Assembly (NCBI RefSeq): GCF_021864505.1
Contig: NZ_JAKJIB010000003.1
Coordinates: 1 to 56,488 of the forward strand
Direction: 5' to 3'
Length of the DNA stretch: 56,488 bases
Origin: Falsiroseomonas oryziterrae
GTDB taxonomy: Bacteria > Pseudomonadota > Alphaproteobacteria > Acetobacterales > Acetobacteraceae
The stretch's first letter is position 1, and each line of letters starts with the position of its first letter. Under the pieces are notes generated by a model. The model was not told where the DNA came from. It did not search any database and was given only the letters and a program-made list of their open reading frames with translations. Position numbers and translations under genes: made by a program. Positions 1 through 56,488 of the stretch are shown here, piece after piece.

Positions 1-2
1 GA

Positions 3-104
3 TCAAGCCGGGGTGCAGGGCGGGGGCAGCCGGGGCTGGCCGCAGGCGGCGAGCGACAGGGCCAGCGCGGCGGCCGGCATGACCATGAGGTGGCGCTTCG
101 GCAT
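3..104 (-). CDS. very small putative lipoprotein (33 aa)
   Basis: This is a short frame of 33 codons, complete in the window, with its stop at bases 3-5. The product starts MPKRHLMVMPAAALALS and carries a lipobox-like LAAC at residues 18-21, followed by a proline-rich tail. A GAAGGA ribosome-binding site lies 8-9 bases before the ATG. The layout (basic N-terminus, hydrophobic stretch, lipobox, short tail) is that of a small lipoprotein such as entericidin or LptM-like peptides, but the tail matches no motif I recognise. A chance frame cannot be excluded in DNA this GC-rich. Confidence 0.4.
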   Translation of the reverse strand: MPKRHLMVMPAAALALSLAACGQPRLPPPCTPA

Positions 105-414
105 CACGTGTGTCCTTCACCGTGTCGGTGCCACCCGAGCTTGGCAGCTCTCCGCCCGCCGCGCGTGCCGCTTCGCGCAGCGTTTGTCCGATTCGCGCAT
201 GGCGCAGGGCCCGGGCCCTGTCGGTTCCGGGACTGCTCGCGCGTCGCCGCCGCGTGCTGACGCGACCCGCCGCCGACAGTGCGGGCGGAGATGCCGAATG
301 CAGCGCTCGATCGAAGGGCCGCGCCGGCCGGCCGCGCCGATCTCGTGAACGTGACGAGCGGCGTGGTTGTCGCGCCGATCGGGGCACGGTGCGCGCCTGT
401 GCCCCGACTCAGCG
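105..414. other. 310-bp stretch without a recognisable gene
   Basis: The stretch lies between the start of the small lipoprotein and the stop of the DUF2892 gene, both on the minus strand. Apart from the hairpin at 379-407 I see nothing in it. The open frames crossing it encode only Arg/Ala/Pro-rich shadow sequence. Confidence 0.5.
379..407 (-). terminator. terminator-like hairpin after the DUF2892 gene
   Basis: A perfect 9-bp inverted repeat (TCGGGGCAC at 379-387, GTGCCCCGA at 399-407, 11-base loop) begins eight bases beyond the stop of the minus-strand DUF2892 gene. There is no clear T-run after it, so it may act with Rho or only stabilise the 3' end. Confidence 0.5.
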
Positions 415-870
415 TCAGGCGGTTGTCAGACCGCCCTCGGCGTGGATCGGCGCGCCGCGCAGTCCCGTCAGTTGCGCGAAGTCGCCTCGGATTGCCTTCA
501 GCGCCGCCCGCTCCGTCTCGATCTCCCGGGCGGTGCGGACCCCCATGCGACGGATCACAGGCAAGGGCGGGCACCAGCCCTGCAGGGCGTGCTGAAGGAG
601 AAACCCCGTCACCACGACGGGAACGGCGAGGAACCGCCGGTCGCCCATCAAGCCGAGCAGCGTCCCCGCCAGAGCGATCGTCGCGGCGTTGGCCTCCAGC
701 ACCCGCTCGGTGTCCCACTCCGCGTCGAGTTCCCGCAGCCGCCGGTCGATGAAGTCGGGATGCTGCGCGAGAAAGGCAACGCGATGGGCGGTGCCCTCGG
801 CGATGCGGCGATTCACCGCCTCGGCGGTGTTGCGCCGGATCCGGTCGGAAGTATCGGGAAGAGAGGGCAT
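415..870 (-). CDS. DUF2892 (YgaP-like) inner-membrane protein
   Basis: The product has 151 residues. The N-terminal 60 residues are charged and soluble (repeated Arg/Glu, with HPDFIDRRLRELDAEWD). They are followed by a hydrophobic hairpin at about residues 61-100 that begins EANAATIALAGTLLG. After the hairpin comes the conserved GWCPPLPVIRRMGVRT signature of the DUF2892/YgaP transmembrane family, then EIETERAALKAIRGDF. The family's biochemical role is unclear; some members are fused to rhodanese domains. The start at 870 was chosen because the conserved region begins soon after it; upstream sequence in this frame is shadow. It is transcribed divergently from the OsmC gene across about 300 bp, so a shared stress-related promoter region is possible (inference). 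Confidence 0.8.
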   Translation of the reverse strand: MPSLPDTSDRIRRNTAEAVNRRIAEGTAHRVAFLAQHPDFIDRRLRELDAEWDTERVLEANAATIALAGTLLGLMGDRRFLAVPVVVTGFLLQHALQGWCPPLPVIRRMGVRTAREIETERAALKAIRGDFAQLTGLRGAPIHAEGGLTTA

Positions 871-1170
871 GGCAGGGCGTCCTGCTGGCGCACCCCGCAA
901 AACCCGTTGCCCGGCAGAGGGTTCCGCGCGGTCCGGAGATCGCCTCGGCGCTCCGAAGCGCGTGCCGCCGCCTCCCCATCCGCCACCTGCGGCGCGGAAT
1001 CCAGGCGATCTCCAGGGCTTCTCAAGCCGGTCTCCAAGCCACCGCCGCTGGAGGCGGCCATCATCCCGCCACGCCCCGCCGCGGGGCCGGCGAAGCCCGC
1101 CGGCGCGGCGCGGCGCATCGGCAAGGCCACCCCCGGCTGGGATTCCCCGCCGGCCATCAGGAGACGATCC
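871..1170. promoter_or_regulatory. divergent intergenic region between DUF2892 and OsmC genes
   Basis: These 300 bp separate two divergently transcribed genes and must hold both promoters. It is GC-rich with several short inverted repeats (for example around 1090-1105). I could not identify convincing -35/-10 elements. A segment at 996-1038 resembles one upstream of the DUF1127 gene (6873-6917). Confidence 0.4.
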
Positions 1171-1770
1171 ATGTCCGCCACCGCCGCGATGATGACCGCC
1201 CCGCCCGCCGGCAAGGCTCCGCCCGCGCCCAGCCACGGCGTGAACACCCCTGCGCTCTTCGCGACGATCAACGTCGTGAAGGGCCAGCCCGAGCTCGCGC
1301 GGTTCTGTTTCCGTGCGGACACGCGCTGGGTCTCCGGCACGCATATGGAGGGCACCCTCTCCGGCTTCTCCGGCGCCGGCGGTGAGCACCTGCACAAGAT
1401 GCCGACCATCGCGCACAGCGACCATCCCGCCGTGCTTTGCGGCGAGGACGAGGGGCCGACACCGGTCGAGTGGCTCCTGCACGCCTTGGCCGGCTGCCTG
1501 ACCGCGGGCATCGCCAACATCGCTGCCGCGCGCGGGGTGACGCTCACCAAGTGCGAGGCGCATCTCGAGGGCGAGATGGACCTCCAGGGCATCCTCGGCC
1601 TCTCCGGGACGGTGCGGAACGGCTTCGAGGCCATCCGCGTGACCTTCGAACTGGCCGGGAATGCCCCGCCCGCGAAGCTCCAGGAGATCGTGCAGCAGTC
1701 GGTCGCACGGTCTGCCGTGTTCGACATGCTGACCGCCGGCCTTCCGGTGATCGTCGGCGCGAAGGCCTGA
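1171..1770 (+). CDS. OsmC/Ohr-family thiol peroxidase-like protein
   Basis: The product has 199 residues. The family reduces organic hydroperoxides with a cysteine thiolate, or acts in sulfur handling, in the cytoplasm. The hallmark segment is present: HPAVLCGEDEGPTPVEW followed by LLHALAGCLTAG, whose LAGC cysteine is the usual peroxidatic-type Cys of the YhfA-like branch. A second Cys sits in AVLCGED, where relatives usually have a non-Cys residue. It lies about 20 residues before LAGC, unlike the roughly 60-residue spacing of true OsmC/Ohr pairs. The ATG at 1171 follows CAGGAG. A strong terminator directly follows, so it is probably monocistronic. The first 25 residues are low-complexity Ala/Pro, and a start at 1189 is possible. 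Confidence 0.85.
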   Translation: MSATAAMMTAPPAGKAPPAPSHGVNTPALFATINVVKGQPELARFCFRADTRWVSGTHMEGTLSGFSGAGGEHLHKMPTIAHSDHPAVLCGEDEGPTPVEWLLHALAGCLTAGIANIAAARGVTLTKCEAHLEGEMDLQGILGLSGTVRNGFEAIRVTFELAGNAPPAKLQEIVQQSVARSAVFDMLTAGLPVIVGAKA

Positions 1771-1775
1771 CCTCT

Positions 1776-1805
1776 GCGTCCGGCCCGCCGCAGGCGGCCG
1801 GACGC
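1776..1805 (+). terminator. strong hairpin terminator after the OsmC gene
   Basis: A perfect 10-bp stem (GCGTCCGGCC at 1776-1785, GGCCGGACGC at 1796-1805) with a 10-base loop is followed by TCCCCTCTTAAT. It lies six bases after the OsmC stop and separates that gene from the flavoprotein operon. Confidence 0.7.
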
Positions 1806-1833
1806 TCCCCTCTTAATCATCGGGACCAGCGCC

Positions 1834-3084
1834 ATGCGCAGCATCGACGCCATCGTGGTCGGCGGCGGTCAGGCCGGCCTAGCCGCGAGCCATGAGCTTG
1901 CCCGCTTCGGCGTGGCGCACGTGGTTCTGGAGCGTGGCCGCCTCGCGGAGCGCTGGCGGAGCGAGCGCTGGGACAGCCTCAGGCTGCTGACCCCCAACTG
2001 GATGAACCGGCTGCCCGGGCACGCCTATCGCGGCCCCGATCCCGACGGATTCATGACCATGCCGGAGGTGGTCGGCTTCCTCGACTCCTACGCCCGGAGT
2101 TTCGCCGCGCCCGTCGAGGAGGCGACCGCCGTGCGCGCGCTGCGTCCCTTCGTGGGCGGCTACCTGCTGGAGACAAGCCGGGGCACCTGGCGCGCCCGCG
2201 CGGTGATCATCGCCACGGGCCATTGCGGGCTGCCTGCGGTGCCGCGCTTCGCCGCAGCGCTTTGCCCATCCGTGGTCCAGCTGACGCCGTCCGCCTACCG
2301 AAACCCGGGCGCGCTGCCCGATGGGGGCGTGCTGGTCGTCGGCGCGGCGGCCTCGGCGCTCCAGATCGCGGAAGAGCTGCGCCTCTCGGGCCGCCCTGTG
2401 GTGCTCGCCGCAGGCCGCCACACCCGCGCACCGCGCAGCTATCGCGGGCGAGACATCTGGTGGTGGATGGACCGCGCCGGGATGCTGGAAGACCGTGCCG
2501 AGGATCAGCCGGACCTGGCAAGGGCGCGTGCCCAACCCTCGCTGCAACTGGTCGGCGGGCCGCCGCCTCGCGACCTCGATCTGCCCACACTGCGCGCCTT
2601 GGGGGTGCGCGTGGTCGGACGGATGCGCGGCGCCGCCGGGCGGGTTGTGCAGTTCGCCGGCGACCTCGCCGAGAACGTGGCCGGCGCGCAGCGGCCGCTC
2701 GAGAGCATGCTGGCGCGGATCGACCCGTTGGCCGACGCCATCGGCGCACCTCGCGAGCGCTGGCCGTCGATGCCGCGGGGCTTCGGCGCTGGCGCGGCGG
2801 TCCTCGACCTCGGCGCGGAGCGCATCCGCAGCATCGTCTGGGCCACCGGGTATCGGCGCGACACGGTCTGGCTGCACGTCCCCGGTCTTGTCGACGAGAC
2901 AGGGGAGCTGCGCCATCGCGGCGGCGTCACGCCCTCGCCTGGTCTCTATGTCATCGGGCTGCGCTTCCTGCGCCGGCGCTCGTCCAACTTCATCGGCGGC
3001 GTGGGCGCCGATGCCACCGCACTCGCAGCGGACGCAGCCGGCTACCTCGCCGCCCGGCGCCCCCTGCCGCGCAACGCTGCATGA
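1834..3084 (+). CDS. FMO-like FAD/NAD(P)-dependent oxidoreductase
   Basis: The product has 416 residues, the usual length for CzcO/YpdA-type flavoproteins related to flavin monooxygenases. The FAD-binding fold starts at residue 5 with IVVGGGQAGLA. The substrate-side motif LRLLTPNWMNRLPG is typical of this group. The second Rossmann motif reads VVGAAASALQIAEEL, where most relatives have GxGxSG, so its last glycine is Ala. The late IVWATGYR motif and the C-terminal GLRFLRRRSSNFIGGVG are also typical. The Baeyer-Villiger fingerprint (FxGxxxHxxxW) is absent. It leads a three-gene operon and overlaps the next gene's alternative ATG at 3081. Substrate unknown; hydroxylation or reductive flavin chemistry is an inference from family. 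Confidence 0.8.
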   Translation: MRSIDAIVVGGGQAGLAASHELARFGVAHVVLERGRLAERWRSERWDSLRLLTPNWMNRLPGHAYRGPDPDGFMTMPEVVGFLDSYARSFAAPVEEATAVRALRPFVGGYLLETSRGTWRARAVIIATGHCGLPAVPRFAAALCPSVVQLTPSAYRNPGALPDGGVLVVGAAASALQIAEELRLSGRPVVLAAGRHTRAPRSYRGRDIWWWMDRAGMLEDRAEDQPDLARARAQPSLQLVGGPPPRDLDLPTLRALGVRVVGRMRGAAGRVVQFAGDLAENVAGAQRPLESMLARIDPLADAIGAPRERWPSMPRGFGAGAAVLDLGAERIRSIVWATGYRRDTVWLHVPGLVDETGELRHRGGVTPSPGLYVIGLRFLRRRSSNFIGGVGADATALAADAAGYLAARRPLPRNAA

Positions 3085-3101
3085 CACAGGGAGAGACCGC
3101 C

Positions 3102-4265
3102 ATGCCGAGTTCCGGTCGCCATTACGACGCCGTGATCGTGGGCGCGCGCTGCGCCGGAGCTGCCACTGCGATGCTGCTCGCGCGGAAGGGACTGCGCGTT
3201 CTGTTGCTCGACCGCGGCACCTACGGCAGCGAGACGCTCTCCACTCACGCGCTGATGCGTGGCGCGGTCCTCCAGCTCGCACGCTGGGGGTTGGTGCCGC
3301 GGCTTCTGGCGGCGGGCACGCCACCGATCCGCAGCACCAGCTTCCACTATGGCGCCGACGAGCTGAGAATCGCCGTGAAGCCCGGCGACGGCGTGGACGC
3401 GCTGTTCGCGCCGCGCCGGTCGGTGCTCGACGCGATCCTCGTGGATGCCGCCGTCGAGGCTGGAGCCGAGCTGCGCCATGGCGAGACCGTCCTGGGCCTG
3501 GTGCAAGAAGGCGCGCGGGTGACAGGCGCCATCTCCCTGGATGCCCAAGGGCGGCGACGGGAGAGTTCCGCCGATCTCGTGATCGGCGCGGACGGCGTGG
3601 GCTCCACGGTGGCGCGTCTGGCCGGCGCGCCCATGCTGCGCGAGGCGCGCCACGCCACCGCGACGGCCTTCGGCTATTGGTCGGGAGTCGGCACGGAAGG
3701 CTACCACTGGCATTACGTGCCGGGCGCGGGCGTCGGGGCGATCCCGACCAATGCCGGGCTGCATTGCGTCTTCGTCTCCGTTCCGCCCGAGACATACCGC
3801 ACGACGCTGCGCGGGGCGCCGATGGCCGGTTTCGAGGCGCTGCTGCGCGCCGTATCGCCCGCATTGGCGGAGCGCGTCGGGCATGGCAGCCGGGCTGGAG
3901 CCATCTCGGTGTTCGCCGGCCGCCGTGGCTTCTTCCGCCGGCCCGCGGGGCCGGGCTGGGCGTTGGTCGGCGACGCCGGCTACTTCAAGGATCCGCTGAC
4001 GGCGCACGGAATCACCGATGCGTTGCGCGATGCCGAACTGCTTGCCGACGCCGTGACGGCGGGCACCGAGGCAGCATTCGCGGCTTACGGCGCGGCGCGC
4101 GATGCGCTCTCCATGCCCCTGTTCGAGGCGACCGACGCGATTGCGAGCTTCGAATGGGACCTTGCGACGCTGCAGGATCTGCACAAGGCCCTGAACCAGG
4201 CCATGAAGCAGGAGGTCGCGCATATGCTCGCCGGAGGCGGGGCGCCGGTTCAGGAGGCCGCCTGA
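3102..4265 (+). CDS. FAD-dependent monooxygenase, PheA/TfdB or geranylgeranyl-reductase-like
   Basis: The product has 387 residues. Group A flavoprotein features are all present: VIVGARCAGAATAMLLA (FAD dinucleotide site, residues about 10-26), LVIGADGVGSTVARL (DG motif) and WALVGDAGYFKDPLTAHGI (GD motif). Such enzymes hydroxylate aromatic or other substrates with NAD(P)H and oxygen, or reduce isoprenoid chains. The ATG at 3102 is preceded by GGGAGAG. An in-frame ATG at 3081 overlaps the upstream stop but has no good ribosome-binding site. The stop overlaps the MaoC start, so the two are translationally coupled. The family is certain; the substrate cannot be read from the sequence. Confidence 0.85.
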   Translation: MPSSGRHYDAVIVGARCAGAATAMLLARKGLRVLLLDRGTYGSETLSTHALMRGAVLQLARWGLVPRLLAAGTPPIRSTSFHYGADELRIAVKPGDGVDALFAPRRSVLDAILVDAAVEAGAELRHGETVLGLVQEGARVTGAISLDAQGRRRESSADLVIGADGVGSTVARLAGAPMLREARHATATAFGYWSGVGTEGYHWHYVPGAGVGAIPTNAGLHCVFVSVPPETYRTTLRGAPMAGFEALLRAVSPALAERVGHGSRAGAISVFAGRRGFFRRPAGPGWALVGDAGYFKDPLTAHGITDALRDAELLADAVTAGTEAAFAAYGAARDALSMPLFEATDAIASFEWDLATLQDLHKALNQAMKQEVAHMLAGGGAPVQEAA

Positions 4266-4774
4266 TGGATGGGCACCCCTGGGCCTTGACGCTCTTCGGC
4301 CGGCCTGCCGTCGGGCAGCGCGCAACCCGCCGGCGCACCACCAGCATGCGGGATGTCGAGCTCTTCGCCGAGATGACGGGCGATCGGAACCCGCTGCATT
4401 TCGACCCCGTGCTTGCCGGATGCACGCCATTCGGCGGCTTGATTGTTCAGGGCGGCGTCACCTCGGGCCTGCTCAACGCCGTTGTGGCGGAGGACCTGCC
4501 TGGACCAGGCAGCGTCTTCCTCGGCGTCGAGTGGCGCTTCATCAAGGCAGTGCGCGTCGGCGACGAGATCGAGGCGGTCGTCGAAGTGACGTCGGTGCGC
4601 GACGACAAGCCGATCTGCACGCTGCGGACCACGGTGCGGAACGGCGCCGGAGAGACGTGCCTGGCTGGCAGCGCCGTGACCTGGACGGCGCCGCTGCGCC
4701 GCGCGGCAAATCTCCACGCGAAATCCATGCAGTCCGACGCCGGTCTCCAAGCGGAGCCGCCGCGCAGCCCCTAG
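4265..4774 (+). CDS. MaoC-like (R)-specific enoyl-CoA hydratase
   Basis: The product has 169 residues forming a single hot-dog domain. The hydratase-2 active-site motif is seen as MTGDRNPLHFDP (catalytic Asp and His), followed by FGGLIVQGGVTSGLL. It would hydrate trans-2-enoyl-CoA to (R)-3-hydroxyacyl-CoA, or act on a related thioester, in the cytoplasm. The ATG overlaps the stop of the preceding monooxygenase by one base, so it is part of that operon. The C-terminal 20 residues are poorly conserved and rich in Arg/Pro. Pairing a CoA-thioester hydratase with two flavoproteins suggests an oxidative catabolic or biosynthetic route for an acyl or cyclic substrate; this is inference. Confidence 0.85.
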   Translation: MDGHPWALTLFGRPAVGQRATRRRTTSMRDVELFAEMTGDRNPLHFDPVLAGCTPFGGLIVQGGVTSGLLNAVVAEDLPGPGSVFLGVEWRFIKAVRVGDEIEAVVEVTSVRDDKPICTLRTTVRNGAGETCLAGSAVTWTAPLRRAANLHAKSMQSDAGLQAEPPRSP

Positions 4775-4821
4775 GGTCTGGAACCGGCCGTCGGGCCGGG
4801 TGACGTGAAGGAGAGAGAGTG

Positions 4822-4977
4822 ATGATCGATACACCCGTCGCCATTCGCCATCGCACCGGGGCGGAGTGGATGAAACATATCGCCGGCCGCGCCCTGACGG
4901 ATCGCGCCTTGGCACAGGCCCGCGCTGAGCGCGAAGCGATCTGGCGTGAGGTCAGGGAGTTCCTCCCCTGCGGCTGA
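4822..4977 (+). CDS. 51-residue hypothetical protein
   Basis: The frame starts with ATG at 4822 behind an excellent ribosome-binding site (GAAGGAGAGAGAGTG) and ends with TGA at 4975-4977. The product begins MIDTPVAIRHRTGAEWMKHI, then is amphipathic and rich in Ala, Arg and Glu (helix-forming), ending EFLPCG with one Cys. It follows the MaoC gene by 47 bp and could be the last gene of that operon. Its last 26 bases overlap the 3' end of the convergent regulator gene. No family recognised. Confidence 0.5.
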   Translation: MIDTPVAIRHRTGAEWMKHIAGRALTDRALAQARAEREAIWREVREFLPCG

Positions 4978-6595
4978 CGCCCTGGCCCGCATCGGGCGGG
5001 CCATCCTCCAGGCCCGCCTGCTTCAGCCCCTCGACGAAGCGCTCGATGAGCGCGGCGTCGCGGCAGAAGAAGAAGTCGCCGCGCGCCGTCGCAGCCGTAT
5101 ATTGCGGATACCGCTCGCGCAGCTCGTTCACCGCTCGCCGCGCTTCTGCCGACCGCCCCAGCAGCCCGAGCGCGGCGACATGCACCGCAAAGGGCCAATG
5201 CTTCGCGTTCGGCACGCGGGTTCCCTGTCGGGCGAAGGCCGCGGCAGCGTCGAGATCGCCCAGGAACAGATGCGCCATGGCGCGGAATGCGTGGAAGCTC
5301 GAGATGTGTGGGTCGCGTGGGCTGAGATCGGTCGCTCGCTCGATGCAGGCGATCGCCTCCTCCTCGCGGCCGCAGAAGATCAGCGTGAAGCCCAGCGCGT
5401 ACCAGGCCTGGGCGAAGCTCGGATTCAGCTCGACCGATTGCTCGAGCAGTGCGACCGCCTCTTCATAGTCCTGCAGGAAGGCATGGGCGCGACCCAGCAC
5501 GCAGAGGTTCATGCAGTCCTGGGCGTCCAGTGCGACGGCCGTCCGTGCCTCCCGCATCGCGGCTTCGATCAGGGCGGCTCGGTCTTGCGGTGGCCGCATC
5601 ACCGCGCTCTGCAGATGCACATAGGCCAGGGCGCCATGTGCCCGCGCGAAGCCCGGGTCGATCTCCAGCGCGCGGCGAAACATCGCCTGCGCCTCCTCCA
5701 TGCCGGGGACGGTGAACCCCCACAGGTGCCATAGCCCGCGCTGATAGCAGTCCCAGGCGTCGAAGTTGCGCGGCGGTCGTCGCACGGCAGCCTCGCGCTC
5801 CAGCCGGCCGAGTTCCGGCTCGATCGTGGCCGCGATCTGCTCCGCCATGCTGCGCTGTATCTCGAGCAGGTCGTCAAGCGCGAACTCATGCGTGTCCGAC
5901 CAGAGCTGCCGGCCGGTTTCGGCGCAGATCAGGTCCGCGGTGATGCGCACCCGACCGGCGCGGCGCCAGACGCTGCCCTCGACGATGTAGCGCACCCCGA
6001 GCGCCGTGCCGATCTCGCGCGCATCCACCTCGCGGCCCTTGTAGGGCGCGCCGGAGTGCCGGCTGAGCACGTCGAGCCAGCGATGCCGGGCCAGCAGCCG
6101 GACGATGTCCTCGGTCAAGCCATAGGCGAAATACTCGGTGTCGGGTTCCGGGGTGAGATTGGAGAAGGGCAGCACGACGATGGAGGGCCGGGGCGAGCAC
6201 GTGGCTTCCGGTGCAGGTGGCCGAACGGCCTCGCCTGCTCCTGGCGCGGATGCATCGCGCGGTCCGCGCGCGTCTGCGCCGTCGGGTATCTCCTGCACCT
6301 CCGCGACGAAGCGGAAGCCGCGCTTGTGGATGGTGCGGATGACGTCCTGCCGATCGCCGTCGTCGCCCACCGCCTTGCGAGCGGCGTTGATGCGGCTGCT
6401 GAGCGCCGCCTCAGAGACGATGCGACCCTCCCAGATGGTGTCGAACAACTCGTCCTTGCTGACGACGCGGTCGCGATGGCGGAGCAGGTGGACGAGCAGG
6501 GCGAAGACCTGCGGCTCGACGTGCACGACCTCGGTCCCGCGCCGCAACTCCTGCCGCCGCAGATCCACCTCGTGCGCGCCGAAACCGAGCCTCAT
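4952..6595 (-). CDS. OmpR-type winged-helix regulator with FlgO-like and TPR domains
   Basis: The product has 547 residues. Residues 1-95 form an OmpR/PhoB-type DNA-binding winged helix (EPQVFALLVHLLRHRD, SRINAARKAVGDDG, IRTIHKRGFRFVAEV). A spacer of about 40 residues follows. Then comes the FlgO/adenylate-cyclase-associated domain (SIVVLPFSNLTPEPDTEYFA, GVRYIVEGSVWR). The C-terminal half holds TPR-like repeats (RALEIDPGFARAHGALAYVH, SVELNPSFAQAWYALGFTL). There is no receiver domain and no membrane segment, so it is not a CadC/ToxR sensor. Family members are cytoplasmic regulators of unknown signal, often beside oxidative or catabolic genes. The ATG at 6595 was preferred because the DNA-binding domain begins there. 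It is convergent with the flavoprotein operon and may regulate it (inference). Confidence 0.8.
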   Translation of the reverse strand: MRLGFGAHEVDLRRQELRRGTEVVHVEPQVFALLVHLLRHRDRVVSKDELFDTIWEGRIVSEAALSSRINAARKAVGDDGDRQDVIRTIHKRGFRFVAEVQEIPDGADARGPRDASAPGAGEAVRPPAPEATCSPRPSIVVLPFSNLTPEPDTEYFAYGLTEDIVRLLARHRWLDVLSRHSGAPYKGREVDAREIGTALGVRYIVEGSVWRRAGRVRITADLICAETGRQLWSDTHEFALDDLLEIQRSMAEQIAATIEPELGRLEREAAVRRPPRNFDAWDCYQRGLWHLWGFTVPGMEEAQAMFRRALEIDPGFARAHGALAYVHLQSAVMRPPQDRAALIEAAMREARTAVALDAQDCMNLCVLGRAHAFLQDYEEAVALLEQSVELNPSFAQAWYALGFTLIFCGREEEAIACIERATDLSPRDPHISSFHAFRAMAHLFLGDLDAAAAFARQGTRVPNAKHWPFAVHVAALGLLGRSAEARRAVNELRERYPQYTAATARGDFFFCRDAALIERFVEGLKQAGLEDGPPDAGQGVSRRGGTP

Positions 6596-6994
6596 GGCTG
6601 CCCTGCCAGTCCTGGTCGCGTTCTCCGCCATCGGAACACGGAGCCTTGCGGGCCGGGCTTGCCGGCGCCCGGACCGCCTGTGGCGGTTCGGTGCCGGACG
6701 GCTCAGCCCGCCCATCGGTCCGCTCTAGCGCAGGCAGGTCCGCCCGGCGCCATCACGCTGCGGCGAGGCGGCATTGCGGCCGGGCAGGCCGGAACGTGAC
6801 TCGTCCGGTCCTGCGAAACGCGCAGCGACATGAGCGCCACGGAGCCCACGCGCAGCGCTGCGTGCCCCCCTCGGAAATCCAGGAGATCTCAAGGTCCCGC
6901 CAAGCCTGCCGCCAAGCGGATCCGGCGCGGGCGGCCCACAAGGGCGCTGGCCGCGACGACACGGCCTGACCCGGCAGGGAGAGGAGAACATGCC
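6596..6994. promoter_or_regulatory. 400-bp intergenic region upstream of two divergent genes
   Basis: This must contain the promoter of the winged-helix regulator (minus) and of the DUF1127 gene (plus). I see no supported gene. The part at 6873-6917 resembles the upstream region of the OsmC gene. No clear -35/-10 pair was found. Confidence 0.35.
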
Positions 6995-7168
6995 ATGACC
7001 CGCCACAGAACCCATCGCTTGCCCTTCATCCGGACCATCGCCGCCTGGCGCGCTCGCGCCGAGGAGCGCTGCACGCTGCTTGCCCTGACCGATCGCGAGT
7101 TGCGCGACATCGGGATCAGCCACGGCGAGGCGGTCGCGGAAGCCAGGAAACCCTTCTGGATCGCCTGA
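6995..7168 (+). CDS. DUF1127 (YjiS-like) small protein
   Basis: The product has 57 residues: an Arg/His-rich N-terminus, then the DUF1127 signature with a Trp at the helix start (IRTIAAWRARAEERCTLLAL), TDRELRDIGISHGEAVAEA and a terminal KPFWIA. The ATG at 6995 is preceded by GGGAGAGGAGAA. Family members are small, abundant, Arg-rich alphaproteobacterial proteins; some bind RNA or affect phosphate and carbon metabolism (known for others, not shown here). Longer in-frame starts upstream have no ribosome-binding site. A perfect palindrome follows the stop. Confidence 0.85.
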   Translation: MTRHRTHRLPFIRTIAAWRARAEERCTLLALTDRELRDIGISHGEAVAEARKPFWIA

Positions 7169-7175
7169 CACGCTG

Positions 7176-7193
7176 GCCGGGGCGCGCCCCGGC
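7176..7193 (+). terminator. palindromic hairpin between DUF1127 and EamA genes
   Basis: GCCGGGGCGCGCCCCGGC is a perfect 18-bp palindrome seven bases after the DUF1127 stop. As RNA it folds into a 7-bp GC stem with a CGCG loop. No T-run follows, so termination strength is uncertain. Confidence 0.5.
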
Positions 7194-7210
7194 GAACGGA
7201 GACAGTTCCC

Positions 7211-8293
7211 ATGAGCCAGAGTTCTGCGCGTTCACTCCTGGCAGCGCCGTCCGTCCCATGTGCGCCACGTGCCGCCATGGGCGTTGCCGCGGGGCTGATG
7301 GCTGCCTCGATCTGGGGTGGCGCCCTTGCCGTGACACGCCTCGGCGTGGCCGAGACCGAATCCGGGCTCGGTCCACACGACATCGCGCTGCTGCGCTTCA
7401 TCGGGCCGGCGGCGCTGCTGCTGCCGCTCGGTTGGCGCGCTGCCCGCCGGCTCTCGCAAGGGCAGTGGCTGGGGCTGCTGGCATTGATCGCAGGTGGCGG
7501 CGCGCCATTCGTGCTGCTGGCGGGCGCCGGTCTTCGGGAAGCCTCCGTGGCGGATGCCGGAGTACTGCTGCCGGGCACCGTGCCGCTGTGGGTGGCTGCG
7601 GCGTCCGCTTTGCCGGGTCGTCGAGGCGCGGCCCGCCTTTCCCTGGCGCAGATGGGTGGACTTGCGTTGATCGCGCTTGCGGTCGCGCTGGTGGCCGGGC
7701 CCGCCTTCGTGGGCGGCATGAGCTGGCGCGCGCCGGCGCTGCTGATTGCAGCCTCCTGGCTCTCGGCGCTCTACACTCTGGCTCTGCGCGGGGCAGGGTT
7801 GATGCCGCTGGAGGCTGCCGCGCTGGTGAGCCTCGGCTCCGTGCTGTGCTTCGCGCCGGCCTATCTGTTGGTGCTGGAGCCTGGCCTCCATCTGGTCGGC
7901 TGGCAGGAGATCGGCCTGCAGGCGATGTGGCAGGGCGGGCTGTCGGGTACCTTGGCGCCCGTGGCCTTTGCGGCTGCCGTCGCAAGGCTGGGTGCGGCCC
8001 GGGCTTCGGCCTTCGGCGCGCTCAGTCCTGTCGCGGCGGCCCTGTTCGGCCTGCTGCTGCTCGGCGAGGTGCCGGAGACGGATGTTGCACTCGGCCTGGC
8101 GATGGCCACGCTCGGCGTCCTGCTCGCGGCCAGTGCGCCGTCGCGGGCCTGGACGACGGCGCCGTGCCATCAAGATGCAGGAGTCCTGGGCACGCGGAGC
8201 GTTCACGTTCGCGAACATCCGGCGCGCCTCGCGTTTCGCCGCGTGAACGGCGGATTGGCGGGCGCGCGACGAAAGACGACTGCAACTTCTTGA
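7211..8293 (+). CDS. EamA/DMT-family permease
   Basis: The product has 360 residues. It shows about ten hydrophobic segments in two EamA repeats (first from SIWGGALAVTRLGVAE, second from LLIAASWLSALYTLALRG to FGLLLLGEVPETDVALGLA). This is the fold of inner-membrane drug/metabolite exporters of amino acids or metabolites. GGAG lies 10 bp before the ATG. The permease fold ends near residue 315. The last 45 or so residues (His/Arg-rich, containing VHVREHPARLAFRR) are not typical and span an inverted repeat (CGTTCACG at 8200-8207, CGTGAACG at 8242-8249). They may be a read-through extension rather than a functional domain. Substrate unknown. Confidence 0.8.
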   Translation: MSQSSARSLLAAPSVPCAPRAAMGVAAGLMAASIWGGALAVTRLGVAETESGLGPHDIALLRFIGPAALLLPLGWRAARRLSQGQWLGLLALIAGGGAPFVLLAGAGLREASVADAGVLLPGTVPLWVAAASALPGRRGAARLSLAQMGGLALIALAVALVAGPAFVGGMSWRAPALLIAASWLSALYTLALRGAGLMPLEAAALVSLGSVLCFAPAYLLVLEPGLHLVGWQEIGLQAMWQGGLSGTLAPVAFAAAVARLGAARASAFGALSPVAAALFGLLLLGEVPETDVALGLAMATLGVLLAASAPSRAWTTAPCHQDAGVLGTRSVHVREHPARLAFRRVNGGLAGARRKTTATS

Positions 8294-8338
8294 TATCTCG
8301 AGAGAAGCCGGCCTTTTCGCGGCGGCTGTAGCCTTGGC

Positions 8339-10678
8339 ATGGTAGTTGGAACGGCCTGGCCGATGATGGCCGTTCTCGACATCGCCCTGATCCTCCCGCT
8401 TGGCGTCGGTCTCCTGGCGGCCGGCTTGGCCGCGCGCCTCCGTGGCCATCGCGCCGCTGTGGCCGGATCTGTCGCTGCCGCGCTCGGTTTGCTGGTCTAT
8501 CTCCTGGTGTCCATCGGAGCCGGGGGCAGCGTGCCGGCGACACCGTTCTGGGCGGTGCCGTCCCTTGGCATCGATGGCGGCTTGCGCCTCGACGGCTTGT
8601 CGCTGCTCTTCGTGCTGCTCATCACGGGCATCGGCGCGCTGGTGCTGCTTTACGCCGGGCGCTATCTGCAAGGCGATCCGCGGCTGACGCGCCTCGTCGT
8701 CCTGCTGCTTGTGTTCATGGTGTCCATGCTTGGCGCGGTGACGGCCGACGACGTCATCACGCTCTTCGTCTTCTGGGAACTGACGAGCATCGCCTCGTTC
8801 TTCCTCGTCGGCTACGACCACGAGAAGCCGGCCGCGCGCAAGGCGGCGCTGCAGGCGCTGCTGATCACGGGTGGCGGTGGGCTGGCACTGCTGGCGGGGC
8901 TTATCCTTGTCGCGGTGGCGGCGGGCACGACCAGCCTGTCCGGCATCATCGCCGCACGGGAAGCCGTGCTGGCGCACCCGGCAGCGGTGCCGGCGATGCT
9001 GCTCGTGCTGCTCGGCTGCTTCACGAAGTCGGCGCAGTTCCCGTTCCACTTCTGGCTGCCGAACGCGATGGCGGCCCCGACGCCGGTCTCGGCCTACCTG
9101 CACTCCGCCACGATGGTGAAGCTCGGCGTCTACCTGCTCGCGAGGCTCAATCCCGTCTACCAGACCGAAGCGCTGTGGCAGGACCTGCTGACCGGAGCGG
9201 GGCTGCTGACCGCCGCGACGGGCGCCTTGCTCGCGCTGCGCGAGACGGACCTCAAGCGCGTCCTGGCCCACACGACCGTCACCGCGCTCGGCACGCTCGT
9301 GCTGCTGATCGGCATAGCGCCCGACCTGGCGGCGACCGCGGCGGTGACCTTCCTGCTGGTCCATGCGCTCTACAAGGCCGCGCTGTTCCTCGTCGCCGGC
9401 ATCCTGGACCACGAGACTGGCACGCGCGACGCATCCGCCCTTGGCGGCCTGCGCGGCGCGATGCCCTGGACCGCCGCGGCGGCGGTGCTCGCGGCGTTCT
9501 CGATGGCCGGGCTGCCACCCTTCGTCGGCTTCGTCGCGAAGGAGATCGTCTACGAGGCGAAGCTGGCGGCGGGCGGGGCCGCTGCCGTGGTCGCGGGCAT
9601 CGGATTCCTGGTCAACGCCGCAATGGTGGCGGTGGCCGGGCTTCTCTCCTGGCGCATCTTCTTCGGGCCGCAACGCCCGACGCCGCGGGTCCCCCACGAT
9701 CCGCCGAAGTCCATGCTGGCCGGCCCAGTGCTGCTGGCCGGCCTCGGACTGCTTGCCGGCGCCGCGCCGGGGCTGGTTGGCGCCTTGCTGCTGGACGGCG
9801 CGGCCGCGGCGATCCTCGGCCGTCCGGTCGACGTTCCGCTGAAGCTCTGGCACGGCTTCACGCCGGTGCTCGCGCTGAGCGCTGCCACCATCGGCCTCGG
9901 CCTGCTGATCCTGCTGGGCTGGGGGAGGCTGATGCCGCGCTTGCGCGGCGTCTCGGCGGTGGACCGTCTCGGTCCGTCGCGCGGCTACGAGCATGCGCTT
10001 GCCGGGTTGGTGGCATGGGCGGACGGCACCACGCGCACGGTGCAGCATGGCAGCCTGCGAGGCTACATGCGGACCCTCCTGCTGGTGGCGGCGGTTGCGC
10101 CGCTGGCGGTGCTGGTGGCGCGTGGCGGGCTGGATTTGCCTGCCGGCGTCGGACTGGACGCGCGCGCTTTCGCCTTCGGACTGATCGCGCTTGGCGCCGT
10201 CGCCACCGCGATGGCGCGCAGCACCTTCGCGGCGGTGATGGCGGTAGGTTTGGTCGGCTTCGGTACGGCGCTGGTGTTCCTGATGCACGGCGCACCCGAC
10301 GTCGCGCTGACGCAGTTCACGGTGGAGGTGCTGCTGGTCGTCATCCTGGCGACCGTGCTGATCCGCCTGCCGGTCCAGCGGCGCGATGTCCGCGTGCCGC
10401 GGCAGCGAGTGGGCGACGCAGCGGTGGCGCTCGTCCTTGGCGGCTCCGTCGCAGCGCTGCTGCTGGCCGTACTGGCGGCGCCATTCGATCCGCGCCTTGG
10501 CGTCTGGTTCGGGGAGAACAGCGTGCCGGGTGGATACGGCCGCAACGTGGTGAACGTCATTCTCGTGGACTTCCGCGCGCTCGACACGCTGGGCGAGATC
10601 GCGGTGCTCGCCATCGCCGCCTTCGCGGTCATCGCGCTTTTGCGCGGGGCTGCGCGGCCCCTCCGGCCCGGGAGCTGA
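8339..10678 (+). CDS. mrpA: Mrp-type Na+(K+)/H+ antiporter subunit A
   Basis: The product has 779 residues, the normal length for MrpA, which includes an N-terminal NuoL-like part and C-terminal DUF4040/MbhE-like parts. Key features are visible: LFVFWELTSIASFFLVGY (the conserved proton-path Glu), CFTKSAQFPFHFWLPNAM with its Lys, and SAYLHSATMVKLGVYLLAR with the next Lys. It has more than 18 hydrophobic segments. The C-terminal part (HGAPDVALTQFTVEVLLVV) is the DUF4040 region that precedes MrpB. The ATG at 8339 has a weak ribosome-binding site; ATGs at 8363 and 8366 are alternatives. It opens a seven-gene operon exporting Na+ or K+ for H+ at the inner membrane (known for the family). Confidence 0.93.
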   Translation: MVVGTAWPMMAVLDIALILPLGVGLLAAGLAARLRGHRAAVAGSVAAALGLLVYLLVSIGAGGSVPATPFWAVPSLGIDGGLRLDGLSLLFVLLITGIGALVLLYAGRYLQGDPRLTRLVVLLLVFMVSMLGAVTADDVITLFVFWELTSIASFFLVGYDHEKPAARKAALQALLITGGGGLALLAGLILVAVAAGTTSLSGIIAAREAVLAHPAAVPAMLLVLLGCFTKSAQFPFHFWLPNAMAAPTPVSAYLHSATMVKLGVYLLARLNPVYQTEALWQDLLTGAGLLTAATGALLALRETDLKRVLAHTTVTALGTLVLLIGIAPDLAATAAVTFLLVHALYKAALFLVAGILDHETGTRDASALGGLRGAMPWTAAAAVLAAFSMAGLPPFVGFVAKEIVYEAKLAAGGAAAVVAGIGFLVNAAMVAVAGLLSWRIFFGPQRPTPRVPHDPPKSMLAGPVLLAGLGLLAGAAPGLVGALLLDGAAAAILGRPVDVPLKLWHGFTPVLALSAATIGLGLLILLGWGRLMPRLRGVSAVDRLGPSRGYEHALAGLVAWADGTTRTVQHGSLRGYMRTLLLVAAVAPLAVLVARGGLDLPAGVGLDARAFAFGLIALGAVATAMARSTFAAVMAVGLVGFGTALVFLMHGAPDVALTQFTVEVLLVVILATVLIRLPVQRRDVRVPRQRVGDAAVALVLGGSVAALLLAVLAAPFDPRLGVWFGENSVPGGYGRNVVNVILVDFRALDTLGEIAVLAIAAFAVIALLRGAARPLRPGS

Positions 10679-10682
10679 GACC

Positions 10683-11105
10683 TTGGACCCCTCCCTCATC
10701 CTGCGAGTCTCTGCCCCGCTGTTGCTCTGGGTGCCGATGGTGGTCTCGCTGTACCTGCTGATCCGCGGCCACAACGACCCAGGTGGCGGTTTCGTGGGCG
10801 GGCTGGTCGCCTCTGCCGGGCTGGTCTTCTACGCGATCTCCCGCGGGCAGGAGGCGGCGCTGCGTGCCATGCGGCTGCCGCCCGCGACCTGGTGCGGGAT
10901 CGGACTGCTCGCCGCACTCGGCAGCGGGCTGCTCGCCTGGCTGGACCCTGCGGCGGGCTTCCTGACCCATCGGTGGTGGTTCCCCGATATCGGCTTCAAG
11001 CTGCCGCTCGGCACGGCGCTCGTCTTCGACATCGGCGTCTACCTGACGGTCGTCGGCACGGTCACGGCGATGGTCTTCGCCCTGGTGGGCGAGGAGGCGC
11101 GCTGA
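10683..11105 (+). CDS. mrpB: Mrp antiporter subunit B
   Basis: The product has 140 residues with four hydrophobic segments and the MnhB signature LYLLIRGHNDPGGGFVGGL. The start is a TTG at 10683 behind GGGAGCTGAGACC. No ATG lies nearby in this frame, and TTG keeps four bases of spacing to mrpA. Its stop overlaps the mrpC ATG. A stand-alone MrpB here confirms the classical seven-gene layout rather than an MrpAB fusion. Confidence 0.92.
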   Translation: MDPSLILRVSAPLLLWVPMVVSLYLLIRGHNDPGGGFVGGLVASAGLVFYAISRGQEAALRAMRLPPATWCGIGLLAALGSGLLAWLDPAAGFLTHRWWFPDIGFKLPLGTALVFDIGVYLTVVGTVTAMVFALVGEEAR

Positions 11106-11517
11106 TGGAGACGGCATTCGCCCTGACCATCGGCGTCCTCGTCGGCGCGGCGGCCTACCTGTTGCTGGCGCGCGACCTGCCGCGCGCGCTGCTCGGGTTC
11201 GTGCTGCTCGGCACCGCGGCGAACCTCTCAATCTTTGCTGCCGGGCGCACCGGCACGATGGTGCCGCCCCTCGTCGCCCCGGGCGCCGAGGCGCTGGCGA
11301 CGGATGCGGCAAACCCGCTGCCGCAGGCGCTGGTGCTGACCGCGATCGTGATCGGGTTCGGCCTGGCCGCCTTCGCGCTGGTACTGGTGATGCGCGCGCA
11401 TGCCGAGTTCGGCAGCGCCAGTGCCGAGGACATGGACGAGGCGGAGCGGCCCGACGACGTGGCAGCGCCCGCCGCGCCGGCCCTGAACCCGGCGGCCGAG
11501 CGGAAGGAGGCCGCGTG

Positions 11518-11518
<1 letters not shown>
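11105..11518 (+). CDS. mrpC: Mrp antiporter subunit C
   Basis: The product has 137 residues, NuoK-like, with three membrane segments. The conserved region LPQALVLTAIVIGFGLAAFA and an early LLGTAANLSIFAAG are diagnostic for MrpC/MnhC. The C-terminal 35 residues form an acidic then Ala/Pro-rich tail (EDMDEAERPDDVAAP), longer than in most homologues. The ATG overlaps the mrpB stop. Confidence 0.92.
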
Positions 11519-13037
<1,519 letters not shown>

Positions 13038-13041
<4 letters not shown>

Positions 13042-13364
13042 GGCGCGCGCTCGCCTGGATCCGCGTCGGCGTGACCTTCGTCGCGGAGCTTTCGAAATCC
13101 ACCTGGGCGACGATCCGTGCCGTTCTCGGCGATCCCGGGCGGTTGCGGCCTGCCATCCTGACCGTTCCGCTCGATGTCCGCTCGCCGGGCGGGACCGTGC
13201 TCTTCGCCGACATGGTCACCCTGACGCCCGGCACCACCAGCCTCGAAGTCTCGGCCGACGGTCGGACGCTCTACGTCCACGCGCTCGATGCGCCGGATCG
13301 GCAGGCGGCAATCGCCGGGATGAAGTCCACGCTCGAGGCCCGCGCACGCGAGGTGTTGCCATGA
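13038..13364 (+). CDS. mrpE: Mrp antiporter subunit E
   Basis: The product has 108 residues. It is shorter than many MrpE proteins (about 150-160 residues) because the usual N-terminal membrane pair is reduced to one weakly hydrophobic helix (WIRVGVTFVAEL). The soluble MrpE domain is intact: ILTVPLDVRSPGGTVLFADMVTLTPGTTSLE with YVHALDA near the end. (The long motif spans about residues 40-70.) The ATG overlaps the mrpD stop. Confidence 0.88.
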
Positions 13365-13660
13365 CCACCGGCCTGATCCCCTGGGCGGCTGCCATTGCCG
13401 CGATTATCGTGGCGCTCGGCTGCATCCCCGTCGCGGCGCGCCTTCTATCCGGCCCGTCCTCGGCAGACCGCGTGATCGCGACCGACATGCTCGGGCTGCT
13501 CGGCGTCTGCATCGCCGCACTGGTCGCGCTGATCGCCTGGCATCCCGCCTTCCTCGACATTGCCCTCGGCATCGCTCTCGTCGGCTTCCTCGGCGCGGTC
13601 GCGTTCGCGCGACTGCTGGAACGCGCAAGCGTCGCGCCGGCGCAGGAGCCGGCTGAATGA
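13361..13660 (+). CDS. mrpF: Mrp antiporter subunit F
   Basis: The product has 99 residues with three membrane segments. The family signature is seen as LLSGPSSADRVIATDMLG and ALGIALVGFLGAVAFARLLE. It overlaps its neighbours on both sides by four bases. Confidence 0.92.
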   Translation: MTTGLIPWAAAIAAIIVALGCIPVAARLLSGPSSADRVIATDMLGLLGVCIAALVALIAWHPAFLDIALGIALVGFLGAVAFARLLERASVAPAQEPAE

Positions 13661-14970
13661 GGGCGGCGGTCGAAGTCCTGGCGGCGCTGCTGCTCGTCGG
13701 CGGCGCCAGCGTGGTGGCGCTGGCCGCGCTCGGCGTCGCGCGGCTGACGGATCCGTTCATGCGCATGCATGCGGCAGCCAAGGCCGGCGTCGCCGGGGCG
13801 GGGCTGTTGCTGCTCGGCACCGGGCTCGCCTTCGGCACGCCGGGGGCGCTGGCGACGTCGCTGGCGGCTGTCACCTTCCTGGTGTTGACGGCCCCGCTCG
13901 CCTCGCACGCCCTGGGCCGCGCCGCCTATGTCGCCGGCGCTCCGCTGGGTGCCGCGTCGCTGACCGACGCGTTGTCGGGCGTACTCCAGCGCAACGTCTT
14001 CGACATCGACCCGGCTCGCACCGCGCGATCCTGGACTGCCCGCGAGCCATTCCCGAAGGACACCGCTATGAGCGCCATCCCGGAGTTCCGGCGGCCGGCT
14101 GGTCCGGCCGCGAGCGCGCAGCCAGCGGCCGAGCCCGTGGCGCTCCGCCGTATCCTGTGCTGCCTGGTCGGCGGCCCGGCGCAGACGGAAGCCACCGCCG
14201 AGGCCATCACGCTCGCGCGCGGCGCGGGCGCGCAACTCGTCGGCCTTTCGGGCGCAGGCCAATCCGCGCGGGAGTGGCGTGGGCCGCTCGGCGTCGGCGG
14301 TGCCTTCTGGTCGGAGTGGCTGGCCAGCCGCAGCCGCGCGAAGATGCGCGAGAACGCCGCGGCTGCGCTGCAGGAGTTCCAGGAAGCGATCTCCGCGCAG
14401 CCGGGCCTCGATGCGCAGGCGCGGCACGAGGAAGCGGAGCCCCACCTGCTCGCTCGTCTGCTCGCAGGACACGACCTCGTGGTGCTGCCGGCCGGCGCCG
14501 GGCCGCACGGCCTACCCTGCGATCTGCGCGACGAGATTGCGTCGGGCCTTGCGCGCGCACGCGTGGCGCCGGTGCTGCGGGTTGCGCGCCGGTCGGTGCG
14601 TCCGGTGCGGGACGTGATCCTGCTCGTTGGTTCCTCCGAGGCCTGCGGCGCCCTGGCGACCGGCCTTCTGCGATCGGGCCTCTGGGCGCAGGCGGCCATC
14701 TCCATTCAGCCTTTCGCCGATGACCGCCGCGGCGTGCGGGCAATGGTCGATTCGCAGGCCGAACTGTTGCGCGCCCATGGCCGGCGCGTCGCGGTTCTCC
14801 CCTCCCTGGACCTCGACTTCGAGGCGCCGGACCTCCGGGCCCGCCTCGTCCGCTACGATGCGGCGGTGATGTCCTGCCTTTCGACACGGCATGACGGCTT
14901 CCTGGACAGCATCCGCATCTGCGTGCACGAGGTCACCGCCGACACGGTGCCGCTGACCCTCTTGCCCTGA
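13657..14970 (+). CDS. mrpG: MrpG fused to a universal-stress-protein-like domain
   Basis: The product has 437 residues; MrpG alone is normally about 100-130. Residues 1-110 are a complete MrpG with three membrane segments and the signature GVARLTDPFMRMHAAAKAG. From about residue 155 a soluble USP-like region begins (LRRILCCLVGGPAQTEATAE, then AITLARGAGAQLVGLS, later LLARLLAGHDLVVLPAGAG) and continues to the end, probably as two USP-like halves (second from VILLVGSSEACGALATGLL). An ATG at codon 138 (14068) has its own good ribosome-binding site (GAAGGA, 7-8 bases upstream). The USP part may therefore also be made separately. The fusion would place a cytosolic stress or nucleotide sensor on the antiporter (inference). 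Confidence 0.85.
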   Translation: MRAAVEVLAALLLVGGASVVALAALGVARLTDPFMRMHAAAKAGVAGAGLLLLGTGLAFGTPGALATSLAAVTFLVLTAPLASHALGRAAYVAGAPLGAASLTDALSGVLQRNVFDIDPARTARSWTAREPFPKDTAMSAIPEFRRPAGPAASAQPAAEPVALRRILCCLVGGPAQTEATAEAITLARGAGAQLVGLSGAGQSAREWRGPLGVGGAFWSEWLASRSRAKMRENAAAALQEFQEAISAQPGLDAQARHEEAEPHLLARLLAGHDLVVLPAGAGPHGLPCDLRDEIASGLARARVAPVLRVARRSVRPVRDVILLVGSSEACGALATGLLRSGLWAQAAISIQPFADDRRGVRAMVDSQAELLRAHGRRVAVLPSLDLDFEAPDLRARLVRYDAAVMSCLSTRHDGFLDSIRICVHEVTADTVPLTLLP

Positions 14971-14997
14971 CGCGGAGCGGGCAGGCAGGGTCGGCCC

Positions 14998-16443
14998 ATG
15001 ACCGCCGTCCCGCCGCCCGAGGCACCCCGGCAGGGCGTTGCGCCCGAAGGGCCTCGGGCTCTTCGCCTGCCGCCCGCCCTTCGTCTGCCGGCCGCGGCGG
15101 GGGCAGTGGTGTTCGCAGTGGCGGTGGGCACCACCCAGGTCGCGATGCAGGTGGCCAACCGGGAGGCCGACCGGCAGCTCGAACGTCTGGGGCAGGTCTA
15201 TCTCGACGGGCTGGCGGCCAGCGTCCGGCTTGGGATGGAAGCCCGGGATCCCGACTACATCGAGGGCCGTTTCCAGCGCGCCTTCAGCGAGCAGCGCGGT
15301 GTCGCTGAGCGTGCGCTTTTCGCCTTTGCCACCGATGGCGAACTCCTTGCCCGGTACGGCGATGCCGCGCTGCCGGACGCGGCGGCGCGCGCCGCACCCG
15401 ATCACGGCATGCGGTTGGACGAGGCGGCTGGCATCGCCTGGCTGGCGCGTAGCGTGACGGGCGAGGGAAGGGTCGTCGGGCGACTGATCGCCGCGCTCGA
15501 CATCGCGCCCATGCTGGCAGCCCGCGCGCGCCTATCCTGGACCATCGTCCTCGTCGATCTCGTGCTGGCGGCGCTTTTCGCGCTGGTGACGTGGCTGTTG
15601 CTGGGCCGCCTCGGTCGGCCGCTGCGCGCGCTGGTCGAGCGGCTGTCGGATGGCGCGCATCGTCCGCCCGCCAAGCTGCCCGACGCGATGCTGGCCGGCG
15701 CCGATCCGCGGACCGCGCAAGTGCTGGCCGCGTACAACCGCATGGTGGACGGCGTGCGTGAGCGCGAGCGGCTTGCCACGGAACTGGCGGAGCGCGACCA
15801 GGCCGCGGCATTGGGCAGGCTCGCGGCGACCATCGCGCATGAGGTCCGCAACCCGCTCGGCGGCCTTGCCACGGCGGTCTCCACCCTGCGCCGCTTCGGC
15901 GACCGGCCCGACGTCCGCGACGAGTCGCTTGCGTTCCTGGAGCGCGGAATCGGTGCGCTGGACCGCATCGTGAGCAGTACGCTGAACGTCTACCGCCCCG
16001 AGGATGACCGGCGGCTGACCCGATCCGACCTCGAGGATCTGCGACACCTGATCCGTCCCGCCGCCGAGCGCAGTGGCGTGGCGCTGGACTTCGAGCTCGA
16101 CCTGCCCGACGGGGACTTGGCGCTGGGCTCCGGCGGCATCCGGCAGGTGTTGCTGAACCTATTGTTGAATGCCTGCGCCGCGACGCCGCCGGGTGGCCGC
16201 GTCGGCGTCCGCGTGCGCGTCGAGGGCGAGGAGATGATCTGCGAGGTGGCCGACGAGGGGCCTGGCCTGGACCCTGCTCGCCTTGGCCCGCAAGGCGCGG
16301 GCACACCGTCGCGCAGGCTGGGGCTCGACGTCGTGGTCGGGTTGCTGGGCAGTCTCGATGCCCGCGCCTCAGTCGCGGCGCGTCCGGGCGGGGGGACGCT
16401 GATCCGCCTCGCGATCCCTATGCGCACGGGTGCGCCGGAATGA
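14998..16443 (+). CDS. membrane sensor histidine kinase
   Basis: The product has 481 residues. A membrane segment lies at about 30-50, a periplasmic sensor region at about 51-180, and a second membrane segment at about 180-203. Then come a HAMP-like linker, HisKA with phospho-acceptor His281 (ATIAHEVRNPLGG) and HATPase motifs (LLLNLLLNACAATPPGG as N box, VADEGPGLDP as G1). The layout is that of kinases paired with NtrC-type regulators. It begins 27 bp after mrpG and its stop overlaps the start of the response regulator, so these two form one unit and may share transcription with the mrp operon. Ligand not predictable. Confidence 0.9.
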   Translation: MTAVPPPEAPRQGVAPEGPRALRLPPALRLPAAAGAVVFAVAVGTTQVAMQVANREADRQLERLGQVYLDGLAASVRLGMEARDPDYIEGRFQRAFSEQRGVAERALFAFATDGELLARYGDAALPDAAARAAPDHGMRLDEAAGIAWLARSVTGEGRVVGRLIAALDIAPMLAARARLSWTIVLVDLVLAALFALVTWLLLGRLGRPLRALVERLSDGAHRPPAKLPDAMLAGADPRTAQVLAAYNRMVDGVRERERLATELAERDQAAALGRLAATIAHEVRNPLGGLATAVSTLRRFGDRPDVRDESLAFLERGIGALDRIVSSTLNVYRPEDDRRLTRSDLEDLRHLIRPAAERSGVALDFELDLPDGDLALGSGGIRQVLLNLLLNACAATPPGGRVGVRVRVEGEEMICEVADEGPGLDPARLGPQGAGTPSRRLGLDVVVGLLGSLDARASVAARPGGGTLIRLAIPMRTGAPE

Positions 16444-17783
16444 GCGGGCAACCGGTCGTGCTGGTGGTGGAGGATGACCCGGTTCTCGGCCCTGCATTGA
16501 TGCAGCGCCTGCGTCTGGAGGGCTACCGCCCGCGCCTCGCGGCCACCGGGGAAGCGGCGTTGCGCGAAGCGCGCTCGCTTCGTCCCGACGCCGTGGTCAG
16601 CGACATCAGGCTGCCCGACATATCGGGCGAGGAGGTCTATCGGCGCCTGGTCGGCGACCTTGGGGCGCTGCCGGCCTTCTTCATGACGGCCTTCGGGGAT
16701 GTTGCGCAGGCCGTGCGCCTCGTCCGCGCAGGCGCACGCGACTACCTCACCAAGCCGGTCGACGTCGACCAGCTGGTGGAGGCGCTCGGCCAGGCGCTGG
16801 CTTCCGACATGGCGGCCGGGGCGGCTTCGCCCGACATCGGGGACGCGGTGCCCTCCCTCGGCGTCTCGCCGGCCATGCGCGGGGTCGAGGCAGTGCTGAG
16901 GAAGGCGGCGCGGGTCGATGTGCCGGTCGTGCTGACCGGTGAGACCGGAGCCGGGAAGGAGGTGGCGGCCCGCTTCCTCCACGCCGTCTCCCCGCGCGCC
17001 GAGCAGCCTTTCGTCGCGGTCAACTGCGCGGCCATACCGCGCGATCTCGCCGACAGCACGCTTTTCGGGCATGAGCGCGGTGCGTTCACCGGTGCCGCCG
17101 CCCGCCATGCGGGGCTCGCCGAACGCGCCGCGGGGGGCACACTGCTGCTGGACGAGGTGGCGGAGTTGCCGCCCGAACTGCAGACGAAGCTTCTGCGCCT
17201 CGTGCAGGAGCGGAGCTTCCTGCCACTCGGTGCCGCAGCCGAGCGGCCCTTCGCCGCCCGCCTGGTCTGCGCCACGCATGCCGATCTGATGGCGCGCGTA
17301 CAGGAGGGACGGTTCCGCGAGGACCTCTACTATCGCCTCCACGTCGTGGCGGTGGAGGTGCCGCCGCTGCGTCGTCGGCCGGAGGACCTGCCGTGGCTCG
17401 CGGAGCGATTGCTCACGGAGGCGGTGTCGCGCTTCGCGCTGGGCCCGCGCCGGCTTGCCGGCCCGGCGCTTGCGGCGCTGTCCGAGCATGACTGGCCCGG
17501 GAACGTGCGGGAACTGCGGAACCGCATCGAGCGGGCCGTCGCGCTGGCCGATGGGGAAGAGATCGGCGCGCACGAGTTGTTTCCGGAGCTCGACCTCGAG
17601 AGCCGCGATGACCAGGCGAGGCTCGAAGCGTCGCTGGGCAGCGTGGTCGACGAGGCGATGCGGGGCGCCATCCAGGACGCGCTGCGCCGAGCGGGCGGCA
17701 ACCGTGGGGAAGCGGCGAGACTGCTCGGCGTCTCGCGAACGACACTCTGGAAGCGGATGCGCGACCTGGGCCTGGCCGGCTGA
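16440..17783 (+). CDS. NtrC-type sigma-54-dependent response regulator
   Basis: The product has 447 residues with three domains. The receiver has acidic EDD at 11-13, phosphorylation Asp55 (VVSDIRLPD) and Lys in YLTKPVD. The AAA+ domain has Walker A GETGAGKE at 167-174, the sigma-54 contact loop GAFTGA at 214-219 and Walker B GGTLLLDEVAEL. A Fis-type helix-turn-helix lies at the end (NRGEAARLLGVSRTTLWKRM). The intact GAFTGA loop means it should activate sigma-54 promoters. The start overlaps the kinase stop. Targets unknown; the mrp operon is the closest candidate, but I did not find a clear -24/-12 promoter in front of it. Confidence 0.93.
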   Translation: MSGQPVVLVVEDDPVLGPALMQRLRLEGYRPRLAATGEAALREARSLRPDAVVSDIRLPDISGEEVYRRLVGDLGALPAFFMTAFGDVAQAVRLVRAGARDYLTKPVDVDQLVEALGQALASDMAAGAASPDIGDAVPSLGVSPAMRGVEAVLRKAARVDVPVVLTGETGAGKEVAARFLHAVSPRAEQPFVAVNCAAIPRDLADSTLFGHERGAFTGAAARHAGLAERAAGGTLLLDEVAELPPELQTKLLRLVQERSFLPLGAAAERPFAARLVCATHADLMARVQEGRFREDLYYRLHVVAVEVPPLRRRPEDLPWLAERLLTEAVSRFALGPRRLAGPALAALSEHDWPGNVRELRNRIERAVALADGEEIGAHELFPELDLESRDDQARLEASLGSVVDEAMRGAIQDALRRAGGNRGEAARLLGVSRTTLWKRMRDLGLAG

Positions 17784-17885
17784 CGGGGTGGTCCGCCAAG
17801 CGGCATCTGACGCGCCTGAAGCTGACCCCGGCTTCTGTGCCGGCCAGGATGGATGGCGCCTGACGCAACGAGCGGGGCACTCTTT

Positions 17886-18593
17886 TCAGGCGTGGACGAC
17901 GCGTCCCGTTGCCCCCGGGTCGATGCCTGCGCGCGCCCGCAACTCGTTGCCTAGCAGCGGGTCCGTGTAGTCGCGCACCACCAACGCCGCCCCCGCTGCA
18001 CGAAGCTCGTCCGCGCCCAGCGTGGTCGCGATCCCGACGGTGAAGGCACCGCAGCCCGCCGCGGCGCGCATCCCGGAGCGGGAATCCTCGAAGGCGATCG
18101 CGGCGGCCGCGCTCCCGCCGAGCTGCTCCAAAGCCACGATGTAGGGCAGGGGATCGGGCTTCGGGCGCGGCAGTTCCTCGCCGATCACCAGCACGGGGAA
18201 TCGCGAGGCCCAGCCGAGGCCCCGCAGCATCGCCTCGGCATTCGCGCGCGGCGCATTGGTCACGACGGCAAGACCGATGCCGGCGGCCTCCGCCGCGTCG
18301 AGCAGAAGCGCGAGCCCAGGGAGCGGCGTCGCACTGCCGCCGAGCAGCGAACGGAAGCGCGTTTCCTTCGCATCGGCGAGCGCCTGCCGGTCCGCCTCTC
18401 CGCCGTCCGGCAGCAGCAGCCGCGTGATCTGCGCATTCGGCAGCCCCATGATGCGCGTCCGGTAGAACGCCTCATCCAGTGCCGGGCCGTGCAGAACCTC
18501 GTTCCAGGCGCGCAGATGCAGGTGGTCGGTGTCGAGCATCGTGCCGTCAAGGTCGAACAGCAGGCAGGCACGTCCGGCGGCGGGGGCTGTCAT
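17886..18593 (-). CDS. HAD-superfamily (subfamily IA) phosphatase
   Basis: The product has 235 residues. All HAD motifs are visible: motif I LLFDLDGTMLDTDHLH near the N-terminus, motif II AVVTNAPR (Thr), motif III Lys in LPRPKPDPLPY, and motif IV IAFEDSRSGMRAA. It resembles beta-phosphoglucomutase/phosphoglycolate-phosphatase types, so it dephosphorylates or isomerises a small phosphorylated metabolite in the cytosol. The ATG at 18593 follows GGGGAG and sits just before motif I. The longer frame upstream runs through the intergenic region and lacks support. It is divergent from the ABC importer operon. Confidence 0.85.
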   Translation of the reverse strand: MTAPAAGRACLLFDLDGTMLDTDHLHLRAWNEVLHGPALDEAFYRTRIMGLPNAQITRLLLPDGGEADRQALADAKETRFRSLLGGSATPLPGLALLLDAAEAAGIGLAVVTNAPRANAEAMLRGLGWASRFPVLVIGEELPRPKPDPLPYIVALEQLGGSAAAAIAFEDSRSGMRAAAGCGAFTVGIATTLGADELRAAGAALVVRDYTDPLLGNELRARAGIDPGATGRVVHA

Positions 18594-18678
18594 GCTGCTC
18601 CCCTGCCACGCCGGTGCCGGAGGCGGGAGCCTGTGCGGCAGCGCGGCGTGCGAAAGGCTGCACGGCTGGCCGAGCAGC

Positions 18679-18710
18679 TTGCGATTGTGACATTTTTGTT
18701 GCAATGAGTC
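18679..18710 (+). promoter_or_regulatory. AT-rich candidate promoter of the three-receptor ABC operon
   Basis: The only AT-rich patch in the divergent gap contains TTGCGA (18679-18684), then TTGTGACATTTTTGTTG and CAATGA at 17-base spacing. The -10 match is poor. Its position 85-115 bp before the GTG start of the first binding protein makes it the best promoter candidate. Confidence 0.3.
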
Positions 18711-18794
18711 GGGACGATCCGGTCATGCTTGAGGTGCTGAGCGGCGCAGGCCGCCATCCGCGCCCGACGGATCAACGAGGAAGGGAGAAACGCC

Positions 18795-19823
18795 GTGGAC
18801 CGCCGCCTGCTTACTCTTGCTGCGCTCGGCGCGACGCTGGCCTGGTCGGCCCCGTCCGCGGCGCAGGGCCAGCTCAACCTCTACTGCTCCGTGCAGATCG
18901 AATGGTGCCAGGCGATTGCGACGAACTTCCAGCGCGACACCGGCATCCGGGTCAACATGACACAGCGCGGCTCGGGCGAGACGCTGGCGGCGATCCGCGC
19001 CGAGGCGCAGAACCCGCGTGGCGACGTTTGGTTCGGCGGCACCGGTGACCCGCACCTGGCCGCGGCGGAGGAGAACCTCACCCAGGCCTATGAGAGCCCG
19101 AACAACGGCCAGCTCCAGACCTGGGCGCTGACGCAGTGGCGGCAGTCGAACCAGCGCGCGATCGGCGTCTATGCTGGCGCGGTCGGCTTTGGCTTCAACA
19201 CCGAGCTTCTCGCGCGCAAGAACATCGCGCCGCCCACCTGCTGGGCCGACCTGCTCGATCCGCGCTTCCGCGGCGAGATCCAGGTGGCGAACCCGAATTC
19301 CTCCGGCACCGCCTACGTCATCATCGCGACGCTGGTGCAGTTGATGGGCGAGGACCAGGCCTTCGCCTACATGCGGCGGCTGCATCCGAACGTGAACAGC
19401 TATGCACGCTCCGGCACCGGGCCGATCAAGGCCGTGGCGCGCGGCGAGACCGGCGTCAGCCTCTCCTTCGTGCATGACGCGGTGACGGAGCGGAACGCCG
19501 GCTTCCCGGTGGCGTACAACACGCCCTGCGAGGGCACGGGCTACGAGATCGGCTCCATGTCCATCCTGCGCGGCGCACGGAACCTGACGCAGGCGCGGCG
19601 CTTCTACGACTGGGCGCTGACCGAGCCGGCGCAGCGGCTGGGCTTCGAGGCGGGCGGGCAGCTGCAGACGCCGTCCAACCGCAACGCGCCGCTGCCGCAG
19701 GGCGCGCCGGACCTCTCGCAGATCCGCCTGATCGAGTACGACTTCGCGAAATACGGCCGCGCCGCAGAGCGGCGCCGCCTGATCGAGCGCTGGGACCGCG
19801 AGGTCGGCGCCCTGCCGCGCTGA
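18795..19823 (+). CDS. ABC importer periplasmic binding protein 1 (Fe3+-type, AfuA/FutA-like)
   Basis: The product has 342 residues. The signal peptide is about residues 1-23 (cleavage after PSAA). The mature protein starts QGQLNLYCSVQIEWCQ with a Cys pair (C31, C38) shared by all three tandem receptors. Central motifs are GDVWFGGTGDPH and NPNSSGTAY; the C-terminus ends ERWDREVGALPR. The fold matches group of extracellular solute-binding proteins for ferric iron or related ligands. The start is GTG at 18795 behind GAGGAAGGGAGAAA; no ATG fits. It is followed by a strong hairpin and then receptor 2. It delivers substrate to the permease encoded at 21922. Ligand uncertain: Fe(III), a phosphonate or a polyamine are alternatives. 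Confidence 0.85.
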   Translation: MDRRLLTLAALGATLAWSAPSAAQGQLNLYCSVQIEWCQAIATNFQRDTGIRVNMTQRGSGETLAAIRAEAQNPRGDVWFGGTGDPHLAAAEENLTQAYESPNNGQLQTWALTQWRQSNQRAIGVYAGAVGFGFNTELLARKNIAPPTCWADLLDPRFRGEIQVANPNSSGTAYVIIATLVQLMGEDQAFAYMRRLHPNVNSYARSGTGPIKAVARGETGVSLSFVHDAVTERNAGFPVAYNTPCEGTGYEIGSMSILRGARNLTQARRFYDWALTEPAQRLGFEAGGQLQTPSNRNAPLPQGAPDLSQIRLIEYDFAKYGRAAERRRLIERWDREVGALPR

Positions 19824-19834
19824 CGTGATGCCCG

Positions 19835-19855
19835 GGCCGGCGCGCTGCGCCGGCC
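19835..19855 (+). terminator. intercistronic hairpin after binding protein 1
   Basis: A perfect 9-bp stem (GGCCGGCGC at 19835-19843, GCGCCGGCC at 19847-19855) with a three-base loop is followed by TCCCCCTCC. Placed between receptor 1 and receptor 2, it probably stabilises the upstream message or partly terminates, making receptor 1 more abundant than the rest. This effect is known for other binding-protein operons and is inference here. Confidence 0.55.
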
Positions 19856-19883
19856 TCCCCCTCCTATGCCAGGGACCAATGCC

Positions 19884-20915
19884 ATGTTCCGCCGCACGCT
19901 CGTCGCCGCCGGCCTTGCGCTGGGTGTCGCCGCCACCCTGCCAGCACCAGCCGCTGCGCAGGGCAGCCTCAACATGCTCTGCGCGCCGGGCGCCGACTGG
20001 TGCGAGGCCATCGCCGCCGCCTTCCAGCGCGACACCGGCATCCGCGTCGCCATGACACGCAAATCGTCCGGCGAGATCCTGGCCCAGCTGACCGCGGAGG
20101 CGCAGAATCCGCGCACCGACATCTGGTTCGGCGGCAGCGCCGAGACGCATATCACGGCGGCCGAGCGCAATCTGCTGCAGCCCTACACCTCCCCCAACAT
20201 GGCCGGACTGCACGACTGGGCGATCCGCGCGCACCGGCTTTCGGGCGAGCGCTGCGTCGGCGTCTCCTCCGGCGCGATCGGCATCACCTGGAACCGCGAG
20301 CTGATGCAGCGGCGCAACCTGCCGCTGCCGCGCAGCTGGGACGACCTGCTGAACCCGGACTACCGCAACGAGGTGCAGCTGCCGAACCCGAACAGCTCCG
20401 GCACGGCCTACACGATCATCGCTGGGCTGATCCAGCTGTGGGACGAGGACCGCGCCTTCGCCTATCTCCGGCGGCTGCATGCCAACGTGAACGCCTATAC
20501 GCGCTCCGGCGCGGCGCCGATGCAGGCGGTGGCGCGCGGGGAGACGGCGCTCGCCGTCAGCTTCAACATGGAAGTCGCGACCATGCAGCAGGCCGGCTTC
20601 CCGATCGAGATCCACTACCCGGCCGAGGGCACCAGCTACGAGGTGGCTTGCATGTCCATCGTGCGCGGCGCGCGCAACCTGCCGCAGGCGCGGCGCTTCT
20701 ACGATTGGTACCTGACGCCGGCGGCGATGGACATCGGCCCGCGGGTGAACCAGTGGCACGTTCCGGCGCATCGGCAGGCAACCCCCGATCCGCGCATCCC
20801 CGACCTTAGCCGCATCAACCTGATCGAGTACGACTTCGCGAAGTTCGGAGAGAGCGAGACACGCCGTCGCATCCTGGCGCGCTGGGACCGCGAGATCGGG
20901 TCGCTGCCGCGATGA
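19884..20915 (+). CDS. ABC importer periplasmic binding protein 2 (Fe3+-type)
   Basis: The product has 343 residues. The signal peptide is about 1-25 (ending PAPAAAQG). The Cys pair is conserved (C33, C40 in MLCAPGADWCEAI), as is NPNSSGTAY. It differs most from its neighbours: FNMEVATMQQAGFPIEIHYP replaces the FVHDAV/FVHNAA segment, and NQWHVPAHRQATPDP replaces the QTPSNRN region near the ligand cleft end. A different ligand or affinity is therefore likely (inference). The ATG at 19884 was chosen (AGGGA upstream); 19866 is an alternative. The stop overlaps the start of receptor 3. Confidence 0.85.
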   Translation: MFRRTLVAAGLALGVAATLPAPAAAQGSLNMLCAPGADWCEAIAAAFQRDTGIRVAMTRKSSGEILAQLTAEAQNPRTDIWFGGSAETHITAAERNLLQPYTSPNMAGLHDWAIRAHRLSGERCVGVSSGAIGITWNRELMQRRNLPLPRSWDDLLNPDYRNEVQLPNPNSSGTAYTIIAGLIQLWDEDRAFAYLRRLHANVNAYTRSGAAPMQAVARGETALAVSFNMEVATMQQAGFPIEIHYPAEGTSYEVACMSIVRGARNLPQARRFYDWYLTPAAMDIGPRVNQWHVPAHRQATPDPRIPDLSRINLIEYDFAKFGESETRRRILARWDREIGSLPR

Positions 20916-21925
20916 GACGCCTTCTTGTCCTTAGCGCACTCCTTGCGCCCCTGCCTGCCGCGGCACAAGGACAGCTGAACCTGCTCTGCTCAGCCACCAT
21001 CGAATGGTGCCAGCCCATCGCCCGCGGCTTCGAACGGGAGACGGGCATCCGCGTGAACCTCACCCAGCGCTCGACCGGGGAGATGCTGGCGGCCATCCGG
21101 GCGGAGGCGCGCAATCCGCGTGGCGACGTCTGGTGGGGCGGCACCGGCGACCCGCATGTCGCCGCCGGCGAGGAAGGCCTGACGCAGCCCTACGAAAGCC
21201 CGCGCATCGCGGAGCTGCACGACTGGGCGCAGGCGCAGTGGCGCCAGACACGTGGCCATACGGTCGGCGTCTATGCCTCGGTTCTCGGCTTCGGCTTCAA
21301 CACGGAGCTTCTGGCCCGGCGCAACCTGCCGGAGCCGCGCTGCTGGGCCGACCTGCTGAACCCGGTCTATCGCGGCGAGATCCAGATGGCGAACCCGAAC
21401 AGCTCGGGCACCGCCTACATCGTCATCGCGACGCTGGTGCAGATGATGGGCGAGGACCCGGCCTTCGCCTATCTCCAGCGCCTGCACGGCAGCATCAACG
21501 CCTATCCGCGCAGCGGCACCGCGCCGATCACGGCGGTCGCGCGCGGCGAGACGGCGCTGTCGATCTCCTTCGTCCACAACGCGGCCGAGGAGCGCGCGGC
21601 GGGCTTCCCCGTCGGCCATGCGGTCCCATGCGAGGGCACGGGCTACGAGATCGGCTCCATGTCCATCATCCGCGGCGCCAGGAATCTCGCCAACGCCCAG
21701 CGCTTCTATCACTGGGCGCTGAGCGCGGAGGCGCAGCTCGCGGCCAGCCAGGAAGCGCGCAAGCTGCAGACCATGGCGAACCGCAACGTGCCGCTGACCG
21801 ACGGCGCGCCGAACATGGCGACCGCCCGTATCATCGACTATGACAATGCCCGCTTCGGCGCGAGCGCAGAGCGGCGCCGCCTGCTGGCGCGCTGGGACCG
21901 CGAGGTGGGCGCGCTGCCCCGATGA
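20912..21925 (+). CDS. ABC importer periplasmic binding protein 3 (Fe3+-type)
   Basis: The product has 337 residues, closest in sequence to receptor 1 (shared GDVWxGGTGDPH, VARGETxxSxSFVH, CEGTGYEIGSMSI). The signal peptide is very short (about 18 residues, ending PAAAQG). The Cys pair is C26 and C33. Overlaps of four bases join it to receptor 2 and to the permease, so it is tightly coupled to the transporter core. Three full-length related receptors for a single permease is unusual. Confidence 0.85.
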   Translation: MRRLLVLSALLAPLPAAAQGQLNLLCSATIEWCQPIARGFERETGIRVNLTQRSTGEMLAAIRAEARNPRGDVWWGGTGDPHVAAGEEGLTQPYESPRIAELHDWAQAQWRQTRGHTVGVYASVLGFGFNTELLARRNLPEPRCWADLLNPVYRGEIQMANPNSSGTAYIVIATLVQMMGEDPAFAYLQRLHGSINAYPRSGTAPITAVARGETALSISFVHNAAEERAAGFPVGHAVPCEGTGYEIGSMSIIRGARNLANAQRFYHWALSAEAQLAASQEARKLQTMANRNVPLTDGAPNMATARIIDYDNARFGASAERRRLLARWDREVGALPR

Positions 21926-24153
21926 AGGCGCGCCCGATGAGGTTCGCGGGCTCCACCCTCTTCTTCTGGACCCTCGCCGCGATCGGCACCGCCCTGGTGC
22001 CCTGGCACATGCAGCAGGACGGGCTCTCGGCCGGCGGGCTGATGGCCCTCGGGCAGCAGGACCCCGAAGCCGCGAGCGCCCTGTGGCAGGCGATGGCCCA
22101 TGGGCGCTTCTGGTTCTGGCCGGTGGTCGCCTGCCTCGTCCTGGCGCTGCCCGGCGCGCTGCCTGCCGCCACGGCGTCCCGCCGCGCCGGCTTCCTGCTG
22201 GCGGGAGGCGGACTCGGCCTCGCGGCCATCGTCGCGCAGGGGCTCGCCATCGGCGTGATGGGGTGGTCCTTCCCGTGGCTCGAGACCACCTTCGGGGAAC
22301 TCGGCGACCGCCAGTTCGGGATCGGCCTCGGCGCCTGCATGGCCTTCATCGGCTGCCTGGTGATGCTGACCGACGGCCTCGCGCTGCGCGGCCTGTTCCG
22401 CGGCGACCGCTTCGTCTCTGGCGCCGTCGGCCTTCTGGTCGCCTCCATCGTCATCTTCACTGCCTGGCCGGTGCTGACGATGCTGTCGCAGATGTTCACG
22501 CCGCGCGGCGATCTCGGCGTGGGCGCGGCGCTCGCGGACCGCCTGTTCGACCGCAAGATCTGGGGCCTCGCCTGCCTCGGCAGCTCGGTGAATTGCGGCG
22601 TCTTCTGGAACACGCTGGCGCTCGCGACGTCCACCGCGACGGCGGCCACGATCCTCGGCCTTTGCTTCGCGCTGATCGTCACGCGCACCGCCTTCCCGGC
22701 GAAGCGGGCGATGCGGCTGCTGACCGTTCTGCCGATCATCACGCCGCCCTTCGTCATCGGCCTCGGGCTGATCCTCATCTTCGGCCGCTCCGGCGTGGTG
22801 AACCAGCTCGTCGAGGCGACCTTCGGCGTGCAGCTCGGCCGCTGGATCTACGGCTTCGACGGCGTGTTCCTCGCCCAGGTCTTCTCCTTCACCCCGACCG
22901 CCTTCCTGGTGCTGATCGGGGTGGTGGAGGGCATCTCGCCGACGATGGAGGAGGCGTCGCAGACGCTCCGCGCGTCGAAGATGCGGACCTTCCGCTCGGT
23001 CACGCTGCCGCTGATGATCCCGGGCCTCGCGAATGCGTGGCTCGTGGTCTTCGTCGAGAGCCTCGCCGATTTCGGCAACCCGATCGTGCTCGGCGGCTCC
23101 TACGGCGTGTTGTCCACCGAGATCTTCTTCGCCGTCGTCGGCGCGCAGCAGGATTTCGGGCGCGCCGCGGTGCTGGCGGGGATCATGCTCGTGGTCGGGC
23201 TCTGCGCCTTCCTGCTCCAGCGGGCCGTGGTCGGGCGGCGCAGCTACGTCTCGGTCACCGGCAAGGGCGATGCCGGGCTGCAGCAGACGCTGCCGCGCCC
23301 GGTGAAGATCGTCGCCTTCGCGGTGGCGATCCCCTGGGCGATCCTGACTGTTACCGTCTACTGCATGGCGCTGGCCGGCGCCTTCGTCCGCGTCTGGGGC
23401 CGCGACTGGACGCCGACGCTGTCGCACTTCAGGCGCGCCTTCGCCATCGAGTGGGCGCCGGACGGCCGGATGCTCTTCTCCGGCGGCGCCTGGCATTCGC
23501 TGTTCACGACGATCGAGCTGGCCGCGACCGCGGCGCCCATCACCGCCAGCATCGGCCTGCTCGCCGCCTGGGTGCTGACCCGGCAACGCTTCGTTGGCCG
23601 CACCGCGCTGGAGTTCAGCCTGATGCTGACCTTCGCCGTGCCGGGCACGGTGATCGGCGTGGCCTACATCCTGACCTACAACATACCGCCGCTCGAGATC
23701 ACCGGCACGGCGATGATCCTGATCGCCTGCTTCGTGTTCCGGAACCTGCCGGTCGGCGTGCGGTCCGGCGTCGCGGCGATGAGCCAGCTGGACAAGAGCC
23801 TGGACGAGGCAGCGATCACGCTGCGCGCTTCGACCTTCCGTGCACTGACCACCATCGTGCTTCCGCTGCTCAAACCCGCCATCGTCACCGCGCTCGTCTA
23901 TTCCTTCGTGCGCGCGATGACGACCGTCTCGGCCGTGATCTTCCTGGTTTCGGCCGAGTACGAGATGGCGACGGTCTTCATCATCAACCGCGTGATCAAC
24001 GGCGATTACGGCCTGGCGATCGCCTACTGCGCGGTGCTGATCGTGCTCATGATGACGGCGATCGGGCTGATCAACCTGCTCGTCGGCCGTCGCAAGCTCG
24101 GGCGCCGCGTCGCCGCCGCACCCGCTGCCCTTCCTGTCGGAGGTCGTGCGTGA
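21922..24153 (+). CDS. double-length ABC importer permease (AfuB/FbpB-like)
   Basis: The product has 743 residues. Two BPD_transp_1 domains are fused in tandem; each has the cytoplasmic EAA loop (EEASQTLRASKMRTFRSVT in the first half, DEAAITLRASTFRALTTIV in the second). They are preceded by about 190 residues with four to five extra membrane segments (from FFWTLAAIGTALVPW to GLLVASIVIFTAWPVLTML), longer than the classic FbpB. A fused permease means one polypeptide supplies both halves of the membrane channel. It overlaps both neighbours by four bases. Confidence 0.9.
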   Translation: MKARPMRFAGSTLFFWTLAAIGTALVPWHMQQDGLSAGGLMALGQQDPEAASALWQAMAHGRFWFWPVVACLVLALPGALPAATASRRAGFLLAGGGLGLAAIVAQGLAIGVMGWSFPWLETTFGELGDRQFGIGLGACMAFIGCLVMLTDGLALRGLFRGDRFVSGAVGLLVASIVIFTAWPVLTMLSQMFTPRGDLGVGAALADRLFDRKIWGLACLGSSVNCGVFWNTLALATSTATAATILGLCFALIVTRTAFPAKRAMRLLTVLPIITPPFVIGLGLILIFGRSGVVNQLVEATFGVQLGRWIYGFDGVFLAQVFSFTPTAFLVLIGVVEGISPTMEEASQTLRASKMRTFRSVTLPLMIPGLANAWLVVFVESLADFGNPIVLGGSYGVLSTEIFFAVVGAQQDFGRAAVLAGIMLVVGLCAFLLQRAVVGRRSYVSVTGKGDAGLQQTLPRPVKIVAFAVAIPWAILTVTVYCMALAGAFVRVWGRDWTPTLSHFRRAFAIEWAPDGRMLFSGGAWHSLFTTIELAATAAPITASIGLLAAWVLTRQRFVGRTALEFSLMLTFAVPGTVIGVAYILTYNIPPLEITGTAMILIACFVFRNLPVGVRSGVAAMSQLDKSLDEAAITLRASTFRALTTIVLPLLKPAIVTALVYSFVRAMTTVSAVIFLVSAEYEMATVFIINRVINGDYGLAIAYCAVLIVLMMTAIGLINLLVGRRKLGRRVAAAPAALPVGGRA

Positions 24154-25223
24154 CGCTTCCTCTTCAGACCCGTAGCGCAGAGGTCCGCCTCCAAGGTGTC
24201 GGCAAGCGCTACGGCCAGATACAGGCGGTGAAGCCGCTCGACCTTGTCATCGAGGGCGGCACGCTGGTGACGCTGCTTGGCCCCTCCGGCTGCGGCAAGA
24301 CGACGCTGCTGCGCCTGATCGCGGGGCTCGAGCAGGCGACCGAGGGGCAACTCTTCATCGGCGGTCGCGACGTCACGCTGCTGCCCGCCGGCGAGCGCAA
24401 TGTGTCGATGGTGTTCCAGTCCTACGCGCTCTTCCCGCACATGTCGGTGCTGGACAACGTCGCGTATGGCCTCGTCTCGTCGGGTCTCCGCAAGCGCGAG
24501 GCGCATGTTCGGGCAGAGGCCACGCTCGAGGTGGTCGGCCTGAAGGGCTTTGGCACGCGCTTGCCGTCGGAGATGTCGGGCGGCCAGCAGCAGCGCGTGG
24601 CGGTGGCGCGTGCGCTGGTGCTGGAGCCCGAGGTGCTGCTGTTCGACGAGCCGTTGTCGAACCTCGACGCCCGCCTTCGCCGCTCGATGCGGGAGGAGAT
24701 CCGCGCGCTCCAGCAGCGCCTCGGCCTGACGGTCGTCTATGTCACGCACGACCAGGCGGAGGCGCTGGCGGTCTCGGACAAGATCGTCGTCATGCGCAAC
24801 GCCGAGATCGCGCAGGTCGGCACGCCGGAGGAGCTCTACACCCAGCCGAACTCGGTCTTCGTCGCCACCTTCATGGGCGAGGCGAACCACATTCGCGGCC
24901 GGATCGAGGCCGTCGAGGACGGCGTGGCGCGGGTGGCTCTCGATGCTCTTCGCATCGACCTGCCCGCCCGCGGCATGGCGCCGGGCGAGGTGGACATCGT
25001 CGTGCGCCCCGAAGCGGTGCGGATCGGCCCTGACGGACAGGGCGGCATGCTTCCGGCGACCGTCTCGCGTGCCACCTACATGGGATCGCACACCGAGTAC
25101 TACTTCGCGACGCCGGTCGGCGATCTCTTCTCCCTCGGGGCCGACCGGCTGGCGCGACGCATGGTCGGCGACGCCATCGGGCTCCACTTCGATCCGGAAG
25201 GCGTCGTGCTCGTCCGCCCCTGA
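24150..25223 (+). CDS. ABC importer ATP-binding protein
   Basis: The product has 357 residues. Walker A GPSGCGKT lies at 44-51, with the Q-loop MVFQSYALFPHMS, signature MSGGQQQRVAVARA, Walker B LLFDEPLSNLDA and switch His VTHDQAEA. The C-terminal third is a TOBE domain (MGEANHIRGRIEAV, IVVRPEAVRI). This is the PotA/FbpC layout. It starts with GTG at 24150, overlapping the permease stop, behind CGGAGGTC. It powers the transporter at the inner face of the membrane. Confidence 0.92.
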   Translation: MTLPLQTRSAEVRLQGVGKRYGQIQAVKPLDLVIEGGTLVTLLGPSGCGKTTLLRLIAGLEQATEGQLFIGGRDVTLLPAGERNVSMVFQSYALFPHMSVLDNVAYGLVSSGLRKREAHVRAEATLEVVGLKGFGTRLPSEMSGGQQQRVAVARALVLEPEVLLFDEPLSNLDARLRRSMREEIRALQQRLGLTVVYVTHDQAEALAVSDKIVVMRNAEIAQVGTPEELYTQPNSVFVATFMGEANHIRGRIEAVEDGVARVALDALRIDLPARGMAPGEVDIVVRPEAVRIGPDGQGGMLPATVSRATYMGSHTEYYFATPVGDLFSLGADRLARRMVGDAIGLHFDPEGVVLVRP

Positions 25224-25334
25224 GGCGGGAGCCGTCGATCGTCGGGGGCAGCCCGGCAAGGCAGCCGATCCGAGGTTCGAGGAGCCGGCGCCCCAGGACC
25301 CTGCCGCGGCCCGGCTCGTGGGGGCTCGCCTTCC

Positions 25335-26093
25335 TTACGCTGGTGGCAGGCGAAGGGCCCCGTCGAGGCGGATCGTCTCGCCGTTCAGGAGCGGGTTGGC
25401 CGCGATCGCCAGCACGAGCGCCCCGAACTCTGTCGGACGTCCGAGCCGCTGCGGGAAGAGTGGTTGGCGCGAGAGGGCCTCGCGTGCCTCCGGCGTCAGC
25501 GTATCCATGAGCGGCGTGTGGATCAGGCCGGGCGCGATGGTGACCACGCGGACACCGAAGCGTGCGAGCTCGCGCGCCGCTGGAAGCGTCAGGCCAACGA
25601 CACCGCCCTTCGAAGCTGCATAGGCAGCCTGCCCGATCTGTCCCTCGAATGCAGCGATCGAGGCCGTGCACACCACCAGGCCACGCTCGCCGTCTGCCAA
25701 GGGGCCGTTGGTCGTCATGCGGGCGGCCGCGACACGCAGCAGGTTGAAGGTGCCGACCAGGTTCACCCGCACCACGCGCTCGAACAATGCAAGGTCGTGC
25801 GGACCCGAGCGGCCCGCGACGCGCGCGGCGGGCGCGATGCCGGCGCAGGCGACTGCGACGCGAAGCGGGCCAAGCGCTTCCGCGGCTTCGACTGCGGCGA
25901 TGACCGGAGCCTCCTCCGCCACGTCGCCGGCGACCGCGACACCGCCGATGCGATTGGCAACGGCAGTTGCCTTGGCCCCGTCGAGGTCAAGGACGACGAC
26001 CTTGGCGCCGGCCTGCGCCAGCGCCTCTGCCGTCGCAGCGCCGAGTCCTGAGCCGCCACCCGTGACGACGGCGGATGACCCCGAGAGATCCAT
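25335..26093 (-). CDS. SDR-family 3-hydroxyacyl-CoA dehydrogenase (HSD10-like)
   Basis: The product has 252 residues. The nucleotide site is TGGGSGLG at 11-18; catalytic Ser145, Tyr158 and Lys162 are present (TASIAAFEGQIGQAAYAASK). The AAFEGQIGQ stretch is typical of type-II 3-hydroxyacyl-CoA dehydrogenases, which oxidise 3-hydroxyacyl-CoA to 3-ketoacyl-CoA with NAD+. Start: the ATG at 26093 is 7 bases from AGGAG, while the ATG at 26099 is too close to it. It is the last gene of the marR-crotonase-SDR operon and supplies the step between crotonase and thiolase. Confidence 0.88.
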   Translation of the reverse strand: MDLSGSSAVVTGGGSGLGAATAEALAQAGAKVVVLDLDGAKATAVANRIGGVAVAGDVAEEAPVIAAVEAAEALGPLRVAVACAGIAPAARVAGRSGPHDLALFERVVRVNLVGTFNLLRVAAARMTTNGPLADGERGLVVCTASIAAFEGQIGQAAYAASKGGVVGLTLPAARELARFGVRVVTIAPGLIHTPLMDTLTPEAREALSRQPLFPQRLGRPTEFGALVLAIAANPLLNGETIRLDGALRLPPA

Positions 26094-26095
26094 GG

Positions 26096-26884
26096 TCATT
26101 CTCCTGGTTCTTGCGGTCGGATCGCCTTGGGTGCCCGCTTCTCGAGGAATGCCGCGAGCCGCCGCTCGGCCTCCGGCGCGGTTTGCGCCAGCGCGGCCAC
26201 CAGGCTCTCGACGAACAGTCCGTCGGACTCGGCCATGTCCTGGATCCGCGGCAGCGCCTGCAGCACACCCATGACGGTGAGCGGGGCGGCCTCGGCGACG
26301 CGTGCGGCGACCTCCCTGGCGCGGACAAGCGCCTCGCCGGCCGGCTCGACATAGGTGACGAGGCCGACCCGCTCCGCAGCCACGGCATCCAGTGTCCGGC
26401 CGGTCAACATCATGTCGGTCATGCGCGCGGCTCCGAGAAGCCGCGCGACATGCACGGTTGCGCCGCCGCCGACGAAGATGCCGCGGGTTCCCTCAGGCAA
26501 GGCGAAGACGGCTGTCGTGTCGGCAACCCGGATGTGGCAGGCCGCGGCAAGTTCAAGGCCGCCGCCCACGCAGGCGCCGTGCACCGCCGCGATGGCCGGC
26601 ACGGGCCCCTCGCGCAGCGTGCGGAATACGCGATGCCAGCCACGGGAGTGATGGAAGACCTCCTCCGCGGTGCGCGAGCGATGCTCGGAGAGGTCGAGCC
26701 CGGCGCAGAAGCACGGCCCATGGCCGAAGACCACGATCGCGCGTGCACGCTGCTGTGCCTCGACCAGCCGGGCCTCGAGCGCGGCGAGCAGCGTGTCGCT
26801 GATCGCGTTGCGCTTGTCGGGGCGGTCCAGTCCGATCAGCGCCACCGGGCCGGCATAGTCGAGGCTGACGGGATCCTGTGTCAT
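26096..26884 (-). CDS. crotonase-family enoyl-CoA hydratase
   Basis: The product has 262 residues. Crotonase motifs are GPCFCAGLDLSEH (oxyanion hole), HGACVGGGLELAAACHIRV and FALPEGTRGIFVGGG, which contains a Glu at the usual acid/base site. It hydrates an enoyl-CoA. With a feruloyl-CoA-synthase-like ligase next door, the substrate could be a hydroxycinnamoyl-CoA; a hydratase-lyase activity giving an aldehyde is an alternative. Its ATG overlaps the marR stop and its stop overlaps the alternative SDR start. Confidence 0.87.
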   Translation of the reverse strand: MTQDPVSLDYAGPVALIGLDRPDKRNAISDTLLAALEARLVEAQQRARAIVVFGHGPCFCAGLDLSEHRSRTAEEVFHHSRGWHRVFRTLREGPVPAIAAVHGACVGGGLELAAACHIRVADTTAVFALPEGTRGIFVGGGATVHVARLLGAARMTDMMLTGRTLDAVAAERVGLVTYVEPAGEALVRAREVAARVAEAAPLTVMGVLQALPRIQDMAESDGLFVESLVAALAQTAPEAERRLAAFLEKRAPKAIRPQEPGE

Positions 26885-27402
26885 CGTCCCTCCGCGATTC
26901 TGCGCAGCGCCGCGAGCAGCCGGGCTCGCTCCCCGGCATCCAGGCCGGCTGAGAGGTCGGCCTCCAATGCCGCTTCCCGCGGGCGCGCCCGGCGCAGCAG
27001 CGCGCGCCCGGCCGGCGTCAGGCGCAGCAGGTTGGCGCGGCGGTTGCTGCGATCCTCGACGCGACGGATCAGGCCGTCCGCTTCGAGCCCGGCGAGCAGG
27101 ACCGCCATGTTGGGCGGCTTGACGCGCAGCGCCTCCGCCAGCGTGCCCTGGCGCATCGTCGGGTCCGCCTCGATCAGCAGCAATGCGCCCAGGCGGCCCG
27201 GCGTCAGGCCGAGCGGCGCCATGGCCTGGCTGAACGACTCGAAGGCCGCCATCTGGGCGAGCCGGAGCCAGAAGCCGAGCCGGTCGTCGAGCGCGTCGCG
27301 CGGGGTGGCGACCGAGGCTTCGGCAGGCTCCCTGACCCGTGGCGCAGGTCCGGGCGACCTAGGGCGGCGGCAGGCCGGGACTTGGCGGGCATCGAACGGC
27401 AT
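26881..27402 (-). CDS. MarR-family transcriptional regulator
   Basis: The product has 173 residues. After a 40-residue basic/Pro-rich N-terminus comes the winged helix: GALLLIEADPTMRQGTLAEA, then LRVKPPNMAVLLAGLEADGL as recognition region, then IRRVEDRSNRRANLLRLTP as wing. It is most like regulators of hydroxycinnamate genes, which release DNA on binding the acyl-CoA (known for the family). The ATG at 27402 was chosen; an upstream TTG at 27438 falls inside the likely promoter. It is divergent from the CoA ligase operon, with a perfect palindrome between them. Confidence 0.85.
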   Translation of the reverse strand: MPFDARQVPACRRPRSPGPAPRVREPAEASVATPRDALDDRLGFWLRLAQMAAFESFSQAMAPLGLTPGRLGALLLIEADPTMRQGTLAEALRVKPPNMAVLLAGLEADGLIRRVEDRSNRRANLLRLTPAGRALLRRARPREAALEADLSAGLDAGERARLLAALRRIAEGR

Positions 27403-27443
27403 GGCGAAGGATATGCTGGTCAGGGCGGATCTTGGCAACGTAC

Positions 27444-27456
27444 TTATACGGTATAA
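27444..27456. promoter_or_regulatory. MarR operator candidate, palindrome TTATAC-G-GTATAA
   Basis: This perfect 6-1-6 inverted repeat is an AT-rich island in 70% GC DNA. It sits in the 95-bp gap between marR and the CoA ligase. On the plus strand TTGGCA (27432-27437) lies upstream with AACTAT at 17-base spacing. On the minus strand TTGGAC (near 27470) is followed by TATAAG. Both candidate promoters overlap the palindrome, so one bound MarR dimer could block both. Confidence 0.65.
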
Positions 27457-27497
27457 CTATTTCGTCCAACTGCGCCACGGAGCGCCGGAGGGAGTCG

Positions 27498-29351
27498 ATG
27501 TCCAGCGTCAACGAGCCGCAGGCGTTGCGGGCGCCGCTTGGGCCAGGGCCGGTCTCGATCAGCATGCGCGACGATGGTTGCATGCTGGTCACGCCGCTCG
27601 GTGTGCTGGGGCCGTATCCGCGGCGCCTGACCGAACGGCTTGAGTACTGGGCCGCGGAGGCGCCCGATCGCACCCTGATAGCCCGCCGCGATCCGACGCA
27701 GGGAGGGGCGTGGCGGCGGATCAGCTACGCGGAGACGCTCAACGCCGTTCGCGCAGTCGGCCAGGCGCTGTTGGACCGCGGCGCGTCCGCGGAGCGGCCG
27801 GTCGCCATCCTGTCGGCCAACTGTCTCGATCAGGCGGTGCTCAAGCTTGCCGCGCTGCATGTGGGCGTGCCGGTGGCGCCCATTTCGCCCTCGTACTCGC
27901 TGGTCGCGCGCGACTTCACGAAGCTGCGCCATTGCATGTCGCTCGTGGCGCCTGGGCTCGTCTTCGCCGATGACGGCAGCCGCTTTGCCGAAGCGATCGC
28001 GGCGACCTGCCCGCCGGGCGCCGAACTTGTCGTCTCGCACGACCCGCCGCAGGGGCGCCCCGCGACACTGTTCGGCGACCTGCTTTCGACCGTGCCGACC
28101 GCCGCGGTGGAACGTGCGGCTGCGGCGATCGATCCGGATGCGCCCGCAAAGATCCTGTTCACCTCGGGTTCGACCGGGGTTCCCAAGGGCGTCGTGAACA
28201 CGCAGCGCATGATCTGCTCGAACCAGCAGATGCTGCGAGAGGCCTTCCCGTTCCTCGCCGAGGAACCGCCGGTCCTGCTCGACTGGCTTCCCTGGCACCA
28301 CACCTTCGGCGGCAATCACAATTTCGGCCTCGTGCTCTACAACGGCGGCACGCTCTACATGGATGATGGGCGTCCGGTGGCAGGCCGCTACGCCGAGTCC
28401 CTGCGCAACCTGCGCGAGATCGCAACACATATCCATTTCAACGTCCCGCTCGGCTTCGCGGAGCTTGCCCAGGCGCTGAGGGCCGATGCGACCCTCCGCG
28501 CCACCTTCTTCTCGCGCCTGCGCATGATGTTCTATTCCTCCGCCGGCCTGCCGCAGCATATCTGGGACGAACTCGATGCGCTCGCGCTGGCGGAGCGCGG
28601 CGAGAGGATCCCGATGATCACCGGCCTCGGCGCGACGGAAACAGCGCCCTTCGCCATCTGCGTACGGGAGGACTACTCCGAATCCGGCGCGGTCGGGCTG
28701 CCTGTCGCAGGCGTGGAACTCAAGCTCGCACCGGTCGGCGAGAAGCTCGAGGCGCGCGTCCGGGGTCCTTCGATCACGCCGGGCTATTGGCGGAACCCCG
28801 CTGCCACCGAAGCCGCCTTCGACGAGGAGGGCTGGTATCGCTTCGGCGACGCGCTCGTGCCGCTTGACCCATCCGATCTGCACAAGGGCTTCCGCTTCGA
28901 CGGTCGCATCACGGAGGATTTCAAGCTCTCGAGCGGCACCTGGGTCAGCGTCGGCCCGCTGCGCTCCCGTCTCGTCGCCGCGCTCGCACCCTTCGTGAAG
29001 GATGCGGTGATCGCCGCACCGGATCGCGACATGCTGACGGCCATCCTGATCCCCGAGGCCGACGCTGTGGCCGCCGTCGTTCCGAGGGGCGAGGACGCCG
29101 CCACCCATGCTGGCCTGCGCGCCCTGCTGGCCGCGAAGCTGGCGGAGTTCGGAGCCGGGGCTGCCGCCAGCAGCCAGCGGATCGCACGCGCGACGCTGCT
29201 GACCGACCCTCTCTCCATGGAGGCGGGCGAGTTGACCGATAAGGCGTCGATCAACCAGCGTGCCGTGCTCACGCGGCGTGCAAGCCTGGTGGATGAGCTC
29301 TACGCGGAGGCGCCGCCGCCGCACGTCATCCTCGTCGGAGAGCCCGCATGA
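27498..29351 (+). CDS. feruloyl-CoA synthase-like acyl-CoA ligase
   Basis: The product has 617 residues, the length of FerA/Fcs-type ligases (ANL superfamily). Motifs include ATP loop LFTSGSTGVPKGVVNTQ, the family-specific WLPWHHTFGGNHNFG and LYNGGTLYMDDGRP, and ITGLGATETAPF; the hinge region is FRFDGRITEDFKLSSGTWVS. It activates an aromatic (ferulate- or coumarate-like) acid to the CoA thioester with ATP. The ATG at 27498 follows GGAGGGAG; in-frame codons upstream lie in the operator. It opens the ligase-thiolase-thioesterase operon; its stop overlaps the thiolase ATG. Confidence 0.88.
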   Translation: MSSVNEPQALRAPLGPGPVSISMRDDGCMLVTPLGVLGPYPRRLTERLEYWAAEAPDRTLIARRDPTQGGAWRRISYAETLNAVRAVGQALLDRGASAERPVAILSANCLDQAVLKLAALHVGVPVAPISPSYSLVARDFTKLRHCMSLVAPGLVFADDGSRFAEAIAATCPPGAELVVSHDPPQGRPATLFGDLLSTVPTAAVERAAAAIDPDAPAKILFTSGSTGVPKGVVNTQRMICSNQQMLREAFPFLAEEPPVLLDWLPWHHTFGGNHNFGLVLYNGGTLYMDDGRPVAGRYAESLRNLREIATHIHFNVPLGFAELAQALRADATLRATFFSRLRMMFYSSAGLPQHIWDELDALALAERGERIPMITGLGATETAPFAICVREDYSESGAVGLPVAGVELKLAPVGEKLEARVRGPSITPGYWRNPAATEAAFDEEGWYRFGDALVPLDPSDLHKGFRFDGRITEDFKLSSGTWVSVGPLRSRLVAALAPFVKDAVIAAPDRDMLTAILIPEADAVAAVVPRGEDAATHAGLRALLAAKLAEFGAGAAASSQRIARATLLTDPLSMEAGELTDKASINQRAVLTRRASLVDELYAEAPPPHVILVGEPA

Positions 29352-30586
29352 CGGCCTTGCACACCAGCTGGGACGATGCCTGGCTTCTCGCTGGCGCGCG
29401 CACGCCCTTCACAGATCTTGGCGGTCCGCTCAGCCTCGTCTCGCCCATAGACCTGGGGATCAAGGCGGCGCGCGCCGCGCTTGGCCGGGCCGGCATTGAC
29501 GGAGTGGAGATCGGATACGTCGTCGCAGGGTCGGTCGCCCAGGCCAGCTTCGACGCCTATATGCTGCCGCGCCATATAGGCCTTTACGCCGGTGTCCCGG
29601 TCGCTGTCCCCGCGCTGCTGGTGCAGCGGGTCTGCGGCACCGGCATCGAGGCGATCGCCCAGGCGGCGACCGCCGTGGACCGACAGGGTGCCGGCTTCGC
29701 GCTGGCCGTGGGCGCCGAGAGCATGAGCCGCAACCCGATCGCCGCCTACACGCATCGTGGCGGCTTCGGCCTTGGCGCTCCCGTCGAATTCAAGGATTTC
29801 CTGTGGGAGGCGCTGCTCGACCCGGGCTGCGGGCTGACCATGGGCGGCACGGCAGAGGAGCTGGCCAGGCGGCATGGCATCTCCCGCGCGGAGGTGGATG
29901 CCTTCGCGTCGCGCAGCTTCGAGCGCGCCCTTGCGGCACGCGCCGCCGGTTTCTTCGACGAGGAAGTCGTGCCGGTCGTCAACGAGATCTTCGCCCGCGA
30001 AGGCATGCGGGACCGCGGCATCGTGCTGCCGCGCAAGGTGGAAAGCGTGGGCGCCGACACGCATCCGCGCCCGTCGCCGGTGGAGCAGCTGGCGAAGATC
30101 AGGCCCGCCTTCGGCGGCGTGCAGACCGGCGGCAATTCCTCCGCCGTCGTCGACGGCGCGGCGGCCGTCGTGATCGCGTCCGCTGCGCAGGCCAAGGGCC
30201 GCGCCAGGCTGGCGCGACTGGTCGCAGCCACGGCGGTCGGCTGCCCGCCCGAGGTGATGGGCATCGGGCCCGTGCCCGCCATCCGCGCCTTGCTGGAGCG
30301 AACGGGGCTCGCCCTGGGTGACATCGCGCTGATCGAGATCAACGAGGCCTTCGGCGCACAGGTCATGGCCTGTGCAAGGCTGCTCGGGCTCGATGAGGCG
30401 CGGCTCAACGTGAATGGCGGGGCGATCGCTATCGGCCATCCTCTGGCGGCCACCGGCGTGCGCCTTTCGCTCACCGTCGCGCGCGAACTGCTGCGTCGTG
30501 GCGCGCGCTACGGCATCGCGTCCGCCTGCATCGGCGGCGGCCAGGGCATCGCCATCCTGCTGGAGAATCCCGATGGACACGCCTGA
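29348..30586 (+). CDS. thiolase (acetyl-CoA acyltransferase)
   Basis: The product has 412 residues. Nucleophile Cys96 is in QRVCGTGIEA; the His of NGGAIAIGHPLAATG and the second Cys in SACIGGGQGIA complete the active site. It cleaves 3-ketoacyl-CoA with CoA to acetyl-CoA and the shortened acyl-CoA. With ligase, crotonase and SDR this closes a beta-oxidation cycle. Overlaps of four bases with the ligase and 14 bases with the thioesterase imply coupled translation. Confidence 0.9.
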   Translation: MTALHTSWDDAWLLAGARTPFTDLGGPLSLVSPIDLGIKAARAALGRAGIDGVEIGYVVAGSVAQASFDAYMLPRHIGLYAGVPVAVPALLVQRVCGTGIEAIAQAATAVDRQGAGFALAVGAESMSRNPIAAYTHRGGFGLGAPVEFKDFLWEALLDPGCGLTMGGTAEELARRHGISRAEVDAFASRSFERALAARAAGFFDEEVVPVVNEIFAREGMRDRGIVLPRKVESVGADTHPRPSPVEQLAKIRPAFGGVQTGGNSSAVVDGAAAVVIASAAQAKGRARLARLVAATAVGCPPEVMGIGPVPAIRALLERTGLALGDIALIEINEAFGAQVMACARLLGLDEARLNVNGGAIAIGHPLAATGVRLSLTVARELLRRGARYGIASACIGGGQGIAILLENPDGHA

Positions 30587-31007
30587 GCCGCGCCTTGTCC
30601 ACACCCGCGCGGTGACCATCGAATGGGGCGACTGCGACCCCGCGGGGATCGTGTTCTACCCGCGCTTCTTCGCGATGTTCGATGCATCGACGGCGGCGCT
30701 GTTCCAGGCGGCGCTCGGTATGCCGAAGATCGCCTGGGCGAAGCATTTCGGTGTGCTGGGGATTCCGATGGTCGACACGCGCGCCAGGTTCCATGTCCCG
30801 TCCGCCTATGGTGACGAGGTCACCATCGAGAGCCGCGTCACAGCCTTTCGCCGCTCCTCCTTCGATGTCGTGCACCGACTCCTGAAGCAGGACGGCACGC
30901 TGGGCGTCGAAGGCTTCGAGACGCGTGTCTGGACGGCGCGCGACGCGGAAACCGGGCGGATCCGTTCCGCGCCCATTCCTGCCGAGGTCATCGCCGCCTT
31001 CGCGTGA
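30573..31007 (+). CDS. 4-hydroxybenzoyl-CoA-type thioesterase
   Basis: The product has 144 residues forming one hot-dog domain. The 4HBT signature is EWGDCDPAGIVFYPRFFAMF, with the catalytic Asp at residue 22. It hydrolyses an acyl-CoA, plausibly the aroyl-CoA made by the thiolase next door, freeing the aromatic acid (for example vanillate or 4-hydroxybenzoate; inference). The start lies inside the thiolase gene. Confidence 0.88.
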   Translation: MDTPEPRLVHTRAVTIEWGDCDPAGIVFYPRFFAMFDASTAALFQAALGMPKIAWAKHFGVLGIPMVDTRARFHVPSAYGDEVTIESRVTAFRRSSFDVVHRLLKQDGTLGVEGFETRVWTARDAETGRIRSAPIPAEVIAAFA

Positions 31008-31029
31008 CCCAGCCCGGCGAACGAAGGCG

Positions 31030-31054
31030 GGCTTCAGGTCTCCGGCCTGAAGCC
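31030..31054. terminator. bidirectional hairpin at a convergent junction
   Basis: A perfect 9-bp stem (GGCTTCAGG at 31030-31038, CCTGAAGCC at 31046-31054) with a 7-base loop spans the end of the Bug receptor gene, 23 bases after the thioesterase stop. It could end transcripts from both sides. Confidence 0.55.
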
Positions 31055-32017
31055 GCTCTCCTGCACGGCCCGTGCCCAGCCGTCGCGCTCGCGCCGGATG
31101 CGCGCGGCAAATTCCGCCGGACCGTTGACGGTTGGCTGGAACTCGAGGCGATCGAGCGCCTGGCGGACTTCCGGCGTGGAGGCGGCCGTCGCGACGGTGG
31201 CATAGAGCGCGGCAGCCAGGGCTGCCGGCGTGCGGGCGGGCAGGAACAGGCCCATCCACTCACTGATCGTCAAGTGCGGATAGCCGCTCTCGGCAAAGGT
31301 CGGCACGTCGGGCAGGCGCTGCAGGCGATCCGGGCTGGAGACGGCGAGCACGCGCAGTCCCTGGCCGTGATGCGGCACGATGTCGGAGAGCACGGTGGCA
31401 ACCAACGGGATGTTTCCTGCGATGGCGTCCTGCACCGCGGGAGCGGCGCCCCGATACGGCACGTGGTTCATGCGCACGCCGACCGCGCGACCGACCATGT
31501 CGCCGACGAAATGCGGCCCGGAACCAGCGCCCGGAGAGCCGAAGGTCACCTCCTGCCCTCTCTGGGTCCGCATCCATGCGATCAACTCGGCAAAGCTGCG
31601 TGCCGGGTGGCTTGTCGGCACGGCGATGCCATAGGCGAAGTCGCATAGCGTGCAGACAGGCACGAAGTCCGTCAGCGCATCATGCCGTGCCTCGCGCGGG
31701 AAGATGTGGGGCTGCAGCGTCATCACGCTGGCGGGCGACATCAGAAGCGTCGTGCCGTCGGGCTCCGATGTGCGGACCGCGTCCAAAGCCAACCGGCCGG
31801 ACGCACCCGCGCGGTTCTCGACGATCGCGCCGGGCGCATAGGTCGGGCGTAGACGCTCCGCGTAGAGCCGCGCCACGAGGTCGGTGGGCCCGCCCGCGGC
31901 GAAGCCGACCAGCATCCGCACGTTCCGAGGCACTGCCTGTGCATGGAGGCGGGTCGGCACCCCGGCCAAGGCGCCTGCCCCGAACGCGAGTGCGGCGCGC
32001 CGCGTCATCGTGCTCAT
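31034..32017 (-). CDS. Bug-type (TctC-like) periplasmic receptor
   Basis: The product has 327 residues. The twin-arginine-like signal peptide MSTMTRRAALAFGAGALAG ends near LHAQA. Bug-family motifs follow: VRMLVGFAAGGPTDLVARL, ENRAGASGRLALDAV, SPGAGSGPHFVGDMV, NHVPYRGAAPAVQDAI and FAESGYPHLTISEWMGLF. Bug proteins bind small carboxylates or similar ligands for tripartite tricarboxylate transporters, but no tctAB is nearby. AGGAG is 8 bases before the ATG at 32017. Its convergent position beside the aromatic acid operon hints at a related ligand. Confidence 0.87.
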   Translation of the reverse strand: MSTMTRRAALAFGAGALAGVPTRLHAQAVPRNVRMLVGFAAGGPTDLVARLYAERLRPTYAPGAIVENRAGASGRLALDAVRTSEPDGTTLLMSPASVMTLQPHIFPREARHDALTDFVPVCTLCDFAYGIAVPTSHPARSFAELIAWMRTQRGQEVTFGSPGAGSGPHFVGDMVGRAVGVRMNHVPYRGAAPAVQDAIAGNIPLVATVLSDIVPHHGQGLRVLAVSSPDRLQRLPDVPTFAESGYPHLTISEWMGLFLPARTPAALAAALYATVATAASTPEVRQALDRLEFQPTVNGPAEFAARIRRERDGWARAVQESGFRPET

Positions 32018-32174
32018 GTTCGTCGCTCCTCGCGTCTGGGCAGTCTGGCGACACGTGAAGGCCGGGCGGTCCCGACTCAGTCTCTGGGCGCGGCTCCGGC
32101 GAACGCCGAACTGCAACAGCGCCGACGGGGCCTTCGATGGACTGCTGCGACCACGGTGTCCGCCGCGCCGGTCA

Positions 32175-33245
32175 TCACGCCAGGGTGAACGCCTCGTTGA
32201 TCGCGCTTTTCACGCCTCCGCCCATCTGCGGGCCGCCGCCGGCCACGTAAACCGCATCGCCGATCACCACAGCGCCCATGCCGTGCCGTGGCGTGAGCAT
32301 CGGCGCATAGGCCTCCCAGCTGTCAGTCGCAGGGTTGTAGGCCTCGTTCTGGCCGAAGACGCGGTTCGTCCCCTCGCCACCCATGCAGAAGATCCGGTCG
32401 CGGTACCATACGCAGCCATGGCCCGAGCGCGCGGTGGGGATCGGCGCGCGGAAGGTCCACTGGTCCGTGCGCGGGTCGTAGGTGTGATGCAGGTTCGAGT
32501 TGGTGTGGAAGGTGTCCACGCGTCCCGCGATCAGATGGATCACGCCATTCACGGCGACGATCCCGGCATGGTCGCGTCCGAGCGGCATGGGCTGGCGGCG
32601 GGCGTAGCGATCGCTGCGCGGGTCGTAGACCAGGTGCCAGTCGATCGACCGACGGTTGTCGGAGCCGATGGCGCCGCCGATGATGTGGATCAGGTCGCCC
32701 AGCGCGATGCAGGCCATCGCGCCGCATGCCTCGGGCAGGCGACGCAGCGTATGCCAGCGCTCCCCGTCGAAGGCATAGGCGCCGTCATGCGGGGTGCGGT
32801 TCTGTTCCAGGAAGCCGCCGAAGGCGTAAAGCCGCTCGCCATGGGTCACGACGCCGACATGGTTGGCGCCGCGCGGCACCTGCGGCAGCTCCGCCCAGCT
32901 GTTCGTCCTCGGGTCGTAGGCGTGGTGGTAGGGACGGTCCACGCGCTGCTCGGCATAACCGCCGACGAGGTGCATGCGGCCACGATACTCGACCGCCCAC
33001 GCCATCTCGGTCCGCGGGACCGGAAGCGGGGCAAGCGCGCGCCAGGCGCCTTGCCGCGCGGCGCGCGGAGCAGGGCTGTCGGTGACGGCGTGGGCGTGGT
33101 GCAGATCCGGCAGGTCCATGCGGCCGGGCTGGTTCAGACGCTCGAACTGGCCCGCCTGGTGCGCATGCGTGTTGCCCTGCGCCAAGGCGGGGCCAGCGGC
33201 AAGCGCGAAGCCGCCAGCGAGCAGGCCGCGTCGATGCATCGCCAT
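32175..33245 (-). CDS. secreted Kelch-repeat beta-propeller protein
   Basis: The product has 356 residues. The signal peptide is MAMHRRGLLAGGFALAAG...ALA, with two adjacent Arg. After a His-rich linker (NTHAHQAG, DLHHAHAV) come about five Kelch blades, each with a GG pair and a following Tyr/Trp: MHLVGGYAEQ, LYAFGGFLEQN, IHIIGGAIGSD, IHLIAGRVDTF, IFCMGGEGTN and VYVAGGGPQM. Such propellers bind proteins or sugars; some are mutarotases or oxidases, but no catalytic set is recognisable. The His clusters (HAHQ, LHHAHAV, NLHHTY) could bind metal. Divergent from marC over about 230 bp. Confidence 0.82.
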   Translation of the reverse strand: MAMHRRGLLAGGFALAAGPALAQGNTHAHQAGQFERLNQPGRMDLPDLHHAHAVTDSPAPRAARQGAWRALAPLPVPRTEMAWAVEYRGRMHLVGGYAEQRVDRPYHHAYDPRTNSWAELPQVPRGANHVGVVTHGERLYAFGGFLEQNRTPHDGAYAFDGERWHTLRRLPEACGAMACIALGDLIHIIGGAIGSDNRRSIDWHLVYDPRSDRYARRQPMPLGRDHAGIVAVNGVIHLIAGRVDTFHTNSNLHHTYDPRTDQWTFRAPIPTARSGHGCVWYRDRIFCMGGEGTNRVFGQNEAYNPATDSWEAYAPMLTPRHGMGAVVIGDAVYVAGGGPQMGGGVKSAINEAFTLA

Positions 33246-33474
33246 GAGGTCGTCTCCGGAACTTGCGAACGATACGGATCGCTACCATGACCGGGAGCAT
33301 GTCGGCTACCGGCGGGCGGATCGGTGTCGCCGGCCGGACCCGCCCCCGGCCTTGGCGCTGCCTCCGCGGCAGGGCCGGCACAGTCCTGCCGTGGCTTCGC
33401 CCGCTGTGCGGGGCGTTCCAGGACACCGATCACCGCTTGCCGTTCCGGCATCGCGCGGCTGCAGTCGGGGGACC

Positions 33475-34095
33475 ATGATCGAGAGCTTCGGCTTCGCCCT
33501 CGTCGCGCTGCTGGTCATCGTCGACCCCGTGGGAACGGCCGTGATCTTCGCGGCGATGACCACGACCAACACCGAGGCCGAGAAGCGACGCCAGGCGATC
33601 CGGGCGACGGTCATCGCGGCGCTCGTCCTGCTGGTCTTCGCGGTGCTCGGCGGCTGGCTGCTGCGCGCGCTTGGCATCGGCCTGCCGGCGATGAAGGTCG
33701 CGGGCGGCCTCCTGCTGTTCCTGCTCGCCGCCGACATGGTGATGGGGCAGACCTTCCTCCGCGCAACGCCTGAGGAACAGCGCGCCGGCGCCGAGGAGCA
33801 CGACGTCTCGGTCTTTCCCTTGGCGATCCCGCTATTGGCCGGACCGGGCGGCATGACGAGCATGGTGCTGATGACGCAGGAGGCGCAGGGCGATACCGCC
33901 CGGCTCGTGGGCGTCTTCGCCGCGCTCGTGCTGGTGCTGATCCTGACGCTGGTCTGCCTGCTTGCCGCGGGCCGGGTCGCGCGGTTGCTCGGCAAGACTG
34001 GCGGGCACGTCATCGGACGTGTGCTCGGTGTGCTCCTGGCCGGCCTCGCAGCCCAGATCGCGCTCGAAGGTGTCAGGCAAAGCCTGGTCGGATGA
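33475..34095 (+). CDS. MarC/UPF0056-family membrane protein
   Basis: The product has 206 residues with six membrane segments. Family motifs are ALLVIVDPVGTAVIFAAMT near the N-terminus and FPLAIPLLAGPGGMTSMVLM after the central loop, ending HVIGRVLGVLLAGLAAQ. The family's function is unsettled, although it was once linked to multiple antibiotic resistance. The ATG at 33475 follows a G-run only. It ends eight bases from the convergent Bug gene. Confidence 0.88.
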   Translation: MIESFGFALVALLVIVDPVGTAVIFAAMTTTNTEAEKRRQAIRATVIAALVLLVFAVLGGWLLRALGIGLPAMKVAGGLLLFLLAADMVMGQTFLRATPEEQRAGAEEHDVSVFPLAIPLLAGPGGMTSMVLMTQEAQGDTARLVGVFAALVLVLILTLVCLLAAGRVARLLGKTGGHVIGRVLGVLLAGLAAQIALEGVRQSLVG

Positions 34096-34103
34096 CGCGA
34101 TGG

Positions 34104-35117
34104 TCAGTCGAACGTCACGCCGGTGCGCCGGATCAGGTCGGCCCACATCGGGCGCTCCTGCTGCGCGAGGTCGAACACGGCCTGCGGCGTGCCCGGCGTG
34201 ACCTCGAAGGCGAGCGCTGCGAGGCGTGCGGCAACGTCAGGCATGGCCAGGGCGGCGTTCGCGGCGGCATTCAGGTCGGCGACCGCTGCAGCCGGCGTGG
34301 CGGCGGGCACGACCAGCCCTCCCCAGGAGGTGATGCGGAAGCCGGGCCAGCCGGTCTCCTGGACCGTCGGCACCTCCGGCAAATGCACGGACCGGAGTGC
34401 CCCGGTGACGGCGAGCCCCCGGGCGTCTCCGGTGCGCAGCGCCGCAGCGAAGGACGAGATGTTGTCGCACGCCATGGCGACTTCGCCGCGCAGCAGAGCT
34501 TCCAGCATCTGTGGGCTGCCGCGATAGGGAATGTGGAGCATTGGTGCCCCGCTCATCGCGGTGAGCAGTTCGATTGCCAGATGGCCGGTGGTCGCGAGGC
34601 CCGGTGACCCGTAGCCGGGCGGCGCCGGTGCGCGTCGCGCGAAGTCGAGCAGTTCCGGCAGCGTGGACACCGGCATCTCGCGGCGCACGGCGATGACGTT
34701 CTGGACGAATCCGAGCAGGCCAACCGGCGCGAAGACCTCGTCCACGACGAAGGGCTGGCGTCGAAGGGCCGTCTGGTTGATCGCCATGGTCACGACATTC
34801 ACGTAGCCGAGCGTGATGCCGTCCGGTCGCGCCCGCGCCACCTCCGCCAGCCCGACCGTGCCGAAGCCGCCCGGACGGTTCTCGATCGCGATGGGGCCAA
34901 GGATACGGCGCATCCCTTCCACCAGCAGCCGGCAGACGAGGTCGGGCGTGCTGCCGGCCACCGAGGGCACGACAAGCCGGATGCCCCGCGCGGCAGGCTG
35001 CGCCTGGCTGGGCCGGGCCGCCAGCGCGACGGCGGCTGCGCCAAGAGCACGCCGCCGGATGGCGGTGCGTCCGCCGACCGTCTCGTCACGCCGCTCCTGT
35101 CCGATGGCGTCTGGCAC
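34104..35117 (-). CDS. Bug-type (TctC-like) periplasmic receptor, second copy
   Basis: The product has 337 residues. The signal region IRRRALGAAAVALAARPSQA has a twin-arginine-like start, preceded by about 20 extra residues that may mean the true start is internal. Family motifs are IRLVVPSVAGSTPDLVCRLL, ENRPGGFGTVGLAEV, YGSPGLATTGHLAIELL, LHIPYRGSPQMLEALL and VQETGWPGFRITSWGGL. It is only distantly similar to the receptor at 31034. No membrane subunits of a tripartite transporter are present in the window. Confidence 0.85.
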   Translation of the reverse strand: MPDAIGQERRDETVGGRTAIRRRALGAAAVALAARPSQAQPAARGIRLVVPSVAGSTPDLVCRLLVEGMRRILGPIAIENRPGGFGTVGLAEVARARPDGITLGYVNVVTMAINQTALRRQPFVVDEVFAPVGLLGFVQNVIAVRREMPVSTLPELLDFARRAPAPPGYGSPGLATTGHLAIELLTAMSGAPMLHIPYRGSPQMLEALLRGEVAMACDNISSFAAALRTGDARGLAVTGALRSVHLPEVPTVQETGWPGFRITSWGGLVVPAATPAAAVADLNAAANAALAMPDVAARLAALAFEVTPGTPQAVFDLAQQERPMWADLIRRTGVTFD

Positions 35118-35132
35118 GGCGTCCGCCCGGCG

Positions 35133-36233
35133 CTAGATCGCCAGCAACAGCTGGCGCAAGCTCGTGGGCGCGCCCGCGCCGAGGAGCGTCGCCGCGGGCC
35201 GGGGAGCGGCCCCCGTACGCGCGGCGTCACGCACCTCGCGCGGGGAGAGGCCGAAACTGCGCCTGAACATGCGGCTGAAGCTCGATGCGTCGAAGAGGCC
35301 GACCGCTGCGCCGATCTCGGAGACCCCACGACTATCGGCCGGGTCGGACAGCGCGCGGAAAGCCGCGGCCAGGCGCTCGCGCTGGATGAAGAGCGCCACG
35401 CCGCCGTGTGGCGCGAACAGCCGATAGAGCTGCGAGCGCGAGATCCCGGTCATGCGACAGAGCCGCGTCGGCCCGAGCGTGGCCGAGCCGAGCTGCGCGC
35501 GCACGATCGCACGCACCTGCATCGCCTGCGCCGCCATCAGGGCGGGCGTGGCGGCCTCGGGTCGCTCGGGACCGCCGGCGAGCGCGAGGGCGACCAGGGC
35601 GCGGGTCGCCTCCGCCATCCGCTCGGCGTCGGCGCGTGTCATCCGGGGGAGTTCCTCGGCGAGGAGCACCAGATGGTCGCGCAGCAGTCGTCCGCCGGCC
35701 GTGTCGAGCGCCAGCACCTCGCCCGGACGGGGCGTCGCGGCAGCTCGGCCGAGGTCGCTCCGCGGCACGTACAGATGCAGCCAGCTCGACGCCGTGCGTG
35801 CCGCGTCGAAGGGCTGCCCGAGCGTGTGGAGATAAAGCTCGCCCTGGCGCATCGCCGTCACTTGGTCGCCGGTGCGGTAGGTCCTTCGGCCGCTGCGCGC
35901 CATGGTGAAGGACCAGTGGTCGATGCCGTCGCGCCGCACCTGCGCCAGGGAGCGGCTGTAGATCCCGGCCGGCGTCTTGGCGACCAGCATCGCCAGGCCG
36001 CCGAACTTCCAGGTTGCCGCGTGCACGTCGTAGGCGGGCGGCCTGTCCGCCGGGGCCGCGTAATCCACCAGGCCGGAGTTCACCTCCCGCCAGAAATCGA
36101 ACTGGCGTTGCGGCGCCACGCCCCGCGTCGTCTGATGGAGAGGCTGCAGCATGAGTTGGCCCAAGGGCGGTGCCGGCAGAGCCGCACCGCCCGCGCCGTC
36201 CATGACGACCCCTGGCACGATTGAATCGAGCAT
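35133..36233 (-). CDS. AraC-family regulator next to a patatin gene (copy 1)
   Basis: The product has 366 residues. The N-terminal half is an AraC-binding-like sensor (FDFWREVNSGLVDY, HWSFTMARSGRRTYRTGD). The C-terminal HTH_18 pair starts near residue 265 (MTGISRSQLYRLFAPHGGVA, then IGAAVGLFDASSFSRMFRRS, then FGLSPREVRD). The ATG at 36233 lies two bases after GGGGAGG; an ATG at 36203 is possible. It is transcribed divergently from the patatin gene at 36667. The same pairing occurs again at 43069/44270, and the two regulators belong to one subfamily. Confidence 0.85.
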   Translation of the reverse strand: MLDSIVPGVVMDGAGGAALPAPPLGQLMLQPLHQTTRGVAPQRQFDFWREVNSGLVDYAAPADRPPAYDVHAATWKFGGLAMLVAKTPAGIYSRSLAQVRRDGIDHWSFTMARSGRRTYRTGDQVTAMRQGELYLHTLGQPFDAARTASSWLHLYVPRSDLGRAAATPRPGEVLALDTAGGRLLRDHLVLLAEELPRMTRADAERMAEATRALVALALAGGPERPEAATPALMAAQAMQVRAIVRAQLGSATLGPTRLCRMTGISRSQLYRLFAPHGGVALFIQRERLAAAFRALSDPADSRGVSEIGAAVGLFDASSFSRMFRRSFGLSPREVRDAARTGAAPRPAATLLGAGAPTSLRQLLLAI

Positions 36234-36562
36234 GGCCTCCCCTAGCCGGTCAGGGGCCTGCAAGTGAACGGAAATCCGGCCCGTGCCCGTTGCCTCCCCC
36301 CACAGGGACGCGGCGCCGAAGATCGGCACGCCTGGCCTACCCCTGTCCGGGACGATATGTTGAGCACCTGCCGCCCGCCGCGCATGGCGGCCGGGATGGG
36401 GCGTCCAGGGCCGGGACGTGACGCCGACGCCTGGGCCGCCCGCGCGGGATAGCTTCGGGCTGCCTGCTCGACCTGCATGTCCCCCCGGCCGGCCAGGTGG
36501 TCTTTCCGGATGGTCGGTGGCGGGATGGGCCGGGCTGCCCCAACCCTTTCGCGGAGGCGGCG
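36234..36562. promoter_or_regulatory. divergent region between AraC and patatin genes
   Basis: These 330 bp hold no supported gene. They should contain the promoters of the AraC regulator and of the small leader gene/patatin unit, and likely AraC half-sites. I could not identify direct repeats with confidence. Confidence 0.4.
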
Positions 36563-36670
36563 ATGATGGACTGGCCACGGCACCAACCCGGCGGGACGCC
36601 GCTCGCGATCGTCGTGCACTTGGCGGCCGAGGCGCGGATGGCCAGCGCAGACACGGCGAGGCAGGGATGA
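36563..36670 (+). CDS. 35-residue leader peptide coupled to patatin
   Basis: The ATG at 36563 follows GGAGG at 5-6 bases. The product starts MMDWPRHQPGGTPLAIVV and ends ASADTARQG. Its TGA overlaps the patatin ATG (ATGA at 36667-36670), the same coupling seen between true operon genes in this window. It has no membrane segment and no recognised family. It could be a real small protein or a leader that tunes patatin translation. Confidence 0.5.
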   Translation: MMDWPRHQPGGTPLAIVVHLAAEARMASADTARQG

Positions 36671-37692
36671 TGGCGCAGCGCGACGCGGTGCGCGTGGACC
36701 TCGCACTGCAGGGCGGAGGCGCCCACGGCGCCTTCACCTGGGGCGTGCTGGATCGCCTTCTCGAGGAGGAGTGGCTCGACATCGAAGGCGTCTCCGGCAC
36801 CTCGGCCGGGGCCATGAACGCGGCCGTGCTGGCCAGCGGATATGCGCAAGGCGGGCGACCCGGCGCGCGGCAGGCGCTCGAGGCCTTCTGGCGCCGGGTC
36901 TCGCGCGCCGCCACCTTCAGCCCCTTCCAGCGCGGGCCGGTCGACCGCATGCTGGGCCGCTGGACGCTCGACAATTCGCCCGCCTTCCTCGCGATGGATC
37001 TGCTGGCCCGCGTCGTCTCCCCCTATGACCTGCCCTCGATCGGCGGCAACCCGCTGGCCGGGGTGCTGGAGGAAAGCGTCGATTTCGCCGCGCTGCGCGA
37101 CGGGCCGATACGGATCTTCGTGACCGCCACCAATGTGCGGACCGGACGGCCGCGTATCTTCCGCAACGCCGATCTGCGGACCGAGGCGCTGCTCGCCTCC
37201 GCCTGCCTGCCGCAACTCTTCCAGGCCGTGGAGATCGACGGCGAGCCCTATTGGGACGGCGGCTTCGCCGGCAACCCGACGCTCGTGCCGCTAGTGACGG
37301 AACTGCAGTCCGACGACACGATCCTGGTGCCGATCAACCCGATCGAGCGGCCTGGAACGCCGCGCAGCGCACGCGACATCCTCGACCGTGTCAACGAAAT
37401 CTCCTTCAACGCGGTGGCGCTGAAGGAGCTGAAGATGATGGCGCTGCTCCGCAAGGTGGCCGATCCCGGCGCGACCGAGGGTGCCGCCTGGGCGCGGATG
37501 CGTCTTCACGTCGTGCGCAACGACGTGGTGGTGGGCCTCGGCTACTCCTCCAAGCTCAACGCCGAATGGGCGTTCCTGGACTGGCTGCGCGACGCCGGCC
37601 GGGCCGCGGCCGAGCGCTTCCTGGCAGAGCATGCGGCGGCGATCGGCGTGCGGTCCTCCCTCGACCTCGACGCCCTGATCGAGGGGCTGTAG
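36667..37692 (+). CDS. patatin-like phospholipase (soluble type)
   Basis: The product has 341 residues. The oxyanion motif GGGAHGAFTWGVLDRLL is at about 17-33, nucleophile Ser47 is in GVSGTSAGAMNAAV, and the dyad Asp is in PYWDGGFAGNP. No signal peptide is seen, so it is likely cytoplasmic. The family hydrolyses acyl esters of lipids or polyhydroxyalkanoate-like polymers. The C-terminal half (VNEISFNAVALKELKMMALL) is typical of the alphaproteobacterial group. It follows the leader gene and converges with the AI-2E-type permease gene 11 bp away. Confidence 0.88.
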   Translation: MMAQRDAVRVDLALQGGGAHGAFTWGVLDRLLEEEWLDIEGVSGTSAGAMNAAVLASGYAQGGRPGARQALEAFWRRVSRAATFSPFQRGPVDRMLGRWTLDNSPAFLAMDLLARVVSPYDLPSIGGNPLAGVLEESVDFAALRDGPIRIFVTATNVRTGRPRIFRNADLRTEALLASACLPQLFQAVEIDGEPYWDGGFAGNPTLVPLVTELQSDDTILVPINPIERPGTPRSARDILDRVNEISFNAVALKELKMMALLRKVADPGATEGAAWARMRLHVVRNDVVVGLGYSSKLNAEWAFLDWLRDAGRAAAERFLAEHAAAIGVRSSLDLDALIEGL

Positions 37693-37703
37693 CGCGGACC
37701 CGT

Positions 37704-38747
37704 TCAGCCCTCCCGCTCGCCCTCCGTCCGAGGCTCCTGGCCGGACAGCAGCTCGGCGTACGGGCGGCTGGTTGGGAACTCCTCGCAGAGCGTCAGCGCG
37801 GCGATCAGCACCGGCGTGCCGATCAGCGCGCCGGGGATGCCCCAGATGAAGCCGCCGGCGAACACCGAGACGAGGACAAGGAAGGGGGAGACGGCGAGGC
37901 TCTTTCCCGTCAGCCGCGGCTCGATGTAGCTGCCGCCCAGGAACTGCACGACCTGCAGCCCCGCGAAGACCAAGAGAGCCGTCCCCCAGGAGCCGAACTG
38001 CAGCGCGGCGAACAGGGTGGGGAAGAGCGTCGCGATCAGCGGGCCGAGGAAGGGGATGTAGTTGAGCACGAGGGCGATGGCGCCCCACTCCGCGGCGAGC
38101 TCCAGCCCGATCGCCGCGGCGAAGGCCCACACGACGAGACCGGTGAGCACGCTCATCAGCGTCCGCACCATCATGTAGGCGCGCAGCTTCGCCGCCGTGC
38201 GCTCGGCCGCGCGCAACAGGGCCGCCGCCGTACCGGGGCCGAGCCGCAGCATCTGCGCGCGCGCTGCGTCGACCTCGAGAAGCCCGAGCAGCACGAAGAC
38301 GAGGGTGAGCAGGATGAAGCTCAGCATGCCCTGAAGCTGCGACAGCACCGTCTGCGCCACGCGCACCAGCCAGCGCGCATCGAACTGCGCGGCGAGCACG
38401 CCGGCCACCTCGATCCCCCGCGACTCGGCCCAGGCGACCTGCGCGGCGTAGAAGGCCTGCAGTTGCGCCGCGTTCGCCACCACCGAGGCGCCGACGCGGC
38501 CGAAGGCCCAGGCCACCATCAGCGCCAGGCCGATCAGCGTGACGAGCGCGACCAGCAGGGTCAGCACCGTGGCGGCGGCGGCTGGCATGCTGCGCTGCAA
38601 CCGTCCCTGCAGCGGCCAGACAAGGGCGATCACGAAAACCGCGAAGACAACGGGCGCCACCACCGACTGCGCCACCGAGAGCGCCGCGGCGAGGATGGCC
38701 AAGCAGGTGAGCGTCAGCAGAAGGCTTGGAAGGCGGGTCAGCGGCAT
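37704..38747 (-). CDS. AI-2E transporter family permease
   Basis: The product has 347 residues. About eight membrane segments are seen, with the family core VLNYIPFLGPLIATLFPTLF and IEPRLTGKSLAVSPFLVLVS near the C-terminus, followed by WGIPGALIGTPVLIAAL. Members include TqsA-type exporters and Na+/H+ antiporters, so the substrate is open. The ATG at 38747 follows CAGGGA. Divergent from the RND operon over about 195 bp. Confidence 0.88.
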   Translation of the reverse strand: MPLTRLPSLLLTLTCLAILAAALSVAQSVVAPVVFAVFVIALVWPLQGRLQRSMPAAAATVLTLLVALVTLIGLALMVAWAFGRVGASVVANAAQLQAFYAAQVAWAESRGIEVAGVLAAQFDARWLVRVAQTVLSQLQGMLSFILLTLVFVLLGLLEVDAARAQMLRLGPGTAAALLRAAERTAAKLRAYMMVRTLMSVLTGLVVWAFAAAIGLELAAEWGAIALVLNYIPFLGPLIATLFPTLFAALQFGSWGTALLVFAGLQVVQFLGGSYIEPRLTGKSLAVSPFLVLVSVFAGGFIWGIPGALIGTPVLIAALTLCEEFPTSRPYAELLSGQEPRTEGEREG

Positions 38748-38943
38748 GGTGGTCCCTGGCGCAGCCTGACATCCGGCCGCTTGGTGGCCGAGGGTCGTTC
38801 CGCTCCTGTCTACTGTCCAGGCTGCCGTGCTGCCCGGCCCGCGGGCGGGGTCGGGACGCCGGGCCCAGGGGCGGGACAAAGCGCAGGTGAACCGCAGCGG
38901 GCGCGGCGCTACCTTCGGGCACCTACGGTGCGGGGAAGGGGCC

Positions 38944-40023
38944 ATGGACCGGATCACGGGCGCTGCAGCCCTGCCATGCCTTCTGCTGGTGCTCGCCGCC
39001 TGCAGCGAGCCGCCCGCACCGCCTCCGCCCGAACCGCGCCCGGTGCGCGTCACGACGGTCGAAGGTCGCGGCGAGCCCACCGTTGTCAGCCTGACCGGCA
39101 CCATCCAGGCCGAGACCGAGGTCAATCTCGGCTTCCGCATCGACGGGCGCATGGTGGAGCGCCTGGTCAATGTCGGCGACCGCGTCACGGCCGGCCAGGT
39201 GGTCGCGCGTCTCGACCGCACCAACGAGGAGAACTCGCTGCGCGCGGCACGCGCCTCGCTGACGGCGGCCCAGGCGCAGATGCGGGAGGCACGGGCGAAC
39301 TACGTCCGCGCGGCGGAGTTGCTGCGCACCGGCTTCGGCACGCGCCAGCGCTACGACCAGGCTGCGCAGCAATTGCAGACCGCAACGAGCGCGGTGGATT
39401 CCGCCCAGGCCCAGGTCAACATCGCCGAGAACCGCCTGGGCTACACCGAGCTCCTCGCCGATGCCCCCGGCACCGTCACGGCTCGCGGCGCCGAGCCCGG
39501 TGAGGTCGTGGCGCCGGGGCGGATGATCGTGCGCCTCGCGCGCCAGGAAGGCCTCGATGCGGTCTTCGACGTGCCGCCCCTGGTCAAGGACATCGCGCCG
39601 CCCGACGTCGTCGTGAGCGTCGCGCTGACCCTCGACCCTTCGGTGCGCACCACGGGCCGCGTACGGGAGGTCTCGCCGAGCGCCGATCCGGTGACCGGCA
39701 CCTTCCGGGTGCGCATCGGCCTCATCGACCCGCCGCCCGGCCTGCGCCTCGGCTCGACCGTGACCGGGCGGATGGAGGTCGCGGGCGGCGCCGGCTACGC
39801 CATCCCGGCCAGCGCGCTGACGCGCCAGGGCGCGTTGCCGGCCGTCTGGGTGGTGGACACGACGAGCCGCACCGTGGCGCTCCGCCCGGTCGAGGTGCTG
39901 CGCCATGACCCGGCGCGCGCCATCGTCTCCTCCGGTCTCACCGGCGGGGAGGTTGTGGTGACCGCGGGCGTCCAGGCGCTCCGGCCCGGGCAGCAGGTGC
40001 GGCTGCTGGACCGCGCCCCGTGA
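38944..40023 (+). CDS. RND efflux periplasmic adaptor (lipoprotein)
   Basis: The product has 359 residues. The lipobox is LVLAAC with Cys20. The membrane-fusion layout includes a barrel-sandwich half (VNLGFRIDGRMVERLVNVGD), a helical hairpin (about 100-150: ASLTAAQAQMREARANYVRA) and DAPGTVTARGAEPGEVVAPG closing the lipoyl domain. A beta-barrel and membrane-proximal domain complete it. It links the inner-membrane pump to an outer-membrane channel; no TolC-like gene is in the window. The stop overlaps the GTG of the pump gene. Confidence 0.9.
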   Translation: MDRITGAAALPCLLLVLAACSEPPAPPPPEPRPVRVTTVEGRGEPTVVSLTGTIQAETEVNLGFRIDGRMVERLVNVGDRVTAGQVVARLDRTNEENSLRAARASLTAAQAQMREARANYVRAAELLRTGFGTRQRYDQAAQQLQTATSAVDSAQAQVNIAENRLGYTELLADAPGTVTARGAEPGEVVAPGRMIVRLARQEGLDAVFDVPPLVKDIAPPDVVVSVALTLDPSVRTTGRVREVSPSADPVTGTFRVRIGLIDPPPGLRLGSTVTGRMEVAGGAGYAIPASALTRQGALPAVWVVDTTSRTVALRPVEVLRHDPARAIVSSGLTGGEVVVTAGVQALRPGQQVRLLDRAP

Positions 40024-43000
40024 TCGGACCGAACCTCTCCGAGTGGTCGATCCGGCGGCCGCAGCTCGTCCTCTATTTCATGCTGGTGGCGGTCATCGCC
40101 GGCGCGCTGGTCTTCATGCGCCTCGGCCGCAACGAGGACCCGGCCTTCACCTTCCGTACCATGGTCGTCTCCGCCGCCTGGCCGGGTGCCACGATCGAGG
40201 AGACGCTGCTGCAGGTGACCGAGCGCATCGAGCGCACCCTGCAGGAAACGCCGAACCTCGAGCGGCTTCGCAGCTACACCATCGCCGGCCAGACGACGAT
40301 CTTCGTGGATCTGAAGGGCTCGACGCCGCCCAACGTGGTGTCCGACATGTGGTACGAAGTGCGCAAGCGCGTCGGCGACATGCGCCACACCCTGCCGCAG
40401 GGCGTGATCGGCCCCGGCTTCAACGACGATTTCGGCGACACCTTCGGCATCATCTTCGGCTTCACCGCCGACGGCTTCAGCCGGCGCGAACTGCGCGACC
40501 AGGTGGAGGCCGCGCGGTCCCGTCTGCTGCGCGTGCCGGACGTGACCAAGGTCGAGATACTCGGCGCGCAGGACGAGGTTATCTTCGTCGAGTTCTCGCT
40601 CGAACGCCTGGCCGGGCTCGGGCTGAACTACCCATCGCTGATCGCCGCGCTGCAGGCGCAGAACGCGGTCAGCCCCGCCGGTTTGGTGCAGACCGGGGAG
40701 GAGCGGCTGGCGCTGCGCGTCTCGGGCGCCTTCCAGAACGAGGCCGACCTTGCCGCCGTCTCCTTCGTGGCCGGCGACCGGCTGGTCCGGCTGACCGACA
40801 TCGCTGAGATCCGCCGCGGATTCGCCGACCCGCCGCAGCCGATGTTCCGCGTCAACGGCCAGCCCGCGATCGGGCTGGCGGTCGCGATGCGCCAGGGCGG
40901 CGACATCCTGGCCCTCGGCAAGAACCTGCGGCGCGAAATGCGGCTGATCGAGCGCGACCTGCCGATCGGCATCGAGCCCTTCCTCGTCGCCGACCAGGCC
41001 GAGACGGTTGACACCGCGATCGGCGACTTCACCGAGAGTCTGTGGCAGGCGATCGTCATCATCATGATCGTCAGCTTCATCGCACTCGGCATGCGCGCCG
41101 GGGCGGTGGTTGCGCTCTCCATCCCGCTCACGCTCGCCATCGTCTTCCCGCTGATGATGCTGGCTGGGCTCGACCTGCAGCGCATCTCGCTCGGCGCGCT
41201 GATCATCGCGCTGACGCTGCTGGTGGACGACGCGATGACGACGATCGACGCGATGATCCGCCGGCTCCAGGCCGGCGACAGCAAGGACCAGGCGGCGACC
41301 TTCGCCTACCGCACGCTGGCCGCGCCGATGCTGACCGGCACGCTGGTGACCATTGCGGGCTTCATCCCGATCGGCTTCGCGGCGAGTTCGGCCGGTGAGT
41401 ACACCTTCTCGATCTTCGCCGTGGTCGGCATCGCGCTGGTGGTGTCCTGGTTTGTCGCCGTGCTCTTCGCGCCGCTGATGGGCATGGCGATCCTGAAGGC
41501 ACCGAAGGCCGCGGCCGAGGGTACTGCCGCGCCGCCACCCGGGGCCGTGCTGCGCTTCTATGCCGGCTTCCTGCAACTCGCGATTCGGCTGCGCTGGGTG
41601 ACCGTCGCGGTCGCGGTCGCGGCCTTCGCCATCTCGCTCTATGCCGTGCGCTTCGTGCCGCAGCAGTTCTTCCCCTCCTCCGACCGGCCGGAGCTTCTGG
41701 TGGACATCGCGCTGCCCCAGAACGCCTCGATCTTCGCGAGCCAGGAAGCGGCTGAGCGGCTGGACGCCGCGCTCGCTGCCGATCCCGACGTCGCGCATTG
41801 GAGCACCTATGTCGGCCGCGGCGCGATCCGCTTCTACCTGCCGCTGAACGCCCAGCTCGCGAATCCCTTCTTCGCCCAGGCCGTGGTGGTGGCGAAGGAC
41901 CTCGACGCCCGGCTGCGCCTCCAGCCGCGGCTCGAGGCGCTGCTGGCGGAGCAGTTCCCCGCCGCTACCGCACGCGTCTCTCCCCTGGAGCTTGGTCCCC
42001 CGGTCGGCTGGCCGCTGCAATGGCGCGTGGTCGGCCCCGATACCGAGACGATCCGCGCCATCGCGTTCGACGTGGCACAGGTGCTCGCCGCCAGCTCCGG
42101 TGCGCGGAACCTGAACTTCGACTGGATGGAGCCGGCGCGGCAGCTCCGCGTGATGGTGGACCAGGAGCAGGCCCGGCAGCTCGGCCTCTCCTCCGCCGCC
42201 GTCGCCTCCACGCTGAACGCGGTGATCACCGGCAGCGTCGTCACGCAGATCCGCGACGACATCTACCTGGTCAACGTCCTTGCCCGCGCCACGGCGGCGG
42301 AGCGGCTCTCGCTCGACACGCTGTTGACGATGCAGGTACCGATCCCGGGCGGACGGACGGTCGCGCTCGGCCAGTTCGCCACCTTCGAGTACGGCCAGGA
42401 GTATCCGCTCGTCTGGCGCCGCGACCGCGTGCCGTCCCTGACCGTGCAGGCCGATGTGCGCCCTGGCGTGCTGCCCGACACGGTGGTGGCCGAGGTCGAG
42501 CCGCGTCTGGCGGAGCTGCGCGCGCGCCTGCCGGCGGGCTACGCGATCGAGCTCGGCGGCATCGCGGAGGAGAGCGCGGACAGCCGCGCCTCGGTCATCG
42601 CCGTGGTGCCGATGATGATCGTCGTGATGCTGACGGCCCTGATGTTCCAGCTGCAGAGCTTCGCGCGGCTGGCGCTCGTCGTGGCCATCCTGCCGCTCGG
42701 GCTGATCGGCGTGGTGATGGCGCTGCTTGCCTTCGATCGGCCCCTCGGCTTCGTCGCCATCCTCGGCATCCTCGCGCTGCTGGGCATGATCGCGAAGAAC
42801 GCGGTGATCCTGATCGTGCAGATCGATCAGGATCGCGCCGACGGGCTACCGCTGCGCGAGGCGGTGGTGGCGGCCGCGACGTCGCGGCTCCGGCCCATGC
42901 TGCTCACGGCGCTCTCCACCGTGCTGGGGCTGATCCCGATCGCGCCGACCGTCTTCTGGGGGCCGATGGCCTTCGCCATCATGGGCGGGCTGCTCGTGGC

Positions 43001-43082
43001 CACGCTGCTGACGCTGATCGTGCTGCCCGCCCTTTACGTCATTGCCCTCGAGCGCGGCGAGGCGCACGTCAGCCGGGGCTGA
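40020..43082 (+). CDS. RND-family efflux pump, inner-membrane subunit
   Basis: The product has 1020 residues, full length for HAE-1/HAE-2-like pumps, with 12 membrane segments and two large periplasmic loops. The N-terminus WSIRRPQLVLYFMLVAV is typical. In TM4 the proton-relay pair is present in LTLLVDDAMTTIDAMIRR, with an Asp where AcrB-like pumps have Glu after the valines. The C-terminal repeat unit FVAILGILALLGMIAKNAVI is conserved. The start is GTG at 40020, overlapping the adaptor stop. The last 14 bases overlap the convergent AraC gene. Confidence 0.92.
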   Translation: MIGPNLSEWSIRRPQLVLYFMLVAVIAGALVFMRLGRNEDPAFTFRTMVVSAAWPGATIEETLLQVTERIERTLQETPNLERLRSYTIAGQTTIFVDLKGSTPPNVVSDMWYEVRKRVGDMRHTLPQGVIGPGFNDDFGDTFGIIFGFTADGFSRRELRDQVEAARSRLLRVPDVTKVEILGAQDEVIFVEFSLERLAGLGLNYPSLIAALQAQNAVSPAGLVQTGEERLALRVSGAFQNEADLAAVSFVAGDRLVRLTDIAEIRRGFADPPQPMFRVNGQPAIGLAVAMRQGGDILALGKNLRREMRLIERDLPIGIEPFLVADQAETVDTAIGDFTESLWQAIVIIMIVSFIALGMRAGAVVALSIPLTLAIVFPLMMLAGLDLQRISLGALIIALTLLVDDAMTTIDAMIRRLQAGDSKDQAATFAYRTLAAPMLTGTLVTIAGFIPIGFAASSAGEYTFSIFAVVGIALVVSWFVAVLFAPLMGMAILKAPKAAAEGTAAPPPGAVLRFYAGFLQLAIRLRWVTVAVAVAAFAISLYAVRFVPQQFFPSSDRPELLVDIALPQNASIFASQEAAERLDAALAADPDVAHWSTYVGRGAIRFYLPLNAQLANPFFAQAVVVAKDLDARLRLQPRLEALLAEQFPAATARVSPLELGPPVGWPLQWRVVGPDTETIRAIAFDVAQVLAASSGARNLNFDWMEPARQLRVMVDQEQARQLGLSSAAVASTLNAVITGSVVTQIRDDIYLVNVLARATAAERLSLDTLLTMQVPIPGGRTVALGQFATFEYGQEYPLVWRRDRVPSLTVQADVRPGVLPDTVVAEVEPRLAELRARLPAGYAIELGGIAEESADSRASVIAVVPMMIVVMLTALMFQLQSFARLALVVAILPLGLIGVVMALLAFDRPLGFVAILGILALLGMIAKNAVILIVQIDQDRADGLPLREAVVAAATSRLRPMLLTALSTVLGLIPIAPTVFWGPMAFAIMGGLLVATLLTLIVLPALYVIALERGEAHVSRG

Positions 43083-44064
43083 GCGCCGCGACGAGGCCGG
43101 GTGCGGGCTGCATCGCCACCGGCGCACGCCGTGCGACGACCTCGCTCGGCGTGCAGCCGAATTCGCGGCGAAAGGCGCGGGTGAAGTTCGACGGATCGAA
43201 GAAGCCGACGGATTCGGCGATCCGGCTGACTGAAGCGGGCCCGTCGGGACGTGCCAGTTCGGCATAGGCACGCCGCAGGCGCCGGAGCTGGATGACCCGC
43301 GCCAGGCCGCCCGCCGGCGCGAAGCAACGGTACAGCTCGGAGCGGGAAATGCCTGCCAGCCGCACCAGCTCGGCGGGAGTGAGATCGGGGTCGCCGAGCG
43401 ACTTGTCCACGAGCCCGATCACGCGGGCGCGCCGCGCGGCTTCAAGCTGCGCGCGGGTGGAAGCGGGGCGGAGATCCCAGCCGAGCAGGCACGCCGACAG
43501 CATCGAGGAGAGGGCGGCCTCGAGCCGCGGCGCTTCCTCGGGCGTGATCTCGTCGAGCGACGCGATCATGCGTGGGAGCATCCCCGCGAGCATGCGCGCC
43601 GGAGCGCTGGTCAGCGGCACGGCGCGCTGCGCGGCGAAGACGGCGGCCAGTTGCGGAAGGCGCTCCGGCGCGACGAACACGCCGAGCCAGCCTCCGCCGA
43701 CATGGCGCAGCCCGAAGCCGCTGCCGAGCGAACCGAGCCACAGCGTGCGAGGCTGTCGGTTGGCGTCGACGCCAAGCCCGACGAACCAGTGATCGAACCC
43801 GTCGCGGAGTCCCTGGGTTCGCGCGCGGCGATAGTCGACCGGGTCGGACTCGACCTCGACCAGCACGTGGCGGCCGAGACGGCGAAGCGTCGCCCGGGCG
43901 TGGAAGTCGCCGGCGTGTCCGCACGGCAAGGCCGCGAGCACCGCGGGGTGCCAGAAGGCCCGCCAGGCATCGAAGCGTATGGGCGCGGGCAGGTCGTCGG
44001 TGTCGAGGCCGAAGCGCTCTTCCCGGCCGTGTCGTCCGGTGCCCGTTGGCGCCTCTCGGGCCAT
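43069..44064 (-). CDS. AraC-family regulator next to a patatin gene (copy 2)
   Basis: The product has 331 residues from the ATG at 44064. The N-terminal sensor domain resembles AraC-binding-like proteins (IRFDAWRAFWHPAVLAALP, VLVEVESDPVDYRRARTQG, DGFDHWFVGLGVD). The HTH pair at the C-terminus (LAGISRSELYRCFAPAGGLA, IAESVGFFDPSNFTRAFRRE) is close to that of the regulator at 35133. Longer starts at 44140 or 44145 exist, but a TATTCT-like -10 (44098-44106, minus strand) lies before 44064, so the shorter form is preferred. It is divergent from the patatin lipoprotein gene. Confidence 0.82.
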   Translation of the reverse strand: MAREAPTGTGRHGREERFGLDTDDLPAPIRFDAWRAFWHPAVLAALPCGHAGDFHARATLRRLGRHVLVEVESDPVDYRRARTQGLRDGFDHWFVGLGVDANRQPRTLWLGSLGSGFGLRHVGGGWLGVFVAPERLPQLAAVFAAQRAVPLTSAPARMLAGMLPRMIASLDEITPEEAPRLEAALSSMLSACLLGWDLRPASTRAQLEAARRARVIGLVDKSLGDPDLTPAELVRLAGISRSELYRCFAPAGGLARVIQLRRLRRAYAELARPDGPASVSRIAESVGFFDPSNFTRAFRREFGCTPSEVVARRAPVAMQPAPGLVAALSPG

Positions 44065-44097
44065 GTCGGCGCCTGGTTCTGGCAAGCGCGGGTCTCT

Positions 44098-44115
44098 CCC
44101 CAGAATACTCCGGAG
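44098..44115 (-). promoter_or_regulatory. promoter/palindrome in the AraC-patatin 2 gap
   Basis: CTCCGGAG (44108-44115) is a perfect 8-bp palindrome beside the AT-rich TATTCT (minus strand, about 44101-44106), a fair -10 match. It is the only AT-rich patch between the two divergent genes. Confidence 0.35.
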
Positions 44116-44269
44116 AAATACCGCACCTTCCGGATGGCATGCCATGGCGGGCCAGCGGCCTGGAATGCTTGGCGCAAGGCGGGGACGCGTTGCGCATCCG
44201 AAGCCCCCACATGACCTCTAGCTCCGGGCCGGCGGCATGGCCAAACTGCAGCGTCAATCGGGGGGCGAC

Positions 44270-45523
44270 ATGCGGGCGAGCGGCATGGTGCGGCCGGGGT
44301 TTCGGGCCGCGTCGGATCTGACCGTGCTGCGCCTTGGTCTCCTCGTCCTGGCGCTGGTCCTGGCGGGCTGCGCCAGCATCGTCCGCTTGCCGCCGCCGCC
44401 GCCCATGGAGGTGGAGGGCCTCCGCATTCTCGACGTGCCTGACGCGCGCTTCTGGGGGGATGGCGATCCGGCGCCGCTCAGGCGCTACCTGGCGCAGGTG
44501 CTGGAACGACGGGAGGAGGACGCTCCCCGGCCTGGCGGGGCCCGCCTGCCCCCCACCCATTTCCTCGCACTCTCGGGCGGCGCCGACGACGGTGCGTTCG
44601 GCGCGGGCATTCTGGCAGGTTGGACCGAATCCGGGACGCGGCCGAGCTTCAGCCTGGTGACCGGCATCTCGGCCGGCGCGCTGATCGCGCCCTTTGCCTT
44701 CCTCGGTCCCGCCTATGACGACCGCCTGCGCGAGTTGTTCACCGAGATTGCGCCCGCGGACGTGCTGCGCCTCGGAAGGATCGCAGTCGCCCTGCTGTTC
44801 CGCGAGGCGATCGCGGATACGAGCCCCCTGGCCCAGCTGATCGGCCGCCATGCGGATGAGGCGATGCTGGCCGCCATCGCCGCCGAGCACGCCCGCGGGC
44901 GCCTGCTGCTGATCGGGACGGTGAACCTCGACGTCGGCCGCCCGGTCATCTGGAATATCGGCGCTATCGCCTCGAGCGGGCACCCGCGTGCACTGGAGCT
45001 GTTCCGCAGTATCCTGCTGGCCTCAGCCTCCATCCCTGGCGCCTTCCCGCCCGTGCTCATCGAGGTCGAGCATGGCGGCCGGCGCTTCGAGGAGATGCAT
45101 GTGGATGGCGGAGCCGCCATGCAGGTCTTCCTGTATCCGCAGGGTCTGGTGCCGCGCGAGGCATGGGCGCGGGCGGGCCTGGTGCGGGAGCGGACGGCTT
45201 GGGTGATCCGCAACGGACGGATCGACGTCGTTGCGGCGGACGGACCGCGAGGCATCTTCAGCATCGCCACACGCTCTGCGCGGACATTGCTGCATTTCTC
45301 CGGCGTCAACGACGTCAACGCCATCTATCTCACCGCGCTGCGCGACGGGGTGGCGTTCCGCCTGCAGGCGATCGGCGGCGACTTCCAGGCCCCCCGCCCT
45401 GAACCCTTCGATACGAGCTACATGCAGGCGCTCTTCGAACACGGCCGGGCGCGCGGCCGCGACCCCGGCAGCTGGCGGAATGCGCCGCCGCCGGTCACGC
45501 TGCTTGCGCCGGCCCCGCCATGA
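44270..45523 (+). CDS. patatin-like phospholipase, lipoprotein type
   Basis: The product has 417 residues. A hydrophobic stretch ends in lipobox LVLAGC (Cys34), predicting membrane anchoring. The patatin set is visible: LALSGGADDGAFGAGIL (oxyanion loop), nucleophile Ser in VTGISAGALIAPF, and the dyad Asp in MHVDGGAAMQVFL. It differs from the soluble patatin at 36667 in length and targeting. The ATG at 44270 follows a G-run; 44237 and 44285 are in-frame alternatives. Divergent from the second AraC regulator. Confidence 0.85.
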   Translation: MRASGMVRPGFRAASDLTVLRLGLLVLALVLAGCASIVRLPPPPPMEVEGLRILDVPDARFWGDGDPAPLRRYLAQVLERREEDAPRPGGARLPPTHFLALSGGADDGAFGAGILAGWTESGTRPSFSLVTGISAGALIAPFAFLGPAYDDRLRELFTEIAPADVLRLGRIAVALLFREAIADTSPLAQLIGRHADEAMLAAIAAEHARGRLLLIGTVNLDVGRPVIWNIGAIASSGHPRALELFRSILLASASIPGAFPPVLIEVEHGGRRFEEMHVDGGAAMQVFLYPQGLVPREAWARAGLVRERTAWVIRNGRIDVVAADGPRGIFSIATRSARTLLHFSGVNDVNAIYLTALRDGVAFRLQAIGGDFQAPRPEPFDTSYMQALFEHGRARGRDPGSWRNAPPPVTLLAPAPP

Positions 45524-45694
45524 CGGGGCGACCGGCGCCGGCCGCTGCCCGATCGCCGGCGGGACGGACAGATTGCACAAGGCTGGGACGCGTCGCGGAT
45601 CACCAGAGCGCGGCCGGGGCTACTCTACGGCCGGAGCAGAGGGCGAGGCCGAGCACACGGCGCCCTGGCGGCCGGAACATTGAGGCGGGATCCC

Positions 45695-47077
45695 ATGAGC
45701 GATCTTGATCGGGTGCTCGAACGCGTCGACAGGGACCTCGACGCGGCCATCCAGCGCCTGTTCGATGTCCTCCGCATCAAGTCCATCTCGACCGACCCTG
45801 CCTTCGCGAAGGACTGTGCCGCGAATGCGGAATGGCATGCGGCCGACCTGCGCTCGATCGGGTTCGAGGCCGCCGCGAGACCTACGCCGGGGCATCCGAT
45901 CGTCGTCGCGCATGACCGCAGCGCGGCGGGGCCCTCGGCGCTGTTCTATGGCCATTACGACGTCCAGCCTGTCGATCCGCTCGAGCTCTGGGATCGCGAT
46001 CCCTTCGACCCCGTCATCGAGGCGATGCCGGACGGCACCAAGGTGATCCGAGGCCGCGGCAGCGCCGACGACAAGGGGCAGCTGATGGCCTTCGTGGAGG
46101 CCTGCCGGGCCTGGAAGGCGGTCACAGGCAGGCTGCCCATCCCGGTCAGCATCCTGCTGGAAGGCGAGGAGGAGAGTGGCGGCCCGAGCCTGCCTGGCTT
46201 CCTCGAGGCGAACAGCAAGGAGCTGAAGGCGGAAATCGGGCTGATCTGCGACACCAACATGTGGGATCCGCGGACACCGGCGATCGTCACCATGCTGCGC
46301 GGCCTGTGCGGCGAGGAGGTGATCATCCATGCCGCCGACCGCGACCTGCATTCCGGCTTCTACGGCATGGCCGCGGCCAACCCGAACCGCATCCTGGCGA
46401 AGATCCTTGCCGACCTCTACGACGACCGGGGGCGCATCACGCTGGCCGGCTTCTACGACGGGGTGCCGGACCTGCCGGAGACCCTGCGCGAGCAGTGGAA
46501 GACACTCGGCTTCACCGCCGAGAAATTCCTCGGCGTCGTCGGCCTCTCGCTGCCGGCAGGCGAGCAGGGACGCGACGCGCTCGAGATGGTCTGGTCGCGC
46601 CCGAGCTGCGAGATCAACGGCATGGGCGGCGGCTACCAGGGCGACGGTTTCAAGACCGTCATTCCAGCCAAGGCTTCGGCGAAGGTGTCCTTCCGGCTGG
46701 TCTTCGACCAGGACCCGCACAAGGTCCGCGAAGCGTTCCGCGCGCATGTCCGCGCGCGTGTGCCAGCCGATTGCCGCGTCGAGTTCATCGAGCACGGCGC
46801 CGGTCGCGCCATCCGCTTCCCCGACGCTGACCCGGCCTTCGCAAAGGCGCGCCGGGCGCTTTCGGACGAATGGGGCAAGCCGGCCGTGTTCATCGGCTCC
46901 GGCGGTTCCATCCCGGTGACGCATCTGCTGAAGACAACACTCGGCATGGACGTGGTGCTGGCCGGCTTCGGGCTGGAGGATGACCGCATCCACAGCCCGA
47001 ACGAGAAGTACAACCTGCAGAGCTTCCACAAGGGCATCCGCTCCTGGGTCCGCATCCTGGAGGCGCTTTCCAAGTGA
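45695..47077 (+). CDS. M20-family metallopeptidase (dipeptidase/carboxypeptidase type)
   Basis: The product has 460 residues. Di-zinc site motifs are visible: FYGHYDVQPVDPLELW (His, Asp), GRGSADDKGQLMAFVEA (bridging Asp), LLEGEEESGGPSLPG (catalytic Glu pair), CDTNMWD and a late His in DRIHSPNEKYN. The dimerisation (lid) domain lies in the middle (HAADRDLHSGFYG). It cleaves dipeptides or N-acyl amino acids in the cytoplasm. The next gene is an AbgT transporter. In other bacteria AbgT works with M20 enzymes that split p-aminobenzoyl-glutamate, so a similar pairing is plausible. Confidence 0.9.
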   Translation: MSDLDRVLERVDRDLDAAIQRLFDVLRIKSISTDPAFAKDCAANAEWHAADLRSIGFEAAARPTPGHPIVVAHDRSAAGPSALFYGHYDVQPVDPLELWDRDPFDPVIEAMPDGTKVIRGRGSADDKGQLMAFVEACRAWKAVTGRLPIPVSILLEGEEESGGPSLPGFLEANSKELKAEIGLICDTNMWDPRTPAIVTMLRGLCGEEVIIHAADRDLHSGFYGMAAANPNRILAKILADLYDDRGRITLAGFYDGVPDLPETLREQWKTLGFTAEKFLGVVGLSLPAGEQGRDALEMVWSRPSCEINGMGGGYQGDGFKTVIPAKASAKVSFRLVFDQDPHKVREAFRAHVRARVPADCRVEFIEHGAGRAIRFPDADPAFAKARRALSDEWGKPAVFIGSGGSIPVTHLLKTTLGMDVVLAGFGLEDDRIHSPNEKYNLQSFHKGIRSWVRILEALSK

Positions 47078-48624
47078 CCGCGATGAGCCCCCCGCCGGCC
47101 CGCCCTGCGGAGCCGACCGTGATGCAGAGGATCCTCGACACCGTCGAGCGGATCGGCAACCGGGTGCCGCATCCGGTGATGATCTTCGTCTACCTGATCG
47201 GCCTTATCGTCGTGCTCTCTGCTGTCTTCGCCGCCTTCGGTGCGCAGGTCACGTTCCAGGCCTACAACGTCGCCACCGGCGAGATCGAGCCGACCACGGT
47301 CGCGGCACGAAGCCTGCTGACCATCGACGGCATCCGCTTCATGTTCACCGGCGTCGTTCCCAACTTCATGGGCTTCAACGCGGTGGGCGTGATCATCGTC
47401 GCGATGGTCGGCGTCGGCGTCGCCGAGGAAGCGGGCCTCGTGAAGGTGCTGATCCGCAAGCTCGTCATCGTGGCGCCTGCCCGGGCGCTGACCTACATCC
47501 TCACCTTCGTCGGCATCGTATCCTCCATCGCGGCCGACGCCGGGTACCTCGTGCTGATTCCGCTCGCCGCCGCGGCCTTCATCTCGGTCGGGCGGCATCC
47601 GTTGGCGGGGCTTGGCGTCGGCTTCGCCTCCGTCGCGGCCGCCTTCCTCGTCAACGTCATGATCACGCCGGTCGACGGGATCCTCACCGAGATCACCAAC
47701 GACGCCATCCGGCTCATCAACCCGTCGCTCACCATCGATCTCGCATCGAACGTCTGGTTCTCGATGGGATCCGTGGTGATGCTCACCGTGCTGATCGCGC
47801 TGGTCACCGAACGGATCATCGAGCCGCGCCTGGGCCCCTACACCGGCGACTACAAGGTGGCGGGCGAAAACGTGCTGTCCGAGGACGAGTACCGCGGCCT
47901 GCGCCTCGCGGGCTACGGCCTTCTCGGCGTGATCGCCTTCCTGTGCCTGCTGACGCTGCCGCCCGGCGCGCCGCTGCGCAACGCCGAGACGGGCGCGATC
48001 ATCGGCAATTCGCCCTTCATGACAAGCCTGATCGTGTCGATCGCGCTGATCTTTCTAGTCTGCGGCATCTGCTACGGACGCGGCGCGGGCACCTTGAAGA
48101 CGACCAACGAGGTGATGGGCGCCATCCAGAAGTCTATCGGCGGCCTCGCCGGTCTGATCCTGCTGCTGCTGGTCATCAGCCAGTTCATCGCCTTCTTCAA
48201 CTACACGAACATGGCGACGCTGGCCGCGGTCGGCATGGCTGACGTACTGACGAAGATGAGCCTGCCTCCGCTGGTCCTGCTGATGGGCTTCATCGTGGTG
48301 GTCTTCATACTCGACCTCGTGATCACGGCGGCGATCGCGAAGTGGGCCATCTTCGCGCCGGTCTTCGTGCCGCTGCTGATGCAGCTCGGCGTGGAGCCGG
48401 AAGTGGTGCTGGCTGCCTATCGCGTCGGCGACAGCCCGATGAACGCCATCACGCCGCTGAACGCCTATTTTGCGATGATCGTCACCTTCGCCATCAAGTA
48501 CCAGAAGGATGCCGGCGTCGGCACGGTCATCGCGCTGATGCTGCCGTATGTCGCGCTGATCTCCCTGGTCTGGATGGTGTTCTTCGCCGGCTGGTTCCTT
48601 CTCGGTCTGCCCTGGGGTCTCTAG
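47074..48624 (+). CDS. AbgT-family transporter
   Basis: The product has 516 residues with about 11-13 membrane segments and two re-entrant regions. Signature segments are [57 protein letters not shown] and [19 protein letters not shown]. The family imports p-aminobenzoyl-glutamate or exports sulfonamide-like compounds. The start is GTG at 47074, overlapping the peptidase stop; an ATG at 47083 is an alternative. Confidence 0.92.
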
Positions 48625-48626
48625 CA

Positions 48627-50441
48627 ATGGGCGACATCGCCGTGATGGCGGCCATCATCCTGGCCGCCATCGTCCTCTTCGTCTGGAACCGGATCCCGGT
48701 GATCGTCGTGGCGATGGGGGTCGGCCTGTCGCTCTACGTCACCGGTCTCCTCACGCTGAACCAGGCGCTCTCCGGCTTCGGGGACCCGGCGGTGATGTTC
48801 ATCGCCACGCTGTTCGTGGTCAGCGCGGCGCTCGACCGCACCGGCGTGACGGCCTGGGCAGGGCAGATGCTGATCCGCGGCGCCGGGGAAGACAGCCGCG
48901 CGCGCCTGATGGGACTCATCGCGCTGCTGGCGGCGGTTCTGACGGCGCTGATCAGCCTGAACGGCGCCATCGCCGCGTTGTTGCCGGTCGTGGTGGTCAT
49001 GGCGTTGCGGCTGCGCCGCCAGCCATCGCAGCTCCTGATGCCGATGGTCTTCGCGGCCCATGCCGGCTCGCTGCTCGCGCTGACGGGGACGCCGGTGAAC
49101 GTGCTGGTGAGCGAGGCTGCGGCCGATGCCGGCTTCCGCGCCATCGGCTTCTTCGAGTTCACCATCGTAGGCGTGCCGCTGGTGCTTGGCGTGATCGCCA
49201 TCAGCATCCTGCTTGGCGAGAGGCTGCTGCCCCACCGCGCGGGCGAGACGATGAGCGCGGATTTCAGTCGCCACGCCACGACGCTGGTCGAGCAGTACGG
49301 GCTCAAGCAAGGACTTTTCCGCCTCCGTCTCCGCGCCAGCTCGCCCCTGGTGGGCCAGCCGCCCTCCGCGCTCGAGGTCCATGACTGGGAGGGCCTTCGC
49401 CTTGTCGCGATCCATGACGGCGAGACCGGCGAGCGGCTGAAGCGGGATGCGATGCAGGAAGGCGACTTCCTGCTGGTCTCCGGCCAGGGCGAGGAAGCCG
49501 CGCGGCTTGCGTCGGCGCAGCATCTGGCTTTCCGGCTCGAGAACAGCGACGAGGACCTGCGCGACAGCCTGTTCAATCGCAGCTCCGGCCTGGCCGAGGT
49601 GATGATCCCGCCGCGCTCGGCGATGATCGGCCAGACGGCCTACCAGGGGATGGTCACGGACAGTGGCGACCTCGTCGTCATCGCGATCCAGCGCGGCGGC
49701 AGCGATGTCGGCGTCGAGCCGGTCCAGTTGCAGGCGGGCGACACGATGCTGCTGCAGGGCAGCTGGAAGGCGCTCGACGTCCGGCTCGCCGATCCGCAAG
49801 TGCTGGTGGTGAACTCGCCCGACCTGGTGCGCCGCCAAGCCGTGCCGCTGGGCGCCGGCGCCTGGACCGCCATCGGCGTGCTCGCCGCCATGGTGTTCTT
49901 CCTGGCGACCGGCCTGGTCCCGGCCGCGGTCGCCGGCATGCTCAGCTGCTTCGCCCTGGTGCTGTTGCGCGTGGTGACGATCGACCAGGCCTACCGCGCA
50001 GTGGACTGGACCACGGTCATCCTGGTCGCGGCGATGATGCCGCTCTCGACCGCGATGGTGCAGACTGGCGCGGCCGACATGATGGCAGACGGCCTCGTCG
50101 CCATGGCCGCGGGCGGCAGCCCCTATATCCTGCTCGCGGGTGTCTTCCTTCTCACGGCCGTCCTCGGCCAGCTGATCAGCAACACGGCCACGGCACTCAT
50201 CATCATCCCGGTCGGTGTCGCCGCGGCGACCACCATGGGCGTCTCGCCGCTGCCGGTGCTGATGACCATCGCGGTCGCAGCTGCGGCATCCTTCCTCACG
50301 CCGATCGCGACGCCGACCAACCTGATGGTCATGCGCCCCGGCGGCTACGAATTCGGCGACTACTGGAAGTTCGGCCTGCCGATGATGCTGTGGTTCCTCC
50401 TGGTTGCGGTCTTCATCGTGCCGCTCGTCTGGCGCTTCTGA
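48627..50441 (+). CDS. SLC13/DASS-like transporter with central TrkA-C domains
   Basis: The product has 604 residues. Hydrophobic halves flank two cytosolic RCK_C/TrkA-C domains (about residues 205-390; [24 protein letters not shown]-like turn [18 protein letters not shown]). Substrate-site motifs [14 protein letters not shown] and [18 protein letters not shown] mark the Na+/anion symporter fold (sulfate, di-carboxylates). It starts two bases after the AbgT stop. A hairpin follows the stop. Its 3' side abuts the broken ureC. Confidence 0.9.
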
Positions 50442-50443
50442 CC

Positions 50444-50462
50444 GCCCGGCGACCTGCCGGGC
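50444..50462 (+). terminator. hairpin after the SLC13 gene
   Basis: GCCCGGC (50444-50450) and GCCGGGC (50456-50462) form a perfect 7-bp stem with a 5-base loop two bases after the SLC13 stop, ending the peptidase-transporter operon. No T-run follows. Confidence 0.5.
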
Positions 50463-50482
50463 TCGATCGCGGGCACCCGGTC

Positions 50483-50524
50483 TCAGACGGTGAGAAGGCG
50501 CCGGACTGCCGCCTCGTACAGCGA
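50483..50524 (-). pseudogene. orphan C-terminal tail of an unknown gene
   Basis: On the minus strand 13 codons read [13 protein letters not shown] and stop, looking like the natural end of a helical protein. Upstream in this frame the sequence immediately becomes the out-of-frame ureC piece. It may be the remaining end of a gene joined to ureC by a deletion. Family unknown; weak evidence. Confidence 0.3.
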
Positions 50525-50528
50525 GTGG

Positions 50529-50702
50529 CTCGGCCAAGGCCACGTCCTCGGGGATGCGCGGGTCGAGGTGATGGCAGACCATCAGCATGTCGAGATGCTC
50601 GTCCACCGTGTTCCGCGTGTAGGGCATAGTCGGGTTGGTGGAGGAGGGCAGGAACTTCGGCTCGCCCACCATGCGCAGGATGTCGGGCGCATCGCCGCCA
50701 CC
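50529..50702 (-). pseudogene. ureC: urease alpha subunit (ureC), inverted internal fragment
   Basis: 58 codons on the minus strand read as the conserved middle of UreC. They run from [20 protein letters not shown] through [19 protein letters not shown] to [16 protein letters not shown]. Functional UreC (about 570 residues) continues with SRIRRET; here the frame is lost at that point. The fragment faces opposite to the urease accessory genes and to the ureC tail at 50752, so it was inverted as well as truncated. The metal-ligand region upstream is gone. It cannot be functional. Confidence 0.85.
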
Positions 50703-50751
50703 GGCGCTAGGACATCGCCGGCGTGGTCCGGCATCTCGCACGGGATCGCGG

Positions 50752-50823
50752 GATGACGGCGAGTTGCTGATCTGCGAGCCGGCCGAGGTCCTGCCGCCGG
50801 CACAACGCTACTTCCTGTTCTGA
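50752..50823 (+). pseudogene. ureC: urease alpha subunit (ureC), C-terminal remnant
   Basis: 23 codons read [23 protein letters not shown] and stop, the characteristic UreC C-terminus (family: ...CEPAxVLPMAQRYFLF; Met is Pro here). No start or upstream UreC sequence remains on this strand. It lies eight bases before the ureE ATG, which is the normal ureC-ureE junction and fixes the original orientation of the locus. Confidence 0.85.
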
Positions 50824-50831
50824 GGCTGGCG

Positions 50832-51397
50832 ATGGAAGAGACGTCCCGCGCGCGACCGTCGTCCAAGCCGCCGGGTCCTGGCCGGAGGCAGAGGCCCGCG
50901 ACAGCGTCACGCTCGACTTCGACGAGCGCTTCCGTCGGCGGCGGTTCTACACCGGTGAAGCGGGTCTTGCCTTCCTGCTCGACCTGCCCGAGGCGCAGCT
51001 GCTGAGGGATGGCGACGGGCTGCAGCTCGCCAGCGGCGGCTTCGTGCGCGTCCGCGCTGCACACGAGCAGCTCCTGGAGCTCACGGCGGCCAACCCGCAG
51101 CACTTGCTCCGTCTCGCCTGGCATCTCGGCAACCGGCACTTGCCTGCCGAGATCGGGGCGGGCCGCATCCTGATCCGGCACGACCACGTCATCATGCAGA
51201 TGCTACAGGGCCTCGGGGCGGCCCTGCGGGACATAGAAGCGCCCTTCAATCCGGAAGGCGGCGCCTACGGAGAGCACGATCGCGTGCCGGGCCACCCGCA
51301 CGGGCACCATCACGACCGACACGACCACGATCATCACCACGACCACGACCACGATCACGGCCACGCGCATTGTGACCACGACCACCACCATCACTGA
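50832..51397 (+). pseudogene. ureE: urease accessory protein ureE, frameshifted
   Basis: From about 50849 the frame reads as UreE: RATVVQAAGSWPEAEARDSV, LDFDERFRRRRFYTGEAGLA, GNRHLPAEIGAGRILIRHDH (nickel-site His). It ends with a His/Asp-rich metal-binding tail ([19 protein letters not shown]). The natural ATG at 50832 (MEETSRA) is out of frame by two bases. The sequence has four CG units at 50847-50854; three would restore the frame. No other start exists in the UreE frame before a GTG at 51044. UreE delivers nickel to urease. Confidence 0.8.
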
Positions 51398-51407
51398 CGG
51401 CGCGGCG

Positions 51408-52042
51408 ATGGCGCGACTGCTGGCGTGGCTGTCGCTGGTCTACCCCGTCGGCGCCTTCAGCTACAGCCACGCGCTGGAAGCGGCGGTGGAGGAAGGCGCG
51501 GTGACGCAGCGCTGCGCGGCGCAGGCGCGGTCGATGCATCGCTGCTGGCGCTGGCGTGGCGCGCGGCGGATGCCGGCGACGATGTGGCACTGGACGAGGT
51601 GACCGATCTTGCCGCGGTGTGGCGCGGCAAGGCGGAGTTGTCGCTCGAGGCGACGCAGCCCGGGACCGCCTTTGCGCAGGTCACCAACGCCGCCTGGCCG
51701 GAGCCGCGCTTTGCCGCCTATGCCGCGCGCCATTCTGGCCGGCTGACGCATGCCGTCGCGGTCGGCGCCGCAGCCGCCTTCCACGGGCTGCCGCTCCGCG
51801 CATCGTGCCTGGCTTGGCTGACCGCCTTCGCCGCCAACATCGTCTCGGCCGGCGTGCGGCTGGTGCCGCTTGGGCAGACCGACGGGCAGATCGCGACCGC
51901 GGCGCTGCTGCCGGCGATTGAGGCCGCGACCGATGCCGCGCTCGCCGTCACGGACGCCGACAGCATCGGCGCGAGCGCGATCGCCATCGACCTCTCCTCC
52001 ATGCGTCACGAGACGCAATACACAAGGCTGTTCCGATCATGA
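51408..52042 (+). pseudogene. ureF: urease accessory protein ureF, internal deletion and frameshift
   Basis: The N-terminal part in one frame reads [20 protein letters not shown] then [12 protein letters not shown]. The rest lies in the next frame, from [20 protein letters not shown] through [20 protein letters not shown] to [14 protein letters not shown], the exact family C-terminus. About a dozen residues (the usual helix before GAGRxDA) are missing near 51510-51525, so a small deletion broke the frame. Translation from 51408 stops at 51602. UreF normally forms the activation complex with UreD and UreG; no ureD is present. Confidence 0.82.
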
Positions 52043-52652
52043 GCAACGGACCCTTCCGGGTGGGCGTCGGCGGCCCCGTCGGCAGCAGCAAGACCGCGCT
52101 GGTCGATCGCCTCTGCAAGTTCCTGCGCGACGGCAACGAGGTCGCAGCGATCAGACCAAGGAAGACGCGGAGTTCCTGACGCGCTCCGGTGTCCTGGATC
52201 CCGACCGAATCATGGGCGTGGAGACCGGGGGCTGTCCGCATACTGCGATCCGCGAGGACGCCTCGATCAATCTCGCTGCGGTGGCTGAGATGACGGCACG
52301 CCATCCGCAACTTGAGATCCTCTTCATCGATTCCGGCGGCGACAATCTGGCCGCGACCTTCAGCCCGGAGCTCGCGGACCTCACGATCTACGTCATCGAC
52401 GTCAGCGCCGGCGACAAGATCCCGCGCAAGGGCGGGGCGGGCATGACGCGCAGCGATCTGCTCGTGATCAACAAGACCGACCTCGCGCCGCTCGTCGGGG
52501 CGGATCTCGCCGTGATGGACCGGCACGCGCGGCGGATGCGCGGCACGCGACCATTCATGTTCACCAACCTGAAGGAGAACCGGGGCGCGGCGGAAATCGC
52601 AGCCTTCATCCTGCAATCGGGCGGGGTTGTCGCGCGTGGCAGGGCAGCGTGA
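52039..52652 (+). pseudogene. ureG: urease accessory GTPase ureG, deletion frameshift
   Basis: The start overlaps the ureF stop. The P-loop region reads [20 protein letters not shown]; the invariant GSGKT is GSSKT. After EVAAI the family continues T-N-D-I-Y-T-K-E-D. Here two bases replace the five T-N-D-I-Y codons (net loss of 13 bases), and translation stops at 52177-52179. The remaining UreG is intact in another frame: [70 protein letters not shown], up to GVVARGRAA. The lost segment lines the GTPase active site. Confidence 0.85.
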
Positions 52653-53224
52653 TGAAGCGAATCCGTCCTGCTCTCATCGAGATCTTCGCACCGCTCCCGG
52701 CTCTCGCGCATCCCGGCGGGCTTGACGCGCATGGCGTCGCGGCCGGCTGCCTCCACCCGCTCGGCGGCTGGGACCACACTGCCGCCTTGCTGGCGGTGGG
52801 GCTGTTCGCAGGTCTTTCGGGTGGCCGAGCACGGTGGCTTCTACCGGCGGGCTTTCTTGCAGGAATAGCCCTGGGCGGACTGCTCGGCGTTGGGCAGGTA
52901 CCGTTCCCGGCCATCGAGGCGGCGATCCTCGCATCGATCATCGTGCTGGGCTCGCTCGTCGCAAGCGCCGTGCCGATGGCGCTCGGTCTCGCCGTGCCGC
53001 TCGTCACGGGCTTCGGGCTCGTGCATGGGCATGCGCATGGGATGGAAGCTTCGACTGGCGGGCTCAGCTTCGTCGTCGGCTTCGTGTTCTCCACGCTTCG
53101 GCTGCATGCGACCGGCCTTCTGCTCGCGGCGACGCCGCACCGGTGCAGGGCCGTGCGGCTTGCGGGCGACGGCGGTGCGATGCTCGCAAGCGTGATGGCC
53201 GTTCTGGCGCTGATGCCCCTGTAG
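52652..53224 (+). CDS. ureJ: HupE/UreJ-family nickel permease
   Basis: The product has 190 residues, normal for the family, with no lesion. A short N-terminal hydrophobic stretch ends ALAHPGG (mature N-terminus begins with His). The metal motif HPLGGWDHTAALLAVGL and the second His cluster LVHGHAHGM are present, with about six membrane segments. The ATG overlaps the ureG stop. It would bring in nickel or cobalt for urease or hydrogenase. Here it is the only open frame left of the urease cluster. The signal region (RIRPALIEIFAPLPALA) is less hydrophobic than usual, perhaps early decay. Confidence 0.8.
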   Translation: MKRIRPALIEIFAPLPALAHPGGLDAHGVAAGCLHPLGGWDHTAALLAVGLFAGLSGGRARWLLPAGFLAGIALGGLLGVGQVPFPAIEAAILASIIVLGSLVASAVPMALGLAVPLVTGFGLVHGHAHGMEASTGGLSFVVGFVFSTLRLHATGLLLAATPHRCRAVRLAGDGGAMLASVMAVLALMPL

Positions 53225-53243
53225 AGCGCGTTCCACTCGCTCT
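53223..53243. repeat. hairpin AGAGCG...CGCTCT after the nickel permease gene
   Basis: A perfect 6-bp inverted repeat (AGAGCG at 53223-53228, CGCTCT at 53238-53243) with the loop CGTTCCACT overlaps the ureJ stop codon. It may be a terminator or a copy of a dispersed intergenic element; I saw no second copy in this window. Confidence 0.4.
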
Positions 53244-53305
53244 CGAACCACCAGACGGGGCGATGACCGCCGTAGCAGGGGACGATCGGTTCGGCGTGAT
53301 GCCTG

Positions 53306-53767
53306 CTAGCGGCGAGCGTCGTGCGCTGCGCCAAGGATCGCGGCAACGATCCCGTCGTAGCCCGTGCACCGGCACAGCTGACCCGCCAGGCCGGCCCGGA
53401 TCTCGTCGGGATTCCGGGCGCAGCCACGTTGGATCATGTCACGCGCCGCGATCAGCATCCCTGCCGTGCAATAGCCGCATTGCAGCGCGTGCTGGGCCTG
53501 GAACGCTGCGCGCAGCGACAGCATGATGTGATCGTCGCGCAAGCCCTCCAACGTCACCACCTCCTGTCCCACGGCCAGGACCGCCGGCACGAGGCAGGCG
53601 CGCGCCGGCGCGCCGTCGAGCAGGACGTTGCAGGCGCCGCAGCTGCCATGCGCGCAGCCGATGCGGGTCGCATGCAGGCCGAGCCGGTCGCGCAGCACCG
53701 CGGCGAGGCTGTCGCGCGGCTCTGCGACGACCTCCTGCATCGCGCCGTTGACCTGGAGCCGGATCAT
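53306..53767 (-). CDS. molybdenum hydroxylase, 2Fe-2S subunit
   Basis: The product has 153 residues. The plant-type [2Fe-2S] cluster motif is CAHGSCGACNVLLDG; the second cluster is CGYCTAGM with GQLCRCTGYDGI. This is the small subunit of xanthine-dehydrogenase/CO-dehydrogenase-type enzymes and passes electrons from the Mo site to FAD. Its ATG overlaps the stop of the FAD subunit. Last gene of the operon. Confidence 0.93.
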   Translation of the reverse strand: MIRLQVNGAMQEVVAEPRDSLAAVLRDRLGLHATRIGCAHGSCGACNVLLDGAPARACLVPAVLAVGQEVVTLEGLRDDHIMLSLRAAFQAQHALQCGYCTAGMLIAARDMIQRGCARNPDEIRAGLAGQLCRCTGYDGIVAAILGAAHDARR

Positions 53768-54504
53768 GCGGCGGCCGCTTCCGCGCGCCTGATGGCGACC
53801 TCGCGCAGCCGGGCAAGGTAGGGGTCGTCCGGTCTGGGCGCGGCGGTCAGCAGGCGTGCGCCATCGTGGGTCGTCACGGCGATCCGCGGTGCGGCACCCG
53901 GCCGAAGCAGGACCGCTGTCGCGGCCTCGGCGAAGGCGCCCGGCGCGGGCGCGATCTTGCACCAGCCGAAGCGGGCGCCGGGCGGCGGAGTCGGTATCTC
54001 GATCGCCTCCAGAACCTCGCCGGACCCGAGCGCCGTCGCGAAGGCGCCCGTCAGGAATTGCGCCAGCGCCATGCGGCGCTTGATCGCGCCCCGGCGGAGC
54101 ACCGCCACGGCATCCAGCGCGAGCAGCGCGACCGGCCAATCCGCCGCGGGGTCGTGCAGGGCAAGGCTGCCGCCGACCGTCCCGCGATTGCGCACGGGGC
54201 GATAGGCGATGCCGGATGCGACGTGTGCGAGCCAGCCGCGCAGCGGTTCCGGGCCGATGCCGTCCTCGGTCGCGGCATGCGTCACGCCGGCGCCGATGAC
54301 GAGGGCGGCCGCCGTCTGCTCGACGCGCTGCAAGCCGGGCAGGTCTCCCAGTGCCACGAGCAGCGCTGGCTCCGTCATGCGCAGCGCGAGCATCGGCATG
54401 AGCGACTGCGCGCCGGCGACCGGCATGGCACCGGGCTGCGCGAGCAGGGCCGGCAACTCCTCCCAGTCGGTCGCGCGCCGCAATGCGAAGCGTGCCGGCG
54501 TCAT
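53764..54504 (-). CDS. molybdenum hydroxylase, FAD-binding subunit
   Basis: The product has 246 residues, a little short for CoxM-like subunits (about 270-290). FAD motifs are PVAGAQSLMPMLALRM (family AGGQSL; the second Gly is Ala here) and RNRGTVGGSLALHDPAADWP. The C-terminal CO-dehydrogenase FAD domain is present (GWCKIAPAPGAFAEAATAV). Overlaps of four bases join it to both neighbours. Confidence 0.9.
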   Translation of the reverse strand: MTPARFALRRATDWEELPALLAQPGAMPVAGAQSLMPMLALRMTEPALLVALGDLPGLQRVEQTAAALVIGAGVTHAATEDGIGPEPLRGWLAHVASGIAYRPVRNRGTVGGSLALHDPAADWPVALLALDAVAVLRRGAIKRRMALAQFLTGAFATALGSGEVLEAIEIPTPPPGARFGWCKIAPAPGAFAEAATAVLLRPGAAPRIAVTTHDGARLLTAAPRPDDPYLARLREVAIRRAEAAAA

Positions 54505-56488
54505 CGCGGGATTGCCGCCAGCACGCGGCGCGGCGTGACCGGCACCGCATCGATGCGTGCGCCGAGGTCGCGCAGCGCATCCTCGACCGCCGCGGCGATC
54601 GCCGCCGGCGGCGCGATCGCCCCGCCTTCGCCCACGCCCTTGGCGCCATGTACGGTGGAGCGTGCCGGCGTGACGAGGTGGTGCACCCGGATCTCCGGCA
54701 GCGAGGGCGCGGCAGGCAGGTGGTAGTCGGCTAAGGTGGTGCAGAGCGGCTGCGCGGCCTCGTCGAAGCGCAGCTCTTCCGTCAGCGCGGTGCCGATGCC
54801 CTGCACGACGCCGCCCTTCACCTGGCCGTCGACGATCAGCGGGTTGATCATCGTCCCGCAATCCTCCGCGACGCAGTAGTCGAGCAGCGCGACATGCCCG
54901 GTCTCCGCGTCCACGCGCACCACGGCGGCATGCGCGGCGTAGGAGAAGACGCCGCCTTCCTCGGGTGGGGAATAGGCGACATGCGCTTCGAGACCCGGCG
55001 GCTCGCCGGCCGGAAGGCGTTCCTGCCTCAGCAGCGCGATGTGCGCGATGTCGGCGAGCGGGACCGAGGCCGGGCCGGCCCAGGCTGCGCCGGCGCGGAG
55101 TTCCACCGTCGCGGCGTCGGCCTGCAGGAGATGGGCCGCCAGCCGGCGCAGCTTCGCGGCCAACTCGCGCGCCGCCGCCTGCGCGGCGCCGCCGGCAAAG
55201 ACCAGCGAGCGCGAGGCGAAGGTGCCGAAGCCGAAGGGCGACAGCGCGGTGTCCCCATGCCGCACCTCGACCGCATCGGGATGGAGGCCGAGTTCCTCCG
55301 CGACGATCTGCGCGAGGCTCGTCTCGAGGCCCTGGCCGTGGCTCTGGATGGCGGTGAGCAGCGTCAGCGAGCCGTCTGGATGCATGCGCAGCGTCGCGGC
55401 TTCGTGGCCAGGCACCACGCGGTTGCGCCGCGCCGCCCATTCGGCCGTGCCGTGGCCCGATTGCTCGGTGTACATCGCGAGCCCGACTCCGATCCGCTCG
55501 CCACGCGCGCGTCGCGCCGCGATGTCGTCGCGGTCCAGCATGGCCTCCACCGCGTCGAGTGCGGCCCGGTAGTCGCCGGTGTCGAGCGCGAGGCCGGCGG
55601 CGGTGCGATGCGGCAGGTCGTGCGACGCGATTAGGTTGCGGCGGCGAATCTCGACGCGCGACAGGCCGGTCTCGTCCGCCAGCGCATCGAGCAGCCGCTC
55701 GATCGCGAAGCAGGCGCCCGTGCGCCCCACGCCGCGGTAGGGCCCCATCGGTGGCTTGGTCGTCGCGACGGTGTGGTGCGTCACGTCCAGATGTGCGATG
55801 CGATAGGGGCCGCACAGGTTGCGCGCCGCCATGCCGGCCTCGGCGAAGGCGCCCGTCGGCCAAAGCGCGTAGGCGCCGGCATCCACCCAGAGCTCGCCGG
55901 ACAGGCCGAGCGCGATGCCGTCCCGCGTCGCGTGCAATGTGAGGTCGTAGAGATGCTCTCGCGCCTGCGCACCGGCCATCAGGCTCTCGCGCCGGTCCTC
56001 CACCCATCGCACCGGGCGGTCGAGGCGCAGCGCGAGGGCGCAGGCGATCACCTCTTCCGGCATCAGCCGGTTCTTGAATCCGAAGCCGCCGCCGACATCG
56101 GGCGCCACGACGCGCAGCCGCGCCTCCGGCAGGCCAAGCATGGCGGCCAGTGCGTGGCGCAGCACATGCGGACCCTGGCTCGACACATGCAGCACGAGCT
56201 CGCCGGTGCGCCGGTCCGGCGCGGCGAGCAGCGCGCGCGGCTCGATCGGTGCGGCGGATTGCCGGCCGAGCGACACTCGGCGGCGGATGCGCAGCGCCGC
56301 ATCGAGCGCCGCGACGTCGCCCGCTGCGATGCGGGCGCTGGCGTAGCGGTTGTCCGTCCAGCCGGGATGGAGCGGCGCGGCATCGGGCGCCAGCGCGGCC
56401 GCGACGTCGCGCAGCGCGGGAAGCGCCTCGATCTCCGCCTCGCAGCCGGCGACGAGGTCCTTCGCCTCGGCGCGCGTGGCGGCGAGGT
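54501..56488 (-). CDS. molybdenum hydroxylase, large molybdopterin subunit (5' end outside window)
   Basis: At least 662 codons are present, open to the right edge; about 110-130 N-terminal residues are missing. Moco-binding motifs are VGGGFGFKNRLMPEE, PYRGVGRTGACFAIERL and SHGQGLETSLAQIVAEELG, with the catalytic Glu in AKGVGEGGAIAPPAAI. The loop PYRGVGR resembles the AYRGAGR of form-II-type relatives; the AYxCSFR loop of true CO dehydrogenase is absent. Thus it likely hydroxylates an N-heterocycle, aldehyde or similar molecule. Gene order is large, FAD, FeS on the minus strand. Confidence 0.92.
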   Translation of the reverse strand, partial: LAATRAEAKDLVAGCEAEIEALPALRDVAAALAPDAAPLHPGWTDNRYASARIAAGDVAALDAALRIRRRVSLGRQSAAPIEPRALLAAPDRRTGELVLHVSSQGPHVLRHALAAMLGLPEARLRVVAPDVGGGFGFKNRLMPEEVIACALALRLDRPVRWVEDRRESLMAGAQAREHLYDLTLHATRDGIALGLSGELWVDAGAYALWPTGAFAEAGMAARNLCGPYRIAHLDVTHHTVATTKPPMGPYRGVGRTGACFAIERLLDALADETGLSRVEIRRRNLIASHDLPHRTAAGLALDTGDYRAALDAVEAMLDRDDIAARRARGERIGVGLAMYTEQSGHGTAEWAARRNRVVPGHEAATLRMHPDGSLTLLTAIQSHGQGLETSLAQIVAEELGLHPDAVEVRHGDTALSPFGFGTFASRSLVFAGGAAQAAARELAAKLRRLAAHLLQADAATVELRAGAAWAGPASVPLADIAHIALLRQERLPAGEPPGLEAHVAYSPPEEGGVFSYAAHAAVVRVDAETGHVALLDYCVAEDCGTMINPLIVDGQVKGGVVQGIGTALTEELRFDEAAQPLCTTLADYHLPAAPSLPEIRVHHLVTPARSTVHGAKGVGEGGAIAPPAAIAAAVEDALRDLGARIDAVPVTPRRVLAAIPR

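Follow-up and report, generated by a model that had tools for sequence, protein, structure and literature searches.

Organization of the locus

The window, the whole stretch of 56,488 nucleotides of the Falsiroseomonas oryziterrae contig NZ_JAKJIB010000003.1 that was analysed, carries remnants of genes for urea use between a transporter gene and a block resembling xanthine dehydrogenase (XDH). Within about 340 bp, four short fragments of two genes, ureC and urtE, are packed together in mixed orientation, and they are followed by remnants of ureE, ureF, and ureG and by an open ureJ. The features are as follows:

48630 to 50441, plus strand: open gene for a CitMHS/SLC13-type transporter, which borders the scar; in four relatives, the closest homologues lie away from urease
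50483 to 50517, minus strand: 3′ end of urtE, the last ~12 codons and the stop, from alignment to relatives; orientation as expected beside a plus-strand ureC
50530 to 50707, minus strand: ureC core fragment of ~58 codons, aligned to 14 of 14 relatives; inverted relative to the ureC C-terminus
50709 to 50755, plus strand: internal urtE fragment, aligned to urtE in all 12 relatives whose fetched locus contains this gene; inverted against the ancestral orientation
50755 to 50823, plus strand: C-terminal codons and stop of ureC, from alignment to relatives; ancestral orientation
50831 to 51397, plus strand: ureE remnant, with UreE_N and UreE_C domains sharing one frame and no ATG, GTG, or TTG in that frame before 51044
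51400 to 52042, plus strand: ureF pseudogene, with a net 34-bp deletion near 51513
52039 to 52652, plus strand: ureG pseudogene, with a net 13-bp deletion near 52153; domain match CobW/HypB/UreG
52649 to 53224, plus strand: ureJ (HupE/UreJ family), an open reading frame of 191 aa with one in-frame 3-bp deletion

The draft assembly of the source genome comprises 735 contigs totalling 4.63 Mb, and its completeness is 97.68%. It was compared with 14 urease-bearing relatives of the same genus, of which 12 have urtE in the fetched locus. DNA matches are reported from 100 bases upward in the comparisons of scar loci and flank loci, from about 250 in those of cluster flanks, and from 300–400 in part of the flank-locus comparisons.

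Origin of the ureC and urtE fragments

The minus-strand ureC piece, which starts at 50529 or 50530 and ends at 50707, matches ureC of all 14 relatives at a DNA identity of 83.5–91.6%, a result that is unchanged on longer loci. Its translation, from GGGDAPD to VALAE, comprises 58 residues, and four residues that are invariant in the 14 relatives are altered in it, including the His of GGGHAPD, which we take to be a nickel ligand. Taken alone, the ureC scrap has no hit to any Pfam family. The match to the ureC C-terminus starts between 50748 and 50765, depending on which of the 14 loci is compared, and continues into ureE and further; its codons belong to the plus-strand open reading frame 50635–50823. 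In relative L062, 8 bp separate the ureC stop from the ureE start, and the spacing in the window is similar. The two pieces occupy opposite strands in the window, whereas in every one of the 14 relatives they lie on one strand. These alignments indicate that both scraps descend from ureC. The first-pass annotation had described a gutted ureC with one piece inverted, with 58 UreC core codons on the minus strand and, in conflicting orientation on the plus strand, the UreC C-terminus at its normal distance from ureE. It had proposed alignment of both pieces to UreC and comparison with the loci of urease-bearing relatives as checks, and on both this description holds.

The short tail abutting the inverted core, which ends in AVRRLLTV, had been taken for an unrelated C-terminus. 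This part of the earlier description is replaced by a different identity, since the tail corresponds to the C-terminus of UrtE, the ATPase of the urea ABC transporter: its alignment score summed over 12 relatives is 312, a value reached by none of 300 shuffles (maximum 254). Taken singly, the tail exceeds all 300 shuffles in only 4 of the 12 relatives. Its best alignment within urtE falls at the 3′ end in 10 relatives and elsewhere in 2; when whole loci are searched, 10 of the 12 likewise place this piece best, on the plus strand, at the urtE 3′ end. The second piece, 50709–50755 on the plus strand, aligns to urtE nucleotides 506–552 in all 12 relatives (506–545 in one), each alignment scoring above all 300 shuffles. 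The corresponding gene of relative L062 (16660–17352) is itself UrtE according to TIGR03410, with 337.7 bits against a cut-off of 285.8. On this basis, the scraps at 50483–50517 and 50709–50755 are assigned to urtE.

The ancestral urt–ure cluster and its flanks

In L062, read gene by gene, the urt genes diverge from ureD-A-B-C-E-F-G-J. UrtB, UrtD, and UrtE of this relative score above their NCBIfam cut-offs, and UrtA, UrtC, and ureA/B/D are named from gene order and from reading of the translations. An urt block precedes ureD in the loci of 12 of the 14 relatives; in L059 the contig ends before the place where the block would come. The urease cluster of L063 (G003 C5) has no urt match in the 20 kb fetched, unlike those of 12 other relatives. 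From ~50755 to ~53.1 kb, the window is colinear with the ureC end, ureE, ureF, ureG, and ureJ of the relatives, at ~70–76% identity over ~2.3 kb.

On the left, the block at 38.9–50.44 kb, which ends with the CitMHS/SLC13 gene, is syntenic in four relatives, in whose fetched 20 kb no match to urease occurs. The first-pass annotation had placed an SLC13 operon where ureA, ureB, and ureD once were. This view is not supported, because the left edge of the cluster survives as the urtE 3′ end (50483 to ~50517), ~42 bp from the end of the SLC13 gene, and the loss of ureD, ureA, and ureB falls inside the scar. Since its block is syntenic in relatives without a urease match there, the SLC13 gene lies beside the cluster, past the end of urtE, and does not replace ureDAB. 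On the right, the XDH-like block at 53.3–56.5 kb matches loci in three relatives, and these loci are without urease. The stretch downstream of the SLC13 gene in relatives has 6 matches in the source genome.

These flanks, which are unlike the urease flanks of the relatives, would fit the insertion, between the SLC13 gene and the XDH genes, of part of a urease cluster that came from beyond the genus or from elsewhere in the same genome. Such an origin is given only a slim chance: the urt–ure flanks differ between groups of the genus anyway, and the remnant retains its ~70–76% identity to the orthologues of the genus. Across the loci L060–L072, the urt–ure cluster is kept as a unit while the flanking DNA varies between species groups, a pattern that would suit movement of the unit within the genus. 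A block that follows ureJ in two relatives (G002 and G008) is found at 82% identity on another contig of the source genome (L112, G000 C57, 10–5347) and, from its open reading frames, appears to encode a peptide-type ABC transporter. A search of a plasmid collection returned 132 records at 60–80% identity, none of which covers 80% of the query.

Probable loss by inversion and deletion

Read from left to right, the scar consists of the urtE end (minus), the ureC core (minus), the urtE middle (plus), and the ureC end (plus). The outer two pieces keep the ancestral arrangement; the inner two are flipped and their order is swapped. Turning the inner two together restores both ancestral order and ancestral orientation, so that one inversion explains both flipped pieces. 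The 340-bp stretch is thus best read, with good confidence, as the scar left when a cluster for urea transport and urease was lost through one inversion together with deletions. The order and orientation of the four pieces agree with the earlier proposal that an inversion and deletions, beyond point decay, are needed here. The same proposal attributed the loss of urease to a local rearrangement; a rearrangement is indeed required, and its extent is wider than was recognised, as the urea transporter genes (urt) are gone too. Urea uptake and urease seem to have been lost together.

On the L062 map, ~105 bp are missing in urtE, 7,787 bp between urtE and the ureC core, and 637 bp within ureC; these sizes are set by the edges of local alignments and are good to several bases. 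The course of events may have been as follows. In the ancestor, urtE-D-C-B-A would have been encoded by the minus strand and ureD-A-B-C-E-F-G-J by the plus strand. Breaks close to the urtE 3′ end and within the latter half of ureC would have bounded an inversion that flipped the interval between them. A large deletion of ~7.8 kb would have removed most of urtE, urtD to urtA, ureD, ureA, ureB, and the 5′ half of ureC, and smaller deletions would have taken ~105 bp beside the break in urtE and ~637 bp beside that in ureC. Just as plausibly, the large deletion preceded the inversion, which would then have flipped only the short urtE–ureC joint. After the loss of the catalytic subunits, ureE, ureF, and ureG would have started to decay through small indels.

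The joints, read by eye, share at most ~six bases, which suggests end-joining without long repeats, or microhomology, as the mechanism. Inverted repeats were considered as a trigger: the longest words common to the break regions have 8–10 bases, lengths that fall in the range given by 40 shuffles for every one of the 12 relatives. Tight joints with at most ~six common bases and no longer repeat would also suit template switching during one break-repair event, which would have deleted the entire urea-use cluster and templated two short inverted patches, the ureC core and the urtE middle, into the gap. Such an event could form all joints at once, but both patches would have to land in exactly the order and the orientation expected from one inversion, and it is accordingly regarded as unlikely, though worth keeping in view. 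The likelihoods given to these explanations are not exclusive, because transfer or movement of a cluster piece fits either scar mechanism. One scan of 11 loci found no second genome with the scar among the matches listed.

Residual genes and capacity for urea use

Compared with the majority of the 14 relatives, the net deletions in ureF (34 bp) and ureG (13 bp) shift the frame; the 3-bp deletion in ureJ does not. The N-terminal end of ureE varies among the relatives too. For ureE, ureF, ureG, and ureJ, pN/pS between the window and the relatives is close to the values among relatives, and no in-frame stops occur in the codons compared, which exclude gapped codons, the first 8 and last 28 codons of ureE, and, in the other genes, the codon at either end. 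The evidence of decay in ureE, ureF, and ureG thus rests on indels. Long decay under relaxed selection was considered as well and is unsupported by the substitutions. With no in-frame stops and with pN/pS near the values of relatives, the loss of the urea-use cluster is probably recent. Two observations concern ureJ: it remains open (191 aa) despite the loss of its pathway, and it is the only gene that stands out in pN, since its median against relatives is 0.332 and no pair of relatives exceeds 0.314.

Profile searches gave 0 matches in the source genome to Urease_alpha (PF00449), UreD (PF01774), and Urease_beta (PF00699), and a second urease elsewhere in the genome was rejected on these results. 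In a DNA search with a relative's 20-kb locus, the only search that covers ureA, the ureD-A-B stretch has no match in the source genome among the 40 of 1300 candidates that were scored. In the same scope (40 of 1300 candidates scored), the urt stretch of that locus has short or low-identity matches only, as expected from other ABC transporters. The UrtB profile (TIGR03409) has 24 matches, none above its cut-off (best 189.1 bits, cut-off 250.3); among 14 control genomes, 11 give matches below or above the cut-off and 1 gives a match above it. A urea carboxylase in place of urease was also rejected, as the best match to TIGR02712 reaches 551.9 bits over positions 1–439 of 1201 against a cut-off of 1303.85; all 14 control genomes match this profile, 1 of them above the cut-off. 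No functional urease locus, with structural genes and ureD present and intact, was found. The organism is therefore expected from its genome to be urease-negative, although a draft cannot prove absence.

The state of these genes also bears on whether the scar could be an assembly chimera or a misassembly at the junctions. The genome is a draft in 735 contigs, and the SLC13 and XDH flanks match loci of relatives apart from urease, as a false join might produce. Against this, all four scraps stem from one cluster and lie in the order fitting one inversion; ureE, ureF, and ureG bear lesions of their own, whereas the neighbouring transporter genes and the gene for the XDH large subunit have open reading frames; and intact UreC, UreD, and UreB were not found elsewhere in the assembly. 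Because the pieces share one cluster in the order predicted by an inversion, and because of the lesions in ureE, ureF, and ureG, misassembly seems most unlikely.

Comparison with known systems

Urease_alpha was found by profile search in all 14 other genomes of the genus that were searched. Across the family, it is matched in 289 of 397 genomes at E 0.001 and in 268 of 397 above the cut-off, tallies that take in weak matches and maybe other amidohydrolases; with 268 of 397 above the cut-off, absence of urease is not rare in the family. For the former Roseomonas groups, the urease reaction is reported as positive or variable depending on the group (PMC8414978).

The locus is a pathway loss of a known kind and no new kind of system; its scar is unusually readable and well preserved. 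It offers a clean example of loss by rearrangement with the joints preserved, in a genus where 14 other genomes keep ureC, and the predicted phenotype is urease-negative. No such scar is described in the titles and abstract openings among the literature matches listed.

The closest reference is the urtABCDE and ureDABCEFGJ cluster of the genus relatives, which is the source of the four scraps and of the ureE to ureJ remnants; the window differs from it in having neither the structural genes nor the transporter and in carrying two of the scraps inverted. A second comparison is offered by Brucella ovis, in which urease is reported to be inactivated by a 30-bp in-frame deletion in ureC1 (PMC2677664). 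Both are alphaproteobacteria whose urease was lost by damage to ureC, but the lesion in B. ovis, as given there, is this small in-frame deletion, whereas the lesion here combines a multi-kilobase deletion with an inversion.
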